From Arthrobacter globiformis (GTDB lineage Bacteria; Actinomycetota; Actinomycetes; Actinomycetales; Micrococcaceae), in NCBI RefSeq assembly GCF_003261175.1, contig NZ_QLNP01000084.1, positions 1 through 64,000 of the forward strand: 64,000 bases of DNA, written 5' to 3'. Made by a program: the position numbers and the translations under genes. The notes under the pieces were generated by a model. That model had not been told where the DNA came from, searched no databases, and worked only from the letters and a program-made list of their open reading frames with translations. Of the stretch, positions 1 through 64,000 are shown piece after piece; positions within the stretch are counted from its first letter, which is position 1; every line of letters begins with the position of its first letter.

Positions 1-26
1 TGTCAGCGATGGTCGAAAAGTGAGCC
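1..26 (+). repeat. IS21 left terminal inverted repeat
   Basis: The TGTCAGCGATGGTCGAAAAG start plus GTGAGCC matches the inverted end at 2117-2142 at about 21 of 26 positions. An internal repeat of the same GAAAAGTGAGCC core lies at about 39-50. These are probably transposase binding sites. Confidence 0.8.
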
Positions 27-63
27 GTTTCGCGGGTGGAAAAGTGAGCCACTTTGACGTTGG

Positions 64-2069
<2,006 letters not shown>

Positions 2070-2116
2070 CCACCCAATCGTTTGAAACGGGTGGCTCAGT
2101 TTTCAACCGTCACAAT

Positions 2117-2142
2117 GGTTCAGTTTTCGACCGTCACCGACA
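2117..2142 (-). repeat. IS21 right terminal inverted repeat
   Basis: Read on the minus strand from 2142, it starts TGTCGGTGACGGTCGAAAAC and continues TGAACC, the partner of the left end at 1-26. A second internal copy (GGTTGAAAACTGAGCC) lies at about 2093-2108, just upstream of istA. Confidence 0.8.
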
Positions 2143-2232
2143 CTAGCCGTCGACCGCAGCGATTCTTGGATCCCGAGGGAGAGGCGGCAGCCAGCTTGAC
2201 GCGCTCAGCACGGGATCGGATACAGTCGCTCG

Positions 2233-2703
2233 ATGAGCGGTGCCGATAACCTCCAAATTGTCAACAGGACGCCCGTGCGTATGCGCAAGTACTGGTATCC
2301 GGCCTACGAGAGCTCGTCCGATTTCGTGATGCCATGGTGGCGGGAAACCTACGGCAGCGAGCCGCCAGCCGAGGACCACTGGGTGTCAGTCTTGCTCCGC
2401 GACCAAGAAGTCGCGCGGTGCAAGTACGTCGTGACAGGTGCTCGTGTAGACCCTGTTCTCGGCGACCTCCCGCACGGGCAGCTCGACATCCTCGCGTTCG
2501 AGGTCGCGATCCCCTTGCGCCGCAAGGGGATCGGTCGCACGGCAGTGCAGGGGATCCGAGACCAAAACCCGCTGCCGCGCATGACTGCCCTGAACGATGG
2601 CGCCGAATCTAGGAAATTCTGGGATGGGATCGGCTGGATCAGGCACGAGCCCGCCCACGCCATCCTGAGGGGCGGCGAACGAGTGACCTACTCCGAGCCA
2701 TGA
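2233..2703 (+). CDS. GNAT-family N-acetyltransferase-like protein
   Basis: This 156-aa protein lies about 90 bp beyond the IS21 right end. Its core LDILAFEVAIPLRRKGIG (about 84-101) matches GNAT motif A: a beta strand followed by the R/Q-x-x-G-x-G/A acetyl-CoA pyrophosphate loop. It is followed by a helix and SRKFWDGIGW, typical of the last GNAT motif. The N-terminal third is less conserved and acetyl-CoA dependence is inferred. The substrate is unknown. No co-directional partner is close by. It belongs to the accessory region but is outside the dif-like array. Confidence 0.7.
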   Translation: MSGADNLQIVNRTPVRMRKYWYPAYESSSDFVMPWWRETYGSEPPAEDHWVSVLLRDQEVARCKYVVTGARVDPVLGDLPHGQLDILAFEVAIPLRRKGIGRTAVQGIRDQNPLPRMTALNDGAESRKFWDGIGWIRHEPAHAILRGGERVTYSEP

Positions 2704-3186
2704 AATTCGGCCACGATCCGCAGTCGAGGGGGAACCACTTAACCGCGGTGTCTGTGTCCGTGGATGCTGGCGATTCGGGACGGCCCTGCACTGCGCGGTG
2801 GCTCACTGGTGAACGCGATTAGGCTTGCAGAAGGCAGCTCAACGCAGCCGCCCATGAGTGGTCGGCTCATCTTGCGCGGATGAGCCCCGGCAGATGAGCC
2901 CAGTTACCAATGAAGCACGCAGAGTTTGACGCAAGAACAAACATCACACGTCAGCTACCGACCGAATGTGTACGGAGCCACCGGGTTCTGCCGCATGGAC
3001 TCTAAAACTGACTTCCCAATGGCTTCACGGGTCTGGTTGTTGCCGGCTCGGAATTCAGGGGCCGGTTCGAGCTGTTCGGCCGCATATTGTCATCACGTCG
3101 ATGTCCGGGTTCGGTGCAACCGAGGGCCCTTCAGACGGGTTGCTCTTTGTACACGGGACAAGATGCAACGATCCGCTAACTGCAAG
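2704..3186. other. Intergenic region without a convincing gene
   Basis: The short open frames here have no recognisable content. CTCATCTTGC followed by two copies of GATGAGCCC (about 2868-2902) forms a small inverted plus direct repeat that could terminate transcription of the GNAT gene. The region ends at the first dif-like site. Confidence 0.4.
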
Positions 3187-3210
3187 CTGACGGAATAATA
3201 ATTATCAGCG
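3187..3210 (+). repeat. dif-like recombination site A
   Basis: Left arm CTGACGGAA, 6-bp spacer TAATAA, right arm TTATCAGCG. It is the first of six co-oriented 24-bp sites with identical 9+6+9 spacing, and it marks the left edge of cassette 1. One mismatch in each arm relative to the array consensus TTGACGGAA / TTATCGGCG. Confidence 0.7.
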
Positions 3211-3409
3211 TTCGCTGTGGCCTCATTAGAGGAGACGGGGTTCCCTTTCAGTTGCTGCCAGTCTTGTCCCCCGACGGGAAGGACCTGACTTCCTGGCCCC
3301 AAAGCTATGCTGGCCGACGGTCGTTAACGCCGGCAAAGCTATGGAAGATCTGATCCTCCCCCAGACGGTTCGTTATAGAGTGCAGCAAAGGATCAAATCG
3401 GGGGACAGC

Positions 3410-5080
3410 ATGGCATTGAAGAAGCAGCGCATCCGGAGCAGCTTCAATCTGGGCGGCGAGCAGGCAGAGGCAGACTCGCTCCTAGAGGAGGCATTTTTTG
3501 AGACCGGAGACTATGAAATGATCGAGTCTCGGACTGAGAGCAAGTGCTTCGTCATCGGGCGAACGGGGGCGGGAAAATCTGCTGCATTATCAAGGATCGA
3601 GGACCTTCACCCGGAGCACGTAATTCGGATCAACCCTGAAGACCTGTCTCTTCCGTACATAACGAACCTTCAAGCAATTCGGTGGCTAGATAGTCTCGAA
3701 GTTAATCTGGACCAATTTTGGATCGCCCTGTGGAAGCACGTCATCTTGGTCGAGGTTATTCGGCACCGATATAAGGTCGACTCCCCCGTAGCCAAGAGTA
3801 ATATGCTCGCAAATCTTCGGGACTGGATCCGGAACGACCGAACAAAGGCAGCTGCCCTCGAGTACTTGGACGAGTTTGAGGGCCGTTTTTGGTGCGAAGC
3901 TGATGAGCGCGTCAAGGAAATCACAGACACCTTTTCACAAAAGGTGTCTGCCGAGGCCGGAGTTAAGTTCGGCGTTCCTGCGATCGACTTGACGGCAGGA
4001 ACAAGTGGCGAACTCGGTAGGTCGACGGCGACTCGGGCCGAACTAGTCGACCGTTTTCAGCGCCTAGTGAACGAAACTCAACTGGCCCGACTGAACAAGA
4101 TGATGGAGATTCTCAACGACCACGTTTTGGATTCTGAACAGCACTTCACCTACCTCATCATCGACGACCTCGACCGAGACTGGGTGGACGAGCGCGTCGC
4201 CAATGACCTGATTAGGTGCTTGTTCAGCACGGTGGTCAGCCTAAAACGCGTCACGCGCCTCCGAATTTTGGTCGCGCTCCGAACAAATATCTTTCAGGAA
4301 CTAGACTTTGGCAAGCGTGGAGCTGCGCAAGAGGAAAAATTCCGGGCCCTCGTGTTGCCCTTGAGATGGACGAGAACCTCTTTAGAGCGCCTGTTGGATG
4401 AGCGCGTGAAGGCAGCCACCAGCGGTGAGGAAGAGGGACCAAAGACGGTTCGTGCCCTCCTCCCACATGCGAACAAGACCCGCGGCAACCCTCTGGATTA
4501 CATCCTGGATAGGACACTTCTTCGCCCCCGCGATGCAATATCCTTCGTCAATCTCTGTCTACGTGAGAGCGTTGACAAGCGAGCGGTAAGTTGGGAGGCC
4601 ATACAGGCTGCTGAACCTGGTTATTCTGAGGGACGGCTACTGGCGCTGCGGGATGAATGGAAGCTAACGTATCCCGGAATCGATCAAGTGCTGAACAAGC
4701 TCAGAGGTTGTTCCTCAGCCATGTCCGTGCCGGAGTTCGTAGCCGTTCTTGAAGACATAGCACTGCTTACTGCAGAAGCAGATTTCCCGGGTACGCAGTG
4801 GCTGACGACCGCAACTGCCGGAGTGTGGGCTGCGGCTGAAGGTGAGGCTTGGCATGTAACTTACGGCCCGCTCCTAAAAGTTCTCTATTCGCTGGGGATC
4901 GTTGGCATCGCCGCAGACGGCAGCAAGGCGCCGAAGTTCCATTTGGATGACCCGGCGCTTATTGATCGGCGTAGTCGGATGGACACATGCAAGAGCGTAT
5001 ACGTTCACCGAATGCTACATTCCGCCTTAGACGTGCGTCGGCCTCAGGAGCGACGGGGGCAAGCTCCCGAGGATTATTAG
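3410..5080 (+). CDS. KAP/Sll1717-like P-loop ATPase (cassette 1 cargo)
   Basis: This 556-aa protein has Walker A GRTGAGKS (about 50-57) preceded by an acidic LGGEQAEADSLL segment, and a Walker B YLIIDDLDRD at about 247-256. A strand with an arginine (LRILVALRTN) follows. This layout resembles KAP/Sll1717-type P-loop ATPases, many of which occur near anti-phage genes. The ATG at 3410 has a GGGG ribosome-binding stretch; an in-frame ATG at 3341 would add 23 residues. Base composition is visibly less GC-rich than the surrounding chromosome, suggesting transfer. It is the only clear gene between dif-like sites A and B. A defence role is inferred, not shown. Confidence 0.72.
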   Translation: MALKKQRIRSSFNLGGEQAEADSLLEEAFFETGDYEMIESRTESKCFVIGRTGAGKSAALSRIEDLHPEHVIRINPEDLSLPYITNLQAIRWLDSLEVNLDQFWIALWKHVILVEVIRHRYKVDSPVAKSNMLANLRDWIRNDRTKAAALEYLDEFEGRFWCEADERVKEITDTFSQKVSAEAGVKFGVPAIDLTAGTSGELGRSTATRAELVDRFQRLVNETQLARLNKMMEILNDHVLDSEQHFTYLIIDDLDRDWVDERVANDLIRCLFSTVVSLKRVTRLRILVALRTNIFQELDFGKRGAAQEEKFRALVLPLRWTRTSLERLLDERVKAATSGEEEGPKTVRALLPHANKTRGNPLDYILDRTLLRPRDAISFVNLCLRESVDKRAVSWEAIQAAEPGYSEGRLLALRDEWKLTYPGIDQVLNKLRGCSSAMSVPEFVAVLEDIALLTAEADFPGTQWLTTATAGVWAAAEGEAWHVTYGPLLKVLYSLGIVGIAADGSKAPKFHLDDPALIDRRSRMDTCKSVYVHRMLHSALDVRRPQERRGQAPEDY

Positions 5081-5206
5081 CAGCCCATTCGGCGCTTCCC
5101 ATCCATTTGGCTGCTAGGAAACCGGACGCCGAAAGGCACTGGCACGAGGTTCAAGTCGGCGGCGTAGGTCCGGTATGGAAGCCGCCATCATTCGTATTCG
5201 GCAATC

Positions 5207-5230
5207 GTTGACGGAATATCCATTATCGGC
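5207..5230 (+). repeat. dif-like recombination site B
   Basis: Starting near 5207, the left arm is TTGACGGAA (consensus), the spacer TATCCA and the right arm TTATCGGCG (consensus), followed by TTTTT. The right arm is identical to the XerC-side arm of the actinobacterial dif consensus as I recall it. The site separates cassettes 1 and 2. The spacer differs by one base from that of site E. Confidence 0.75.
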
Positions 5231-5337
5231 GTTTTTCTGGTCCGGAAAGTGCAGGGCTGGCGCCCGAACCTCCGCGTTCACCCAGGGCGGGGCGGAACGA
5301 AGTCCTAGGCCGGTCGTGGTGTCGTCTCGGGTTAGCG

Positions 5338-5480
5338 CCGGACTGCGGCGGGTTTGAAGCCCTGTGTAGCGAGTCATTGGCCCGGGCGTGGAATTTTCCG
5401 GCTAATGCGTAGGCCTCACGCGCTACTTGGGTGAATTCTTCGCCGGCGAGGTCACCGGCCCAGTCCAGCAGATCGGCGAC
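5338..5480 (-). pseudogene. Coding remnant of unknown function
   Basis: On the minus strand a coding-like stretch begins VADLLDWAGDLAGEEF and runs through AREAYALAGKFHARAND. It has good codon usage but no start, and a TAG lies directly upstream at 5481-5483. It looks like an internal fragment of a decayed hypothetical protein inside cassette 2, upstream of the kinase gene. I do not recognise the family. Confidence 0.3.
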
Positions 5481-5618
5481 CTATCGCGCTCCCCTTTGTG
5501 TAATACTAAGCAGTCTTACTACCCTTCGCGTTGCACCGGGCGGTTGTGAGGCTGGGCGAATATTCCGCGCCTGACAGCAGGCCGGATACGACAGATGAGA
5601 CGCTTTGTGGGAGTTCGC

Positions 5619-7313
5619 ATGACTGAGGGGCAACGGCCCGATGTGGCCGGGCAGCTGATGTGCCAGCGGTACCGTCTCCAGGAATTGGTAGGTCGGGGTG
5701 CCGCGGCGGCGGTGTACAGGGCGGTCGACGAAGCATTAGGCCGTGACGTGGCCCTGAAACTCTTCTCCAAGGAAGGCGGCGAGCCAGAGTTGCTGGCCCG
5801 TCAGCAAGCCGAAATCCGGATTCTCGCTTCGATGATCCATCCGTCCCTGGTGACATTGTTCGATGCCGGCACGGACCCGGCTATGGAACGCAACTACGTG
5901 ATCATGGAATACGTGCCTGGCCCGGACCTCCGCCGCCACTTGCGCACCGACGGCCTGACGCCTGCCGACATCGCCGCTGTGGGAGCTGATCTGGCATCCG
6001 CGTTGGACTATATCCACAGCCGCGGCGTAATCCACCGCGATATCAAACCCGGCAACGTGCTGCTGCACACTCCCGACCCGAGTGAGTCGGGAAAGCAGTG
6101 GCGCGCCAAGCTCACCGATTTCGGCATTGCCCGGGTGATGGAGGAAGAGCACCTGACCAGGACAGGGTGCACCGTCGGCACTGCCGCCTACCTGAGCCCG
6201 GAGCAGGCCCTCGGTGAGCCGTTGAACGGCGCCAGCGACGTGTACTCCCTGGGTCTGGTGCTGCTGGAGTGCTTCACCCGCAGGGTTGAGTTTCCCGGGA
6301 ACCAGATCGAGTCCGGTGTGGCAAGAATCCACAGGAGCCCCGTCATACCCGACAACGTCGACACTGAGTGGAAAACCCTGCTGACCGCGATGACCGCCAG
6401 GCACCCGGCTGACCGCCCCTCTGCAGCCGAAGCCGCGACCGCGCTGCAGCACCTGGTTCTGGTACCGGACGCTGCAGCTCCCCCTGCGCCTCAAACATCT
6501 GTGAGCATCGCACCTGTACCGCAGCTGGGCAATCGGCCGTATCCGCCCGCTCCTTCACGCCGCCCAACTGTTACTCCGCGCATGCGCCGTAAACACGGCA
6601 GCCGTGTGCGGACACTCATCGTTGCATCCGTCGCGGCGGTTATTCTGGCCGGCACCACGTCCGCGACATTCGGGCGAGGTGGCCCGGATCAATCGGCGGC
6701 GCCCGCACCACAAGCAGCCCTCGTGCAAAACAATCCTCTGGATTTCCATTTGCAACAGCTCCAGTCAGCCCTGGAGCCCTTACCCGTGCTCCTGCCAATC
6801 CTTGACCAGGTACGCCAAGACATAAGCGACGAGGACCTGCACAGCGCCCTTGCGCACCTGGACCGCCTCGAAAAGGACGCGACCGACGAAGCCGCACGTG
6901 ACGGCTTGACGTTCGAGCAGTACCGGAACATAACTGCGGCCATCCGCCTGGTACGCAACGATCTGCAGACACTCATCGCCGCTTCCACAAAATCACCCGT
7001 TGAGGCAATTTCCCCCGTCTCTAAACCCGCCGCCGCGCCCGAGGGCATTCCCGCAGTAAACCGGGAACTTGCTCCGGTCGCCGTCGTGAACCCGGCACCT
7101 GCCCAAGCCGTATCCAACGATCCCGTCCAGCAAGAGAACCAAGTCATGATCGACAATCAAGCCAAGCCCACCCCCGGCCCCGCCGGCATCGACGAGCCCG
7201 TCGCCGTCGACAAGTCCGCCGCCGTCGACAGGCCCATCCCCGGCGCCTCCCGTGTCGGCAAGCCCAAACGCGACAAGCCCCACAACCACAGCGGCACAAA
7301 GGGCCACAGGTAG
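5619..7313 (+). CDS. Membrane-anchored Ser/Thr protein kinase (cassette 2 cargo)
   Basis: This 564-aa PknB-type kinase has a Hanks kinase domain at about 15-275: a glycine loop VGRGAAAAVYRAV, the ATP-binding Lys in VALKLF, the catalytic loop HRDIKPGN (about 139-146), DFG (about 167-169) and a TVGTAAYLSPEQ activation segment. A Pro-rich linker and one TM helix (about 329-348) lead to an extracytoplasmic helical domain. The tail is rich in repeated D-x-S/P-A-A-V-D units and ends in basic residues. There are no PASTA repeats, so a peptidoglycan-sensing PknB is unlikely. Start 5619 is preferred; 5595 is also in frame. It is the main gene between sites B and C. Confidence 0.85.
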   Translation: MTEGQRPDVAGQLMCQRYRLQELVGRGAAAAVYRAVDEALGRDVALKLFSKEGGEPELLARQQAEIRILASMIHPSLVTLFDAGTDPAMERNYVIMEYVPGPDLRRHLRTDGLTPADIAAVGADLASALDYIHSRGVIHRDIKPGNVLLHTPDPSESGKQWRAKLTDFGIARVMEEEHLTRTGCTVGTAAYLSPEQALGEPLNGASDVYSLGLVLLECFTRRVEFPGNQIESGVARIHRSPVIPDNVDTEWKTLLTAMTARHPADRPSAAEAATALQHLVLVPDAAAPPAPQTSVSIAPVPQLGNRPYPPAPSRRPTVTPRMRRKHGSRVRTLIVASVAAVILAGTTSATFGRGGPDQSAAPAPQAALVQNNPLDFHLQQLQSALEPLPVLLPILDQVRQDISDEDLHSALAHLDRLEKDATDEAARDGLTFEQYRNITAAIRLVRNDLQTLIAASTKSPVEAISPVSKPAAAPEGIPAVNRELAPVAVVNPAPAQAVSNDPVQQENQVMIDNQAKPTPGPAGIDEPVAVDKSAAVDRPIPGASRVGKPKRDKPHNHSGTKGHR

Positions 7314-7423
7314 GTAGGCATTCTCGGCGCACGGCGATCAGTTGCACGACCGACCGAAGCGAGGTAGCTGGGTCGACGTATGCATCCACTCGGACCGCCG
7401 GTAACTCAGGCGACGAGGCCTAC

Positions 7424-7447
7424 TTGGCGGAATCGCGGTTATCGGTG
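7424..7447 (+). repeat. dif-like recombination site C
   Basis: Left arm TTGGCGGAA, spacer TCGCGG, right arm TTATCGGTG. One mismatch in each arm from the array consensus. The spacer differs by one base from that of site F (TCGTGG). It separates cassettes 2 and 3. Confidence 0.65.
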
Positions 7448-7543
7448 TTTCGCCACTGCCGTGCTGGTCCCGGTCGGCAAGGGAGTTCCCAGCTCCGGCC
7501 TGGCCCGCGATGACGGGATCACCCGGGTGCCGGGCTCCCCCGG

Positions 7544-8230
7544 TTATTTGTCCGTTGCTGTGAGTGCTGCTGCGAGGCCGGAGAGGAGGATGCCTAGTCC
7601 TTCGTCCAGTTCCCGGGCGCCGTCATAGTCGGCCAGCACCGGGGCAAGTGCCCTGAGCCGGGGAAACTCCTTGGCCGGGAGGTGGTACAGGCCCAAACGC
7701 AGGACCGCATCGCTTTCGTCCGGATTCGCCACCAGTTCCTGCAGTTCGTTGAGCAGGTGTCCGTAGAGGAATGCGTAGAAGGCGCGGTAGACGTGCAGGG
7801 CGGCTGCGGGCGTGAAGCCGGCGTCGATCAGCAGTGCGAGGATCTGCTCCAGCGGCCTGACCGTCCCGTGTGGGCGCAGGCCCAGGGGGGTCGACAGTGG
7901 CCGGGTCATCAGCAGGGGCACGACGTTGGGGTGCAGGAGCGCGAGCCGCCGCATGTCATGGGCGGCACCTCGCAGCGTAGCCTGCCAGTCCATCCCGTGC
8001 GGGACGGTCAGTTGGCCCAGGACGAGTTCAGTCAGGCCGTCCAGGAGCGCCGACCGGTTCTCCGCGTACCGGTACAGGCTCATCGGGTCACGGCCCAGCC
8101 TCTGCCCGAGCCGGCGCATGGTGAGCGCTTCGAGCCCTTCCTCATCCACCAGTTCCAGGGCGGCGGAAAGCACTCTTGCCCGGTCCAGCCGGGGTTTCCG
8201 GCCGGAACCGGCTGTGTTGCCCTCGCTCAT
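7544..8230 (-). CDS. TetR-family regulator with tetracycline-repressor-like C-terminal domain
   Basis: This 228-aa regulator has an N-terminal helix-turn-helix (LTMRRLGQRLGRDPMSLYRY, about 40-59), and the rest is all-helical like the TetR_C class. It is transcribed leftward, away from the small gene at 8440, with a shared upstream region of about 210 bp that could hold its operator. No efflux gene is adjacent, so the ligand and targets are unknown. It lies between dif-like sites C and D, and its orientation opposes the other cassette genes except the 10.2-kb gene. Confidence 0.85.
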   Translation of the reverse strand: MSEGNTAGSGRKPRLDRARVLSAALELVDEEGLEALTMRRLGQRLGRDPMSLYRYAENRSALLDGLTELVLGQLTVPHGMDWQATLRGAAHDMRRLALLHPNVVPLLMTRPLSTPLGLRPHGTVRPLEQILALLIDAGFTPAAALHVYRAFYAFLYGHLLNELQELVANPDESDAVLRLGLYHLPAKEFPRLRALAPVLADYDGARELDEGLGILLSGLAAALTATDK

Positions 8231-8439
8231 GGCTGGATCCTTCCCGCCTGCCCCGGCGCGGGAACAGGATGCGGCTTCCGTTATCTACCCCTGAAGTCTA
8301 CAATGTAGGCATACGGGTGGGAACCCGGCCGTTTAGCGGCGATCCGGTGACAGCTACAGCGCCCAGTGCAGGGCGCCGGAGCCCAGCTGCTGCAGCCACG
8401 TGGCAGCCTTACCTGCACCGGAAACGAAAAGAGCCAGCC

Positions 8440-8640
8440 ATGGCCGTTTCACAGTTCGATCAGTTTCTACACGACGCCACTATCTGCGACCCGGACGCAG
8501 GGTCCACGCTCGGGCGCGACCGGCTCTACGGGCTTTACATCAGCTGGTGCACCATCACCCAGACCCGGCCTCGAAGGGAACGCTCCTTCTGGGCGGCAAT
8601 GCACCGGCGGGTAGACCCCGACCAGAACAGCCTGCGCTGA
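8440..8640 (+). CDS. Small protein, possible D5/primase-type winged-helix fragment
   Basis: This 66-aa protein starts at an ATG preceded by AAAAGAG. It contains LYGLYISWCTITQTRPRRER followed by SFWAAMHRR. This pattern (Y-x-x-W-C ... R-x-F-x-x-x-L/M-x-x-R) recalls the short C-terminal winged-helix domain of phage and plasmid D5-type primase/helicases. On that view it could be a free-standing domain or a small regulator. The resemblance is by eye only. It is followed about 50 bp later by another co-directional gene in cassette 3. Confidence 0.5.
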   Translation: MAVSQFDQFLHDATICDPDAGSTLGRDRLYGLYISWCTITQTRPRRERSFWAAMHRRVDPDQNSLR

Positions 8641-8692
8641 AAGGCCCGGCCGCAGCGGACTATCTCCTGTCCAGCTACCCTAATCTGGTCTG

Positions 8693-9193
8693 ATGCCGCC
8701 CACGACCCCTTCCGGCAGCCGCTACCCGGCCGAAGACCACCCGCCATGCGGGCAGCGCCCCTGGTGCATCACGTGCGGCACCGACCAGCACCTGCTCGCA
8801 GAATCCATCACCGTCCTGGACACCTCAAGCGGATCCATCGCCGTCGCGTTCAGCTGCTCCTCCTGCCGCGGCTCAAGCGCCCTGGCAACCAACGCAGAGT
8901 CCCTCGCCCCGGTCCTGGCCCGCTACCTCGGTCCGGACGAGGACGTCGTCCACCTCGGCGCCATGTACGTTCACTGCGGCGAACCAATGACCCCCTCGGA
9001 CCCGGCACGCCGGATGTTGGAACGTCCGGTTTACACCGAGCCCAGCCCGACCGACATTCTGGGCGCCTACCTGCAGACCCGGGTCCTGCACTGCAGGTGC
9101 GGATTCCAGCTGGAGCCGCCCCCGGGAGAAGCCACCGAGAGCCCAATCCGACGGAATCACGCCCATCGGCGTTTAGCCTCAGCTCACAGATAA
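8693..9193 (+). CDS. Hypothetical cysteine-rich, zinc-ribbon-like protein
   Basis: This 166-aa protein has paired cysteines typical of zinc binding: CITCG (about 25-29), CSSC (about 55-58), an isolated CGEP and CRCG near 134-137. Its N- and C-terminal tails are Pro/Arg-rich, with no signal peptide or TM segment. It lies 52 bp after the 66-aa gene in the same direction, so the two may be co-transcribed within cassette 3. I do not recognise a named family. Confidence 0.6.
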   Translation: MPPTTPSGSRYPAEDHPPCGQRPWCITCGTDQHLLAESITVLDTSSGSIAVAFSCSSCRGSSALATNAESLAPVLARYLGPDEDVVHLGAMYVHCGEPMTPSDPARRMLERPVYTEPSPTDILGAYLQTRVLHCRCGFQLEPPPGEATESPIRRNHAHRRLASAHR

Positions 9194-9264
9194 CGAGAGA
9201 TTCGCGCGCAGTAGAAGCCCCTCGGCAGCTGCTCTGGATCATCTCCATCATCGGGACGTTCTGG

Positions 9265-9288
9265 TGGACGGAACCTCCGTTATCGTCG
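9265..9288 (+). repeat. dif-like recombination site D
   Basis: Left arm TGGACGGAA, spacer CCTCCG, right arm TTATCGTCG. It has the same 9+6+9 layout and orientation as the other five sites. It separates cassettes 3 and 4. Confidence 0.6.
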
Positions 9289-9339
9289 TCGAATTCGGTC
9301 ATCAATAAACGAGAATCTCGCTGAAAGCGGCATAGGCTG

Positions 9340-9882
9340 ATGAGAATGGATGACGCGTCAGCAACACCGGAACTGCCTGATCACCGGACATACACCGCCA
9401 TGACTCAGGAGGGCGAAGCCGCTGTAGGCCGCATCGCCATATGGGCCGCTTATGTGGAGCAGCACTTGGTGGATCTGTGCGCAGAGTTGATTAATGAAGG
9501 CAATGCGGCTGTTGGGAACACCGTGACTGCCAACATGAGCGCTTCCTCCATGATCCAGCTTGCGAAGAAGCTACTACTCGAATCCGATACGACCAGCGCT
9601 GAAAACAAGGCCGTCACTCTGGCCGCGCTAACTGAAGCCAAAGCAGCCCTGGAAGAACGCAACAAGATCCTGCACGCCACCGTTGGCGGTTCGCTAGTAG
9701 AGGGTTCAACCACGTTCTGGAACAGTCGAAGAAAGAGGTTTACTTCCGGGGCGTTAGCAGGACAGCTGGAGGCCGCTCAGCATAGTCCAGCGGAGCTAGA
9801 CGCACTCGGTGCACGTCTATACAAGGCGATGGATGACCTCTGGGAATGCTATCTGTCCGTGAGCTCTCGAGGAGAGAAATAG
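9340..9882 (+). CDS. HEPN-like helical protein, candidate RNase (cassette 4 cargo)
   Basis: This 180-aa, predominantly alpha-helical protein contains EERNKILHATVGG, in which R107-x4-H112 fits the R-x4-6-H signature of HEPN-fold ribonucleases. A helical N-terminal half (IWAAYVEQHLVDLCAELI) and C-terminal helices flank it, as in many HEPN proteins of toxin-antitoxin, abortive-infection and CRISPR systems. No antitoxin gene is evident next to it. Composition is less GC-rich than the core genome. It is the sole clear gene between sites D and E. RNase activity and a defence role are inferred from the motif alone. Confidence 0.55.
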   Translation: MRMDDASATPELPDHRTYTAMTQEGEAAVGRIAIWAAYVEQHLVDLCAELINEGNAAVGNTVTANMSASSMIQLAKKLLLESDTTSAENKAVTLAALTEAKAALEERNKILHATVGGSLVEGSTTFWNSRRKRFTSGALAGQLEAAQHSPAELDALGARLYKAMDDLWECYLSVSSRGEK

Positions 9883-9900
9883 CCCCAGCAGAGGCTAGCT

Positions 9901-10005
9901 CTGCGTGATCCTCCTGGGTTCCACCGCCGCAAGAACGGGGAGCAGGAGAAGTCCCTGGCGGCCTTCCACGATGCGGCACCGGCGCGCGCTGTCCTGGAAG
10001 ACTAG
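9901..10005 (+). pseudogene. Short coding remnant
   Basis: A stretch ending at TAG 10003-10005 reads as an open frame with residues such as FHRRKNGEQEKSLAAFHDAA and no start codon. It may be the 3' tail of a decayed gene left between the HEPN-like gene and site E. No family is recognised. Confidence 0.22.
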
Positions 10006-10060
10006 CCAGGTCCCGGTACAGGGAGTCGCCTGGGGGGGCTCATCGTACTACTCCCCCAAG

Positions 10061-10084
10061 GTGACGGAATATCCGTTATCGACG
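10061..10084 (+). repeat. dif-like recombination site E
   Basis: Left arm GTGACGGAA, spacer TATCCG, right arm TTATCGACG. One mismatch in each arm. The spacer differs from that of site B at one position. It separates cassettes 4 and 5. Confidence 0.68.
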
Positions 10085-10230
10085 CTCACTGTTAGTGTTT
10101 CCCGCGCGGAAAAGTCATGGACGCGTCTGCGCGTCGACGCAAGAGGCGGCGCTTTCGTTCATTCAGGCGTGCGCACCTTGCGAGCCACCCGTGCCCGCTT
10201 GCCCGGGGCTTTTCTCTGCTAAATTGCAGC

Positions 10231-10818
10231 CTACTTCCGGGTCATTGTGACGCTGGCGTCGTGGCGACCATCGGACCTGTCACCGACGCAAATCTCGGTC
10301 ATGCTGTTGCTGTCGCGGTTCGTCATGCAGGTTCCGCTACCATATCCTTCGGCTTTGAACTCATCGATGTTCTTACCAAGGCGTGAGGCAACTTCGTCAA
10401 CGGTTACCTCATGGTCAACGGCCCACGCAACTTCCAGCCTTAGGCAGTGGGTGTCGATGGACAGGCAGCCGGGGTCAATCTTCCGCTCAAACCGGTGAAT
10501 TTCGGTCCAACCGTCCTCCCGTACGTTATCTACTGCAGCCCTCATGGCCGCAGCCTTCTCGGCTTGGCTTCCGCCGCCTCCGTTGATCTCGCTCACCAAG
10601 GCGGAGCAGCCGACGAACAGTAGGATTCCGCAGATCATCAGGGAGAGAGCGATGATGCCGAGAATCCATCCCGTCTTGCTTTTCATGGGTGGAGGCGGAG
10701 CCCATTGCTGGGGCGGGCCGTACTGGGGATACTGCTGAGGGTTCTGTGCATAGTACTGCTGGGGCGGATAGGGAGGCTGATTTGGGTGACCCGGTCCCTC
10801 ATGTCTCTGCGGCTCCAT
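10231..10818 (-). CDS. Single-pass membrane protein with Pro/Gln/Tyr-rich N-terminus
   Basis: This 195-aa protein has a cytosolic N-terminus of about 45 residues rich in P, Q and Y (repeated PQQY-type units). One hydrophobic helix follows (about 50-72, WILGIIALSLMICGILLFVG), then an extracytoplasmic domain of about 120 residues with four cysteines (CLSIDTHC, CMTN, ICVG) that could form disulfides. This is the general plan of actinobacterial DUF4190/DUF4333-like envelope proteins, although no specific family is certain. It is the only protein gene in cassette 5 and is read leftward. Confidence 0.65.
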   Translation of the reverse strand: MEPQRHEGPGHPNQPPYPPQQYYAQNPQQYPQYGPPQQWAPPPPMKSKTGWILGIIALSLMICGILLFVGCSALVSEINGGGGSQAEKAAAMRAAVDNVREDGWTEIHRFERKIDPGCLSIDTHCLRLEVAWAVDHEVTVDEVASRLGKNIDEFKAEGYGSGTCMTNRDSNSMTEICVGDRSDGRHDASVTMTRK

Positions 10819-10951
10819 ACCGCTACCCCCATACTCTTTTGCCCGGACCTTTGACGGGACGACCGTGCGTTTTCCTCCCCGTTTCTTTCGGAGACGATCA
10901 TGTCATATCGAACCTGTCACCCCTAATAAGGTCGCCGAAAGGACGACCTCG

Positions 10952-11035
10952 TGGAGACTAGCGGATTCGAACCACTGACCACGGATGGATGAAGGGCGCC
11001 TTCCCATCCCACGATCTGCCTCTGAGCTAGAGCCC
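10952..11035 (-). tRNA. tRNA-like sequence, probably degenerate
   Basis: Read on the minus strand there is a TAGCTCAGAGGCAGATC D-arm-like segment and a good T-arm (AGTGG TTCGAAT CCGCT). The acceptor ends GGGCTCT and AGTCTCC pair at only about five of seven positions. The place of the anticodon arm is taken by an extended hairpin: GGATGG and GAAGG pairing with CCTTC and CCATCC around CGC, with an AU bulge. A normal 7-nt anticodon loop cannot be drawn. A hairpin AGGTCG/CGACCT follows at 10929-10949 and may be a terminator. It could be a decayed tRNA or a structured RNA. It sits within cassette 5. Confidence 0.4.
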
Positions 11036-11244
11036 AGGCCCGGTGCCGGGCGCCGAATAGTCCCGTCACGGCTTCGCCGCTTCGACGACCAGGACGGAGA
11101 ACTGGGCTTACTTCACGAATCACCTTTCCCAGGCGTTCCATCGGGCGGAAGCACCCGGTCACGGACTGTGCACGTGGGAGGAACGACACACAATCGTGGA
11201 AACGCATTGCCGGCGCTGTGAAGTGACAACAATCAGCGGGAGGT

Positions 11245-11268
11245 TGACGGAATCGTGGTTATCGGCGT
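11245..11268 (+). repeat. dif-like recombination site F
   Basis: Starting near 11244, the left arm is TTGACGGAA (consensus), the spacer TCGTGG and the right arm TTATCGGCG (consensus). This is the last site of the array and lies inside the decayed 3' end of the HIRAN pseudogene. The spacer is one base different from that of site C. Confidence 0.75.
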
Positions 11269-11895
11269 ACGAAAGCCGTGAGAAGCGGGGCGCCAAGCGT
11301 CGATGAAGAAGGCAAGAAGCCGAAACGTTGGAGTCGTTGAAGGGCTCAAGGCCTTGGCATCGAGGTGAGGCCGAGCTCCAATTGAGTTCGATGTCGCCTT
11401 CGAATCCGCCCATCGCGTTCGGGTAGAGGATTTCACTGTCCGAGCCTTCGAGCAGGCGTTCTTCAGGCCGGCCACGCCAGCCGGCGGCAACGTCAAGCCG
11501 GCGCAGGTCCTGGGTGCCTTCCACATGGTCCAGCAGACACCGGACCGCAGCTTCTGGGCCACGCAGGAGGATAGGTCCAGCCGCGGATCAGCGGGCGCCG
11601 GCCACGTCTGTGGCAATGACCAGAAACTGCTGGCGAGCCCGACGTCGCATTTGTCGGCGTGCCTTGATGGTAATCCGGACAGCACGGAGCTAGGCGTTGT
11701 CACGGCTGGGTATCCGACGAGATGGTTCTTTATGCGAATGCAGAGTGCGTTTGCATCGCGCGGGTTGCCTGGTTCGGGGACCAGATAAGCCGGGCGCCCG
11801 TTCGATCTGGTCATCAAGTTTGGTTTGCGACCCGACACGGCAGAGGGACCTGACGTTGGGTTGGGACAGGCGTCGAACAGGACTTGGCATGCCAC
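11250..11895 (-). pseudogene. Degenerate HIRAN-domain gene
   Basis: At about 11690-11790 on the minus strand one frame reads LVPEPGNPRDANALCIRI followed by NHLVGY. This is a good match to the HIRAN domain core (E-P-x-N-P-x-D-x-N-A ... V-G-Y) of DNA-processing proteins. The coding signal then moves to another frame (LLDHVEGTQDLRRLDVAAGW ... SDSEILYPNAMGGFEGD) and meets an in-frame TGA near 11598-11600. A frameshift and a stop therefore indicate decay. The 3' end overlaps dif-like site F, so a recombination event may have truncated it. Confidence 0.45.
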
Positions 11896-11896
11896 C

Positions 11897-12688
11897 TCAG
11901 GTTTGCTCGTCCGGTACTGGTGGCTGGACCGGCGCTAGTCGATATCCCACGCCACGCACCGTGTCCAACCAACGCGGGGACTGCGGATCATCCCGTAGTT
12001 TGCGGCGAAGGTTACCGATATGGTCCGCCACTGCCCGTTCAGCGGATTCACTGACGTAGATATCGTGGCGGTTGCGCTCCCCCCTGAGTGCCAGTACGAG
12101 ATCTGCCCTCGTACGGACCCCTCCTGTAGCCTCCAGCAGCTCGTGTAGCAGATCAAACTCGCTTGGTGTCAGCACCAGGGTCGTCCCGTCAACTAGGACG
12201 GTGCGAGTTTGGGGATTGAGCGTCAATCCGTTGTGTGTAATGAAGGACCCGTTGCCGAAAGCGCTGCTTGGCCAGTGTGCTGGGCTAGGCGCGGACAGCG
12301 TCTCACTGGGGGGCGCGTGCCGAGGCCGGCGCATTACGGCCGTGAGGCGGGCCCGCAACTCCCGGGGGCGGAATGGTTTGGTGATGTATTCATCGGCGCC
12401 GGAGTAAAGCGCAGTCAAGATATCGGCCTCGTCATCCCTGCCCGTGAGCATGACGACGTAGGCGTCGCTGAATTTGCGGATCCGCCTCAGTACCTCGAAG
12501 CCGTCGATGTCGGGAAGACCGATGTCCAAGGTAACCATGTCGGCGTTATGTCGTCGGACGACTTCAACGCCCGACTTTCCGTCAGGGGCTGAATACACTC
12601 CAAATCCCCACTCGCGGAACAGGGCCTCCAAAATATTTCGCACGTCAGCGTCGTCCTCGATCACCACCGCAAGGCCAAGATCGCTCAT
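11897..12688 (-). CDS. OmpR/PhoB-family response regulator (orphan)
   Basis: This 263-aa regulator has a receiver domain at 1-120 with acidic residues E11-D12-D13, phosphoacceptor D55 (TLDIGLPD), T82 and K104 (TKPF). A linker rich in Ser/Pro (about 122-150) leads to a C-terminal winged helix (about 155-255, ending VRGVGYRLAP). All key receiver residues are present, so phosphorylation is expected. No histidine kinase gene lies next to it, so the partner is elsewhere. It abuts the HIRAN pseudogene end by one base. Confidence 0.9.
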   Translation of the reverse strand: MSDLGLAVVIEDDADVRNILEALFREWGFGVYSAPDGKSGVEVVRRHNADMVTLDIGLPDIDGFEVLRRIRKFSDAYVVMLTGRDDEADILTALYSGADEYITKPFRPRELRARLTAVMRRPRHAPPSETLSAPSPAHWPSSAFGNGSFITHNGLTLNPQTRTVLVDGTTLVLTPSEFDLLHELLEATGGVRTRADLVLALRGERNRHDIYVSESAERAVADHIGNLRRKLRDDPQSPRWLDTVRGVGYRLAPVQPPVPDEQT

Positions 12689-12885
12689 CGATTTCCCAAG
12701 ACCTTACGACTATGCTGATTTCGCGGACCCGAAATACCGTGTTCACTGCCGGGGGAACTGTGCATGTTCGTGCGGCTCAAATGCAGGGTTCCTCCGGAGC
12801 GGCCTTTAGGGGGTAGCAGTGTGATTTCGGGCTCACTTAAGCGGCAAGGATCCCCTTTAGAATGAGCGGGCGTCTTCGCCAAGCA

Positions 12886-13265
12886 TTATCGGTGTCGTGG
12901 TCGACCTTGGTCAGTTAACTTTTCAGCCCATGAGGTTTTGAAATGCACAAGCCTGATTTCCCCGGAACGTGCATCGCGGTTCCAGTAGCCGGACACTGGC
13001 TCGTTTACGAGTTCCACAATGCCGAAACCGGGACCGCTCAGGCTGGAAGCGGTTGGATTAGAGTTTCGGTGCACTGAATTTTCGACTTTTTCCAGCCGCA
13101 TGGGAGTATCAACTGCACTGCCGTACCAAGTGCGCCAGTGTTCAAATTGCTCCTCCGGATTCAGCCTGGGCGGAACGCCATAGCGCCGGATCTGCCCACT
13201 CTTCGGTTCCCCGCACCCAGCTCACCAGCGTCATCGCCGGGGTCAGAGATGAATCCCGTGGAACC
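12886..13265 (-). pseudogene. Fragmented gene, AraC-type N-terminal domain-like
   Basis: Two coding-like stretches in different minus-strand frames lie end to end. The upstream one (about 13142-13265) reads TPAMTLVSWVRGTEEWADPA and stops at 13142-13144. The downstream one continues as NPEEQFEHWRTWYGSAVD and later SGPGFGIVELVNEPVSGYW. The second resembles the ligand-binding-like N-terminal region of AraC-family activators (AraC_binding_2), but no AraC helix-turn-helix is left. Frame breaks indicate decay. Family assignment is tentative. Confidence 0.3.
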
Positions 13266-13354
13266 TTCTCGCTGATACGGACGAAACCCTAGCTTTCAAC
13301 GGCATTGACAGCCTCGCAGCCATTACTTCTGCCCGGTCCTCCGCGTCAGCGCTT

Positions 13355-13393
13355 CCTCTCGGCGGGCATTTGGGGGGCATACCCGCCGAGAGG
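13355..13393. repeat. Strong hairpin (12-bp perfect stem)
   Basis: CCTCTCGGCGGG (13355-13366) and CCCGCCGAGAGG (13382-13393) form a perfect 12-bp stem with a 15-base G-rich loop. There is no T run after it on either strand, so it is not a clear terminator. It lies between two decayed genes and may be a remnant of a mobile element. Confidence 0.5.
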
Positions 13394-13567
13394 ACGATAG
13401 AAAATCTATCAGATAGTTCGTTCACGAACAATTCGCGGGCTAATGCAGCTTTCAGTGCACTGGTGTGCGGCTGTGTTCACCCTCCTCAATGCAGTGTCAC
13501 CTACCGTTGTTGAGACCCCGCTCGGCAAAAAAGCCTGGGCCGGAGAAAAAGGCGAGAAGGCCAAGCG

Positions 13568-13696
13568 CGAGATTCCGTGGGCCGGTTCGCCCAGCTCGAC
13601 GAGGTCGCGCCCCTCGTTGCCTACCTTGCCAGTGACGTTGCCGCGATGATCACCGGCACCAACGTCTTGATCGACGGCGGATTTACCACCGTCTAG
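13568..13696 (+). pseudogene. C-terminal fragment of a short-chain dehydrogenase/reductase
   Basis: The frame RDSVGRFAQLDEVAPLVAYL then ASDVAAMITGTNVLIDGG ends with FTTV and TAG at 13694-13696. This is the standard last 40 residues of a classical SDR (E-V-A-x-L-V-x-Y-L-A-S-D ... I-T-G ... D-G-G). There is no Rossmann or YxxxK segment upstream, so only the 3' tail of a deleted gene remains. Confidence 0.7.
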
Positions 13697-13955
13697 TCAG
13701 GTCGTCGCACAACAGCGGAGCACGCTGCATTCCGAGATGTTCCGCTGTTGTGTGAGGCCCGAAGGTCAAGAGGCCCTAAGGGCTCTCAGTTCCGCCGCGT
13801 CGTCGGTCGGTGAGCCAAGCAGCGCCAAATTTGAGTACACCCCAACCGGACAAAGCGGAAACTGTCCCATTTTCGGCGGATCAACCACCCCGTGGGCTCC
13901 GTGCTCGAAACGGGCCATCGATGGAGGATAAATAAAGGCAGGCGTTGGGTGCCAG
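13697..13955. other. Intergenic region with an IS-end-like repeat
   Basis: No gene is seen. The sequence at about 13836-13854, read on the minus strand as TGTCCGGTTGGGGTGTA, matches copies near 20208, 30995 and 31085, and resembles an insertion-sequence terminal repeat. Confidence 0.35.
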
Positions 13956-14858
13956 CTACCCGAGGCCGGCGGGTTCCTGGTGACCGTCGCCGTCGACGAT
14001 CCGGCCGGTCACGGGTTTGCGGGAAAGGCAGACTGCCCCGGCGTCGGGCCCGGTTGACGTGGCGGCGGCAATGGCGTCGTGGTCATCGGCCTTGGAGTAG
14101 GCGTGGCGGAGATGGACCGGTTCGATGGGTTCGCCTGTAAGTTTTTCCTGGCGTCGTTTGTAGGTCAGGTTCAGGGCTTCGACGATGATGGCGAAGGCCA
14201 TGGGGCCGTAGATCAGGGCCTTGTCGATCTTAACCTCGAAGCCGTCGGCGATGAGGAAGGACCCGATCAGCACCAGGAAGGCCAGGGCCAGCATTTTCAC
14301 GGTGGGGTGCCGGTTGACGAACGCAAAGATGAACTTCGAGGAGAAGAGCATGATGGTGAATGACAGCAGGACCGCGGTGACTATGACCAGGAGGTTATCC
14401 ACCATGCCGACGGCGGTGATCACCGAGTCGAAGGAAAACACCATGTCCAGCAGGATAATCTGGGTCAGCACGGCACCGAACGTCACGCTGGTGACCCGGC
14501 CAGGGCCGTGTGACTCGCGTCCTTCGAGTTTTTCGTGGATCTCGGTGACTGCTTTGTAGACCAGGAACAGGCCGCCGAAAATCAGGATCAGGTCCCTGCC
14601 TGAAAAGCCCTTCCCGAAGAGTACGAACAGGTCGTTCGTCAGGCTGATGATCCAGGACGCGGCGAACAGCAGCACGATCCGCATCAGCATGCCCAAGGTG
14701 AGACCGAGGTTGCGGGCCTTGGCCTGCTGCTCCACGGGCAGCTTGCTGGCCAGGATCGAGATGAAGATGACGTTATCCACGCCCAGGACAATCTCGAGAA
14801 CGAACAGGGTCACGAAAGCGATGGCCAGGTCGGGCGTCAATTCAAATGCTAAGTCCAC
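13956..14858 (-). CDS. TerC-family integral membrane protein
   Basis: This 300-aa protein has about seven TM helices and the TerC signatures LEIVLGVDNVIFISILASKL (about 21-40) and DMVFSFDSVITAVGM (about 138-152), whose acidic residues are thought to bind metal. TerC/Alx/MntP-like proteins are implicated in manganese export, or metal loading of secreted proteins, and in tellurite resistance. The start is GTG at 14858. No tellurite genes are adjacent. I looked upstream for a yybP-ykoY manganese riboswitch (GGGGAGTA motif) and did not find one. Confidence 0.9.
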   Translation of the reverse strand: MDLAFELTPDLAIAFVTLFVLEIVLGVDNVIFISILASKLPVEQQAKARNLGLTLGMLMRIVLLFAASWIISLTNDLFVLFGKGFSGRDLILIFGGLFLVYKAVTEIHEKLEGRESHGPGRVTSVTFGAVLTQIILLDMVFSFDSVITAVGMVDNLLVIVTAVLLSFTIMLFSSKFIFAFVNRHPTVKMLALAFLVLIGSFLIADGFEVKIDKALIYGPMAFAIIVEALNLTYKRRQEKLTGEPIEPVHLRHAYSKADDHDAIAAATSTGPDAGAVCLSRKPVTGRIVDGDGHQEPAGLG

Positions 14859-15181
14859 TTACGAAGTGTAACTGACGTCGTTTCTTGGCTCAGGAGGGCA
14901 ACTCTCCGCTTCCCCCGGATGCCACCCGAGATTCATTGTCACCAGGGGCCGTCTGTGGCCATAGTGGTGGTCATGACGGGACAGCGCACACTTCCGCCGC
15001 CAATGCCGGCCGGCCCTGGTTCCGGAGCGGGCTGAGACCGTGACCGGCATGCTTCGCTCCATGTGGTCAGAAGCCGTTCCGGTCGCGGCTCTCATTGCGC
15101 TGGCGCCCGGTCCCCTGAGACCCGCCCCAGGCGCCCGCCCCCCTTGCACTGGGGCGTGGTCGTGGTTGCAGCCCCAAACCG
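14859..15181. other. Intergenic region upstream of terC
   Basis: The minus-strand open frame across this stretch has low-complexity, non-protein-like content and I do not call it. It probably holds the terC promoter. Confidence 0.4.
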
Positions 15182-15445
15182 TCATAGATCAGATCGAGGG
15201 CGATCGGGCGTTGCAGTCCATGTCAAACTTCCAGGAAACCGGCCGTCGAGGATCGGGGTAGAGAGCACGACGTCCACAACGTCGCTTTCATGTACCAAGC
15301 GCTTGCCTGCTCCGTGATCGAGCCATATCCAGAGGGCGGAACCATCGGGCATCCACATATCGATGATGCCGCTTCCTATGTGGTGGCCGTGGCTGAGCAG
15401 GTGAACGTGGCTTCCCTCGGGAATGGCTTCAGGTTTGGCTTTCAT
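15182..15445 (-). CDS. Small hypothetical protein
   Basis: This 87-aa soluble protein contains IPEGSHVHLLSHGHHIGSGI and later WIWLDHGAGKRLVHESDVVD. It is the last gene of a three-gene leftward run (TPR protein, 84-aa protein, this), starting 4 bp after the end of the 84-aa gene. The compact, beta-rich sequence suggests a small SH3-like barrel, but this is only an impression. The family is unknown. Confidence 0.6.
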   Translation of the reverse strand: MKAKPEAIPEGSHVHLLSHGHHIGSGIIDMWMPDGSALWIWLDHGAGKRLVHESDVVDVVLSTPILDGRFPGSLTWTATPDRPRSDL

Positions 15446-15449
15446 GGTT

Positions 15450-15704
15450 TTAGCTTCCTATCGTAACTCGCGGCCGTGGGGTCCTTATCTGACAGGATTC
15501 CTGAGTGGTTCCGTAGGGAACGTCTGCGCTAACGGTCACTGTGAAGGTTCCTGGTCCGAGGCGGGTGACCAGGATGCCGTGCCCGCCATCTTTCATGGCC
15601 TGGTATCGGGCCAGTTCGACGGCGGAGTCCAGTTCTTGCTGGATCGACTGTGGCTTGTCGCCGGTGACGTGATAGCTACGCCCCGTTTCGATGGTCGTGA
15701 TCAT
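15450..15704 (-). CDS. Small hypothetical protein
   Basis: This 84-aa protein (begins MITTIETGRSYHVTGDK, contains a basic helix ELDSAVELARYQAMKDGGHG and a beta strand pair) has its ATG overlapping the TGA of the TPR gene (ATGA, 15701-15704), indicating translational coupling. The end is rich in R and P. No family is recognised. Confidence 0.65.
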   Translation of the reverse strand: MITTIETGRSYHVTGDKPQSIQQELDSAVELARYQAMKDGGHGILVTRLGPGTFTVTVSADVPYGTTQESCQIRTPRPRVTIGS

Positions 15705-16495
15705 TTTTGCTGTTTTGCTTTCTGTGTTTTCTTGGGAAATTTTTCGTCTGTTTGCTCGGCGGCCGGTATAAGTTTTTTGATTCCGTGAGTGGGGCTGCGT
15801 GGCTTTTGAGAAGGTGAATGCGGTCCCTGCAAAGGCGTCGGTCTGGAGGGGGCGGGTGGGTCCGCGGCTTCGTCAAAGACGGCTACGGCCGCCTGCGGGT
15901 GTGTCGTCGTCCCTTCACGTGGACCGGTCGGTATTCCTTCTGCCGGCTCCCGCCTCGTGCGTTGATGGGGGCCTCTGCGTTCGGGGGCTGTGGGCTGGGC
16001 AGGTTGCTGCCCGGGGAATGGTGTGGCTGCCAGTTCGCGGGCGCGGAGCATTGCTTGTTCTGATGCCTGGATCCGGCTGTGCCGATGCCCGTAGGACCTG
16101 AAGAGGTCACGGGCCCATTCGAACTCGGCGGCCGCGTCACGGAATCTTCCCTCCTGAAAGAGGCGTGTGCCGATCTGGTGACGGACGGTAGCTTCGCGGA
16201 TTGGGGTTTGGGCCACTCGGAGGGCTTCTTCGTGCAGGCGGGCCGCTTCTTGCCACCGGCATTGACTCTGGAAGACGTGGGCAAGAGCCAGCAGGGGGTA
16301 CAGTCTGTTGGCCGAGGCCGCCAGCAGGGCGCGGCCTTCTTCGACCGATTCGGTGTATCGGCCCAGGAGGGCGAGAATCCAGACCCGTTCCAGGGCGGAA
16401 CAGGTCTGGAGTCTGCCGGCCATGGAATCAAGGTCTACCACGGTGGCTGGCAGTGTCTCCGGGGACGGGTCACGTACGTCATCGCTGGGTGCCAT
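15701..16495 (-). CDS. Tetratricopeptide-repeat protein with basic disordered tail
   Basis: This 264-aa protein has residues about 30-150 forming helical pairs like TPR units (ERVWILALLGRYTESVEEG, YPLLALAHVFQSQCRWQEAA, IGTRLFQEGRFRDAAAEFEW). Residues about 155-264 are Pro/Arg/Lys-rich and probably disordered, ending in a Lys/Gln stretch. There is no signal peptide. It heads the three-gene run with the 84- and 87-aa proteins, 96 bp after the MarR-type gene, so it may be controlled by that regulator. A scaffold role is inferred. Confidence 0.75.
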   Translation of the reverse strand: MAPSDDVRDPSPETLPATVVDLDSMAGRLQTCSALERVWILALLGRYTESVEEGRALLAASANRLYPLLALAHVFQSQCRWQEAARLHEEALRVAQTPIREATVRHQIGTRLFQEGRFRDAAAEFEWARDLFRSYGHRHSRIQASEQAMLRARELAATPFPGQQPAQPTAPERRGPHQRTRREPAEGIPTGPREGTTTHPQAAVAVFDEAADPPAPSRPTPLQGPHSPSQKPRSPTHGIKKLIPAAEQTDEKFPKKTQKAKQQK

Positions 16496-16558
16496 TGGCT
16501 TGTCCTTCTGAAGCGCCCCGGGACCGTTGCCGCGGCCCCCAATTTTTCAGACTGTGCC

Positions 16559-16585
16559 AGGCGTCGGAAATCATCACCGACGCCT
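16559..16585 (-). terminator. Hairpin just after the first MarR gene
   Basis: AGGCGTCGG (16559-16567) and CCGACGCCT (16577-16585) form a 9-bp perfect stem directly downstream of the leftward MarR gene and upstream of the TPR gene. There is no T run, so it may be a partial terminator or mRNA-stabilising hairpin. Confidence 0.4.
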
Positions 16586-16591
16586 CATTGC

Positions 16592-17077
16592 TCACACCCC
16601 TGCAGGATTTCCCGGTCGAGCGGAGTCCGCCTGACAGGACTTGAGAAGGCGGGGCATGGCCTCGTACAGTTCTTCGGCGCCCTCGGGGCTAAGACCCAGT
16701 CTGCCGAGTATCGTTCCTGAAATCGGAAGTGTCCGCCTGTACAGGGCCGCCCCTTTGGCGGTGAGGCTTACCGCATCCGGAGCGTTGCCGTCCCGAACCC
16801 GCAGGCTCTCGATGTAGCCAGACTCTTCGAGTTGCAGGAGTACCGGCGACAAGCTCCCCGGTTCCGGTAACAGGTCACCGATCTCCCGCCCCGGACGGGG
16901 ACTTCTCTCCCAGAGCGCGAGCATCACGAGGTATTGCGGATGCGTCAGGTTCAATTCCTGCAGAACCGGCGTACAGGCGCTGACGACCGCCCGCGAGGCA
17001 ACGGAAACCGCCAACACAAGCTGCTGCTCAAACAAAACATCATCGTCCCCCCCAGCAGGGATAGTCATGGAAGTCAT
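16592..17077 (-). CDS. MarR/OhrR-like regulator lacking the sensing cysteine
   Basis: This 161-aa protein aligns by eye with the two OhrR-like proteins at 17391 and 19152 (LTHPQYLVMLALWE core, winged helix, LxSLLxxLEExGYI). OhrR senses peroxide through a Cys in an LCFALY-type motif near the N-terminus. Here the segment is FEQQLVLAVSVASRAV, with Val in the Cys position, so classic thiol sensing should be lost. The ATG at 17077 is chosen because upstream sequence lacks homology; a second ATG is at 17068. It is divergent from the next MarR gene across a 313-bp region. Confidence 0.85.
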   Translation of the reverse strand: MTSMTIPAGGDDDVLFEQQLVLAVSVASRAVVSACTPVLQELNLTHPQYLVMLALWERSPRPGREIGDLLPEPGSLSPVLLQLEESGYIESLRVRDGNAPDAVSLTAKGAALYRRTLPISGTILGRLGLSPEGAEELYEAMPRLLKSCQADSARPGNPAGV

Positions 17078-17307
17078 ACTACCTCGACATTTCGTACGCG
17101 AACACTTCGTATGCAGCTTGGATAAGGAGCGGCCGCCCGGACCGAACATAGAGCGACTTTTGCCTGCCGTCCAGCGTTGATCGCGAGGCGGCCCTGGTTT
17201 TTCACATACAGCCCGGCGGGAAGGAGCATTGAATCGGAACGTGATTCCATCCCGACGGCGCATTGGGGAGGACCTGCCGGGATGGAACCAATCCCAAGGT
17301 AGCACAA

Positions 17308-17328
17308 GTGCACGAACTATTCGTGCAC
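17308..17328. promoter_or_regulatory. Palindromic operator between divergent MarR genes
   Basis: Half-sites GTGCACGAA and TTCGTGCAC are separated by CTA, a perfect 9-bp inverted repeat within the divergent promoter region. It lies 63 bp before the 17391 gene. A related TTCGTACGCGAAC/TTCGTATG cluster near 17090-17113 sits next to the other gene. Both suit a MarR dimer and probably give autoregulation or cross-regulation. Confidence 0.65.
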
Positions 17329-17390
17329 GAATGCCCGTTTCCGCTTGCGGCAGAGGTTCTTCGAGCAGCCGCGCCGTTACCATTGCAAGC

Positions 17391-17843
17391 ATGACTTCCC
17401 CTTCAGGGAGCGAAGATGATCTTCTGCTCGAACGGCAACTGTGTTTCGCACTGGCCGTCGCTGCGCGCACCGTTATCAATGCCTACACGCCCCTGCTGGA
17501 GCAATTGAACCTCACGCATCCGCAATACCTTGTGATGCTCGCCCTGTGGCAGAAAAGTCCGCGCTCCGTGAAGGATCTCAGCCAGACAATGCTGCTCGGA
17601 TCAGCAACCCTTTCTCCGTTGCTCAAGAGGCTCGAGGGGCACGGGTACGTCACGCGCCGGCGGGTCGAGGGAAATGAACGATCCCTGGCAGTGGCGCTGA
17701 CTCCCGAAGGGGCCGCGCTGCGGGACAAAGCTCTTGCCGTGCCTGGCGCCATCCTGGATACATTGGGCCTCACCCGGACCGAAGCCCAGGACCTGCGGGA
17801 GCGCATGACCCGACTGGCCCTCTCCACCCGGATCCGGCACTAA
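17391..17843 (+). CDS. OhrR-like MarR-family regulator
   Basis: This 150-aa protein includes the LERQLCFALAVAARTV segment with the conserved reactive cysteine of OhrR-type organic-peroxide sensors, followed by LNLTHPQYLVMLALWQ and a winged helix with RRRVEGNERSLAV. Start at ATG 17391 (MTSPSGSEDD). No ohr peroxidase gene is adjacent, so the regulated target is unclear. It is divergently transcribed from a paralogue that lacks the cysteine. Confidence 0.88.
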   Translation: MTSPSGSEDDLLLERQLCFALAVAARTVINAYTPLLEQLNLTHPQYLVMLALWQKSPRSVKDLSQTMLLGSATLSPLLKRLEGHGYVTRRRVEGNERSLAVALTPEGAALRDKALAVPGAILDTLGLTRTEAQDLRERMTRLALSTRIRH

Positions 17844-18092
17844 GATGCCCGAGGGGCAGCCTGTCGGAGATGACCCACGCGCGGGGAGACATCGCCGGGT
17901 CGTCGCACTGCTGCACCAGCTGCGCGAAGGGCGCGGGCGGCCCGGTCCGATGAGCGGCACGATAAGCCGCCGGACCGCCAGGGATGGATGGCGCGGAGGC
18001 TCTCCTTTAGCCCCACCTTGGCTGGAATGGGCGGTTCCTGCAAAGGAGTGATGAGCCCAGTAGCGGGCAGCTCAAGTCCAGCTCTTGACGTG
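17844..18092. other. Intergenic region, no gene recognised
   Basis: Overlapping open frames on both strands have compositions typical of chance frames in GC-rich DNA. No terminator with a T run is seen after the MarR gene. Confidence 0.35.
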
Positions 18093-18311
18093 TCAGCTCT
18101 GGCGGCAGGAAGAGGGGGGCCCAGGTTCGGCCTCAGTGAAACGGCCCGCGAGGGCTTCGACCAGCGCCGCGGATTTGCGGCGCATTGAGGCGTACGCCAC
18201 CGAAGCCAAGGTCCGCGGGTCACATTCTCCGGATATGAGAGCGGGGAGGATGCAGCGGGCGGATTGGGTGCTCAGCGTGCTGACGACCGACGACCGCGGC
18301 ACCACCAGCAC
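18093..18311 (-). pseudogene. IS110-type transposase fragment
   Basis: The frame includes ILPALISGECDPRTLASVA and MRRKSAALVEALAGRF. This matches the segment between the two domains of IS110-family transposases (A-L-I-x-G-x-x-D-P-x-x-L-A-x-L-A ... M-R-x-K-x-x-x-L-x-E-A-L-x-G-R-F). Neither the DEDD catalytic N-terminus nor the C-terminal Ser domain is present, so this is a remnant. Confidence 0.6.
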
Positions 18312-18532
18312 CGGCCGCTACCCAACCCAGCCGCAAGGCCGTTTTCTCAAGACCACAACGCCGCGGAGAGGCTCCGCAGCTCGAAATGCTGTACATAGTT
18401 GAGACACAGCAGACTGCCGGACAGCCGATGTCATAGCGGTAAGCGATTTAGGCTCAGGCGTCTTGCGACTATTGGTGCTGCAGCGAATGAAGCAAGTTGA
18501 TTTAGCGGTACGACCCATGTCCTGCAGTTTGA
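18312..18532. other. Intergenic region, no gene recognised
   Basis: AT-richer sequence upstream of the small-protein operator. No supported ORF was found. Confidence 0.35.
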
Positions 18533-18557
18533 TTAGTGCACTAACTTTTAGTACACT
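18533..18557. promoter_or_regulatory. Palindromic operator before the tandem small genes
   Basis: TTAGTGCACTAA (18533-18544) is a perfect 12-bp palindrome. It also pairs as AGTGCACTAA with TTAGTACACT (18548-18557) in a larger imperfect inverted repeat. It lies about 40 bp before the 18596 gene, within the likely promoter. The flanking MarR regulators are plausible binders. Confidence 0.55.
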
Positions 18558-18595
18558 TACAGTCGTCGCTAGTAGGAAAATGCGGAAGGAAGCGC

Positions 18596-18799
18596 ATGAC
18601 CAGTAAAGAGACCCCGGTTCAGAAGTTCATGCGCCGGACCGGGAAGCTGCGGGCCATTTTCGGGCCTGCCCAGCAGGGCTCCGTTCAGGGGCGTGTGATG
18701 GTCCGGCAGGACGCGGCCCAGCGCCAACGCGAAGAGCAATTGCGCCAGTGGACCACGGTGCGCAACGCCGACGGCACAAGCTACCTCGTATCCCGATAG
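18596..18799 (+). CDS. Small protein, paralogue 1 of a tandem pair
   Basis: This 67-aa protein starts at an ATG behind GGAAGGAAG. Shared features with the next gene are KFMRRTGKLRAIFGPAQ near the N-terminus and QWTTVRNADGTSYLVSR at the C-terminus. There is no signal peptide, TM segment or cysteine. The duplication and intact reading frame support a real gene. The family is unknown. It lies behind a palindromic operator and 37 bp ahead of paralogue 2, between OhrR-like regulators, so a stress-related role is possible. Confidence 0.7.
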   Translation: MTSKETPVQKFMRRTGKLRAIFGPAQQGSVQGRVMVRQDAAQRQREEQLRQWTTVRNADGTSYLVSR

Positions 18800-18835
18800 A
18801 CGCTCTTGTTAGAAACGGAAGCAAAGGAAACACCG

Positions 18836-19051
18836 ATGGCTTTTGTGGAAAAATTCATGAACGCAACGGGCAAGTTGCGGGCCGTCTTCGGACCCGCCCA
18901 CAGGACTTCCATTGATCACGACATGACGAGCGCGAACAGGGAACTACTGGAAAAGCGCCAAGCCGAGACACGGCAGTGGGAAACCCTTCACCGCCCCGAC
19001 GGCAGCACCTACGTCGTACCGAAGAATCCTGAGGACAAGTCCCTGCGTTAA
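18836..19051 (+). CDS. Small protein, paralogue 2 of a tandem pair
   Basis: This 71-aa protein starts at ATG 18836 behind AAAGGAAA; a TTG at 18806 is also in frame. It contains VEKFMNATGKLRAVFGPAH and, near the end, RQWETLHRPDGSTYVVPKN, both conserved with paralogue 1. The middle is charged and helical. It lies in the same direction and 37 bp downstream, so the two are probably co-transcribed. No function is recognised. Confidence 0.72.
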   Translation: MAFVEKFMNATGKLRAVFGPAHRTSIDHDMTSANRELLEKRQAETRQWETLHRPDGSTYVVPKNPEDKSLR

Positions 19052-19110
19052 CGCAGTCGCTTTTGTCAGGAGTTGCCGGAGAAGATCCGCGCGGGGGGCT
19101 TGCCTCATCC

Positions 19111-19130
19111 CGTCCGAGCATGCTCGGACG
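19111..19130. promoter_or_regulatory. 20-bp perfect palindrome upstream of third MarR gene
   Basis: CGTCCGAGCATGCTCGGACG is a perfect palindrome, ending 21 bp before the 19152 start. It could be an autoregulatory operator or a terminator-like hairpin for the small-gene pair; no T run follows it. Confidence 0.6.
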
Positions 19131-19151
19131 ATTAGTGGTTTGGAGATTGTA

Positions 19152-19649
19152 ATGACCGAGTTGAGCGTCCGGCAGACCAAGACAGCAGGCGCTGAGGAAG
19201 ACCTTCTGCTGGAGAAGCAATTGTGCTTTGCCTTGACCGTCGCGGCCCGCAACGTTGTCGCGGCATACAAACCTGTGCTCGACCGGTTGGGGCTCACGCA
19301 CCCCCAATATTTGGTAATGCTGGCGCTGTGGGAAAAGAGCCCCAGGTCAGTGCGTGAAATCAGCACAGAATTGGACCTTGAACCTGCAACAACATCTCCA
19401 TTGCTCCGACGCCTCGAAGCCGCCGGGTTTCTCTCCCGCCGCAGGGTGGCAGGGAACGAGCGCTCCCTGGCTGTCGAACTGACGGACGCCGGAGCCGCCC
19501 TCAGGAAGGAAGCGATGTCCGTGCCGGGAACCATGATGGAGAAACTGGGATTGGAGCGCGAGGACGTTGTCCAGCTGCATACGGCAATGACCCGGCTTAT
19601 CGCTGCAACAAAGACTGAGCACGCGATCGCGAAGACGACCAACTCCTAA
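19152..19649 (+). CDS. OhrR-like MarR-family regulator
   Basis: This 165-aa protein has the peroxide-sensing type segment LEKQLCFALTVAARNV with its cysteine, then LGLTHPQYLVMLALWEKSPR and a winged helix with SRRRVAGNERSLAVEL. It is very similar to the 17391 protein, so the two are recent or conserved paralogues. Start at ATG 19152 (MTELSVRQ); an in-frame ATG at 19140 is possible. It follows the two small paralogous proteins and may regulate them. Confidence 0.88.
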   Translation: MTELSVRQTKTAGAEEDLLLEKQLCFALTVAARNVVAAYKPVLDRLGLTHPQYLVMLALWEKSPRSVREISTELDLEPATTSPLLRRLEAAGFLSRRRVAGNERSLAVELTDAGAALRKEAMSVPGTMMEKLGLEREDVVQLHTAMTRLIAATKTEHAIAKTTNS

Positions 19650-20426
19650 CGCCTCCCGCTCCGCCAGCGACACGGAAATCGAATGTCACCCGAGCTCCAG
19701 GTGGGTCCGGATCAACCCCTTAAGCGCCGGATCGGCCCAGACGTATAGCCAACTCGATGGCGGCACGGGACGACGCCTCGACCGCCCCCGCAAGGTAGCC
19801 CGCCAGCATCGCTGGGACTGACCTCACTACGAGCCAGAACGAGCCGGTCCAGCCACGGAACATGGGCAATAGCTCCAGCAGCGGCGGCAACAACGAAAGT
19901 ACAAACGCCGCGCCGGAAGGGTCGGCCGCAACAATCAGGGGCCATCATGGAAGATCCGCGACTCACGGCACTAAATCTCATCCGGCAGGACAAGATCAGT
20001 CGAATTCGAGGCATACCTGCGCGGCCTGACCCAGCGCGAAAGTTACGACCTACAGATCCTGCGCTGGGCGATCGACGACGTAAGCTCCGCCGCTCATCCC
20101 CGGTAATAGATGGTCACCAAGGCGACGTTTAGCACCGCCAAAACGCCGCCAAATATCTCCGATTCACAGGACTGCTGCAGGCAATTTAGTTGTCTGGCTG
20201 AGGTACACCGCAACCTGACACCAGAGCGCAGTAGGTTTGACGTGAGGACCGCGTCGTGTGTTTGGTTCGGGAGCCGTGCTGATCGCGGGGGCGTCGGGCC
20301 AGGGCGTAAGAGCAGGCTGGGTCGCGGCCGATAACGTAACCCAGGCGACCAGAGCCACCGCTTTCGGCGGGAATTGTCGGTCTTTCACGAGGAATCCTAC
20401 TGATACGGCGGCCAACTGAAATTCGG
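19650..20426. other. Long intergenic region with gene remnants
   Basis: No intact gene is supported. At about 19975-20106 (+) a coding-like frame reads VEFEAYLRGLTQRESYDLQI and LRWAIDD before a TAA, with no start; it looks like the C-terminus of a deleted gene of unknown family. At about 20208-20227 a TGTCAGGTTGCGGTGTA sequence (minus strand) matches the IS-end-like repeat found elsewhere in the window. Confidence 0.4.
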
Positions 20427-21644
20427 TCAGCTGCCGTTTCCAGCGGTCATGATGGCTCGCGCTGTGCTCTCAGCGACTGGCATCTGAGGTAGGAGAACCG
20501 CTTGAAGCGCGTGGTAGATGTCTGGCTTCCCGGACCACATTGTGTAGCTTGGGCGGTTGTTGGGGTCGAGAAGGGGGTGCCAGCTGCCGTGTTCGGTGTC
20601 GACGAAATGCATTTGGGCGAAGTTGGCCCATTCTCGCAGGTCGTTTGCGTAGCGTGGGGCGCCGCCCGTCAGCCGTGTCCAGGTCGCTGCCGCGGAAATC
20701 GCTTCCGCTGTTACCCAGTGCGGCCGGTCACGAATCACCGGTTGCCCGTTCCAGTCCACCGTATACACGAAGCCCGCTTTGCCGTCTGCAGCCCATCCGT
20801 GCTTCGCGGCTGTTTCGTAGAGGCCTGCGGCTGCTTCGCGCAGCCAGGCCGGCGGCTGCTCGAATGTTGACTCCAGTTGCAGCAGGAGGCGGCTCCATTC
20901 GAACAGGTGCCCGGGCGTCATTCCGTAGGGGTGGAATTCGTGGCGGGGATTGTCTGCGTTGAACTCGGGCATCGGTGTCCAGTCCGGTCCGTAGTGTTCG
21001 TTAAGCCACCAGTTAGCCGACCGTGCCCGGGTGTTGATGAAAGTCTCGGCGATGCGCAGCCCGAGTTCCCGCCACTCGGTGTTTCGGGTGTAGCCGTAGA
21101 GTGCGAGCAGGGCCTCCAGCCCGTGCATGTTGGCATTGGCGCCCCAGTAGGGTTCCGGTTCGGCGAACTCCCGGTCCCAGGATTCGAAGAGGGCCCCGGC
21201 TTCATTCGACCAGAATCGGGCCCGGAGCACGTCAGAGACGTGCTCCGTCAGTGATTCGCCGCCTGGAATGCCGGCGGTGGCGGCGCTGGATGCAGCCAGT
21301 GCGACAAAGCATGTGTCATATGCTCGCTTCCGTTGCGCGGCCGGTGTCCCGTCAAGGGAGCTCACATAGCCGCCAAAGGCTTCGTCCCGGAATGCGCCGG
21401 AAAGGCTGGCAACACCGTGGCTCGCGTAGCCTTCGACGTCCGGCATGCCGAGCAGGGAGGCGGTGCTGAAGCAGTAGGTCATTCGGGCAGTGACAAAGCA
21501 AGCGGGCGAACGGCCCTTTTCCACGGCTCCGAAGCGGTCTAGGAATCCGAAGCCGCCAGGAACGGCTGAAGCCTTGGCGAAGTCAATCAGGCGCGCCAGT
21601 TCGCGATGACTGGTGACGGTCGTGGAGTGGGGATAGATGAACAA
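20427..21644 (-). CDS. AGE-family sugar epimerase/isomerase
   Basis: This 405-aa N-acylglucosamine 2-epimerase-family protein has an alpha6/alpha6 barrel. Family blocks visible are GGFGFLDRFG, TARMTYCFSTASLLG, GGYVSSLDG, YWGANANMHGLEALLALY, HEFHPYGMTPGHLFEWSRLL and GSWHPLLD. The conserved catalytic His residues lie in HEF and GHLFEW. Members near sugar transporters interconvert mannose and fructose (or sulfoquinovose and its ketose). A TTG start at 21644 fits family N-termini and a GAGAGG site; TTG 21725 would add 27 residues. It lies downstream of, and is probably controlled by, the LacI gene. Confidence 0.85.
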   Translation of the reverse strand: MFIYPHSTTVTSHRELARLIDFAKASAVPGGFGFLDRFGAVEKGRSPACFVTARMTYCFSTASLLGMPDVEGYASHGVASLSGAFRDEAFGGYVSSLDGTPAAQRKRAYDTCFVALAASSAATAGIPGGESLTEHVSDVLRARFWSNEAGALFESWDREFAEPEPYWGANANMHGLEALLALYGYTRNTEWRELGLRIAETFINTRARSANWWLNEHYGPDWTPMPEFNADNPRHEFHPYGMTPGHLFEWSRLLLQLESTFEQPPAWLREAAAGLYETAAKHGWAADGKAGFVYTVDWNGQPVIRDRPHWVTAEAISAAATWTRLTGGAPRYANDLREWANFAQMHFVDTEHGSWHPLLDPNNRPSYTMWSGKPDIYHALQAVLLPQMPVAESTARAIMTAGNGS

Positions 21645-21800
21645 GGGGCACCTCTCTGCGACTGAATCAAGCCGCTTAATGGAAAGGTCGTATCGGCCGG
21701 CGGACCCACCTCCGGGCCCGAACAAAACGCGATTGCCGCCACCTTGGCGGCCCGCCGTCGGGTTTGCGGGCGGGCCGGTCAGGGTAGCGAGACGGCCCAG

Positions 21801-22832
21801 CTAGCCAATCGTCATAAGGCCTGGCTCAGGGGCAGTCAGCACCGGGCTCGACTGGCACGACTGGCGTTCGATGAGGTTGACGGGGAGAATGTTTTTGCGT
21901 CGGAACCTCTTGGCGGGGGCGGAAATCCGGGCAAGGATGCGTTCGGCCGCTACGCGTCCAACGTGGCGGGGGTCCTGGTCAATGACGGTGACCGAAGGGC
22001 GGAGAACATCAGCCATCGTGAAGTCGCCATAGCTGATGAGGGCGATATCGGTCCGGTTCAGTGTTTGAAGGGCTGGAAAAACGCCGATCGAAAAGCGGGC
22101 GTTGGACGAGAAGATTGCGGTTGGGGGCTCGGGCAAGGCGAGCAGCGTTTTGCACGCCGCAGCGGCACAGTCCGCGTCGTGGGAACCGAGCATGACCAGA
22201 TCCTTGTCGACCTTCAGGCCTGCGCTGTCAAGGGCAGCCAGGTATCCCTCCAAGCGAAGCCTTGTGGTGGGCACCTCAGTGGAATCTCCGACAATCGCGA
22301 TGCGCGTGTGCCCGTGTGAGATGAGGTGCTGGGTGGCTTCACACGCTCCCCCGAAGTCGTCCTCCACGAAGTAGTCGGCGTTGAACTTCGAAGGCGTCCG
22401 GTCGATGAAAACGATGGGGAAGCTGTCCTGCCAACGCGCCAGGTAGGACTGGTCTGCGGAGATCGGGGCGATAATGAGGCCTCCAATCTGGTGGCGGACA
22501 GTTGTTTCGATGATGCTCTGCTCCAAGGATGGGTCATCCCCCAGGCTGGTCACGACTATTGCCATGTCCTGTTCACGTGCGGCCAGTTCGATTTCCTTCG
22601 TGACGGCCGCAAAGAAAGGATCGGCGACATCGGGCACCGCGATGCCTATGACGGCTGACTTGCCTTCGCGGAAGGTCCGGGCCAGCATGTTCGGCACGTA
22701 CTTGAGTTCCCGCATGGCCGACTGCACGCGTTCGCGGGTGTCTTCAGTGACATGTGGGTCGTCGTTGAAAACCCTCGAAACCGTTTTGGCGCTCACGCCG
22801 GCGCGCGTGGCCACGTCCTGCATGGTAGTCAC
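21801..22832 (-). CDS. LacI-family transcriptional regulator
   Basis: This 343-aa regulator begins MTTMQDVATRAGVSAKTVSR, the LacI helix-turn-helix (about 4-24), followed by the hinge helix YVPNMLARTFREG. A periplasmic-binding-protein-like sensor domain fills the rest (IGIAVPDVADPFFAAV, FIDRTPSKF). It is divergent from the sugar-import operon, and palindromic TGTCATCGATGACA-type sites lie in the shared 350-bp region. It is probably a sugar-responsive repressor of both directions. Confidence 0.93.
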   Translation of the reverse strand: MTTMQDVATRAGVSAKTVSRVFNDDPHVTEDTRERVQSAMRELKYVPNMLARTFREGKSAVIGIAVPDVADPFFAAVTKEIELAAREQDMAIVVTSLGDDPSLEQSIIETTVRHQIGGLIIAPISADQSYLARWQDSFPIVFIDRTPSKFNADYFVEDDFGGACEATQHLISHGHTRIAIVGDSTEVPTTRLRLEGYLAALDSAGLKVDKDLVMLGSHDADCAAAACKTLLALPEPPTAIFSSNARFSIGVFPALQTLNRTDIALISYGDFTMADVLRPSVTVIDQDPRHVGRVAAERILARISAPAKRFRRKNILPVNLIERQSCQSSPVLTAPEPGLMTIG

Positions 22833-22917
22833 TCTTCGGCTCCTTCATCGTCCGCTTCGAACAGCCGCGCCACACTACTGCCATGACGCGGGAAATGTCT
22901 TCGCGAGCACCTTGATT

Positions 22918-23033
22918 CATGTCATCGGTGACAACCGCCTGCGCCTCCATCCTGCCTCATGGTTGACTGAACTTCAAGCAACCATGTCATCGATGACATG
23001 AATTTTCGATTGTTCCTTGACATCGATGACATG
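22918..23033. promoter_or_regulatory. Cluster of three LacI-type operators
   Basis: CATGTCATCGATGACATG (22983-23000) is a perfect 18-bp palindrome. CATGTCATCGGTGACA (22918-22933) and TGACATCGATGACATG (23018-23033) are close copies. All lie between the divergent lacI gene and the kinase/ABC operon. Spacing between copies is about 65 and 35 bp, which would allow cooperative repressor binding. Confidence 0.8.
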
Positions 23034-23185
23034 GGGACTTTAGATTGCTGTTAGGCAGGTCACAAGGAGGCCTCCGCCAATCAGGCGGAGCGCAGGCTTT
23101 GGGCCCAGCAGTTGATTTAGACAGCGCTTCAATGGTGTAGCAGCACAGCTTCTTCACCGTGGCAGGACCATCGGAGGAGACAGTG

Positions 23186-23872
23186 ATGACTACCGCTGAA
23201 GATCAGAGGCATCCCCCGCATCGAAGGGGAGAACGACTTACCTGCACGCTGGAGGAGCTGGTGGAGCGCGCCAGGTCCCTGGCCGCCGGAGGAAACCGCT
23301 TCGTACTGGGAATTACAGGGGCGCCCGGAGCAGGCAAATCCACGGCGGCACTAGCCATCGCCAAGGCCCTTGGTGACCAGGCAGCACTGGTAGGCATGGA
23401 CGCATTCCACTTGGCCAACGGGGTCCTCGCCGGCCATGGTTCGCGTGGCCGCAAGGGCGCACCGGACACCTTTGATTCCTGGGGTTACGCCCATTTGCTT
23501 CGGCGGCTGAAGTCCAACCGGGAGCCGGTGGTTTATGCCCCGGTCTTCGACCGCAGTCTCGAGGAATCCATTGGATGCGCTGTGCCGGTGGGCTGTGACG
23601 TTCCGCTGGTCATCACGGAAGGAAACTACCTTTTGCTGGATGCCTTGGGCTGGCGGGAGGGCAGGGAAGTCATAGACCAGGTCTGGTACCTGGACACAGG
23701 AAACGACGAGCGGCAGCGGCGGCTCATACGGCGCCACGAAGCATTCGGTAAACCTGCCGCGGAGGCGGAGGCGTGGGCGCTGGGCAGCGACCAACGCAAT
23801 GCCGACATGGTCGAAAGCACCCGGGAGCGGGCCGACCTGATCATCAACTTGACCGGCATCCACCGGCCGTAA
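23186..23872 (+). CDS. Sugar/nucleoside kinase of the uridine-kinase-like P-loop class
   Basis: This 228-aa protein has Walker A GAPGAGKS (45-52), then GMDAFHLAN and DTFDSWGYAHLLRRL, and a lid with RQRRLIRRHEAFGK. This is the YggC/FrcK-like branch of the uridine-kinase superfamily, some members of which phosphorylate fructose. Start 23186 follows GGAGGAGACAG. It heads the operon in front of the ABC importer, which supports a sugar kinase role, for example ketohexose to ketohexose phosphate. Confidence 0.8.
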   Translation: MTTAEDQRHPPHRRGERLTCTLEELVERARSLAAGGNRFVLGITGAPGAGKSTAALAIAKALGDQAALVGMDAFHLANGVLAGHGSRGRKGAPDTFDSWGYAHLLRRLKSNREPVVYAPVFDRSLEESIGCAVPVGCDVPLVITEGNYLLLDALGWREGREVIDQVWYLDTGNDERQRRLIRRHEAFGKPAAEAEAWALGSDQRNADMVESTRERADLIINLTGIHRP

Positions 23873-23907
23873 ACCGAGCGCATGAGTGTGAAAAGAGGAA
23901 GGCAAGA

Positions 23908-23988
23908 GTGACAGCACAACGAAGTGTCCCCGGCCAGCTGGCCGGGACTGAGACGACCGACCACGATCTGACAGGTACCAGAGCATGA
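23908..23988 (+). CDS. Possible 26-aa leader peptide
   Basis: A GTG at 23908 behind GAGGAAGGCAAGA opens a 26-codon frame (VTAQRSVPGQLAGTETTDHD and six more residues) whose TGA overlaps the ABC ATPase start (ATGA, 23985-23988). The 18-bp palindrome CCCGGCCAGCTGGCCGGG (23929-23946) lies inside it. It could be a translated leader that couples or attenuates expression of the ATPase, or simply chance. Confidence 0.35.
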   Translation: MTAQRSVPGQLAGTETTDHDLTGTRA

Positions 23989-24749
23989 CTACCATTCCGG
24001 TTCTTGAAGCACGCGGCCTGACCCGCAGTTTCGGCAACGTCCGGGCTCTCGACGGGGCCGATTTTGACGTCAACGCCGGTGAAGTCGTTGCCCTGATCGG
24101 CGACAACGGCGCTGGAAAATCGACGCTGGTGAAGGCACTTTCGGGCAACCTCGCCCTGGACTCAGGGCAGATCCTCTTTGCCGGCGGCCAAGTCGAACTC
24201 ACATCCCCCAGCCACGCCAACAGCCTGGGCATCGAAACCGTCTATCAGGACCTTGCCCTGGCACCACACCTGAACGCGGCCCAGAACATGTTCCTCGGGC
24301 GCGAGATCCCCAAGCCCGGCCTTCAGGGCCGATTCGGGTTCATGGACAACAAGGCCATGCGGCTGAAGTCCCGGGAGGCGTTTGACGAACTGGGCGCCAC
24401 GGTGCGAAGCCTCTCGGACCCGGTCGGCAGCATGTCAGGCGGCCAGAAGCAGGCCATCGCCATCGCTCGCGCCGTGGCTTGGGCCAAAGGCGTCATTTTC
24501 CTGGACGAACCGACGGCCGCCCTGGGCGTCGTGCAAACCAGGAACGTGCTTGACACTATCCGCCGTGTCCGCGACAAGGGTGTGGGCGTCGTCTTCATCA
24601 GCCACTCCATGCCACACGTCATCGACGTCGCCGATCGCGTCCAAGTCCTCCGCCTGGGGCGCCGAGTGGCCACCTACGAGGCAAAGAGAACGTCTGTGGA
24701 AGAACTAGTCGGCGCCATGACCGGCGCCCTTGATGGAGCACAATCATGA
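23985..24749 (+). CDS. Sugar ABC transporter ATP-binding protein (FrcA-type)
   Basis: This 254-aa ATPase has Walker A GDNGAGKS (39-46), signature SGGQKQ (about 151-156), Walker B VIFLDEP and the H-loop ISHS. It has a single ATPase domain, unlike the double RbsA/XylG type, which is typical of FrcA-like fructose/mannose/ribose importers. It works with the permease that starts 4 bp before its stop and with the lipoprotein at 25875. Cytoplasmic and membrane-associated. Confidence 0.93.
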   Translation: MTTIPVLEARGLTRSFGNVRALDGADFDVNAGEVVALIGDNGAGKSTLVKALSGNLALDSGQILFAGGQVELTSPSHANSLGIETVYQDLALAPHLNAAQNMFLGREIPKPGLQGRFGFMDNKAMRLKSREAFDELGATVRSLSDPVGSMSGGQKQAIAIARAVAWAKGVIFLDEPTAALGVVQTRNVLDTIRRVRDKGVGVVFISHSMPHVIDVADRVQVLRLGRRVATYEAKRTSVEELVGAMTGALDGAQS

Positions 24750-25831
24750 CCACCACCGAAGCCACACCCCGCACAGCAGGGACCGCCAGTGCCCTCACGC
24801 GCACCCATTCCCTTCGGCAGGTCCTGCAGGTTCAGTCATTCCAGATCCTGCTCGTCCTGCTCGTCATCTTCCTGATCTTCGCCGCCATGGCACCGGAGGT
24901 GTTCCCGACCTGGGGCAATGTCCGCCAGATCATCCAGAATGTCTCCATCCTCGGCGTCCTCGGCATCGGCATGACGTTTGTTATCGTCACCTCGGGCATC
25001 GACCTGTCAGTCGGCTCCAACCTCGTCTTCTCCGGCGTCGTAGCTGCCAAAGTCATGCAGTCCATGGGCGACGCAGGATGGGGAACGGCGTTCGTGGGCA
25101 TCATCGTGTCCATCGGCTGCGGACTCGGATGGGGCCTGCTCAACGGCGTCCTCATCGCAAAGGCCAAGGTCCCGCCCCTGATCGTCACGCTGGGCACCCT
25201 CGGTGGCGCGCTCGGGCTCGCCCAGGTCATCACCGGAGGCGTGGACATCCGGGAAGTTCCCGCGGTTCTGCAGGACACCATCGGCTACGGCAACGTCCCC
25301 GGGACCACGCTGCCGACGATTTCCCTCATCGCGATGGTGCTCATCGTGATTTTCGGAATCGTGCTGCACCGGACCCGGTTCGGCCTCTACACGTTCGCCA
25401 TCGGCTCCAACGAAGAGTCGGCCCGCCGGGTGGGCGTGAAAGTGGACCGCCAACTGATTTCCATCTACGCACTCTCCGGCGCCCTGGCCGGTGTGGCGGG
25501 GATCCTCTCACTGGCTCAGTACGGCACTACGGCCATCGCCGGTCAGTCCGCAACCAACCTGAACGTGATCGCCGCCGTCGTGATCGGCGGAACCTCACTT
25601 TTCGGCGGAGTCGGCACCATCTTTGGAACCGTCGTCGGGCTCTTCATCCCCGCAGTCCTGCAAAACGGATTCGTGATCGTCGGCGTCCAGCCGTTCTGGC
25701 AGCAGGTCGCCGTCGGCGCAGTCCTCGTCGCCGCCGTCTACGTCGACCAGCGCCGCCGGGCCGCCGCGGCCCGCGGCCATTCAGCCAAAGATGACGGCAA
25801 GAAGAGACTTTTCGGACGCCGATCCAACTGA
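24746..25831 (+). CDS. Sugar ABC transporter permease (RbsC/FrcC-type)
   Basis: This 361-aa BPD_transp_2 permease has about 8-10 TM helices. Motifs include GIGMTFVIVTSGIDLSVGS and AIAGQSATNLNVIAAVVIGG followed by TSLFGGVGTIFGT, the usual carbohydrate-uptake-2 hallmarks. It overlaps the ATPase gene by ATGA. The C-terminus is Arg/Lys-rich. A homodimer would form the membrane channel with the FrcA-type ATPase. Confidence 0.93.
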   Translation: MTTTEATPRTAGTASALTRTHSLRQVLQVQSFQILLVLLVIFLIFAAMAPEVFPTWGNVRQIIQNVSILGVLGIGMTFVIVTSGIDLSVGSNLVFSGVVAAKVMQSMGDAGWGTAFVGIIVSIGCGLGWGLLNGVLIAKAKVPPLIVTLGTLGGALGLAQVITGGVDIREVPAVLQDTIGYGNVPGTTLPTISLIAMVLIVIFGIVLHRTRFGLYTFAIGSNEESARRVGVKVDRQLISIYALSGALAGVAGILSLAQYGTTAIAGQSATNLNVIAAVVIGGTSLFGGVGTIFGTVVGLFIPAVLQNGFVIVGVQPFWQQVAVGAVLVAAVYVDQRRRAAAARGHSAKDDGKKRLFGRRSN

Positions 25832-25874
25832 TTCACCCATACCCCAACACATCACAGCAAAGAGGAGCTAGACA

Positions 25875-26855
25875 ATGAAGTTGACCCCTAAGATCACCCT
25901 GCTCGCTGCGGGCGTACTTGCCGCATCGTCCCTTTCGGCCTGCGCCGGCGGCAACGCCTCCACCGGGACCTCCGCTTCGGCGCAGCCCAAGCTGGCGTTC
26001 ATCCAGGGTGTCGCCGGCGACGAATTCTACGTCAGCATGCAGTGCGGCATCGATGCTGCTGCCAAATCGGCGGGGGCGACCATCAACACCCAGGGGCCGG
26101 CAAAATTCGACCCGACGCTGCAAAAGCCCATCGTTGATTCCGTTGTGGCCTCGAAGCCGGACGCCATTCTCATCGCACCCACGGACGTGGCGGCAATGCA
26201 GGCGCCTCTGAAGGCTGCTGCCGCGGCCGGGATCAAGGTTGTTCTGGTTGACACGACGGTACAGGACCCATCCTTCGCCGCGTCTTCCATCGCTTCAGAT
26301 AACAAAGGCGGCGGTCTGGAAGCCTTCAAGGCGATTAAGAACCTCAACCCCAACGGCGGAAAAGTACTCGTCATCTCCACCGATCCCGGCGTCTCGACAG
26401 CCGATGCCCGGGTCGCAGGTTTCGAGGAGGGCGCGAAAGCTGACCCGGCATTCGAGTACCTGGGCGTGCAGTACAGCCACAACGACCCCGCTGAAGCAGC
26501 CAAGCTAGTTTCCGCCGCCCTGGCCAAAGACCCCGACATCGTTGGCGTCTTTGCGGCCAACACGTTCGCCGCGGAGGGAACAGCCACCGGCATCCGCCAG
26601 GCCGGCAAACAGGACCAGGTAAAGATCGTTGGATTCGACGCCGGACCGGCACAGGTCAAGCAGCTCAAGGACGGCGTCGTTCAGGCACTGATCGCCCAGG
26701 AACCGGCTTCCATCGGCACCCAGGGCGTGGAGCAGGCCCTCAAGGCCATCAAGGGTGAATCCACGCAGAAGGACATCCAGACCGGGTTCAAGCAGATCAC
26801 CGCCGACAACATCAGCGGCGAGGGTGCGCAGTACGTCTACAAGTCCTCCTGCTAG
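25875..26855 (+). CDS. Sugar ABC transporter substrate-binding lipoprotein
   Basis: This 326-aa periplasmic-binding-protein type 1 lipoprotein has a signal peptide with the lipobox LSAC (Cys23) after a basic start (MKLTPKITLLAAG). The type 1 fold is seen in KLAFIQGVAGDEFYVSMQCG, SKPDAILIAPTDVAAMQAPL and IVGFDAGPAQVKQLKDGVVQ. It is preceded by AAAGAGGAG. The binding specificity within the ribose/fructose/polyol group cannot be read from sequence alone. Confidence 0.93.
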   Translation: MKLTPKITLLAAGVLAASSLSACAGGNASTGTSASAQPKLAFIQGVAGDEFYVSMQCGIDAAAKSAGATINTQGPAKFDPTLQKPIVDSVVASKPDAILIAPTDVAAMQAPLKAAAAAGIKVVLVDTTVQDPSFAASSIASDNKGGGLEAFKAIKNLNPNGGKVLVISTDPGVSTADARVAGFEEGAKADPAFEYLGVQYSHNDPAEAAKLVSAALAKDPDIVGVFAANTFAAEGTATGIRQAGKQDQVKIVGFDAGPAQVKQLKDGVVQALIAQEPASIGTQGVEQALKAIKGESTQKDIQTGFKQITADNISGEGAQYVYKSSC

Positions 26856-26864
26856 CAGACGGAC

Positions 26865-26909
26865 GGGCGGTGCTGTTGCCCGCACTCCAAACGGGCAACA
26901 GCACCGCCC
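26865..26909 (+). terminator. Long intercistronic hairpin
   Basis: An 18-bp perfect stem (26865-26882 with 26892-26909) lies between the binding-protein gene and the dehydrogenase gene, with a 9-base loop and no T run. It probably protects the 3' end of the importer mRNA, raising binding-protein level over downstream genes. Confidence 0.6.
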
Positions 26910-26935
26910 AATCTCCCACTGAAGGAAAGAATGAC

Positions 26936-28435
26936 ATGACGTACCTGAACGAGGCGGCCCTCCCAGAACTGGCCCACCGGCTGCCGGTTCCGACCTACAA
27001 CCGCTCTGCGGTCAAGACCGGCATCGTCCATTTCGGAGTCGGAGGATTCCACCGTTCGCACCAGGCCATGTTCATCGACAGGCTCCTGAACCGGGGCGGC
27101 TGTCAGGACTGGGGAATCTGCGGCGTGGGCGTCCTGCCCTCGGACGCACAGATGCGCGACGCCCTCCAAGGCCAGGACGGCCTCTACACCCTCGTGCTGA
27201 GGGCCCCGGATGGCACCGAAACAGCCCGCGTCATCGGCTCCCTCACCGAATACCTGTTCGCCCCCGATGACCCCGACGCGGTCATCGCCAAACTCGCTGA
27301 TCCTGATACGCGGATCGTGTCCCTGACTGTTACCGAAGGCGGGTACAGCATCAACGACAGCACCGGGGAATTCGAGCCGCGCGCCCTCGACGTTGTCCAT
27401 GACCAGCAGCCCGACACCGTCCCCCGCTCGGTGTTCGGCCTCATCACCGCAGCCCTGGCCCAGCGGCGGGAGCAAGGCACTCTCCCGTTCACCGTCATGT
27501 CCTGCGACAACATCCAGGGAAACGGCGACACCGCCCGCAAAGCCCTGATGTCCTTCGCCCGTCTTAAGGACGCTAACCTCGCCCACTGGATCAGCGACAA
27601 TGTCGCCTTTCCAAACTCCATGGTGGACCGCATCACCCCCGTAACAACGGGCGCCGACCGCGAAACCGTCTCCACGAACTACGGGCTGACGGACGCATGG
27701 CCCGTCGTAGCCGAGCCTTTCGAACAATGGGTCCTGGAAGACAGCTTCACCAACGGCCGCCCACCCCTGCAAGACGTAGGCGTGCAAATCGTAAATAACG
27801 TTGAACCCTACGAACTGATGAAGCTTCGGCTGCTCAACGCCAGCCACCAGGTCATGAGCTACCTCGGCTACCTCGCCGGCTACCGGTACGTCCACCAGGT
27901 CTGCTCCGACCCACACTTCGCCCAATTCATCCTGGGCTACATGGAGGAGGAAGCCACACCAACACTGCAGCCCGTCCCCGGCATCGATCTGGACGACTAC
28001 CGGACAGAACTGCTCCGCCGCTTCTCCAACCCAGCCATCCAAGACACCCTCGCACGCCAAATGGTCGACGCCTCCGAACGGATTCCCAAGTTCCTCCTGC
28101 CCGTCATCCGTGAACAGCTCGAACTCGGAGGTCCCATCGACCGTGCGGTCCTCGTCCTCGCCGCCTGGTCACGATATCTGGAAGGCACAGATGAACAAGG
28201 CGCACCCATCGAAATCACCGACCGGCGGCTCCAACAACTACAGACGGGCGTCCGTGCCGACCAGGCCGAACCCGGCGCATTCCTTCACCTGGCCGAAGTC
28301 TTCGGCGACCTGGGACAAAACGAACGCTTCACCGCCGCCTACCGGCAAGCCCGCGCCGCCCTGAAACGCTCCGGCGCGCTCATCGCCGTCCAAGACCTCA
28401 CCGACCGATCCGTATCAACAAGGAGAACTTCGTGA
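26936..28435 (+). CDS. Mannitol dehydrogenase-family polyol:NAD oxidoreductase
   Basis: This 499-aa enzyme shows the family blocks IVHFGVGGFHRSHQAMFIDR (N-terminal Rossmann), VTEGGYSI, MSCDNIQGNG and NSMVDRITP, and a C-terminal helical domain with the catalytic Lys in the MKLRLLNASH segment. Members oxidise mannitol, arabinitol or related polyols to ketoses, or reduce fructuronate. Start 26936 follows GAAGGAAAG. In the operon it would feed a ketose to the kinase and isomerase. Confidence 0.9.
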   Translation: MTYLNEAALPELAHRLPVPTYNRSAVKTGIVHFGVGGFHRSHQAMFIDRLLNRGGCQDWGICGVGVLPSDAQMRDALQGQDGLYTLVLRAPDGTETARVIGSLTEYLFAPDDPDAVIAKLADPDTRIVSLTVTEGGYSINDSTGEFEPRALDVVHDQQPDTVPRSVFGLITAALAQRREQGTLPFTVMSCDNIQGNGDTARKALMSFARLKDANLAHWISDNVAFPNSMVDRITPVTTGADRETVSTNYGLTDAWPVVAEPFEQWVLEDSFTNGRPPLQDVGVQIVNNVEPYELMKLRLLNASHQVMSYLGYLAGYRYVHQVCSDPHFAQFILGYMEEEATPTLQPVPGIDLDDYRTELLRRFSNPAIQDTLARQMVDASERIPKFLLPVIREQLELGGPIDRAVLVLAAWSRYLEGTDEQGAPIEITDRRLQQLQTGVRADQAEPGAFLHLAEVFGDLGQNERFTAAYRQARAALKRSGALIAVQDLTDRSVSTRRTS

Positions 28436-29208
28436 ACCACCCGCCGACATCCAGCACCAGCTCCGAAGCACGTACAGCAGCGACCGACTTCACCGGCCGC
28501 ACGATCCTCGTCACGGGAGCAAGCGGCGGCATCGGGGCCGCGACCGTCAGGCAGCTCACCTCCGCCGGGGCAAAGGTCATCGCCAGCGCACGGACCCTCG
28601 ACTCACTCACCACTCTCTGCGACGAAACAGGCGCACAACCCCTGGCCTTCGACCTCACCGACGAGGACGGCATCAGGGACGCCATCGAGGGCCTGGACCT
28701 GTGGGGCGTTGTGAACTGTGGCGGCTTCGGCGGGGAAATCGCCACCCCGCAGGACACCGATATCGACGTCTTCGACAAGGTCATCAGCATCAACGCCCGC
28801 GGCGCCCTCCTGGTCATCAAGTACGCCGCACCCTCCATGATCCGACAGGGCAACGGAGGCGCCATCGTCAACGTCTCCAGCCAGGCCAGCCTCGTCGCCC
28901 TCCCCGGGCACATCTCCTACGGCTCATCCAAAGCCGCCCTGGACAACATCACCCGGGTCTCCGCGCTGGAACTGGGGAAGCACAACATCCGCGTCAACAG
29001 CGTCAACCCCACCGTTGTCATGACCCCCATGTCTGCCTGGTACTGGGGAAGGCCCGACATAGAGCGCCCCTTCCTCGAGCAGATGCCCTTGGGACGATGG
29101 GCCACCGTCGAGGAAATTGCTGCGCCGATCGTCTTCCTGCTGAGTGACGCAGCCTCAATGATCACCGGCGTCTCCCTGCCCATCGACGGTGGATACTCCA
29201 ACCGCTGA
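28432..29208 (+). CDS. Short-chain dehydrogenase/reductase
   Basis: This 258-aa classical SDR has the TGxxxGIG motif (LVTGASGGIGAATV, about 24-37), an NCGGFGG segment in the NAG position, catalytic Ser in NVSSQASL and YxxxK in SYGSSKAAL, and a C-terminal ITGVSLPIDGG. The GTG start overlaps the previous stop (GTGA) with AAGGAG ahead. It probably acts on a sugar or polyol such as xylulose/arabinitol. Confidence 0.9.
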   Translation: MNHPPTSSTSSEARTAATDFTGRTILVTGASGGIGAATVRQLTSAGAKVIASARTLDSLTTLCDETGAQPLAFDLTDEDGIRDAIEGLDLWGVVNCGGFGGEIATPQDTDIDVFDKVISINARGALLVIKYAAPSMIRQGNGGAIVNVSSQASLVALPGHISYGSSKAALDNITRVSALELGKHNIRVNSVNPTVVMTPMSAWYWGRPDIERPFLEQMPLGRWATVEEIAAPIVFLLSDAASMITGVSLPIDGGYSNR

Positions 29209-29258
29209 CCGCCGAAGCCGGTAACGCTGGCCCGCGACCTGGAACGGATAACACTTAC

Positions 29259-29843
29259 ATGACCGAAGAACCCACTTCCGAAGCGATCATCGTCTGCGGA
29301 GTACCCGCCAGTGGCAAGACAACATTCGCCCAGGGACTCGCCCGTGAGCTCCGCTGGACCTACCTCGACCTGGACACGCTGACCAATCCATTGTTCGAAT
29401 ACATGGGCGGCGAGTTCCTGGTCGACGTGCCAACCTCGGACCCCCCGGCGCGGGCAAGCGTGAACGACATCCGCTATACCTGCCTGTTCGACACCACCCG
29501 GGAAAACCTCGGTCTGGGCAACAGCGTGGTGGTGGTCGCCCCGTTCACATCGGAGCGGACCTTCCCGGTGGCCTGGGCGAGGCTTGTCGAACGGCTTGCC
29601 GTTCCGGCGTCCCGCGTTCACCTCGCCTGGATGGACACCCCGGCCGAGGAGGTCGTGATCCGTATGCAGCTGCGCGGGGCCGCACGCGACCTCGAGAAAG
29701 TCAAAGAACCCGAACGCTTCCTCTCCCCGGACGTGACACGCCCTCCCGGTGTCGGGCACATCAGGATTGACGGGCTGCTCGCCCCGCCCGACCAGATCAA
29801 TCACTTCCTGAAGGACTTCGCAGTCCGCGAAGCCGTGCACTGA
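29259..29843 (+). CDS. AAA_33-type P-loop kinase
   Basis: This 194-aa protein has Walker A GVPASGKT (14-21), a following LDLDTLTNPLF acceptor-like strand and LVERLAVPASRVHLAWMDTP. This is the gluconate kinase/shikimate kinase-like AAA_33 group. It may phosphorylate a sugar acid or sugar produced by the pathway. It lies 50 bp after the SDR gene in the same operon. The exact substrate is unknown. Confidence 0.75.
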   Translation: MTEEPTSEAIIVCGVPASGKTTFAQGLARELRWTYLDLDTLTNPLFEYMGGEFLVDVPTSDPPARASVNDIRYTCLFDTTRENLGLGNSVVVVAPFTSERTFPVAWARLVERLAVPASRVHLAWMDTPAEEVVIRMQLRGAARDLEKVKEPERFLSPDVTRPPGVGHIRIDGLLAPPDQINHFLKDFAVREAVH

Positions 29844-29996
29844 CCGACCACCAAAGCCACACCACACTTTCACCAGCACAGGGTAATGCCGCAGAAAAGG
29901 CCACCCTGCGAGCCGCCGTGCCCGCGCACAGCGCTGCCATCGGCGCCGCATGCCAGCCAAACCCACAAGACCATAACCACCCAATAGGAGAACCCA

Positions 29997-30896
29997 GTGA
30001 ACGAACTCACGACCCTTGAACGCCGCGGTATGGCCGCCATCTCGACGCCGGGCGGCAAGATGCTCATCGTTGCCGCCGATCAGCGCAACGGCATGAAGGC
30101 CGTCATGAACGACGCGCCGGAAGGACCGGGCTCGATCACCGCCCAGCAACTCTCCGACGCGAAGGCAGACCTCGTCCGCTACCTGGGCAACGCCGCACCA
30201 GCCATTCTGCTCGACCCCGAAGTCGCCCTCCCCCGCGTAGCAGACGAAGGCATTCTCTCCCGCGACACCGCACTCGTCGTCGGCCTCGACGCTTCCGGCT
30301 TCGAGACTGTCGAGGGCCTGCGCTACACGAAGTATGTCCCCGGCATGTCGCCGCGCAAAGTACGCGAACTGGGCGGCGACGTAGCCAAAATGCTCTGGTA
30401 CATGCGGCCCGACCGCCAGGACGCAACCTCCCGCGTCGCAGACGAGATCCGCGAACTCGTCACCGAATGCTCCCAGGAAGGTCTCCTCCTCATCGTAGAA
30501 ATCCTGGTCTACCGGCTCGATGGCGAAAGCGAGCAGGACTACGCGGCCGCGTTCCCCCGGCTCGTCGCCGACGCCGCACGACTCTCCGTAGAATGCGGCG
30601 CGAAAGTCCTCAAGCTCCAGTACCCGGGATCAGCCGAAGCCAGCGCCTCCGTCACCGAAGCCGCCGCCGGCGTGCCCTGGGCCGTTCTCTCCGCCGGCGT
30701 CGACCACGAAACGTTCATCAAGCAGGTAGAGATCGCCGTCGCAAACGGCGCAGGCGGCGCCATGGCCGGCCGCTCACTGTGGAAGGACAGTCTGGCCCTT
30801 TCACCCGAAGTCCGCGAACACCTGCTAACCACGCGGGCACTGCCCCGACTGCACGAACTCGAAGCCGTTGTGGACGGCACCCTCGTCGCCTCCTAA
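29997..30896 (+). CDS. LacD/YihT-like class I aldolase
   Basis: This 299-aa TIM-barrel aldolase resembles tagatose-1,6-bisphosphate aldolase LacD and sulfofructose-phosphate aldolase. It shows LIVAADQRNGMKAVMND, KYVPGMSPRKV, LIVEILVYRLDG, KVLKLQYPGS (likely Schiff-base Lys in KLQYPG) and AVLSAGVDHETFIKQVEIAV with GRSLWKD. It starts at GTG 29997 after AGGAG and closes the catabolic operon. It would split a ketohexose phosphate into triose units. Confidence 0.85.
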   Translation: MNELTTLERRGMAAISTPGGKMLIVAADQRNGMKAVMNDAPEGPGSITAQQLSDAKADLVRYLGNAAPAILLDPEVALPRVADEGILSRDTALVVGLDASGFETVEGLRYTKYVPGMSPRKVRELGGDVAKMLWYMRPDRQDATSRVADEIRELVTECSQEGLLLIVEILVYRLDGESEQDYAAAFPRLVADAARLSVECGAKVLKLQYPGSAEASASVTEAAAGVPWAVLSAGVDHETFIKQVEIAVANGAGGAMAGRSLWKDSLALSPEVREHLLTTRALPRLHELEAVVDGTLVAS

Positions 30897-30911
30897 CCCA
30901 CACACAAGGTG

Positions 30912-30948
30912 CCGGCAGCTGTACAGGAAATGGACCAGCAGCTGCCGG
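30912..30948 (+). terminator. Hairpin after the aldolase gene
   Basis: CCGGCAGCTG (30912-30921) and CAGCTGCCGG (30939-30948) form a 10-bp perfect stem 15 bp after the aldolase stop. No T run follows, so efficiency is uncertain. Confidence 0.5.
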
Positions 30949-31200
30949 GACCTGCGGGCAATGCTTGAACTTGGGCGTTCCACATCGAGCTGAGCTACAC
31001 CCCAACCTGACGTCAGGCAACCGCCTAAAAACCGTCAGAATAGGGTCTGATAGCGCATTTCCTCACGTACCCATCCGAAGGTCTCAGACCCCAACCTGAC
31101 ACTTTCGGAACTCGAGCCTCGGTCGATGAGCAGCGGTGGCTCGGCGGATAAGCATGGATCAGCCGACTGAACCAGAACGGACAGCGGCAGCTCGCAGGCC
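30949..31200. repeat. Intergenic region with two IS-end-like repeats
   Basis: CACCCCAACCTGAC (about 31000-31013) and GACCCCAACCTGACA (about 31086-31100) are copies, on the minus strand, of TGTCAGGTTGGGGT. Further copies are near 13845 and 20215. Both lie between convergent genes and probably mark ends of lost insertion sequences. Confidence 0.4.
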
Positions 31201-33240
31201 TTAAACCTCCGCCGCAGGCGCAGCGAACTGCGCCTCGTACAGGCGCGCATACGCCCCACCCGCAGAAAGCAACGAAGCGTGCGTGCCCTGCTCCACGATC
31301 TGGCCGGCCTCCAGCACCAGGATGAGGTCGGCATCGCGGATCGTGGAGAGGCGGTGGGCAATAACGAAAGAAGTCCTATCCGAACGCAAAGCGCTCATCG
31401 CCTTCTGCACCAGCAGCTCGGTGCGGGTGTCCACCGAACTCGTCGCCTCGTCCAGGATCAGCACCGACGGCCGGGACAGGAACGCCCGGGCAATCGTCAG
31501 CAGCTGCTTCTCCCCTGCCGACACGTTGGAGCCCTCGTCCTCGAGCACGGTGTCGTACCCCTCCGGCAGGGCGCGCACGAACCGGTCCACGTACGTCGCC
31601 TGCGCCGCCTCCACGATCTCCGCTTCCGACGCCGACGGCCGGCCGTACGCGATGTTGTCCCGGATGGTCCCGCCGAACAGCCACGTATCCTGCAGCACCA
31701 TGCCCATCCGCGAGCGCAGCTCGCGCCGGGGCACAGAGGTGACGTCCACGCCGTCGAGCGTTATCCGCCCGGCGTCCAGCTCGTAGAACCGCATCATCAG
31801 GTTCACCAAGGTGGTCTTGCCCGCCCCGGTGGGGCCCACGATCGCCACCGTCTGCCCGGGCTCGGCCACCAAACAAAGGGAGGAAATCAGCGGCTTGTCC
31901 GGTGAGTAGGAGAACGAGACGTTCTCAAACACGAGCCGGCCCCGCCCGCCGTCGAACGAACGGCCGGAGGCCGCAACAACAGAAGCAGGATCGGACGACT
32001 GCTCCTCCTCGTCCAGCAGCTCGAACACCCGCTCCGCCGACGCCACCCCCGACTGCAGAAGGTTGGCCATCGACCCCAGCTGGGCCAACGGCTGGGTGAA
32101 CTGACGCGAGTACTGGATGAACGCCTGCACGTCGCCCAACTGCATCGCACCGGACGCCACCTGCAGCGCACCCACCACCGCGACCCCCACGTACACCAGG
32201 TTCCCGATGAATGTCAGCGCCGGCATGATCAGGCCGGAAATGAACTGCGCGCCGAAGCTCGCCTCGAACAGCTCCGCATTCTTCTGCCGGAACCGCTCCT
32301 CCACCTCCCGCTGCCGGCCGAACACCTTCACCAGCGCGTGCCCCGTGTACGTCTCCTCGATCTGCCCGTTCAGCTCCCCCGTGTGCTTCCACTGCGCCAC
32401 GAACAGCTTCTGCGAGCGCTTGGCGATCAGCGCCGTCGTCACCAGCGTCAGCGGCACCGTCACCAGCGCGATCAGCGCCAGCACCGGCGAGAGCAGGAAC
32501 ATCATCACCAGCACGCCCGCCACCGTGAGCAGTGACGTGACCGCCTGGGAGATGGACTGCTGCAAACTCTGCGAGATGTTGTCCACGTCGTTCGTCACCC
32601 GGCTGAGCAGCTCGCCGCGCTGGATCGAGTCGAAGTACCGCAGCGGCAGCCGGTGGATCTTCGCCTCGATCCGTTCCCGCAGCCGGTACACGGTCCGCTG
32701 CACCACGCCGTTGAGCACGTAAGCCTGGATCCAGCCGAACGCCGACGCCAGCACGTACAGCGCCAGCGCCCACAGCAGCACATTCGCGAGCGCCGCGAAG
32801 TCGATCCCTGCGCCCGGCGTCAGCGTCATCGCCCCGATCATGTCCGCCTGCGCGTTCTGCCCGGACGCCCGCAGCCCGGCAATCACCTGCTCCTTGCTCA
32901 CCCCGGCCGGCAGGTTCTTGGACACCACGCCGGCGAAGATCAGGTTGGTGCCCTCGCCCAGGAGCCGCGGCCCGGTCACCGAGAACGCCACGCTTACGAC
33001 GGCGAGCGCCAGTACCAGCGCCAGCCAGGCCCGCTCGGGGCGCAGTTCCCCCAGCAGCCGCCGGGCCGACGGCCCGAAGTTCAGCGCCTTCTCCGCCGGG
33101 ACGTTCATCCCGGCAAACGGTCCGCCGCGTCCCGGCCCGCCCGCCGGCCGGGGAATGCGTACGACGTCGGGCCGCTGGGCTCCGGGGGCAGTGCCGGTTC
33201 CGGTCTGCTCGGCTCGCTGGGCGCGGCTTGAGGTGCTCAT
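31201..33240 (-). CDS. ABC exporter half-transporter, heterodimer subunit 2
   Basis: This 679-aa type IV exporter half has a TM domain of six helices (about 90-385), then an ATPase with Walker A GPTGAGKT, signature NVSAGEKQLL and Walker B VLILDEATSSVD. The SAGEK signature, rather than SGGQR, fits one half of an asymmetric heterodimer. Its start overlaps the stop of the partner gene by ATGA. It has a cytosolic Gly/Pro-rich N-terminus. The substrate (drug or lipid) is unknown. Confidence 0.92.
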   Translation of the reverse strand: MSTSSRAQRAEQTGTGTAPGAQRPDVVRIPRPAGGPGRGGPFAGMNVPAEKALNFGPSARRLLGELRPERAWLALVLALAVVSVAFSVTGPRLLGEGTNLIFAGVVSKNLPAGVSKEQVIAGLRASGQNAQADMIGAMTLTPGAGIDFAALANVLLWALALYVLASAFGWIQAYVLNGVVQRTVYRLRERIEAKIHRLPLRYFDSIQRGELLSRVTNDVDNISQSLQQSISQAVTSLLTVAGVLVMMFLLSPVLALIALVTVPLTLVTTALIAKRSQKLFVAQWKHTGELNGQIEETYTGHALVKVFGRQREVEERFRQKNAELFEASFGAQFISGLIMPALTFIGNLVYVGVAVVGALQVASGAMQLGDVQAFIQYSRQFTQPLAQLGSMANLLQSGVASAERVFELLDEEEQSSDPASVVAASGRSFDGGRGRLVFENVSFSYSPDKPLISSLCLVAEPGQTVAIVGPTGAGKTTLVNLMMRFYELDAGRITLDGVDVTSVPRRELRSRMGMVLQDTWLFGGTIRDNIAYGRPSASEAEIVEAAQATYVDRFVRALPEGYDTVLEDEGSNVSAGEKQLLTIARAFLSRPSVLILDEATSSVDTRTELLVQKAMSALRSDRTSFVIAHRLSTIRDADLILVLEAGQIVEQGTHASLLSAGGAYARLYEAQFAAPAAEV

Positions 33241-34988
33241 GCCGCCTCCTCCGCCGCCAGCTGCGAGGACACGATTTCGCGGTACGTCTCCGAACTCTCC
33301 AAGAGCTCACTGTGCGTTCCGCGCCCGACGATCCTGCCGCCGTCGAGCACCAGAATCTGGTCCGCGTCCATGATGCTGGAGACCCGCTGCGCGATAATCA
33401 CCAGCGTGGCCCCGGCGGTATCCCGGTGCAGCGCCTGCCGGAGCCGGGCGTCCGTAGCGGTGTCCAGCGAGGAAAACGAGTCGTCAAAGATGTACAGCTC
33501 CGGCCGCTTCACCAGCGCCCGGGCAATCGCCAGCCGCTGCCGCTGCCCGCCGGACACATTGGTGCCGCCCTGCGAGACCGGCGCGTCCAGGCCGCCCTCC
33601 ATCTCGCGCACGAAGTCTTCAGCCTGGGCAGTGGCCAGCGCGTGCCAAAGCTCCTCTTCGGTGGCGTCCGGTTTGCCGTACAGCAGGTTGCTCCGCACGG
33701 TTCCGGAGAACAGGTAGGGACGCTGCGGCACCAGTCCGATGTGCCCCCAGAGCAGGTCCGGATGCAGCTCCCGCACGTCCACGCCGCCGATCATCACCGA
33801 CCCTGAGGTGGCGTCGAAGAGCCGCGGCATGAGGTTCACCAGGGTGGTTTTCCCCGAGCCTGTGCTGCCGATCACTGCCGTCGTCTTGCCTGCGGCGGCG
33901 GTGAAGCTGATGCCGCTCAGGACCGGCCGTTCGGCACCCGGATAGGCGAATCCGACGTCGCGCATTTCCAACTCACCGCGAGCGGTGCCATGGGAAGTAT
34001 CAGCCGTGAACACCACCGGGTTCACCGGCGGCCGCACGGACGACTCCGTCTCCAGCACCTCCCCGATCCGGTCCGCCGAGACTGCAGCCCGGGGGATCAT
34101 TACGGCCATGAACGTGGCCATCATGACGGACATCAGAATTTGCAGCAGGTAGCTGAGGAATGCCACCAACGTGCCCACCTGCATGGAGCCGTCCTCGATC
34201 CGGAACGATCCGAACCAGATCACCGCCACGCTGGAAACATTGAGCACCAGCATCACCACGGGAAAGGCGAGCGCCATCAGCCGCCCGGCCCGCAGCGCCG
34301 TGTCTGTGACGTCCGCGTTGGCGCCCGCGAACCGCTCGGTCTCCAGGTCCTCGCGCACGAATGCCCGCACCACCCGGATGCCCGCCAGCTGCTCGCGGAG
34401 CACCCTGTTGACGGCGTCGATCCGCAGCTGCATCAGGCGGAACAGCGGCACCATCCGGCTGATGATCACCCCGACGCCGAGCAGCAGCGCCGGCACGCTC
34501 ACGGCAATCAGCCAGGACAGCTGGGCATCCTGCCGGACGGCCATCACCACGCCGCCGATGCTGAGCATGGGCGCAGCCACCATCAGCGTCGCGGACATCA
34601 GCACCAGCTGCTGCACCTGCTGGACGTCGTTGGTGGACCTGGTGATGAGGCTGGCCGGGCCGAACCTGGTGACCTCCTGCTCGGAGAACCCGCCCACCCG
34701 AGTGAAGATCGCCCCGCGCAGGTCCCGCCCCATGCCCATCGCCGCCTTGGCCCCGAAGTACACCGCCGTCACCGCGCACCCAATCTGCAGCAGCGTGATA
34801 AGCAGCATGAGGCTGCCAACGCGCAGGATGTAACCGGTGTCCCCCGTGGCCACGCCAAGGTCGATGATGTCCGCGTTCAGGGTGGGGAGATAGAGGGAGG
34901 CAATGGACTGCGCCAGCTGGAAAACGACGACGGCGATCAGCAGCCGCCGTTGCGGCTGCAGGTACCGGACAAGAAGCTTCCACAGCAT
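33237..34988 (-). CDS. ABC exporter half-transporter, heterodimer subunit 1
   Basis: This 583-aa half exporter has six TM helices (starts MLWKLLVRYLQPQRRLLIAV), Walker A GSTGSGKT, signature NVSGGQRQRL and a Walker B LYIFDDSFSSLD, in which Asp replaces the catalytic Glu. That is the degenerate-site subunit pattern of heterodimeric exporters such as TM287/288 or BmrCD. Start 34988 is chosen because the upstream 52 codons lack homology. It is translated first, with the partner overlapping by 4 bp. Confidence 0.92.
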   Translation of the reverse strand: MLWKLLVRYLQPQRRLLIAVVVFQLAQSIASLYLPTLNADIIDLGVATGDTGYILRVGSLMLLITLLQIGCAVTAVYFGAKAAMGMGRDLRGAIFTRVGGFSEQEVTRFGPASLITRSTNDVQQVQQLVLMSATLMVAAPMLSIGGVVMAVRQDAQLSWLIAVSVPALLLGVGVIISRMVPLFRLMQLRIDAVNRVLREQLAGIRVVRAFVREDLETERFAGANADVTDTALRAGRLMALAFPVVMLVLNVSSVAVIWFGSFRIEDGSMQVGTLVAFLSYLLQILMSVMMATFMAVMIPRAAVSADRIGEVLETESSVRPPVNPVVFTADTSHGTARGELEMRDVGFAYPGAERPVLSGISFTAAAGKTTAVIGSTGSGKTTLVNLMPRLFDATSGSVMIGGVDVRELHPDLLWGHIGLVPQRPYLFSGTVRSNLLYGKPDATEEELWHALATAQAEDFVREMEGGLDAPVSQGGTNVSGGQRQRLAIARALVKRPELYIFDDSFSSLDTATDARLRQALHRDTAGATLVIIAQRVSSIMDADQILVLDGGRIVGRGTHSELLESSETYREIVSSQLAAEEAA

Positions 34989-35131
34989 GCAGGCCCTCGC
35001 AGCAGGTCCTCGAAGTGATCGGAAGGCCAGTTTACGTCCGGCGGCTTGGGGCAGCCTGTAGGCTGGGGCCATCGCCGGAATTCCGGAAGAGCGGCAATTG
35101 AACACCGCGAATGAACACCGCAAATTGAAGA

Positions 35132-35620
35132 ATGGGGACTTCATTGAGCGATCAGCAATTGGGCTTTCGCGAGCCCGGAAAAATTGCGCCAGTAAACATA
35201 CCGCAGGTTGTCCGGCTAGCGGCCGCCTGCTGGGTGGCCAGCGCCGTGGTGGCCGGCATGATGCCTGTCATCCTGGAGGTGGCCGGTATCGACTTCGGCC
35301 AGTCAATACCGGACTGGGCCGTGCCCTATCTCGTGGCGTTCGCCGTCCCGCTCACCGCCTTGCAGGTATTGGCGGCCCAGCACTTGCTGCACGGCGCGCG
35401 CTGGGCCCGCATCCTCCTGACCGTCGCAGCCGCCCTGTCGGCGCTCGGCGCACCGGTCGACCTCACCGCTTTGATCCTTGCCGGCCTGGTGCTGACCCTG
35501 GCGGGTGCCACGCTGATGTGGCTGCCCGCGTCCAACCGGTTCTTCCTACTGCGGCGCGTTCCCGCCTATCCGCTGTCGCTGGTCCGGACCCCGCCCTCAA
35601 GGGAGAACTTCTATGAGTGA
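35132..35620 (+). CDS. Small four-TM membrane protein
   Basis: This 162-aa protein has four predicted TM segments (about 30-50, 65-85, 90-110, 115-135) and a short cytosolic C-terminus ending NFYE. No family motif is recognised, but the plan suits actinobacterial small multi-TM hypotheticals. It overlaps the start of the YbaK gene by 8 bp, suggesting coupling. It is divergent from the ABC exporter genes. Confidence 0.75.
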   Translation: MGTSLSDQQLGFREPGKIAPVNIPQVVRLAAACWVASAVVAGMMPVILEVAGIDFGQSIPDWAVPYLVAFAVPLTALQVLAAQHLLHGARWARILLTVAAALSALGAPVDLTALILAGLVLTLAGATLMWLPASNRFFLLRRVPAYPLSLVRTPPSRENFYE

Positions 35621-36140
35621 CGCCCTTCTGCTCCCCGCCGTGGCCGAGGCCCTGGCCGCCCACGGGGTTGCCCACGAGGTCCTCGAATGTTCGCCGGATC
35701 TGGCGGATACGGCCGAGTTCTGCGCCCACTACGGCTTCAGCCTGGAGGAGGCGGCCAACACCATCCTGGTCGGCTCCAAGAAGGTGGAGCCGCCACGGTA
35801 TGCGGTGTGCGTGGTCCTGGGCACCACCCGGCTGGACGTGAACCGCTCCGTACGGGCCCTGCTCGACGTCAAGCGGGCCTCCTTTGCCGACGCCGATACC
35901 ACCACCGCGCTGACCGGCATGCTGGTGGGCGGCGTCACCGTGCCCGGCATCGAGGGGTTGCCCGTCTACGTGGACCGCGCCGTGCTGGGGGTGCCCCGGG
36001 TGGTCATGGGCGGCGGAAACAGGTCCAGCAAGATCGTCCTCGACCCCGCCGAGCTCCTCAAACTGCCCGGGGTCGAGGTGGTGGACGGGCTCGCCACGCC
36101 GCGCGAACCCGCGTCGGCGCGGACTGACTCCGGCTCCTGA
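35613..36140 (+). CDS. YbaK/prolyl-tRNA-synthetase-associated deacylase
   Basis: This 175-aa YbaK/EbsC-family protein has LEEAANTILVGSKK with the conserved Lys, VVLGTTRLDVNRSVRALLDV, MLVGGVTVPGIEGLPVYVDR and VVMGGGNRSSKIVL. Such proteins hydrolyse mis-aminoacylated tRNAs (Cys-tRNA-Pro or Ser/Ala-tRNA). It overlaps the preceding membrane-protein gene. Confidence 0.9.
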   Translation: MSDALLLPAVAEALAAHGVAHEVLECSPDLADTAEFCAHYGFSLEEAANTILVGSKKVEPPRYAVCVVLGTTRLDVNRSVRALLDVKRASFADADTTTALTGMLVGGVTVPGIEGLPVYVDRAVLGVPRVVMGGGNRSSKIVLDPAELLKLPGVEVVDGLATPREPASARTDSGS

Positions 36141-36296
36141 CTGTCGCCGGCCCGGCTGTAGCGGCACCGCTGCCGCGGCACCGGCCAGGGCCACTTTCCT
36201 GAATTGGCTCTGGTGCGTTGTCCGGCAGGCTGCCTACCGTGGTTGGGGGCTCCATGTGAGTTCCAGCCGACGTTGAATCTCCACAGAAAGACCAGC

Positions 36297-37145
36297 ATGC
36301 CCGCCACCGTGAACGAGTACCCCTTCTCGCAGGTCGACGTCTTTGCCCCCGGGCCCAAGCCCGGCAACCCGGTGGCCGTCGTCCATGGCGCCGACGGCCT
36401 GTCCGACGAGCAGATGCAAAGTTTCGCCAACTGGACCAACCTCTCGGAAACCACCTTCCTGCTGAAGCCGACGCTACCGGAGGCGGACTACCGGCTCCGG
36501 ATCTTCACACCGGCGTCCGAGCTTCCCTTCGCCGGCCACCCGACGCTCGGCTCCGCCCACGCGTGGCTGGAGAACGGCGGACAGCCGCAGCGTCCCGGCG
36601 AACTCGTGCAGGAATGCGGGGTGGGCCTGGTCAAGATCAGCCAGACGGCCGGCGAACAGTTCTTCGAGGCCCCTCCGCTGCGCCGTTCCGGTCCCGTGGA
36701 ACCCGAGGTGCTGGAACAGGCCATCGCCAGCCTGGGCATCACGCCCGAACAGGTCCTGGACAGCAACTGGGTGGACAACGGCCCGGGCTGGCTCGGCATC
36801 CGTCTGGCCTCGGCCCGGCAGGTGCTGGACCTGACGCCGGACTTCGTGGCCATGGGCAAGCTGAACGTCGGCGTCATCGGCGCGTACGGCGACGGCGGTC
36901 CGGCGGACTTTGAGGTGCGCGGGTTCGTTCCCGGCCTGGCCGTCCCCGAAGACCCGGTCACCGGCAGCCTGAACGCAGGCCTTGCGCAGTGGCTCATCGG
37001 CTCAGGCGTGGCGGAGGGCGACTACACCGTCAGCCAGGGCACCGTCCTGGGCCGAGACGGCCGGCTGACCATCACTACCGAAGGCGACAGCATCTGGGTG
37101 GGTGGCACCAGCCGCACCGTCATCAGGGGCAGCGTCTCCCTGTAA
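36297..37145 (+). CDS. PhzF-family isomerase/epimerase-like protein
   Basis: This 282-aa two-domain PhzF/DAP-epimerase fold protein shows NPVAVV, the catalytic-Glu segment LSETTFLL, RIFTPASELPFAGHPTLGSA and EDPVTGSLNAGLAQWL, all hallmarks of PhzF. Start at ATG 36297 (MPATVNEYPF). No other phenazine genes are present, so this is one of the many PhzF-like enzymes with unknown natural substrate. Confidence 0.92.
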   Translation: MPATVNEYPFSQVDVFAPGPKPGNPVAVVHGADGLSDEQMQSFANWTNLSETTFLLKPTLPEADYRLRIFTPASELPFAGHPTLGSAHAWLENGGQPQRPGELVQECGVGLVKISQTAGEQFFEAPPLRRSGPVEPEVLEQAIASLGITPEQVLDSNWVDNGPGWLGIRLASARQVLDLTPDFVAMGKLNVGVIGAYGDGGPADFEVRGFVPGLAVPEDPVTGSLNAGLAQWLIGSGVAEGDYTVSQGTVLGRDGRLTITTEGDSIWVGGTSRTVIRGSVSL

Positions 37146-37514
37146 TTCCATACTCGGCTGGAATAAGACTGGAAGAGGAACTGCCGGGGACGGGCGGTGC
37201 CCCATTGAACCTGCCCGTCCCAGTCCGTGGTGTCTCTTGGCTGATCTTCATGTGGATCTCTTGCGGGGCCGCGGCGCTTCTGCACGGCCCCTGGGAATAC
37301 TGTCGCGCCGCAGGCTCAAGCCTGGCGCAACATTGCGGAAGGATCGCCGCAAGATCGGGCCTGCGCCGCCGTCGGCCGTTCATGACGGCGGGCCCTACGC
37401 CGGTTGCGCACCTGTGCGCCGCCTGTGAATCCTGCCCATCAACGTGAGGTGCGACTCAAAGCCGCAACGTTGCCCGGGCGCCCGCCGTTGGACAGGGAGA
37501 CGGAAGGAGGCCAC
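37146..37514. other. Intergenic region with a hairpin
   Basis: GGGACGGGC (37187-37195) and GCCCGTCCC (37213-37221) can pair around a 17-base loop, perhaps a weak terminator for the phzF-like gene. No further gene is supported. Confidence 0.4.
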
Positions 37515-38096
37515 ATGCTCATTGTTCTGACAGGAATCGACGGTTCGGGAAAAACGACGGCGGCCCGTTCCCTGGTTGCGGCGGCCCGCGCGGAGGGCAG
37601 CAAGGCAGTGCTGCTGAGCAACTATGCAGGCCGGCGGCGCATGTCCCTGCTCAGTGCCAGGCTCGGTACCCACCTGCCTGCCCGGCTGGCCGACGCGGCG
37701 GAAACCACCATGCGCGTCTTCAACGTGCTGCTATCCACGGTCCGGGCAACCCGCTTCGAGGGGCTGGTTGTCATGGACCGGCACCTCCACTGCCAGCTGG
37801 CGCTGCGCGAGGCAAGGGGCCTGCGCCGCGGACGGTTTCTCCCCTGGCTGCTCCGCACCCTCCCGGCCCCGGACCTGGTCCTCCATCTGGAGGTGAGCGC
37901 CGAAGAAGCTCACCGGCGGATCGTGGAGCGCGGGACGGACGAGGAATCCCTGGCCGACCTGACCGCCCTGCGGAACGCCTACCGCGCGCTGCCCCAGTAC
38001 GCGGACATGGTGAAGATCGACGCCGGCGGGCCACCTGCCGAGGTGCTCGGCAGGTTGATCGACGCGGTCGATTCGCAACGGCAACTCAAGGTTTAG
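37515..38096 (+). CDS. Thymidylate-kinase-like P-loop protein
   Basis: This 193-aa protein begins MLIVLTGIDGSGKTTAARSL with Walker A GIDGSGKT (7-14), has VVMDRHLHCQLAL in the DR-motif place and the lid-like EEAHRRIVERG. It belongs to the dTMP kinase superfamily but is shorter and more divergent than Tmk. The start sits behind GGAGG. It may be a paralogue with a different nucleoside or sugar substrate, as found in many actinobacteria. Confidence 0.8.
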   Translation: MLIVLTGIDGSGKTTAARSLVAAARAEGSKAVLLSNYAGRRRMSLLSARLGTHLPARLADAAETTMRVFNVLLSTVRATRFEGLVVMDRHLHCQLALREARGLRRGRFLPWLLRTLPAPDLVLHLEVSAEEAHRRIVERGTDEESLADLTALRNAYRALPQYADMVKIDAGGPPAEVLGRLIDAVDSQRQLKV

Positions 38097-38192
38097 TCAA
38101 GAATTCCCGAAACGGCCGAATACGCCTTCCCGGAAGTCCGTCCGGCTGTACATTAGTGCCAGCTCTCCTCTTTCCCCCCAAATCGGAGCGCT

Positions 38193-38241
38193 GGAAGCCT
38201 CCGCGCTGGAGTCCTTTGATTCGCGCGGAGGCTTCCCCTTT
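38193..38241 (+). terminator. Rho-independent terminator
   Basis: GGAAGCCTCCGCGC (38193-38206) pairs perfectly with GCGCGGAGGCTTCC (38223-38236) and is followed by CCTTTT. It terminates the thymidylate-kinase-like gene. Confidence 0.75.
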
Positions 38242-38367
38242 TCACCCCCGCAACCACGATCCGGGCACCGCCGGCTCTGGCCACGCTCCGCCGTCGACGA
38301 TATAGTAAGCAAGCTGATGACTTCGGATTCCGGACCGTCATCTGTTCACTTCGACGAAGGAGACACT

Positions 38368-39339
38368 ATGAGCACGAGGGTTGAGAAGCGCATTCTGGTG
38401 AACGTGCCGGTCAGCACGGCATACAACCAGTGGACCCAGTTCGAAGACTTCCCGCACTTCATGGGCGGCGTCAAAAAAGTGACCCAACTCAGCGATGACC
38501 GCCTCGAATGGGTCGCCGAGATCGCGGGCGTGAAGCGCAAGTGGGAGGCGAGGATCCTCGAGCAGCAGCCGGACCAGAAGGTTGCGTGGGCTGCCACTGA
38601 GGGTGCCACCAACGCCGGCTCCGTGGAGTTTGAAGACGTGGGCGGCGGCCAGACCTCCATCAAGCTGTTCATCGACTACGAACCCGAAGGGATCGTGGAG
38701 AAGATCGGCGACAAGCTGCACGTCGTGGAGCACCAGGCCGAGTCGGACCTGAAGAGGTTCAAGGCATTCATCGAGGACGAAGGCTACGCCAGCGGCGCCT
38801 GGCGGGGCTCGGTCAACGAAGGCGGCTCGGTGGGCACCCCGGGCGTTGAGCACGCGGCCGGATCGCTCGGCGACAGCGGCAAGGCCGGCGTCTCCGGCAA
38901 GATGGCTGCCGCAGCCGGAGTGGCCGCTGCTGCGGGCGCGGCCGCGGCCGTTGCCGCGGGCGGCAAAGACAAGGAAACCGACACCGTGTATGTCGTCGAC
39001 GAAACCGTCACCCCGGTGGTGCCGGAGTACACCGAAACCACTGTCGTCACCGATGTCGTCACCGACACGACCGGTACCCCCGGCTTCGCCGGCGGAACAG
39101 CGGCGGACACTGTTACGGGCGGAGCTTTTGCGGGCGGAACTGCGGCGGGCACCGGTTCGGCACTGACGGACGAGACCGTCGCCCATCCCTTCGACCAGAC
39201 CAACGGCCTGATTGACGACGAAGGCGACTCGGACGAAACCGCCGCAAGCGACACTCGAAGCGCGGCAGACCGGGCCGAACGGGAAGACGGCGGCCCCGGC
39301 ACCCTCCCGCCCCTTGGCGGCACCTCCGGCCAGCACTAG
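38368..39339 (+). CDS. SRPBCC (COQ10/cyclase-like) protein with Ala/Thr-rich tail
   Basis: This 323-aa protein has residues 1-150 forming a START/SRPBCC ligand-binding domain (VEKRILVNVPVSTAYNQWTQ, FEDFPHFMGGVKKV, WEARILEQQPDQKVAW), a pattern found in many stress-induced actinobacterial proteins. Residues about 190-215 are an Ala-rich hydrophobic stretch that could be a TM helix. After it come Thr/Val/Glu and Gly/Thr repeats (TVTPVVPEYTET, AGGTAADTVTGGAFAGGTAA) and an acidic tail. Start 38368 follows GAAGGAG. The fusion suggests a membrane-anchored or envelope-located SRPBCC protein. Confidence 0.82.
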   Translation: MSTRVEKRILVNVPVSTAYNQWTQFEDFPHFMGGVKKVTQLSDDRLEWVAEIAGVKRKWEARILEQQPDQKVAWAATEGATNAGSVEFEDVGGGQTSIKLFIDYEPEGIVEKIGDKLHVVEHQAESDLKRFKAFIEDEGYASGAWRGSVNEGGSVGTPGVEHAAGSLGDSGKAGVSGKMAAAAGVAAAAGAAAAVAAGGKDKETDTVYVVDETVTPVVPEYTETTVVTDVVTDTTGTPGFAGGTAADTVTGGAFAGGTAAGTGSALTDETVAHPFDQTNGLIDDEGDSDETAASDTRSAADRAEREDGGPGTLPPLGGTSGQH

Positions 39340-39363
39340 GCAGCACCAGGACCGGAACACCAC

Positions 39364-39396
39364 AAACGACGGCGGGTTCTCCCGCCGTCGTTTTTT
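39364..39396 (+). terminator. Rho-independent terminator
   Basis: A 13-bp stem (AAACGACGGCGGG with CCCGCCGTCGTTT), a TTCT loop and a run of T form a textbook terminator 25 bp after the SRPBCC gene. Confidence 0.92.
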
Positions 39397-39701
39397 CCAT
39401 TCACCGCCCTCAATGCCCCTGTCTGAACGCTTTATTTTGAGCATTGACCTCTACGGCGTGCGGTGGCAACGTGGGATTTACCCTTCCTGCCCCTGGCGGG
39501 GGCAGGAGCACAAGGCCATTGCCTGCCCCCGCTTTCGCCCGGCAAGCACAACCCGATATTTCAATAGTCGCGGCATTGACGCCGCAGCACCCGGACATTA
39601 TGAGAGTTCTTTAGCGGTTCTCCCATCTCCGAGTAAGTCGTCTCATTGACGCCTGCCGAAACAAAAGTTGTCATTCGATTCGGCCGGCAGTGGGGGACCA
39701 C
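39397..39701 (+). promoter_or_regulatory. Promoter region of the glycosyltransferase operon
   Basis: The region holds no gene. TTGACG (39576-39581), 17 bases, then TATGAG (39599-39604) is a good sigma70-like pair. A second TTGACG (39646-39651) with TGTCAT at 39669-39674 lies nearer the start. A hairpin CCTGCCCC/GGGGCAGG (about 39488-39508) and a further CCTGCCCCC copy precede them. Confidence 0.5.
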
Positions 39702-40904
39702 ATGGACCACTTAAGGATTGTTCTTTATTCACACGACTCGGTGGGCCTCGGCCACGTGCGGCGCAACCTCGCGCTGGCCCATGCCCTGAGCAACCAGCTT
39801 CCCGTCCTGACCGGCCGCGCTGTGACAGGCCTCCTCGTTTCCGGCACGGCGCTGGCTCCCGGGTTCGACGTTCCTGCCGGCTGGGACTGGATCATCCTGC
39901 CAGCAGTGGAAAAGGGGCCGGCCGGCTATCAGCCCCGCAACCTTAGCGTCCCTATGCAGGACCTCATCTCGCTTCGGGCAGGCCTGCTCGACTCTGTGCT
40001 GGGCGGGTTCCTCCCCCACCTGGTGGTGGTTGACCGCCACGCGACGGGCATCCACCGTGAACTGGAATCAGCCCTGCGCCGCGCGCGCGCAGCCGGATCC
40101 GTCCGCACGGTGCTGGGGCTGCGGGAGATCCTGGACGCCCCTGAAGCGGCCATCGCCGAGTGGGAGAGGGTGGGCGGCGCGCCCCTGGTCAACGACCTCT
40201 TTGACGCAATTTGGGTCTACGGCGATCCTGCAGTGCACAACCCCGTTGCCGCGGGCGAGATCCCGCCGTCTGTGCAACAACTGATCCGCTTCACGGGTTA
40301 CCTCGCGGCCGGCAGACCGGCGGGTCCGGGGAAACTAACAATGCCAGGTCCCTACTTCATGACGACAGTGGGCGGCGGCGCCGACGGACACGCGCTGGCA
40401 GCCCTGGCGGCGGAGGCGGAACTGCCGGAGGGCGTCGGCCACCTGGTCGTTGCGGGACCGCAGATGCCGGCGGAGCAGCTCGCAGACCTGCGCAGGCGGG
40501 CCGGGGCGGGCGTCAGGATCATCGAGAGGCTTGATGGCATGGTTCCCCACCTGCGCGGCGCCCAGGCCATTGTGTCTATGGGCGGTTACAACACCGTCTG
40601 CGAGATCATGAGCACCGACGTTCCTGCCCTGATTGTGCCGCGCATCCACTCGCGGTCCGAGCAGCGGATCAGGGCCGCTTCCCTGGCGTCCGCGGGGTAC
40701 GTGGAGTCTCGCGAAATCGGCACGCTCACGCCGGGCACCCTCTCCCGCTGGCTGGCTAGCCGGCTCGGCACCAAGGTGGACCGTGGACGGGCGCTGCTCA
40801 ACGGGCTGGTCCGCGTGCCACATCTGGCGGCCGAACTCCTGCAGCCCGCGCTGGTCCCCGCCGTCAGCAGCGTCCGGGAAGGTGCCGCCCATGCTGCAGT
40901 CTGA
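39702..40904 (+). CDS. Glycosyltransferase (GT28/MGT-like), first gene of surface-glycan operon
   Basis: This 400-aa protein starts MDHLRIVLYSHDSVGLGHVR, the N-terminal strand-loop typical of GT-B enzymes with a GLGHVRR nucleotide-sugar loop, and ends with a donor-binding half (VAGPQMPAEQLADLRRRAGA, GAQAIVSMGGYNTVCEIMST). It therefore resembles the GT28/MurG-like MGT family. The ATG at 39702 is preferred over a GTG at 39690. It overlaps the next gene by 14 bp. Confidence 0.82.
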   Translation: MDHLRIVLYSHDSVGLGHVRRNLALAHALSNQLPVLTGRAVTGLLVSGTALAPGFDVPAGWDWIILPAVEKGPAGYQPRNLSVPMQDLISLRAGLLDSVLGGFLPHLVVVDRHATGIHRELESALRRARAAGSVRTVLGLREILDAPEAAIAEWERVGGAPLVNDLFDAIWVYGDPAVHNPVAAGEIPPSVQQLIRFTGYLAAGRPAGPGKLTMPGPYFMTTVGGGADGHALAALAAEAELPEGVGHLVVAGPQMPAEQLADLRRRAGAGVRIIERLDGMVPHLRGAQAIVSMGGYNTVCEIMSTDVPALIVPRIHSRSEQRIRAASLASAGYVESREIGTLTPGTLSRWLASRLGTKVDRGRALLNGLVRVPHLAAELLQPALVPAVSSVREGAAHAAV

Positions 40905-42111
40905 ACCAGCCACCGCCTACATCCTCAAGATGTACCCGCGGTTCTCCGAAACGTTCATCGTGTCGGAGATTCTGGCACGCGAGGCAGCCGGGGACACGAT
41001 CGAGATCTTCTCCCTGCTCCCACCGAACGATCCGCGGTTCCATCCTGAGCTGGCCCGCGTCAAAGCGCCCGTGACGTATATCGGCCGCCCGAAAAGCGCC
41101 GACGGCGCATGGAATGTCTTCCGTGCGGCTGAGGCCGCCGGCCTGGCCCCCGCCGTCGCCAGGGTTTTCGCTGAGCTGGCCACGGCGGACACGAATGATG
41201 CCCTCCAAGCCATCAACCTCGCCGTCGCCCTGAAAAACCGCAACATCCGGCACCTGCACGTCCACTTCGCGTCCACCCCTACCACCGTGGCCCGGCTGGC
41301 CTCGGCGATCACCGGCATTCCGTATTCGTTCACGGCGCACGCCGTGGACATCTTCCTTGACTCCGTCAGCCCCGACGATCTGCGGATCAAGTTTGCCCAG
41401 GCCCACCACGCTGTGACCATCAGCGAGTACAACCTGCGCTTTCTGCGCCGCCTCTTCCCGGACGTCACCTCCCGCCTCCACCTGGTCCGGAATGGGCTGG
41501 AACTGGACCGATTCCCCTACCGTGACCCGCGTCCCATCGGCGCAACCCTACGGGTGGCCGCGGTGGGACGCCTGGTCGAAAAGAAAGGTTTCCAGCATCT
41601 GCTGCCCGCCGCCGCGGAGCTGGTGGCCCACGGTTTCCCGCTGGACCTGCGAATCGCGGGCACGGGGCTGCTGGCCGAACAGCTGCAGTCCTCCGTGGAA
41701 CAGCTCGGGCTGGTGCGGAGTGTGCGGCTGCTGGGCCCGCAGACCCAGGACCAGGTCCACGAACTGCTGGATTCGGCCGACGCCTTCATCGCGCCGTGCG
41801 TCGTGGGCTCGGACGGCAACGCCGACGGGATGCCCACCGTCCTGCTCGAGGCCATGGCCGCCGGCGTTCCCTGCATCTCCACAGCCGTCACGGGCATACC
41901 CGAGGCCGTCCGCAACGGGCACACCGGAATACTGACCAGGCCCGGCCAGCCTCATCTGCTCGCCCAGGCGATCCGCCGCATCAGTTCACCGGCCATGGAC
42001 CGGGTTTCGATGGCCCGCAACGCCCGCGCCCTGATCGAGAAGGACTACGACGTGCGGCGGCAGGCGGAGGCACTCCGGGCCCTGTCGATGGAAGCAAGGA
42101 GGGTAGCCTGA
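40891..42111 (+). CDS. Family 4 glycosyltransferase
   Basis: This 406-aa GT4-type GT-B enzyme has MYPRFSETFIVSEILAREAA at the N-terminus and VAAVGRLVEKKGFQHLLPAA in the donor domain. The C-terminal EX7E-type region GMPTVLLEAMAAGVPCISTA and GIPEAVRNGHTGIL binds the nucleotide sugar. It begins within the previous gene and its TGA overlaps the next ATG (TGATG). It probably elongates a cell-surface glycan on the cytosolic face. Confidence 0.9.
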   Translation: MLQSEPATAYILKMYPRFSETFIVSEILAREAAGDTIEIFSLLPPNDPRFHPELARVKAPVTYIGRPKSADGAWNVFRAAEAAGLAPAVARVFAELATADTNDALQAINLAVALKNRNIRHLHVHFASTPTTVARLASAITGIPYSFTAHAVDIFLDSVSPDDLRIKFAQAHHAVTISEYNLRFLRRLFPDVTSRLHLVRNGLELDRFPYRDPRPIGATLRVAAVGRLVEKKGFQHLLPAAAELVAHGFPLDLRIAGTGLLAEQLQSSVEQLGLVRSVRLLGPQTQDQVHELLDSADAFIAPCVVGSDGNADGMPTVLLEAMAAGVPCISTAVTGIPEAVRNGHTGILTRPGQPHLLAQAIRRISSPAMDRVSMARNARALIEKDYDVRRQAEALRALSMEARRVA

Positions 42112-43286
42112 TGCGCGTCGCCTACGTGTGTGCAGACCCCGGCGTTCCGGTCTTCGGCACCAAGGGATCATCGGTCCATGTGCAGGAGATCTCCCGCGCC
42201 TGGCGCCGCGCCGGGGCCGACGTCACGGTCTACTGCACCCACGCCGGAACCGAGAGGCCGGCAGACCTGGCGGACCTCACCGTCGTCGAACTGCCGCCCC
42301 GCCGCGCCGACGGGGAGGAGCGGGAGCGTGCCATCGGGGAGGCTGCTGCGGCCCTGGCCGAGGCGGTGGTCCGCGACGGCTGCGACGTGGTCTACGAGCG
42401 CTACTCGCTCTTCAGCCCGGCGCTCGCCCTGGTTGCCGGAACCCTCGGCGTCCCGTCGGTGCTGGAGGTCAATGCGCCCCTGATCGAGGAGCAGCAGCGG
42501 TACCGGCAGCTGTTCGACGTCCGCCTGGCCGAGGCGGTCCTGCACCGCAACGCCCTGGCCGCTGACACCGTGGCCTCTGTCTCCGAGCCCGTGGTCCGGT
42601 GGGTGGAGGGCCGGGTGCCGGGGGCCAAAACACTGCTGGCACCGAACGGCGTGAACACGGAACGGATAGGTCCCCGGCCGCATGGCCGCCGCCACCCGCG
42701 CCGGCTCACCGTGGCATTCGTGGGCACGCTGAAGCCGTGGCACGGTGTCCCCGCCCTGCTCACGGCGGTAGCGCTGGCCAATACTGAATCCGGGTCTTCA
42801 GGCCACGACGGACGGTGGAGCGTGAAAATCATTGGCGACGGCCCCGGCAGGCAGGACCTGCAACGGGCGGCAGCCGGGCTGGGCGTGGAGGCGGAGTTCA
42901 CCGGCGCGGTGCCCCCGGATGCGGTGCCCGGGCTGCTGCACGGATGCGATGCAGCCGCCGCACCCTACCCGCAGCCTCTGCCCGGCCAGGGCGACTACTT
43001 TTCCCCCCTTAAGGTCTACGAGTACATGGCCGCGGGCATGCCCATCGTGGCCACGGCAGTGGGCCAGATACCGTCCATCGTGGAGGACGGACGCACCGGA
43101 CTGCTCGTCCCGCCGGGTGATGCATCGGCTTTCGCCGCCGCCTTTCGGCGCCTCGGCGCGGACGCCGCGCTCCGCGAGCGCCTGGGCACCCAGGCGAGGG
43201 CCGCCGCCGTCGGACTCTACAGCTGGGACAGCGTGCTGTCCCGCATCACCGCTACCCTGCCCCTCAGCCAAGGGGTGGCACGATGA
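42111..43286 (+). CDS. Family 4 glycosyltransferase
   Basis: This 391-aa GT4 enzyme has an N-terminal acceptor domain with VPVFGTKGSSVHVQEISRAW, then TVAFVGTLKPWHGVPALLTA and, at the C-terminal donor site, PLKVYEYMAAGMPIVATAVG (E-x7-E class). It is coupled to both neighbours (TGATG before, ATGA after). It has different specificity from the preceding GT4 because the acceptor halves differ strongly. The sugar is not predictable. Confidence 0.9.
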   Translation: MRVAYVCADPGVPVFGTKGSSVHVQEISRAWRRAGADVTVYCTHAGTERPADLADLTVVELPPRRADGEERERAIGEAAAALAEAVVRDGCDVVYERYSLFSPALALVAGTLGVPSVLEVNAPLIEEQQRYRQLFDVRLAEAVLHRNALAADTVASVSEPVVRWVEGRVPGAKTLLAPNGVNTERIGPRPHGRRHPRRLTVAFVGTLKPWHGVPALLTAVALANTESGSSGHDGRWSVKIIGDGPGRQDLQRAAAGLGVEAEFTGAVPPDAVPGLLHGCDAAAAPYPQPLPGQGDYFSPLKVYEYMAAGMPIVATAVGQIPSIVEDGRTGLLVPPGDASAFAAAFRRLGADAALRERLGTQARAAAVGLYSWDSVLSRITATLPLSQGVAR

Positions 43287-45184
43287 GCGCAAACCCCTCC
43301 CACGCAAGCCCCGCCCGCTCCTCACGGCGGCCCAGGCCAGCTCGCCCGGCCAGGCCGGAGTCAGGGCTGCGGCGGACGCTGCGCTGCGTGCGCCCGCACC
43401 TGCGGGGCCACCGGTGGCTGATGGCGGGCGGATTCTCCGCCCTGGCGTTCGACGTCGTGTTCCGGCTCGTCGAGCCATGGCCGGTCAAACTCGTGGTCGA
43501 CGCCGTTTCCCGCGCACTGGGCGCGACGCTGCACAAGCCAGGACCCTCACTCGATGCCAGCGTCCAGACGCTGGTGCTGTGCGGCGCCTTTGTGGTGGCG
43601 ATCGCGCTGGGCCGGGCGGTGGCCAACTACTGGTCCGCGATCTGCTTCGCCCTGATCGGATCCCGGGTCGCCGCCGACTTGCGGGCCCGCGCCTTCCGCC
43701 ACGTCCAAAGCCTGTCCATGCGCCACCACACCCGGGCGTCCACTGGCGACACCGTCCAGCGGCTGGTGGGCGACGTGTCCCGCCTGCAGGAGGTCGCGGT
43801 CACCGCCGGCCTGCCACTGCTGGGCAACACCATCACCCTGGTCCTGATGACTGGCATCCTGCTGTGGCTCGACCCTCTGCTGTCCCTGGTGGTGTTCCTG
43901 GCCGGCGGAGTGTTCGCGCTGCTCTCCCGCGCCAGCTCCGGCCCCATCACCGCCGCCGCGGGCAGCTCCCGCAAGGGCGAGGGGCATCTTGCCACCACCG
44001 CTGCCCAGACCCTCGGCGCCATCCGCGAGGTGCAGGCCTACGGGCTCGAAGACACCATCAGCTCCGGCTTCCGCAAGAGCAACCAGGCCACCCTCGGCAC
44101 CGGCGTCGCGGCGCTGCGCCTGGCGGCCGGCTTGGAGCGGCGCACCGACGTGCTGATCGGCATCGCGACGGCGGTTGTCCTCGCCGGCGGTGGCTGGCGC
44201 GTCCTGGAGCACGCGATCACCCCCGGCGACCTGGTGGTGTTCCTGATGTACCTCAAAACCGGAATGAAGCCACTGAAGGACCTGGCCAAGCAGACCGGCC
44301 GGATCGCGCGGGCCACCGCCTCCGGTGAACGCGTCGCGGACCTCCTCGAAGCCCAGACCGACCTGCCTGAAGCCCCTCACGCCCGCCGCCTGGACAGCGC
44401 CCGCCCGGACATCGTCCTGGACAATGTCTCCGCCGGGCACGGCGCAGGACCTGTGCTGCACGGCATCAGCCTCACCATTCCAGCCGGCGAACACCTGGCC
44501 GTCCTTGGCCCGTCCGGCGCCGGCAAATCCACCCTCGCCAGCCTCGTCCTGCGCATGATCGACCCCAGCACAGGGTCCGTCCGGGTAGGCGGCGAGGACC
44601 TCCGCGGCCTCACCATCGCTTCCGTCCGCTCGCACGTGTCCATCCTGCTGCAGGACTCGGTGCTCTTCGGAACCTCGGTGCGGGACAACATCCGCTTCGG
44701 CCGGCTGGACGCCACGGACGCAGAGATCGAGGAGGCCGCCGTCCTCGCCCAGGCCGACGGTTTCATCCGCGCCCTCCCGGATGGCTACGACACCGTGCTG
44801 GGCGAAGCCGCGAAGGACCTCTCCGGCGGCCAGCGGCAGCGGATCGCCATTGCCCGCGCCGTCCTCCGGCAGGCGCCGATTGTCATCCTGGACGAGGCCA
44901 CCGCAGGGCTGGACCCCGTGTCGCGGAACGCCGTCCTGCAGGCCCTCGACACCCTCACCCGGGGACGCACCTCCATCACCATCACCCACGATGCCCACTC
45001 CGCGCGCTCCTGCGACCGCATCATCTGGCTCGAACACGGGCGCGTCGTCGAAACCGGGCGGCCCGACGACCTGCTCAGGGATTCCGGCTCCAGGTTCGCC
45101 CAGTGGATGGCGGACCAGGACCCGGGCGTGCCGGATCGTCCCGGCGGGGTTGATCAGGGCGAAGCCAGGCAGGTGGTGCCGTGA
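43283..45184 (+). CDS. ABC exporter (fused TM and ATPase)
   Basis: This 633-aa half-size exporter has about six TM helices (about 45-340), Walker A GPSGAGKS, signature DLSGGQRQR and Walker B IVILDEATAGLD. It probably acts as a homodimer. Its position inside the glycosyltransferase operon suggests it flips or exports a glycolipid or glycoconjugate. It overlaps both neighbours by 4 bp. The N-terminus is basic and Pro/Arg-rich. Confidence 0.9.
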   Translation: MSANPSHASPARSSRRPRPARPARPESGLRRTLRCVRPHLRGHRWLMAGGFSALAFDVVFRLVEPWPVKLVVDAVSRALGATLHKPGPSLDASVQTLVLCGAFVVAIALGRAVANYWSAICFALIGSRVAADLRARAFRHVQSLSMRHHTRASTGDTVQRLVGDVSRLQEVAVTAGLPLLGNTITLVLMTGILLWLDPLLSLVVFLAGGVFALLSRASSGPITAAAGSSRKGEGHLATTAAQTLGAIREVQAYGLEDTISSGFRKSNQATLGTGVAALRLAAGLERRTDVLIGIATAVVLAGGGWRVLEHAITPGDLVVFLMYLKTGMKPLKDLAKQTGRIARATASGERVADLLEAQTDLPEAPHARRLDSARPDIVLDNVSAGHGAGPVLHGISLTIPAGEHLAVLGPSGAGKSTLASLVLRMIDPSTGSVRVGGEDLRGLTIASVRSHVSILLQDSVLFGTSVRDNIRFGRLDATDAEIEEAAVLAQADGFIRALPDGYDTVLGEAAKDLSGGQRQRIAIARAVLRQAPIVILDEATAGLDPVSRNAVLQALDTLTRGRTSITITHDAHSARSCDRIIWLEHGRVVETGRPDDLLRDSGSRFAQWMADQDPGVPDRPGGVDQGEARQVVP

Positions 45185-46494
45185 ACGCCTCACCTTCCGG
45201 ATTCAGCAATCCGGACCAGTCCCTGGCCAGCCGCGACGCCGCGCTGCCTGCCCTTTCCTGGCTGCTGGACAACGGCCGCTTGTCCCAACTGCTCGGCGAG
45301 ACCGTGCGCGTCACCCGCGTCCGCTACAAGCCGGGCACTTCACTGCTGGTGGCTTTCCGCAGGATCCGCAGCGGCAGCTTCGACTACGGCTGGGCCTATA
45401 CCCTGGCCGCCCCCGCCGCCAAGCTGCTGCGGCGCGAAAGCACCTCACGGTCCCGCGGCGGGAACATGCGCGTCCTCCGGCCGGTCCCCGGGCAACAGGA
45501 CACGCTGGTGGCGGTAGGCGGAGTGGAGGACGACTGGGCCCTGTACAAGAATCTCCTGTGGCTGCGCGAGCACGGCGCCGAACGGCTGGGCATTTCGAGC
45601 AGACAGGGCGGGACTCTGCTGGCGGGCGGCAGCGTGCTGCGGTACAAGCCGGAACGGCGGCTGGTGCTGTCCGCGCACCAGGCGAGCACCGCCGTCGTAA
45701 TTAAGGCCGCAGCGAAACCTGCCGCCGCCGGACAGCAGAGCCACTTCCTGGATCGCCTCCGTCTTCACGGGGTCCCGCTGCTCCCCCAGCTGGGGGACGC
45801 GGAGTGCCTGGACCACGGCATCAGCGCCTGCGTCGCCTGGGGCGGCGGTGACCTCGCCGGGCTCGACGACGAGTCGGGCGCCTTCGCTGCCGGGGAAGCC
45901 CTGGCCAGGCTGCACGGGGTTGCTGATCCCCACCTCCAGGACGGTGCGGGGAGCTGGCCAGCGGGAATCACCACGCAACTGCAGGCCACCCGCAACATGG
46001 TTTCCTCCCTCCTGCCTGCGCTGGAGGAACCGGCCAGGCGCATCGAAGCCGAGCTCAGTGCACTGCTGCTGAACGGCGGCCAGCCCGGCCAGGTGCTCGT
46101 GCACGGCGACTTCTCACCCGATCAGGTACTGGTAGGGGGTTCGGAGGTGCGCCTCATTGACTTCGACCGGGCACACGCCGGGACGGCCGAGGCCGACCTG
46201 GGATCGTTCGCCGCGGCAGAAGAGACGGTGCTGCCCGCTTCCGGGGGCGCTCCTGCCAGCGGAGGATCGGCAGGCGGTGCATCTGCCCGCGGCGGGTCTG
46301 CCGGCGGCCCCAAAACGGCCGGTCTTATGGACGGCTACCTCCAGGCGGGCGGGCGCTTCACGCAAGCCGGGGTGGATGCGTGGGCGGCCTTTCGGCTCTT
46401 CAACAGCAGCGTTGACCCCTTCCGCGACCGGTCCCCGGAATGGGCCGCAGACATGTCATGGCATCTCAGCAGGGCAAGGGAGCTGATCACATGA
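45181..46494 (+). CDS. APH-fold phosphotransferase with Gly/Ser/Ala insertion
   Basis: This 437-aa aminoglycoside-phosphotransferase-fold protein has the catalytic loop HGDFSPDQ (about 308-315) and the metal Asp in LIDFDRAH (about 326), as in APH and choline/homoserine kinases. Between them and the C-terminus lies a low-complexity segment of about 30 residues with GGSAGG/ASGG units. In a sugar operon it may phosphorylate a sugar, aminosugar or lipid carrier rather than an antibiotic. It is coupled to both neighbours by ATGA. Confidence 0.8.
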   Translation: MNASPSGFSNPDQSLASRDAALPALSWLLDNGRLSQLLGETVRVTRVRYKPGTSLLVAFRRIRSGSFDYGWAYTLAAPAAKLLRRESTSRSRGGNMRVLRPVPGQQDTLVAVGGVEDDWALYKNLLWLREHGAERLGISSRQGGTLLAGGSVLRYKPERRLVLSAHQASTAVVIKAAAKPAAAGQQSHFLDRLRLHGVPLLPQLGDAECLDHGISACVAWGGGDLAGLDDESGAFAAGEALARLHGVADPHLQDGAGSWPAGITTQLQATRNMVSSLLPALEEPARRIEAELSALLLNGGQPGQVLVHGDFSPDQVLVGGSEVRLIDFDRAHAGTAEADLGSFAAAEETVLPASGGAPASGGSAGGASARGGSAGGPKTAGLMDGYLQAGGRFTQAGVDAWAAFRLFNSSVDPFRDRSPEWAADMSWHLSRARELIT

Positions 46495-47600
46495 ACTGGC
46501 ATCCTCCTGTCCCCCGCCGGGTAACCGACGCTGAAGGACGCGTCTGGTCGGTCCAGCGCGCATGGCCCGGCACCACGGCGGGCCGGTACATCTTGGAAGT
46601 CCGCACACCGGGCCGGCCCGGTGTGCTGGCGGGACTTTACCGCGAGGGCCGGTTCGACCCTGTCACGGTGAATGACCGCCGCCTGCCCGCTCTGGCCGGA
46701 GAGTCATCCAAGGGCGAAGTTGTGGTTCACCGCGCCCACAGACGTGCCGTGCTGCGCACTCCGGTGAGCTACATCAAGGTGCTTCCACCCGGGTGGGCGC
46801 CGAACGCGGCAGCCAGCCACACCATTGCGGCCGCTCCCCTGGCCGGGGCCGGCTTCAACACGCCCCGCCTCATCACCGCCGGGCGGGACGTCCTGGTCTT
46901 CAGCCCCGTCCCCGGCCGCTCCTTCTATGAGCTCGGCCAGGACCAGACCGGAATCACGGACGCGTTCTACGCCGCCAAGTGGGCGCAGTGGCAGCGGGCG
47001 TGGATTGAAACCGTGGCCAGTGCCAGCAGCCCGGCATTCCGGAGCAGCTTGGAGCGTCTCCCGCTGCATGACGCGGAGGAGGAAGCCGTCAGCCTGCGGC
47101 GTTGGATCGACCACTGGCTGCGCCACAGCGAGGGCATTGCCGAAGCTGCCGAGGCACGCGCTGCCCTTATGGTGCAGGCGGATGCAGTCACCGCCGCCCT
47201 CCTCGCCCAGCCCCGGGATCCTCTGGGTTGGGCTCACGGAGACCTGCACGAGAAGCAAATGCTCGGCACAGACCACCCGGGCGCCCCGGGCCTGCTGGAT
47301 TTCGACGAGTCCTGCCGGGCCGAGGCTGCCCTGGACTTGGCTAACTTGGACGTCCACGTGGAACTGAGGTGGCGGCAACACCTACTCACCACCGGCCGGT
47401 ACATCATCGCCCACGCCAGCATCATGTCCTCGGCCGAACGCCTTGACGTCAGCCCCGGCAGGCTTGCCGCCTATTGCGCGTCAGCACGCCTACGGCTGGC
47501 CTGCATTTACTCGTTCCGCCCGCTATGGGGACCGCAACGAGCGACGTATGCAACGTCGCTGGTTACGGCGCATCCGGAACAGACACGGTTTGGAACCTGA
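46491..47600 (+). CDS. Second APH-fold phosphotransferase
   Basis: This 369-aa protein has the kinase signature WAHGDLHEKQ (HGD at about 248-250) followed by LLDFDESCRAEAALDLANLD, the D-F-D metal site. The N-terminal half carries VTDAEGRVWSVQRAWPG and RYILEVRTPGRPGVLAGLY, with a Lys in SYIKVLPPGW that could bind ATP. It overlaps the previous gene by ATGA, and 1 bp separates it from ugd. Two adjacent APH-fold kinases within one glycan operon is unusual. Confidence 0.78.
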   Translation: MNWHPPVPRRVTDAEGRVWSVQRAWPGTTAGRYILEVRTPGRPGVLAGLYREGRFDPVTVNDRRLPALAGESSKGEVVVHRAHRRAVLRTPVSYIKVLPPGWAPNAAASHTIAAAPLAGAGFNTPRLITAGRDVLVFSPVPGRSFYELGQDQTGITDAFYAAKWAQWQRAWIETVASASSPAFRSSLERLPLHDAEEEAVSLRRWIDHWLRHSEGIAEAAEARAALMVQADAVTAALLAQPRDPLGWAHGDLHEKQMLGTDHPGAPGLLDFDESCRAEAALDLANLDVHVELRWRQHLLTTGRYIIAHASIMSSAERLDVSPGRLAAYCASARLRLACIYSFRPLWGPQRATYATSLVTAHPEQTRFGT

Positions 47601-47601
47601 C

Positions 47602-49008
47602 ATGAACAATTTCCCAACACAGGGCCCGGACGGGCTTTCCCTTTCCGTCCTGGGGACGGGCTATCTTGGCACAACGCATGCCGTCTGCATGGCCTTGATG
47701 GGGCGCCGGGTGGTAGGGATCGACGTCGATAGCGATAAGATCCGTTTGCTGTCGGGTGGAGAGCTGCCGTTCTACGAACCGGGGCTGGAGAAACTGCTGC
47801 GCCGGATGCTGGAGACCGGCAGGCTGAGCTTCACCACCGACTTCTCGGCGGCGGCCGACGCCGGAATCCATTTCCTCTGCGTCGGCACCCCGCAGATGCC
47901 CGATTCGCAGGCCGCGGACCTTCGCTATCTGGAGGCTGCCGTTTCCCTGCTCGCGCCGCACCTCGACCGGGAATGCCTCGTGGCCGGCAAATCCACGGTC
48001 CCGATCGGCACGGCGGAACGCCTCACATCGTTCCTGCAGCAAAACGCCCCGGCCGGCGCGGGCGTTGAGCTCGCCTGGAACCCGGAGTTCCTGAGGGAGG
48101 GGCACGCGGTAGAGGACACCCTGCACCCGGACCGGCTGGTGTTCGGCGTGCCCTCCGAGCGGGCCCGCGCACTCCTCGCCGCCTGCTACGCACCGATCAT
48201 CGCGGACGGCACACCGGTGGTGGTGACGGACCTCGCCACCGCCGAACTGGTCAAGGCCGCCGCGAATTCCTTCCTGGCCACCAAGATCTCCTACATCAAC
48301 GCGATGGCCGAAATCTGCGAAGCCACCGGCGCTGACGTCAACCAGCTCGCCACAGCCCTCTCCTACGACAGCCGGATCGGCGGCCGCTTCCTCAAACCAG
48401 GCCTCGGCTTCGGCGGCGGCTGCCTGCCCAAAGACATCCGCGCATTCACCCACCGGGCCAAAGAACTCGGCGTCGGGCAGGCCGTGGGCTTCCTGCAGGA
48501 AGTGGACGCCATCAACCAGCGCCGCCGCCAACGCACCGTGGACCTCATCACCGAAATGGCGTGCGGGGACCTCACGGGCGTGCAAGTCACCGTCCTGGGC
48601 GCCGCGTTCAAACCGGATTCGGACGATGTCCGGGATGCCCCGGCGCTGGACGTGGCCCGCATGCTCCACCAGGCCGGGGCGAAGGTCACGGTGTTCGACC
48701 CGAAAGCCATGGACAACGCCCGGCGCAGCTACCCGGACCTGGCCTATGCCGAGACCCTCGAGGCCGCCGTGACCGGGGCAGAGATCGTGGCGCTCCTGAC
48801 CGAATGGGACCTTTTCCGCCGCGCCGATCCAGTCGCGCTCGGCGCCCTGGTACAGCTGCGGAACATCGTGGACGGCCGGCACGCGCTGGACGCCGAAGCG
48901 TACCGCGCCGCCGGCTGGGACTACCGCGCACTCGGCGCCCCCAACCCACTGCCGGTGCGTGGTTCGCAGGGGCAGGTACTGGCCGGGCAGGTGGCACAAG
49001 AGGCGTAG
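47602..49008 (+). CDS. ugd: UDP-glucose 6-dehydrogenase
   Basis: This 468-aa enzyme oxidises UDP-glucose to UDP-glucuronate. It has the Rossmann motif LSVLGTGYLGTTHAVCMALM (about 13-32), GTPQ, the catalytic Thr/Glu/Lys region (KSTVPIGT, WNPEFLREG, KAAANSFLATKISYINAMAE) and the active-site Cys274 in FGGGCLPKD. Start at ATG 47602. It supplies a uronic acid donor, so the operon's product is likely glucuronate-containing. Confidence 0.95.
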   Translation: MNNFPTQGPDGLSLSVLGTGYLGTTHAVCMALMGRRVVGIDVDSDKIRLLSGGELPFYEPGLEKLLRRMLETGRLSFTTDFSAAADAGIHFLCVGTPQMPDSQAADLRYLEAAVSLLAPHLDRECLVAGKSTVPIGTAERLTSFLQQNAPAGAGVELAWNPEFLREGHAVEDTLHPDRLVFGVPSERARALLAACYAPIIADGTPVVVTDLATAELVKAAANSFLATKISYINAMAEICEATGADVNQLATALSYDSRIGGRFLKPGLGFGGGCLPKDIRAFTHRAKELGVGQAVGFLQEVDAINQRRRQRTVDLITEMACGDLTGVQVTVLGAAFKPDSDDVRDAPALDVARMLHQAGAKVTVFDPKAMDNARRSYPDLAYAETLEAAVTGAEIVALLTEWDLFRRADPVALGALVQLRNIVDGRHALDAEAYRAAGWDYRALGAPNPLPVRGSQGQVLAGQVAQEA

Positions 49009-49032
49009 CGGGCGTCCGGTACGTCGCCCGCT
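49007..49032 (+). terminator. Weak hairpin after ugd
   Basis: AGCGGGCG (49007-49014) pairs with CGCCCGCT (49025-49032), followed by CTTGGTTG, not a clear T run. Possibly a weak terminator. Confidence 0.4.
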
Positions 49033-49046
49033 CTTGGTTGAATGCT

Positions 49047-49259
49047 TTAGAGTGCCGGGTCCGGCGTTCCCGCTGACTTGGTGCGGGTTTCCATCAGGTG
49101 CAGTTGCAGTTTCGCTTCTGCTTCCCGGCGCCGTTTGGCCTGCTCGCGTATCTTCCGTGTGGCTTCGGAGCCTTCGGAGTGGATCAGTCCGGCCGTTCGG
49201 TTACGGGGAGCGCCACCGCCGGAGGGTGCCGCCGCCATAAGTTCTTCGCTCATGCCCAA
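49047..49259 (-). CDS. Small basic coiled-coil-like hypothetical protein
   Basis: This 70-aa leftward ORF has EGSEATRKIREQAKRRREAE forming an amphipathic basic helix, flanked by Gly/Ser/Pro segments. It is convergent with ugd. Codon use is plausible but no family is recognised and chance cannot be excluded. Confidence 0.45.
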   Translation of the reverse strand: MGMSEELMAAAPSGGGAPRNRTAGLIHSEGSEATRKIREQAKRRREAEAKLQLHLMETRTKSAGTPDPAL

Positions 49260-49499
49260 TGGTCACATGGGCGTGACCTTGCGGGAAGATCTGTGACCGG
49301 ATCGAAACCTGGCGGCATTCATAAGGGCCGGCGGCGTTTTGGGAAGGCGCCCCGGGCTCGTAAGGATCGCTCTCCGGGGCTCGTGCCGTCGGCCCCACCT
49401 TCATTTTACGAGCCTGCAGCCCCGCGAAACAGGGGTTTTTTCGGTTTCCTGCCAGAGAACCGCTACCCAGCCACCGACAAGTGCCGCCCCACTTTCATT
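49260..49499. other. Intergenic region without a recognised gene
   Basis: No supported coding sequence. An inverted element, GCAGCCCCGCG...GGGGTTTTTT, near 49419-49441 has a T run and could terminate rightward transcription. Confidence 0.35.
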
Positions 49500-49513
49500 T
49501 CGGAAATTTCCGA
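49500..49513. promoter_or_regulatory. Palindromic operator upstream of ArsR gene
   Basis: TCGGAAATTTCCGA is a perfect 14-bp palindrome ending 14 bp before the GTG start of the ArsR-type gene. This suits autorepression by the ArsR dimer. Confidence 0.6.
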
Positions 49514-49527
49514 CATATTCTACAAAC

Positions 49528-49851
49528 GTGCCTCCCGACATCTTCGGCGCCCTGGCCAACCCGGCACGGCGCACCATCCTCGACGAACTCCGGAACGGGC
49601 CGCGGACAGCCGGCGACCTCACGGGGCTGCTTGAGCAGAGCCGCTCCGCAGCGTCGGAACACCTCGCCGTGCTCCGCGAGGCCGGGCTGATCCAGGAGGA
49701 GCGGCAAGGAAGGCACCGGGTGTATCACCTGCAGGCTGCCGGCCTGGCCGAGGTGGGCGGCTGGCTGAAGCACTACGAGCACTACTGGAACCGGCGCCTG
49801 GATGCGCTGGGCAACCTACTGGCCGAACTATCGGAAGAAGAGAACCCATGA
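49528..49851 (+). CDS. ArsR-family transcriptional regulator
   Basis: This 107-aa winged-helix protein starts at GTG 49528 (PPDIFGALANPARRTILDEL). Recognition helix in LEQSRSAASEHLAVLREAG and wing EERQGRHRVYHLQ. It lacks the metal-binding Cys motif, as usual for ArsR proteins paired with SRPBCC genes. Its stop overlaps the SRPBCC start (ATGA). It probably autorepresses through the upstream palindrome. Confidence 0.9.
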   Translation: MPPDIFGALANPARRTILDELRNGPRTAGDLTGLLEQSRSAASEHLAVLREAGLIQEERQGRHRVYHLQAAGLAEVGGWLKHYEHYWNRRLDALGNLLAELSEEENP

Positions 49852-50261
49852 CCGACAATACGATCCGCCTCACCCGCCACTTCCCGCACCCGCCGGGGGC
49901 AGTCTGGAAAGCACTCACGACGCCGGACCTGCTCGCCCGCTGGTGGGCGCCGGGCAACATCGCCCCCGCCGTCGGCCACCGATTCACCCTCGACATGGGC
50001 GCTTGGGGCACGCAGCAGTGCGAAGTCCTCCGTGTCGATCCCGGCACGTCGATCAGCTTCCTCTTCGCCGAAGGCGGCCTGGACACGACTGTCACGTGGA
50101 CGCTTGAAACCGTCCAGGACGGAACGGTCCTGCACCTCGAGCACGCCGGATTCAACCTCGACACTCCCATGGGCCAGCAGGCCTTCGAGGGCATGGGCAA
50201 CGGCTGGCCAGGTGTGCTGTCCCGGATTGACGGCGTCCTCGTCGACGCGGCGCGGGCGTAA
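49848..50261 (+). CDS. SRPBCC/AHSA1-domain protein
   Basis: This 137-aa protein of the AHSA1 (activator of Hsp90 ATPase 1 C-terminal-like) family has ITLTR-type HFPHPPGAVWKALTTPDLL, WWAPGNIAPAVGHRFTLDMG and HLEHAGFNLDTPMGQQAFEG. The ArsR + AHSA1 pair is common in bacteria, where the SRPBCC protein may bind or remove a hydrophobic ligand. It is coupled to the ArsR gene by ATGA. Confidence 0.9.
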   Translation: MTDNTIRLTRHFPHPPGAVWKALTTPDLLARWWAPGNIAPAVGHRFTLDMGAWGTQQCEVLRVDPGTSISFLFAEGGLDTTVTWTLETVQDGTVLHLEHAGFNLDTPMGQQAFEGMGNGWPGVLSRIDGVLVDAARA

Positions 50262-50295
50262 CGCCCCAGGGAAAAATACAGACCTCAAACATCAG

Positions 50296-50329
50296 GAAGG
50301 GCCGGCACCTCAAGTGCCGGCCCTTCTTT
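50296..50329 (+). terminator. Rho-independent terminator
   Basis: GAAGGGCCGGCAC (50296-50308) pairs with GTGCCGGCCCTTC (50314-50326), 5-base loop, followed by TTTC. It ends the ArsR/SRPBCC operon. Confidence 0.85.
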
Positions 50330-50423
50330 CGCTTTCGGCGGCCTCCAGAATGCCATCGCCACCGTCGTCCCCTTCCCCTGACCACTCCCCTTGACTACCC
50401 CACCACCCTTTCCCTACACTTTT

Positions 50424-50457
50424 CATAAAGCAGAATCTAAATTCCACAAAGCGGAAA
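50424..50457 (+). promoter_or_regulatory. Candidate operator upstream of hyi
   Basis: AAAGCAGAATC and AAAGCGGAAAC occur as direct repeats about 18-19 bp apart. TTCC-ACAAAGC-GGAA (about 50439-50453) forms an inverted repeat. This lies 60-90 bp before the hyi start and is a plausible site for an AllR/IclR-type regulator of the glyoxylate operon. Confidence 0.4.
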
Positions 50458-50516
50458 CGGTATGCAGGCCGCAAAGCAGGGAAGATAGATCAAAGCCCCT
50501 CCCGGAAGGACCTACG

Positions 50517-51317
50517 ATGACGTACACAGTGAACTGCTCCATCCTCCTGACGGAGCTGCCCCTGCTCGAGCGCCCGGCAGCCGCGAAAGCGGCAGGTTTC
50601 GACGCCGTCGAGTTCTGGTGGCCCTTTGAGACCTCAGTCCCTTCCGACGCCGAGACCACGGCTTTCGAGCGCGCCATCACCGACGCCGGCGTCCAGCTCT
50701 CCGGCCTGAACTTCAACGCCGGCAACATGCCCGGCGGCGACCGCGGCCTGGTGTCCTGGAAGGGACGCTGCTCCGAGTTCAAGGACAACATCGACGTCGT
50801 CGCCGGCATCGGCGAGCGCCTCGGCTGCACCGCCTTCAATGCCCTCTACGGCAACCGCCAGGAGGAATTCCGCCCGGAGGAGCAGGACGAACTCGCAGCC
50901 AAGAACCTGGCCGCGGCTGCCGAGGGCGTGGCCCGCATCGGCGGCACCGTCCTCCTCGAACCCGTCAGCGGAGCCCCGCGCTACCCGCTCCTCAAGGCCC
51001 AGGATGCGCTCGATGTGATCGCCCGGGTCAAGGCGGAATCCGGCGCCCAGAACATCAGGCTGCTCGCGGACTTCTACCACCTGGCCGTCAACGGCGACGA
51101 CGTCGCCGCGGTCATCGAGAACCACGCCAAGGACTTCGGACACATCCAGATTGCCGACAACCCCGGCCGCGGGGCTCCCGGAACCGGCGAGCTTCCCCTC
51201 GGCGAGTGGATCGCCCGCAGCCGCGAACTCGGCTACGACGGCTACATCGGCCTCGAATACAAGGAACCGCAGGAAACCGCCTTCAGCTGGGCGATCCGCG
51301 AACACGCCGCCAACTAG
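50517..51317 (+). CDS. hyi: Hydroxypyruvate isomerase
   Basis: This 266-aa TIM-barrel enzyme of the AP-endonuclease-2 superfamily has CSILLTELPLLERPAAAKAA, FNALYGNRQEEFRPEEQD, LLEPVSGAPRYPL (metal Glu) and GHIQIADNPGRGAPGTGEL and GYIGLEYKEP (metal Glu). It interconverts hydroxypyruvate and tartronate semialdehyde. Start at ATG 50517 after GGAAGGA. It leads the glyoxylate operon hyi-glxR-gcl-glxK-allB. Confidence 0.93.
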   Translation: MTYTVNCSILLTELPLLERPAAAKAAGFDAVEFWWPFETSVPSDAETTAFERAITDAGVQLSGLNFNAGNMPGGDRGLVSWKGRCSEFKDNIDVVAGIGERLGCTAFNALYGNRQEEFRPEEQDELAAKNLAAAAEGVARIGGTVLLEPVSGAPRYPLLKAQDALDVIARVKAESGAQNIRLLADFYHLAVNGDDVAAVIENHAKDFGHIQIADNPGRGAPGTGELPLGEWIARSRELGYDGYIGLEYKEPQETAFSWAIREHAAN

Positions 51318-51361
51318 TCCCCACCCGCGCACCACAAACAGACTTCAGAAAGAGAACCATC

Positions 51362-52240
51362 ATGAGCAACGTTGCAGTCATCGGACTCGGAATCATGGGC
51401 CTGCCCATGGCCATCAACCTCGTCAAGGCCGGCCACACCGTCACCGGCTTCAACCGCAGCCAGGACAAGATCGACAAGCTCGTCTCCGAAGGCGGCAAGG
51501 GCGCCTCCAGCATCGCGGACGCCGTCAAGGACGCCGACGTCGTCATCACCATGGTGCCGGACTCCCCCGACGTCGAAGGCGTCGTCAGCGGCCCCGACGG
51601 CGTCTTCGCCAACGCCAAGCAGGGCACCCTCTGGATCGACGCGTCCAGCATCCGCCCCGACGTCGCCAAGCGCCTCTCCGACGACGCCACCGCAGCCGGC
51701 ATCCGCCCCCTCGACGCCCCGGTTTCCGGCGGCGAACAGGGCGCCATCGACGCCGTCCTCTCCATCATGGTCGGCGGCGACAAGGCCGACTTCGAGGCAG
51801 CACAGGACGTTTTGAACGCCGTCGGCAAGACCATCGTCCACGTCGGCCCCTCCGGCTCCGGCCAGACCGTCAAGGCAGCCAACCAGCTGATCGTCGCGGT
51901 CAACATAGAGGTCCTCGGCGAGGCCATCGCCTTCCTCGAGGCCTACGGCGTGGACACCGACGCCGCCCTCAAGGTCCTCGGCGGCGGCCTGGCCGGTTCA
52001 AAGGTCCTCGACCAGAAGGGCCAGAAGATGCTCGACCGCAACTTCGACCCCGGCTTCCGCCTCGCCCTGCACCACAAGGACCTGGGCATCATCACCTCCG
52101 CCGCCCGCGAAGCCAACGTCTCCATCCCGCTCGGCGCCGTCGTCGCCCAGCTCGTCGCCGCCACCGTCAACCAGGGCGACGGCGGCCTGGACCACTCGGG
52201 ACTCTTCAAGCAGGTCCTGCAGCTCAGCGGCCGGGAGTAA
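51362..52240 (+). CDS. glxR: Tartronate semialdehyde reductase
   Basis: This 292-aa beta-hydroxyacid dehydrogenase begins MSNVAVIGLGIMGLPMAINL (NAD(P) loop), followed by DAPVSGGEQGAIDAVLSIMV (substrate signature) and VKAANQLIVAVN with the catalytic Lys. It reduces tartronate semialdehyde to D-glycerate. It follows hyi by 45 bp and precedes gcl by 133 bp. Confidence 0.93.
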   Translation: MSNVAVIGLGIMGLPMAINLVKAGHTVTGFNRSQDKIDKLVSEGGKGASSIADAVKDADVVITMVPDSPDVEGVVSGPDGVFANAKQGTLWIDASSIRPDVAKRLSDDATAAGIRPLDAPVSGGEQGAIDAVLSIMVGGDKADFEAAQDVLNAVGKTIVHVGPSGSGQTVKAANQLIVAVNIEVLGEAIAFLEAYGVDTDAALKVLGGGLAGSKVLDQKGQKMLDRNFDPGFRLALHHKDLGIITSAAREANVSIPLGAVVAQLVAATVNQGDGGLDHSGLFKQVLQLSGRE

Positions 52241-52253
52241 AGCACCCCGCTAA

Positions 52254-52348
52254 GAACCGGGCAAAACAAGCAGAACCGGGCAACCGCCGTCGTACGCAAA
52301 CGACGGCGGCTCCCCCAGCACACCCAAAATCCGCCCTGAACCGGGCAA
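52254..52348 (+). repeat. Triple direct repeat flanking a hairpin, glxR-gcl gap
   Basis: GAACCGGGCAA occurs at 52254-52264, 52273-52283 and 52338-52348. Between the second and third copies CCGCCGTCGT (52284-52293) pairs with ACGACGGCGG (52300-52309). The arrangement could be an intra-operon attenuator or 3'-end stabiliser, or a duplication footprint. Confidence 0.55.
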
Positions 52349-52373
52349 AACACAGACTTTCTAGGAGCACACC

Positions 52374-54152
<1,779 letters not shown>

Positions 54153-54200
54153 ACCAGCCCTAATCCAGCCGCACCGAAAAGTACCGAAGATAGGCAAGCA

Positions 54201-55406
54201 ATGCGCATCGTGATCGCGCCGGACAAGTTCAAGGGCTCACTCTCCGCCCCGGACGTCGCCCGGCACCTTGAAACCGGGCTGCGTTCCGCCACAGCGGGCC
54301 GCCCCGGCACCCTTGGACAAGAGGGCACTCTTGAGGTACTGCGGATTCCCGTGGCCGACGGCGGCGAGGGCACCCTCGACGCCGCCGTCGGCTCCGGCTT
54401 CACGCGCCGCAGCGCCGTGGTCAGCGGCCCCACCGGGCAGCCGCTGACGGCGGAGTTCGCGGTCCGCGGCCGGGAGGCTGTGATCGAAATGGCCGCGGCG
54501 TCCGGCCTCGCGGTTTTGCCGAATTACGACGGCGGGCGGCCGGGTTCCGCAACCGCCCGCACCGCCAGCAGCGTGGGAACCGGTGAACTGATCCGAGCTG
54601 CGCTCGACGCCGGCTGCCGGCAGATCATCCTGGGCGTCGGCGGCAGCGCCAACACCGATGGCGGCGCGGGCGTCCTGCAGGGACTCGGCGCCCGAATGCT
54701 CGACGCCGACGGCAACGAGCTGCCACTCGGCGGCGCCGCCCTGGCGCACCTCGCCTCCATCGACTTCTCCGGCTTCGATGCCCGCCTGGAGGAGTCCCGC
54801 TTCATCCTGGCGAGCGACGTGGACAACCCGCTGCTCGGGCCGGAAGGCGCGGCGGCCATCTTCGGGCCGCAGAAGGGCGCCACCGCCGCCGACGTCGGCG
54901 AGCTGGACGCTGCCCTGGCCAACTTTGTCCAGGTCCTCGCCGCGGAGATCGGGCCGCGGGCCGTCAAGGCCGCCAACGCACCGGGCGCCGGAGCGGCCGG
55001 CGGCGTCGGCTACGCCGCCATCGCGGCACTGGCGGCATCACGCCGCCCGGGCATCGACGTCGTGCTTGAATTCACCCGGCTGGCAGAACGGCTGGACGGC
55101 GCGGACCTGGTGATCACCGGCGAAGGCAGCCTCGACGAGCAGAGCCTGCTCGGCAAGACGCCCATGGGCGTCGCCCGGGCAGCCGCCGAAGCCGGACTGC
55201 CGGTGCTCGCCGTCTGCGGCCGCACCACGCTTTCGGCGGAACAGCAGCAGGGGTCAGGTTTCCGGCAGGTCTACCCGCTGACGGCGCTGGAAAGCAATGT
55301 AGAGATATGTATAGCTGAAGCAGGCCGACTGCTTGAAGAATTGGGTCAGCACATCGGCGTGCACCTGACCGACAGTGCTTACACGAAGGAGCCCCTGAAT
55401 GTCTGA
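54201..55406 (+). CDS. glxK: Glycerate kinase
   Basis: This 401-aa GarK/GlxK-type kinase starts [20 protein letters not shown], then [32 protein letters not shown] and [20 protein letters not shown]. It phosphorylates D-glycerate to 2- or 3-phosphoglycerate, ending the glyoxylate route. The stop is 8 bp inside the allB gene start. Confidence 0.93.
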
Positions 55407-56742
55407 AGAACGCTTTGACCTGGTCATCCGGGGCCGGCGCATCCTCACCACCGCCGGGATCGCAGCCCGTGAAGTGGGCGTGCGCGGCGGCAAGATCGTT
55501 GCTTTGGAACCGCTCGGCAACGGGCTCCAGGGCGCCGAGGTCATCGAACTCGCCGACGACGAAACCCTGATCCCCGGACTCGTGGACACCCACGTCCACG
55601 TCAACGAGCCCGGCCGCACCGAGTGGGAAGGCTTCGCCTCCGCCACCCGCGCCGCTGCAGCCGGCGGGGTCACCACCATCATCGACATGCCGCTGAACTC
55701 CATCCCGCCCACCACCAACGTGGACGGCCTCAAGCTCAAGCGCGAGGTGGCCGAGGACCAGGCCTTCGTGGACGTCGGATTCTGGGGCGGAGCGATCCCC
55801 GGGAACAAAGCCGACCTACGCCCGCTGCACGACGAGGGTGTCTTCGGCTTCAAATGCTTCCTGCTGCACTCCGGCGTGGACGAGTTCCCGCACCTGGAAG
55901 CGGACGAGATGGAGGAGGACATGCGCGAGTTGAAGTCCTTCGACTCGCTCATGATCGTCCACGCCGAGGACTCGCACGCGATCGACCACGCACCCCACCC
56001 CGGCGGCGCCCACTACTCCACGTTCCTGGCCTCCCGCCCCCGCGGCGCCGAGAACAAGGCCATCGCCGAGGTGATCGAGCGCGCTCGCTGGACCGGCGCC
56101 CGCGCGCACATCCTGCACCTCTCGTCGTCGGACGCGCTGCCCATGATCGCTTCGGCAAAGCGCGACGGCGTGCACCTCACCGTGGAAACCTGCCCGCACT
56201 ACCTCACGCTCATGGCCGAGGAAATCCCCGACGGCGCCACCGCGTACAAGTGCTGCCCGCCCATCCGCGAGGCCTCCAACCGTGAGCTCCTCTGGCAGGG
56301 CCTGCAGGACGGCACCATCGACTGCATCGTTTCCGACCACTCGCCGTCCACGCTGGACCTGAAGGACCTCGAAAACGGCGACTTCGCCGTGGCCTGGGGC
56401 GGCGTCTCCTCGCTGCAGCTGGGCCTGTCCCTGATCTGGACCGAGGCCCGGCACCGCGGCATCCCGCTGGAGCAGGTGGTGTCGTGGATGGCCGAGAAGC
56501 CCGCGGCCCTGGCCCGCCTTTCCAACAAGGGCCAGCTGGCCCTCGGTTACGACGCCGACTTCTCCGTCTTCGCGCAGGACGAGGCCTTCGTGGTGGACGT
56601 GTCCAAGCTCAAGCACAAAAACCCCATCACCCCGTACGACGGCAAGGCACTCTCCGGCGTGGTCCGCCGCACGTACCTGCGCGGCAGCGTGGTGGACGGC
56701 CAGACCCCAAGCGGCAAGCTGATCCGCCGCGGCGGCATCTGA
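55399..56742 (+). CDS. allB: Allantoinase
   Basis: This 447-aa cyclic amidohydrolase hydrolyses allantoin to allantoate. Metal-binding HxH at H65 and H67 ([14 protein letters not shown]), bridging Lys152 ([11 protein letters not shown]), further His in VHAEDSH and [10 protein letters not shown], and the Asp in IVSDHSPS are present. It overlaps glxK by 8 bp, linking allantoin use to glyoxylate handling. No allC/allE gene is in the window. Confidence 0.94.
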
Positions 56743-56752
56743 GGACCGTGCG

Positions 56753-57427
56753 GTGGCTGTGCATGCCCATTCACCGCGCGGCTCTTCAGCGCCGGGGGGC
56801 GCCAAGGCCAATGGGTTTGCCAAGGCCCACGGCCTGGCCGTCTGGGTAGCTCCCCCCGAGGGCAAGGACATCGATCCCGACGTCCTGGCCCGGGCCGCGG
56901 AGCTGGTGCTGGCCCGGGCCCTTCAATTTGCTCCGGAGGCGGAAGTCCACTGGCCCGCCGCCGGAGCTGCAACCTCCGCTGCCGCCGCCCCAGGGGAGGG
57001 GGCGGCTGGCAGCGGAACCCAGGAACCGTCGTCGTCCGTTCCGGAGGACTCCCCGGAAACGGACGACGGCGGCGCACCCCACCTCCCGCCGTCGGCCGGG
57101 CACGTCAGCCGGGTGGCGGTGGATCTTTCCCGGTCCGAAGTGCTGCTGGACGGCGAGCGGGTGCCGTTGACCGGCGTCGAGTTCAAGCTGCTGCGCTACC
57201 TCGTGGAGCACTGCTCGCGGACCGTCGACCGGGAGGAGCTGCGGCTGTTCCTGGAGTCGTTCGACAGCCCCGGCGCCGCGACCCGATCCATCGACGTCTA
57301 CGTGGGCCGGGTGCGGCGGAAGCTGCGCGGCGGCCGGCACGCGATCGCCACGGTCCGCGGGGGCGGCTACCGCTTCATCTGCGGCCCCGCAGCCACCGTC
57401 CGCGGCCCGGCGGAATACAGTATCTAG
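56753..57427 (+). CDS. Winged-helix DNA-binding protein without receiver domain
   Basis: This 224-aa protein ends in an OmpR/PhoB-type winged helix (about 115-215: EVLLDGERVPLTGVEFKLLR, RSIDVYVGRVRRKLRGGRHA, IATVRGGGYRFI). Residues 1-110 are a short alpha/beta piece (AVWVAPPEGKDIDPDVLARA, LVLARALQFAPEAEVHWP) and a disordered Pro/Ser/Glu linker, without the Asp/Lys of a receiver. The start is GTG 56753, 11 bp after allB. It could be a phosphorylation-independent regulator. Confidence 0.82.
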   Translation: MAVHAHSPRGSSAPGGAKANGFAKAHGLAVWVAPPEGKDIDPDVLARAAELVLARALQFAPEAEVHWPAAGAATSAAAAPGEGAAGSGTQEPSSSVPEDSPETDDGGAPHLPPSAGHVSRVAVDLSRSEVLLDGERVPLTGVEFKLLRYLVEHCSRTVDREELRLFLESFDSPGAATRSIDVYVGRVRRKLRGGRHAIATVRGGGYRFICGPAATVRGPAEYSI

Positions 57428-57511
57428 GGCTGCTGTTATCCATATCAGTCCGATCAGTCATTGTGCTTGACCAGATTTTTCGCTCGACCCAGATCCATCA
57501 GAAGGAATGCC

Positions 57512-57991
57512 ATGAGCCCCAAACTGACCACCAAGCTCCAGCCCGGAACCCAGGCGCCCGACTTCACCCTGCAGGACGCAGAAGGCAAGCAGACCACGCT
57601 GGCCGACTACCGCGGCAAGAACGTCATCGTGTACTTCTACCCCGAGGCTGCCACCCCCGGCTGCACCACCGAAGCCTGCGACTTCCGCGACAACCTGGCC
57701 TCGTTCCAGGGCTCCGGCTACGCGGTGCTGGGCATCTCCCCCGACGCACCGGAGAAGCTGGCCAACTTCACGGGCGACTTCGGGCTCACCTTCCCGCTGC
57801 TGGCTGACGAGGACCACTCCGTTGCCCTGGCCTACGGCGCCTGGGGCGAGAAGCTCATCGACGGCGAGGTCCACGAGGGCATCGTCCGCTCCACCGTGGT
57901 CCTGGATCCCGAAGGCAAGGTCACGCTGGCCCAGTACCAGGTCAAGGCGCAGGGCCACGTCCAGGCGCTCCGCGAACAGCTCAGCGTCTAA
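57512..57991 (+). CDS. bcp: Thioredoxin-dependent peroxiredoxin (Bcp/PrxQ)
   Basis: This 159-aa atypical 2-Cys peroxiredoxin has YFYPEAATPGCTTEACDFRD with peroxidatic C51 and resolving C56 (CxxxxC spacing), APDFTLQD at the N-terminus and the catalytic Thr in TPGC. It reduces hydroperoxides using thioredoxin. Start at ATG 57512 after AAGGAAT. Confidence 0.94.
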   Translation: MSPKLTTKLQPGTQAPDFTLQDAEGKQTTLADYRGKNVIVYFYPEAATPGCTTEACDFRDNLASFQGSGYAVLGISPDAPEKLANFTGDFGLTFPLLADEDHSVALAYGAWGEKLIDGEVHEGIVRSTVVLDPEGKVTLAQYQVKAQGHVQALREQLSV

Positions 57992-57995
57992 CCCC

Positions 57996-58154
57996 GGACG
58001 CTCTCTCACTTAAAGCAGCGTTTTCACCAACGCTCTCTCAGTTTTCGCAGCTTAACCAGTAACCCTCCTGCATGGACTGCAGGAGGGTTACTGGTTAAGC
58101 GGCAGGACCTGATAGAGCGTCCGTGGAAGAGCGGCAGGGAGTGAGAGAGCGTCC
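57996..58154. repeat. 159-bp nested palindrome (REP/MITE-like)
   Basis: The outer arms GGACGCTCTCTCACT (57996-58010) and AGTGAGAGAGCGTCC (58140-58154) are perfect complements. A central 23-bp perfect stem (58050-58072 with 58078-58100) has a TGGAC loop, and partial ACGCTCTCTCA / TGATAGAGCGT copies lie in between. It lies between convergent bcp and purU, so it may also act as a bidirectional terminator, but the nested structure suggests a dispersed intergenic repeat. Confidence 0.8.
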
Positions 58155-58171
58155 CCAGTTCAGGACCAGGA

Positions 58172-59086
58172 TTACTTCAGGACCACCGTGCGGTTGCCGT
58201 TCAGGATGATCCGGCCTTCACAGTGCCAGCGGACGGCGTTGCTGAGCGCCTTGCACTCGGTGTCCCGGCCCGCGGCGACCAGGTCCTCGGGACCGAAGGT
58301 GTGGTCCACCTCCACCACCTGCTGCGCGATGATGGGGCCCTCATCGAGCTCCGCGTTCACGTAGTGAGCGGTGGCGCCCACGGTCTTCACGCCGCGGGCG
58401 TAGGCCTGGTGGTACGGCTTGGCACCCTTGAACGACGGCAGGAACGAGTGGTGGATGTTGATTGCCTTGCCGTCCAGCTTCCGCGCCAGGTCGTCGCTGA
58501 GGACCTGCATGTAGCGGGCCAGCACCACCAGCTCGACGTCGAGCTCGTCCACGATTTCCAGCAGCCGAGCCTCCGCCTGCGGCTTGGTGGCCGCAGTGAC
58601 AGGGACGTGGAAGAAGGGGATGTCGTGCCACTCCACCAGGGTCTGGTGGTCGGTGTGGTTGGACACCACGCCCACGACCTCGATGGGAAGCTCCCCCACC
58701 CGGGCCCGGAAGAGCAGGTCGTTGAGGCAGTGGCCGAACTTCGAGACCATGATCAGGACCTTGCGGCGCGACCCGTTCGGCTCCAGCCACCACTTCATGT
58801 CGTACTTCTCCGCAACAGGCGTGAACCCGGCACGCAGCTGCTCCAGCGTGGATTCGTTGCCGTCGGACGCGAAATGCACCCGCATGAAGAAGTGGCCTTC
58901 GGACCGGTCGCCGAACTGCTTGTTGTCGATGATGTCGCAGCCGTACTCCAGCAGGAAGCCGGAGACGGCGTGCACGATGCCCGGGCCTTCGGGGCAGTCC
59001 AGGGTCAGGACGTGCTCGACGCCGCTGTTGGCCTGCCCGGAGGCGCGGTTCTCAGTCTGGATAGCAGTCATGGTTTCAGCACTCAA
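58172..59086 (-). CDS. purU: Formyltetrahydrofolate deformylase
   Basis: This 304-aa enzyme has an N-terminal ACT domain (about 22-100, [20 protein letters not shown]) and a formyltransferase domain with the catalytic trio Asn-His-Asp in [11 protein letters not shown] and AELDEGPII. It hydrolyses 10-formyl-THF to formate and THF, keeping the one-carbon pool balanced during sarcosine degradation. It starts within the last 11 bp of sdaA and so is coupled to it. Confidence 0.95.
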
Positions 59087-60449
59087 TCACATTCACGGCG
59101 AGGCCTCCTCGAGAGGTTTCCTTGTACTTGGTTTTCATGTCGGCGCCGGTTTCGCGCATTGTCTTGATGGCCTTGTCCAGCGACACCTTGTGGCTGCCGT
59201 CCCCGTGCAGGGACAGGCGCGCGGCGTTGATGGCCTTGACGCTGGCGATCGCGTTCCGCTCGATGCACGGGATCTGCACCAGGCCGCCCACGGGGTCGCA
59301 GGTCAGCCCGAGGTTGTGTTCGATCCCCACCTCGGCGGCGTTCTCCACCTGTTCGGGCGTGCCACCCAGCACCTCGCACAGCCCGGCGGCCGCCATGGAG
59401 CAGGCCGAGCCCACCTCGCCCTGGCAGCCCACCTCCGCACCGGAGATGGAGGCGTTGATCTTGAACAGAATCCCGACGGCGGCTGCCGCCAGCAGGAAGC
59501 GGACCACACCGTCGTCGTCCGCCCCTGGAACAAACTTCACGTAGTAGTGCAGGACCGCCGGCACGATTCCTGCCGCCCCGTTGGTGGGGGCCGTGACGAT
59601 GCGGCCGCCGGCCGCATTCTCCTCGTTGACCGCCAGCGCGAAGAGGTTCACCCACTCCATGGCCCTGAGTGGATCCGTCACACCAGTGTCCGCCGTCAGC
59701 GTCCGGTACAGCTGCGGCGCCCGCCGCCTCACGTTCAGCCCGCCGGGCAGGATGCCTTCCGCGGCGCAGCCGTTGTCCACGCATTCGCGCATGACGGCCC
59801 ACAGCTTCAGCAGCTCCTCGCGGAGCTCCGCCTCGCTGCGCCACACCAGTTCATTGGCGAGCATCACGTCCGAGATCGACATGTTTTCGCTGCTGCAGAT
59901 CTCCAGGAGCTCATTTGCGGTAGTGAAGGGGTACGGCAGCGGGGTTTCGTCCGCCACCACCTTGGCGCCGGCGTCGGCATCACCGTCAACGACGAAGCCG
60001 CCGCCGATGGAGTAGAAGCTCCGTTCGCTCAGCATCGTGCCGGCGTGGTCCAGGGCGCGGAAGGTCATGCCGTTGGGGTGGGCCGGCAGCGACTTGCGCC
60101 GGTGCAGCACCACGTCCTCGTCCCAGTTGAAGTCCACCCGGTGGTCCCCGCCGATCCGCAGTTCGGCGTCCAGTGCAGCGGCTGCCACCTGGTCGTCGGC
60201 GGTTGAGGTGTCCACCGTTTCCGGGTCCAGGCCCTGCAGGCCCAGCACCACGGCCTTATCGGAACCGTGGCCCCGGCCGGTGGCACCGAGGGACCCGAAC
60301 AGCTCCGCCTGGACCCGGGTGGTGGAGCTCAGCAGCCCGCCGCCCTTGAGCCCGTCGGCGAACTGCTTCGCCGCCCGCATCGGGCCGACCGTGTGTGACG
60401 ACGACGGCCCGATGCCAACGGAAAACAGGTCCAGGGCGCTTAGCGCCAT
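59076..60449 (-). CDS. sdaA: L-serine ammonia-lyase (single-chain, iron-sulfur)
   Basis: This 457-aa enzyme has both the beta (N-terminal, [20 protein letters not shown]) and alpha (C-terminal, with [14 protein letters not shown] and [20 protein letters not shown]) domains fused. The cysteines are ligands of the [4Fe-4S] cluster. It converts serine to pyruvate and ammonia. The start and the soxG stop overlap (TGATG). Placed in the sox operon, it would consume serine made by glycine/THF-linked reactions. Confidence 0.95.
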
Positions 60450-61084
60450 CAGGGCACCTCGGGGGAAGCGAACTCCCTCATGGCGTCCAGCAGCCAGCGG
60501 CCCAGGTAGTCCGCGAACGAGGCGCGGGGAAACAGCCGGAAGCTTTCGTCCCCGGTCTTGAACAGGACCACCGGGATGTTGCCGACCTCGGTGTTCAGGG
60601 CTGTGCCCGGCTTGAGGACGCGCGGGTGGAGGTCCAGGGCGCAGCCCTTTTCCAGCACTGCCCGGGCCTGCGGGCCGGACAGCTCAAACGTGGTGCGGTT
60701 GGCGGACAGGTCCACCACCTGCCCGGCGGCGTCGCCCAGGGCGGACTTGAGGGAGCCGATCAGGTCCCCGCCCAGGGAGTCGTGGGCGTCTTCCGGCGCC
60801 ACGACCAGGAACTCCTGCGGGGCGAGCCACAGGACGCTGACGCGGTCCGTGCCGCGGACTTCGCCGCAGCGCACCGGCAGGCCGCCGGTGACGGAGCCGA
60901 TCCGGGTGCCGGCCTCGGAACTGGGGTCCACGCGGACGCCGGCCATGGTCTGGAACGGGCCCTCGTTGAGGGTGACTGTTCCCTGCACGGACCCGGCGTC
61001 GAATGCTTCGGCCAGGTGGGAGGCTGGGCTGCGGCGGATTTCCCGGAGTCCATTGATGCCTGTGAAGGCTGCGGTGTTAGCCAT
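60449..61084 (-). CDS. soxG: Sarcosine oxidase gamma subunit
   Basis: This 211-aa SoxG protein has [35 protein letters not shown] and [20 protein letters not shown], typical of the gamma chain of heterotetrameric sarcosine oxidase. It starts at ATG 61084, overlapping the soxA end by 8 bp. It helps form the tetrameric complex that oxidises sarcosine to glycine, methylene-THF and H2O2. Confidence 0.93.
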
Positions 61085-64000
61085 CTTTGCGGGTCCCTTC
61101 GGGGTCAAACAGTACGGTTTCTGCCACGACTACGTCGACGAGTTGGTTGCCGGCGGCGGCCACCAGGGTCTCGCCGATCCGGTTGCGGCCGTTCTTGATC
61201 AGGGCCAGCCCGAACGAGCGGCCCAGAGCGGCACTGTGGTAGCTGGAGGTCACGAAGCCCTGCATCGGGACCGGGCCGTAGGCAGGGTTCGCCGGGATGC
61301 CCTTCTCGATCAGCTGCGTTCCTTCCGGCAGCCTCAGCGAGCCGTCCACCGGCAGAACGCTGACCAGGTGCTTGCGGTCATCGCGCTGCTGGTCCAGCCG
61401 GGAGTAGGAGCGCTTGCCGATGAAGTCCTTGGCCTTGGAGACGATCCATTCCATGCCGGCGTCCTGCGGGGTGACGGTGCCGTCCGTGTCCTGCCCGACG
61501 ATCGGGTAGCCCTTCTCGGCACGCAGCACGTGCATGGTCTCGGTGCCGTACGGGGTGATGTTGAACTCGGCACCGGCCGCGGCCACGGATTCCCAGGTGT
61601 TCAGCCCGTACCAGGACGGCACGTTGATTTCGTAGGCCAGTTCACCGGAGAACGAGATCCGGCAGATGCGGGCCTGCACGCCGGACGCGAGCGTGGTTTC
61701 GCGGAAGGTCATGAACGGGAACGCCTCGGCATCCAGTCCGCCGTTGGCGGCCAGTTCCGGGGCAACCTTGGCGATGACGTCGCGGGACTTGGGCCCGACG
61801 ACGGCGATCGTGCTCCACTGTTCGGTCACCGAGGTGCAGTGCACGTCGAGTTCCGGCCATTCGGTCTGCAGCCATTCCTCCAGCCAGTCCAGCACCTTGG
61901 CGGCGCCGCCGGTGGTGGTTGTCATGAAGTAGGTTTCCTCGTCCAGGCGCAGGGTCACGCCGTCGTCGAAGATCATGCCGTCCGATAGGCACATGACGCC
62001 GTAGCGGGCGGAACCCGGGGCAAGCTTCTTGAACGCGTTGGTGTAGATCCGGTTCAGGAACTCACCGGCGTCCTTGCCGCGGATCTCGATCTTGCCGAGG
62101 GTGGTGGCGTCCATGAAGCCCACGGAATCGCGGACGGCGGCGCACTCGCGAAGCACTGCCTCGTCCATGTCCTCGCCGTTCTGCGGGTAGTACCAGGGAC
62201 GCTTCCACTGCCCGACATCCTCGAACAGTGCGCCCTGGGCAACGTGCCACGGGTGGATGGAGGTGACGCGGGCGGGGTCGAACAGCTCGCCGCGCTGGCG
62301 TCCGGCCAGGGCCGCGAAGGCCACCGGCGTGAACGGCGCGCGGTAGGTGGTGGTACCGATGTCGCCGATGCCCCGGGAGGCCTCGCCGGCCTGGCGGAGT
62401 GCCGCGGCGATGACGCCGATGGCGTTCACGCCGGACGTCTTGCCCTGGTCGTTGGCGGTGCTGATGGAGGTGTAGCGCTTGACGTGCTCCACGGACCGCA
62501 TGCCGGCGCCGGTGGAGCGCAGGACGTCGGCCACGGACTGGTCACGCTGGAAGTCGACGAAGTGGTGGTGCCAGTCGTCGGGGGTTCCGGTCTGGCCGGG
62601 GACCAGCCACAGCTGGCGGGTCGGGGCGGACGCCTTCGGCTCCGCCAGTGGCGAGGGCTCAACCGCGGACTCGAAGCCGGCGGCGATCGCTGCTGCGGAT
62701 CCGGCCGAGATGCCCTCGGCCAGGCAGTCAGCGAGTTCGAAGCTGCCGCGGCCGGAGCCGATGGTCTGCTGGTTCGGGACCACGGTGGCCGGCACGAAGG
62801 CCGCGAGGTCCTCGTCCCAGCGCAGCTTGCCCTGGCGCTGCGAGTGCAGGTGCACCAGTGGGCTCCAGCCGCCGGACACCGCCAGCAGGTCGGCGGCGAT
62901 CTCTTCGATGCCCGAGGTGAGTTCGCCGTCGTCGTTGATGCTGCGGACGGTGACGCCGTTCAGCCGGCCGTCTGCTGCCTCCTCCGAAGCGGAGGTGTTG
63001 GCAACGGCGCTGCCGATCAGTACCCGGGTGCCGGCCTCGACGGCGGCGGCAGCCACCTGCGTGAGGGCGGGACGGGCGTCGACGACGGCCGCGACCTTGA
63101 CGCCGGCGGCGCGCAGGTCCGAAGCAAGCGCGTAGGCGGAGTCGTTGGTGGTGCTGATGACCACGCGCTGCCCGGCGGCCACGGCGTAGCGGTTGAGGTA
63201 GCTGCGGACGGCCGAGGCGAGCATGATGCCGGGGCGGTCGTTGTTCTCGAACACCAGCGGACGCTCGTGGGCGCCGGGGGCCAGGACAACCTGGCTGGCA
63301 CGGATGTGCCAAATACGCTGGCGGGAGACGCCTGCTGCGGCCGGGCTGGTGAGGTGGTCGGTGCGGTTCTGGACGCCGATGACGTAGTTGGCGTCGTAGG
63401 CGCCGAAGGCGGTGGTCCGGTTCAGCACGGTGCTTTCGGCGCCGGAAACCAGCTCGGCCTCGACGTCGGCAACCCATTCAAGGGCGGGCTTGCCCTCGAT
63501 GGTTTCCGCCAGTTCCGGGGCGGTGGATCCGGACAGCAGCGACCCGCCGAGTTCGGGCTGGTCGTCCATGAGGATGACCCGGGCGCCGCTGCGGACGGCT
63601 TCGCGGGCAGCGGCCAGGCCGGCGGGGCCGCCGCCGATCACCAGGACGTCGGCGTGGACGTACTTCTTGTCGTACTCGGCACGGTCGTCCGCCGGGTCCA
63701 GCTTGCCGAGGCCGTTCAGGAAGCCAGCTTTCAGGCCGTCCACCAGGGAAACGGTGGTGGCCGGGAGCATGGACTCGGCAACATCGCCGGGGAACCGGGC
63801 CTCGATCCGGACCAGGGCGTTGGGCTCTTCCACGCCGGCGGCCAGGATGCCGCGGGCGCGGTCCTCGTACAGGGAGTTGCCGGCGGCGACGCGGCCGTTG
63901 GCCAGCAGCGCGGAGGCCAGTGTGTCGCCCGGGTGCCCGGTGAATTCCTCGCCGTCCACGGTGAAGCGCCAGGAGATGCTGCGGTCGATGCGGCCGCCGG
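61077..64000 (-). CDS. soxA: Sarcosine oxidase alpha subunit (5' end beyond window)
   Basis: At least 974 residues of SoxA are present; the start lies right of 64000. An N-terminal 2Fe-2S ferredoxin-like part ([20 protein letters not shown]), an NAD/FAD Rossmann domain ([20 protein letters not shown]), the central oxidoreductase and a C-terminal aminomethyltransferase (GcvT-like) THF-binding half ([20 protein letters not shown]) are seen. The order soxA-soxG-sdaA-purU fits arthrobacterial sarcosine clusters with soxB and soxD expected upstream. Confidence 0.95.

Follow-up and report, generated by a model that had tools for sequence, protein, structure and literature searches.

The first 64,000 nucleotides of contig NZ_QLNP01000084.1 of Arthrobacter globiformis (assembly GCF_003261175.1), which we call the window, contain a series of accessory genes separated by short sequences that resemble the Xer recombination site dif. 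This raises the question of whether the genes move at these sites and, if so, which enzymes would move them. A pattern scan of the window found the six 24-bp sites that an earlier note had described, all on the forward strand and each consisting of a 9-bp arm, exactly 6 bp and a second 9-bp arm. Two of the coordinates given there were off by one base (the sites start at 5208, not 5207, and at 11244, not 11245), and the remainder were correct. The sites and the five cassettes between them are as follows, with arm changes at sites 1, 3, 4 and 5 counted relative to TTGACGGAA and TTATCGGCG.

3187–3210, forward strand: dif-like site 1, CTGACGGAA-taataa-TTATCAGCG, one change per arm.
3211–5207, forward strand: cassette 1, 2.0 kb, G+C 0.554, with an AAA ATPase gene at 3410–5080.
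5208–5231, forward strand: dif-like site 2, TTGACGGAA-tatcca-TTATCGGCG, canonical.
5232–7423, forward strand: cassette 2, 2.2 kb, with a Ser/Thr protein kinase gene at 5595–7313.
7424–7447, forward strand: dif-like site 3, TTGGCGGAA-tcgcgg-TTATCGGTG, one change per arm.
7448–9264, no single strand: cassette 3, 1.8 kb, G+C 0.665, with a TetR regulator at 7544–8230 (reverse) and small ORFs at 8440–8640 and 8693–9193 (both forward).
9148–9171, forward strand: possible extra decayed site within cassette 3, CCGACGGAA-tcacgc-CCATCGGCG, with the consensus ttta directly after it, 4 mismatches.
9265–9288, forward strand: dif-like site 4, TGGACGGAA-cctccg-TTATCGTCG, one change per arm.
9289–10060, forward strand: cassette 4, 0.8 kb, with a 180-aa protein of unknown family at 9340–9882.
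10061–10084, forward strand: dif-like site 5, GTGACGGAA-tatccg-TTATCGACG, one change per arm.
10085–11243, reverse strand: cassette 5, 1.2 kb, with a putative membrane protein at 10231–10818.
11244–11267, forward strand: dif-like site 6, TTGACGGAA-tcgtgg-TTATCGGCG, canonical arms.

Four of the six sites (1, 3, 4 and 5) look partly decayed and, since these are changed in both arms, the array may be partly frozen in this strain. The sequence at 9148 is a possible further site, its four mismatches making it weak on its own. At up to two mismatches, the two-arm pattern has seven matches in the window, compared with 0.65 ± 0.78 over 100 shuffled sequences, none of which had more than 3; the one match away from the array, at 25584, is probably due to chance. 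The same genome has 13 matches at up to one mismatch and one for the reversed control, and the genus scan that had been called for gave 398 matches in 101 genomes against 20 for the reversed pattern. A chance origin of the window sites is ruled out by the shuffles together with these reversed-pattern controls.

Searches against Pfam upheld the TetR and Ser/Thr kinase assignments (the latter PF00069, Pkinase, 6e-46) and that of the ATPase, as AAA_16 (PF13191, 34.7 bits); its label as a KAP-type protein had no KAP match behind it. The 'HEPN-like' label on the cassette 4 protein found no Pfam match and was not confirmed. The putative membrane protein of cassette 5 has just a weak match to DUF2076, below the curated cut-off, and the tRNA-like RNA reported in the same cassette was detected by neither ARAGORN nor Rfam. 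No recombinase was found by Pfam among the array genes searched, in agreement with the earlier note.

The host dif lies on contig C64 (104370–104393) and reads TTTACATAA-TGCTGA-TTATCGGCG; its neighbourhood aligns with the dif neighbourhoods of relatives. The array is on a different contig, C53, and is not the chromosomal dif. As had been predicted, comparison of the two shows that the canonical right arm, TTATCGGCG, is identical to one arm of the host dif, the XerC arm, and that the left arm of the canonical window site has GG in place of AT. The dif printed for F. alni has the same arms as the host dif (PMC3025954). The genome encodes a XerD above the NCBIfam XerD cut-off (C3:7238) and a XerC candidate (C74:379475), the best XerC match, at 310 bits under a strict cut-off of 335.

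The sites are nearly confined to this genus, and the genome studied here is tied for the most sites among the 101 genomes. The exact pattern occurs in 91 stretches of GTDB contigs, comprising 46 from Arthrobacter, Pseudarthrobacter or Paenarthrobacter, one from a Micrococcaceae MAG and 44 from other groups, three of the latter being Dietzia or Corynebacterium. Plasmid records with sites come mainly from Arthrobacter, Pseudarthrobacter and Paenarthrobacter (34 of 41), and sites are found on chromosomes too. The pattern is also present in five viral-contig stretches, and there are nine weak matches in phage records. Neighbouring sites tend to share an orientation: 18 of the 20 pairs within 5 kb are direct and two opposite, and within 15 kb the figures are 25 and 6. 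The possibility that the sites form part of a coding sequence was also checked, and all 19 sites in eight annotated plasmid stretches are intergenic although 76% of these stretches is annotated as coding (the gene tables are incomplete). We found no point in support of a regulatory or protein-coding motif that is not a recombination site; the intergenic positions speak against it and the homology breaks described below contradict it, leaving it a negligible probability.

If the sites recombine, homology between different replicons should end on them, and this was examined at the level of homology ends. Between different replicons, 90 of 1603 ends coincide with a site in each of the two partners, involving 59 of 132 sites, compared with a mean of 0.22 and a maximum of 2 in 200 controls. 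This test left out loci from other groups, the Micrococcaceae MAG locus (L192), the Dietzia and Corynebacterium loci, viral contigs, stretches fetched for a recombinase trio discussed below (L270–L289) and duplicates, as well as alignments of at least 99% over more than 5 kb, alignments shorter than 120 bp and ends lying no more than 100 bp from the edge of a locus. With the Micrococcaceae locus and the three Dietzia/Corynebacterium loci put back, the count is again 90 (control mean 0.15–0.23). The 90 ends are not independent, because they come from 83 locus pairs, many of them in two families, which we read as a region with a resolvase and one with a hairpin. Among the window sites, a tested break is seen at 11244 alone (one of six), via a single partner locus (L095) without which there is none. 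Here, homology with a 189-kb contig of another genome (G198, contig C2) starts at 11241, with a dif-like site in both.

Whole modules can also be recognized. A module shared by pACHL02 and a NicSoilB11 plasmid at 84–86% has both ends at sites, the similarity ending 5–6 bp outside them, and a pRiA4b-ORF3 module with both ends at sites is common to pJ340-114 and pTC2. At the same locus, pJ340-114 and pJ337-114 carry different modules; there is no site at the right joint of pJ337-114, and pSI-1, whose similarity to pJ340-114 stops on a site, has none at that point. Modules bounded by sites at both ends hold one or two accessory genes each. Pairs that share their left-hand side keep the variable bases of the left arm (0.84/0.99/0.97, compared with 0.60/0.60/0.50 at random), and the 13 pairs that share their right-hand side do not (0.38/0.46/0.38). 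As judged from these alignments, the crossover took place within the 6-bp centre, and modules have been exchanged at such sites between replicons, both chromosomes and plasmids, of the genus.

The cassettes of the window have relatives elsewhere. As a unit the array has no plasmid match, and 204 of the 207 genus genomes match some part of it; the matches listed are largely to the TetR region of cassette 3, whose relatives among them are common in the genus. The cassette 4 gene was found in 11 of 206 genus genomes, including its own. Two of the ten other genomes have a site near the gene: in G159 a dif-like site follows the match at a distance of 42 bp and points the same way, and in G198 a weaker one (2 mismatches) adjoins it in the opposite orientation. 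In the remaining eight there is no dif-like site within the locus. The stretch behind the 180-aa gene (9919–10001) has its match in G198, in the tail of an HTH gene. Relatives of cassette 1 (59%, in G171, no site within 1.5 kb, the nearest found being 4.4 kb away with 2 mismatches), cassette 2 (83%, in G144, nearest site 3.8 kb distant) and cassette 5 (85% over 10145–11124, in G033, no site at up to 2 mismatches) are without an adjacent canonical site, which is neutral, neither helping nor excluding the cassette reading.

Could the sites instead be remnants of repeated plasmid integrations, that is, plasmid-resolution sites of the cer/psi kind rather than cassette boundaries? Resolution of this type uses about 160–180 bp of accessory DNA beside the core site. 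A hairpin element of roughly 140 bp, about 50–60 bp upstream of 14 sites, is reminiscent of the accessory DNA of cer, and 30 of the 41 plasmid records with sites are predicted to be conjugative. However, the element is absent from the other sites in hand and from all six window sites (nhmmer, E <= 1e-3), and modules with both ends at sites carry accessory genes, so that we regard this explanation as very unlikely. On several plasmids, the hairpin element lies behind a transfer gene. This location, the sole support for the idea, suggests that it might serve as an oriT.

Another candidate for the moving agent is a dedicated recombinase. Some genomes of the genus hold a trio of genes, consisting of an active tyrosine recombinase, a small HTH protein and a second, degenerate recombinase, and the sites could be recombined by this trio in the manner of an integron with a mobile integrase. 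The residues R, K, H-R, H and Y, which we take to be the catalytic residues of tyrosine recombinases, are invariant in six aligned copies. A dif or dif-like site is found at the trio end in 16 of 20 fetched stretches, a fraction that is not a rate, as the stretches were selected because they had multiple copies or lay near dif; in the other four (L276, L277, L278 and L283) there was no site at up to 2 mismatches. In gene order the trio agrees with the 'XER modules' of Antarctic Arthrobacter plasmids, a match by description and not by sequence, and these modules carry passenger genes (PMC6305408). Against this, the genome studied here has no trio copy at E <= 1e-40 in a search of 206 genomes, yet is tied for most sites. 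Taking the trio status of the 101 genomes from that search, site counts are alike in the 38 genomes with the trio and the 63 without it (p = 0.85), and the trio is missing from 12 of the 15 genomes with the most sites. The left arms of the 16 adjoining sites carry AT in 14 cases, GT in two and GG in none. By eye, the element stops about 3–4 bp outside the site at ten printed trio ends and has no site at its other end, a pattern that a dif-targeting element would be expected to give. Recombination of the sites by the trio is therefore unlikely.

Two versions of this idea were rejected: that the trio drives the cassettes, given the lack of association in the 101 genomes and of a trio in this genome at 1e-40, and that the trio and an adjacent AT-armed site form an integron-like attI platform, as the copies behave as an IS-like element beside a site, a true dif in 9 of the 20 stretches and another dif-like site in 7. 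The trio stretches show that dif itself is a target for this mobile element. L274 has a second trio copy, with an AG-armed site nearby.

The trio also bears on a further reading, in which the sites are mere targets of elements that insert near dif-like DNA and the modules are old insertions. It does insert beside dif and dif-like sites, and elements of the IS1202 family are reported to do so next to dif-like sites in Acinetobacter (PMC10132070). However, insertion beside a site would not predict what is seen, namely that the left arm stays with the DNA on its left while the centre reassorts. Moreover, 68 of 1341 ends still fall on sites (46 of 119) when all loci known to hold a trio are removed, against a control mean of 0.20. 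Because of the centre crossover and the trio-free break test, we consider insertion targeting highly improbable.

We therefore favour the interpretation that the array is, with good probability, a chromosomal store of small modules between direct, dif-derived sites, moved most likely by host XerC and XerD. The proposal that dif-like sites in direct orientation bound mobile, pdif-like cassettes is supported by the location of dif, the genus-wide breaks, the shared modules, the centre crossover and the intergenic sites. Two sites would be brought together and strands exchanged in the 6-bp centre; the DNA between direct sites would leave as a circle with one site, and the circle may join a single site elsewhere. 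Neither circles nor empty sites were observed. Host XerC and XerD would be the most likely enzymes, given that the host dif has an XerC arm identical to the canonical right arm. Having GG for AT in the XerD arm, and a different centre, probably keeps the sites separate from dif and from excision that depends on FtsK, and recombination would be XerC-first. More tentatively, and at somewhat less than even probability, a cassette economy without an integrase may extend across the genus, in which single genes between direct GG-armed sites are circled out singly by host XerC-first recombination, with no need of FtsK or dif, and pass back and forth between chromosomal arrays and conjugative plasmids; hairpin copies in some modules could allow the circles to be mobilized.

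Several known systems are comparable. The array resembles an integron in that small cassettes, each with one site, follow one another in a single orientation, but its sites have dif-like cores rather than attC, and neither an integrase with attI beside the array nor any recombinase was found among the array genes searched, nor, at 1e-40, the trio in this genome. The XER modules come from the same genus and consist of a three-gene recombinase core with passengers; the main text of the paper describing them does not use the word 'dif' and presents an element rather than site-bounded cassettes (PMC6305408). Their combination of tyrosine recombinase, XRE regulator and second recombinase was found neither in the array genes nor in this genome at 1e-40. 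IMEX and the gonococcal genomic island likewise use host Xer proteins with a changed dif, but they are described as joining the chromosomal dif (PMC5357621), whereas the array sites are off the dif contig and appear to recombine with one another.

The closest description is that of the dif or pdif modules and chromosomal dif module islands of Acinetobacter, which have accessory genes between two-armed Xer-type sites with a 6-bp centre, recur in varied contexts, form plasmid and chromosomal arrays and are accompanied by site-targeting elements (PMC13141974, PMC12907356, PMC6449649). Modules here also end in XerC-like and XerD-like arms around a 6-bp centre and occur in different contexts with homology ending at sites (for the window array, at one of the six). 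In Acinetobacter, C and D modules are reported to alternate between inversely oriented sites, so that a single module is not directly excisable and movement is thought to require module pairs or cointegrates (PMC13141974). Neither this alternation nor carriage on Rep_3/OrfX plasmids of Acinetobacter was seen here, where neighbouring sites are mostly direct (all six in the window), the XerD arm often has the GG change and the replicons, plasmids and chromosomes of Arthrobacter, Pseudarthrobacter and Paenarthrobacter, are those of Micrococcaceae. With mostly direct sites, each single module could be excised. The system thus works like the Acinetobacter dif modules but is no member of that group, because its sites are direct and not alternately inverted.

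In the open-licence PMC literature, Xer-based gene modules are described for Acinetobacter (PMC13141974), and the searches turned up nothing on dif-like modules of this sort in Actinobacteria. The present case is in a different phylum and in a harmless soil genus, and its mostly direct sites make the excision of single modules possible. It offers a concrete route for gene exchange between Arthrobacter plasmids and chromosomes.

We found six copies of the form TTGACGGAA-N6-TTATCGGCG in a pattern scan of the window, all on the plus strand, in agreement with the row of two-armed dif-like sites with a 6-bp centre and a single orientation proposed in the earlier note. There are seven pattern matches in the window vs 0.65 in shuffled sequence at the same tolerance; the seventh, at 25584, stands apart from the array. 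Four of the six sites look weakened.

Dif-like sites and cassettes of the array
Site 1, 3187, plus strand, one change in either arm
Cassette 1, AAA ATPase gene
Site 2, 5208, plus strand, canonical (unchanged) arms
Cassette 2, Ser/Thr kinase gene
Site 3, 7424, plus strand, one change in either arm
Cassette 3, TetR group
Possible further, decayed site, 9148
Site 4, 9265, plus strand, one change in either arm
Cassette 4, 180-aa protein with no Pfam family
Site 5, 10061, plus strand, one change in either arm
Cassette 5, small putative membrane protein
Site 6, 11244, plus strand, canonical arms

The kinase, the TetR group and, putatively, the membrane protein of the earlier reading were recovered, the supposed HEPN-like protein has no Pfam family, and the tRNA-like RNA placed in cassette 5 was not borne out, as searches for tRNA genes and Rfam RNAs came back negative. 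An IS21-type istA/istB-like pair, identified by reading the sequence, adjoins the array at 1-2150 (ORFs 64-852 and 852-2069, minus strand), and a 289-bp stretch at 13486-13774 recurs with 95% identity elsewhere in the genome (C57:48342-48630).

The replicon looks chromosomal because some part of the window between 21.7 and 36.0 kb is matched in all 39 genomes searched, some of them single-contig chromosomes with the ABC-transporter pair of 31.2-35.1 kb, and because the plasmid matches found were short ones only. Cassettes 1, 2 and 5 have relatives in other places, none of them with a canonical site next to it. The cassette-4 gene has relatives in ten other genomes; in G159 a dif-like site of like orientation follows the gene, in G198 a weaker, oppositely oriented site lies beside it, and no adjoining site was found in the remaining eight.

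Scanning the genome and its relatives, as had been suggested, gave 398 matches to the core pattern at up to two mismatches, a count that includes dif itself, vs 20 for the reversed pattern in 101 genomes of the genus. Our genome, with 13 matches, ties for the most. With a stricter pattern and 396 genomes drawn from the order, five of the ten from the genus match vs 1 of 386 others, and 34 of 41 plasmid records with the pattern are Arthrobacter, Pseudarthrobacter or Paenarthrobacter. From 124 distinct sites taken from 141 loci, we derived the extended motif YARS-TTKACRDAA-N6-TTATCGGCG-TTY, followed by a weak A-run and with a biased centre (nnTCCA). The possibility that the sites belong to a protein-coding motif is ruled against by eight annotated plasmid stretches, where all 19 sites are intergenic although annotated coding sequence makes up 76% of the DNA, both figures being affected by incomplete PLSDB gene tables. 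A viral contig from IMG/VR (L200) has dif-like matches at 7503, 7750 and 8036, within 560 bp, with centres unlike those of Arthrobacter sites.

The dif of several relatives is TTGACATAA-TGTAGA-TTATCGGCG or a near variant. That of our genome, located by aligning its neighbourhood with those of the relatives' sites, is TTTACATAA-TGCTGA-TTATCGGCG (C64:104370-104393). Going by position in the Xer convention, we assign arm TTATCGGCG to XerC and arm TTGACATAA to XerD. Canonical array sites keep the XerC arm of dif and have GG for AT in the XerD arm, as the earlier note had stated. In the available text of PMC3025954, the Frankia alni dif is CACGCCGATAATGCACATTATGTCAAGT, which has the same arms on the opposite strand.

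By sequence comparison, the dif-like sites act as joints of recombination. When 121 loci (1.61 Mb, 132 sites) were compared all against all, 90 of 1603 homology ends coincided with sites in both partners, and 59 sites were hit in this way; these ends stem from 83 locus pairs, are not independent, and many come from two families. Shifting the sites by 60-1500 bp gave a mean of 0.22 and a maximum of 2 over 200 trials. Putting back a Micrococcaceae locus and three Dietzia/Corynebacterium loci still gave 90 ends, and removing eight loci bearing a recombinase trio (described below) left 68 of 1341 ends at 46 of 119 sites, against a control mean of 0.20. The proposal of site-bounded mobile cassettes is supported across the genus (90 vs 0.22). 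In the window array one of the six sites tested, 11244, shows a break, which rests on one partner locus (L095, contig C2 of G198). DNA to its right (11241-11691) matches this locus, with a site at the same place; the left neighbour there differs from that of the window, being a serine recombinase-like gene as read from sequence. In several different loci (L050, L065, L095, L175, L108, L058, L061, L056 and L105), a dif-like site marks the end of a region of up to ~690 bp, whose L095 copy reads as a serine resolvase-like gene.

In 77 site pairs whose left-hand DNA is shared, the left arm's three variable bases agree at 0.84, 0.99 and 0.97 vs 0.60, 0.60 and 0.50 in random pairs, the pairs not being independent because several sites recur in many of them. 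Agreement drops toward random within the centre and beyond. In 13 right-sharing pairs, agreement at these left-arm bases is no higher than in random pairs (0.38, 0.46 and 0.38); past the right arm it is raised. So the left arm moves together with the DNA on its left, and the joint is located in the centre, as in Xer recombination.

Plasmids provide examples of modules. pACHL02 and the NicSoilB11 plasmid have in common a 1.6-kb module, flanked by sites in both and made up of a pRiA4b-ORF3 gene plus one other; the identity of 84-86% begins and ends 5-6 bp outside both sites. A 0.8-kb pRiA4b-ORF3 module lies between sites 16856 and 17674 of pJ340-114 and again, at 85%, between two sites of pTC2; its relatives on the FW306-07-I, NicSoilB8 and NicSoilB11 plasmids have a recognised site at one end. 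pJ337-114 matches both flanks of the pJ340-114 module: the left-hand match (89%) runs to the end of the site, and the right-hand one (97%) sets in just behind it. Between the flanks, pJ337-114 has another module, of 3.7 kb, with no site at its right joint. The left-flank match of pSI-1 also ends on the pJ340-114 site, where pSI-1 has no recognised site. Neither circular modules nor empty sites were observed.

Two sets of enzymes could act on the sites. Our genome encodes a XerD, which scores 344 bits and so passes the NCBIfam cut-off. Its best match to XerC is a second Xer protein, which at 310 bits falls short of the strict cut-off of 335. Three XerD-family matches also lie in a row at C42:82973-87604, on a contig with several dif-like sites. 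The other candidate is the trio adjoining dif-like sites, made up of a tyrosine recombinase in which the expected residues are present, a small HTH protein and a second, degenerate recombinase, and present in 79 of 206 genus genomes. The trio forms an IS-like element, of which copies in the same genome match at 98-100% over 3.3-4.0 kb; the ten ends inspected lie ~3-4 bp away from the XerD arm of a dif or dif-like site. It inserts beside dif and AT-armed dif-like sites (L270-L289; e.g. L273 5690, L280 6101 and L285 7550), with a parallel, in the accessible accounts, in the DDE elements of the IS1202 family. Elements of the same gene order are reported as 'XER modules' in the available text of PMC6305408, from whose main text the word dif is absent. 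Since site number and trio are unassociated among the genus genomes compared, and the trio was not found in our genome at 1e-40, we infer that host XerC/XerD is the better candidate. Our dif and adjoining DNA (L052 ~9395-9440, on C64) match L271 and L289 over 73-75 bp at 84%; in both, a trio element adjoins dif, which suggests that one was once inserted beside our dif and has since been lost.

A conserved non-coding hairpin element of ~140 bp, with arms GGTTATCCACC...GTGGATAACC, lies ~50-60 bp upstream of 14 dif-like sites.

Hairpin-associated sites (locus, position) and a plasmid example of the element
L054, 3226
L054, 11121
L143, 6206
L146, 2033
L160, 3023
L144, 6976
L136, 5801
L116, 244
L065, 9019
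L053, 10069
L150, 5259
L190, 4340
L167, 546
L067, 12508
NC_019331.1, 46790-46930, plasmid example

The hairpin also occurs without a site in many Arthrobacter-group plasmids. Its plasmid matches comprise 33 records, 25 of them typed conjugative, and in four of eight plasmid stretches examined it follows immediately after a gene for a DUF4913 protein or a relaxase, as it does in pJ340-114. Our guesses are that it is oriT-like or accessory DNA.

The Arthrobacter system works like the dif modules of Acinetobacter, of which chromosomal islands are known (PMC12907356, available text). According to the available text of PMC13141974, Acinetobacter modules alternate between inversely oriented sites, and direct excision of single modules is impossible. 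The Arthrobacter system, in contrast, fails this orientation feature: of neighbouring sites up to 5 kb apart, 18 of 20 pairs point the same way (binomial p 0.0004), as do 25 of 31 up to 15 kb apart (p 0.0009). Among the papers listed by our searches of open-licence PMC literature, there was no report of dif-like gene modules from Actinobacteria. Because of the difference in orientation, we call the Arthrobacter system a variant of the Acinetobacter dif modules rather than a member.
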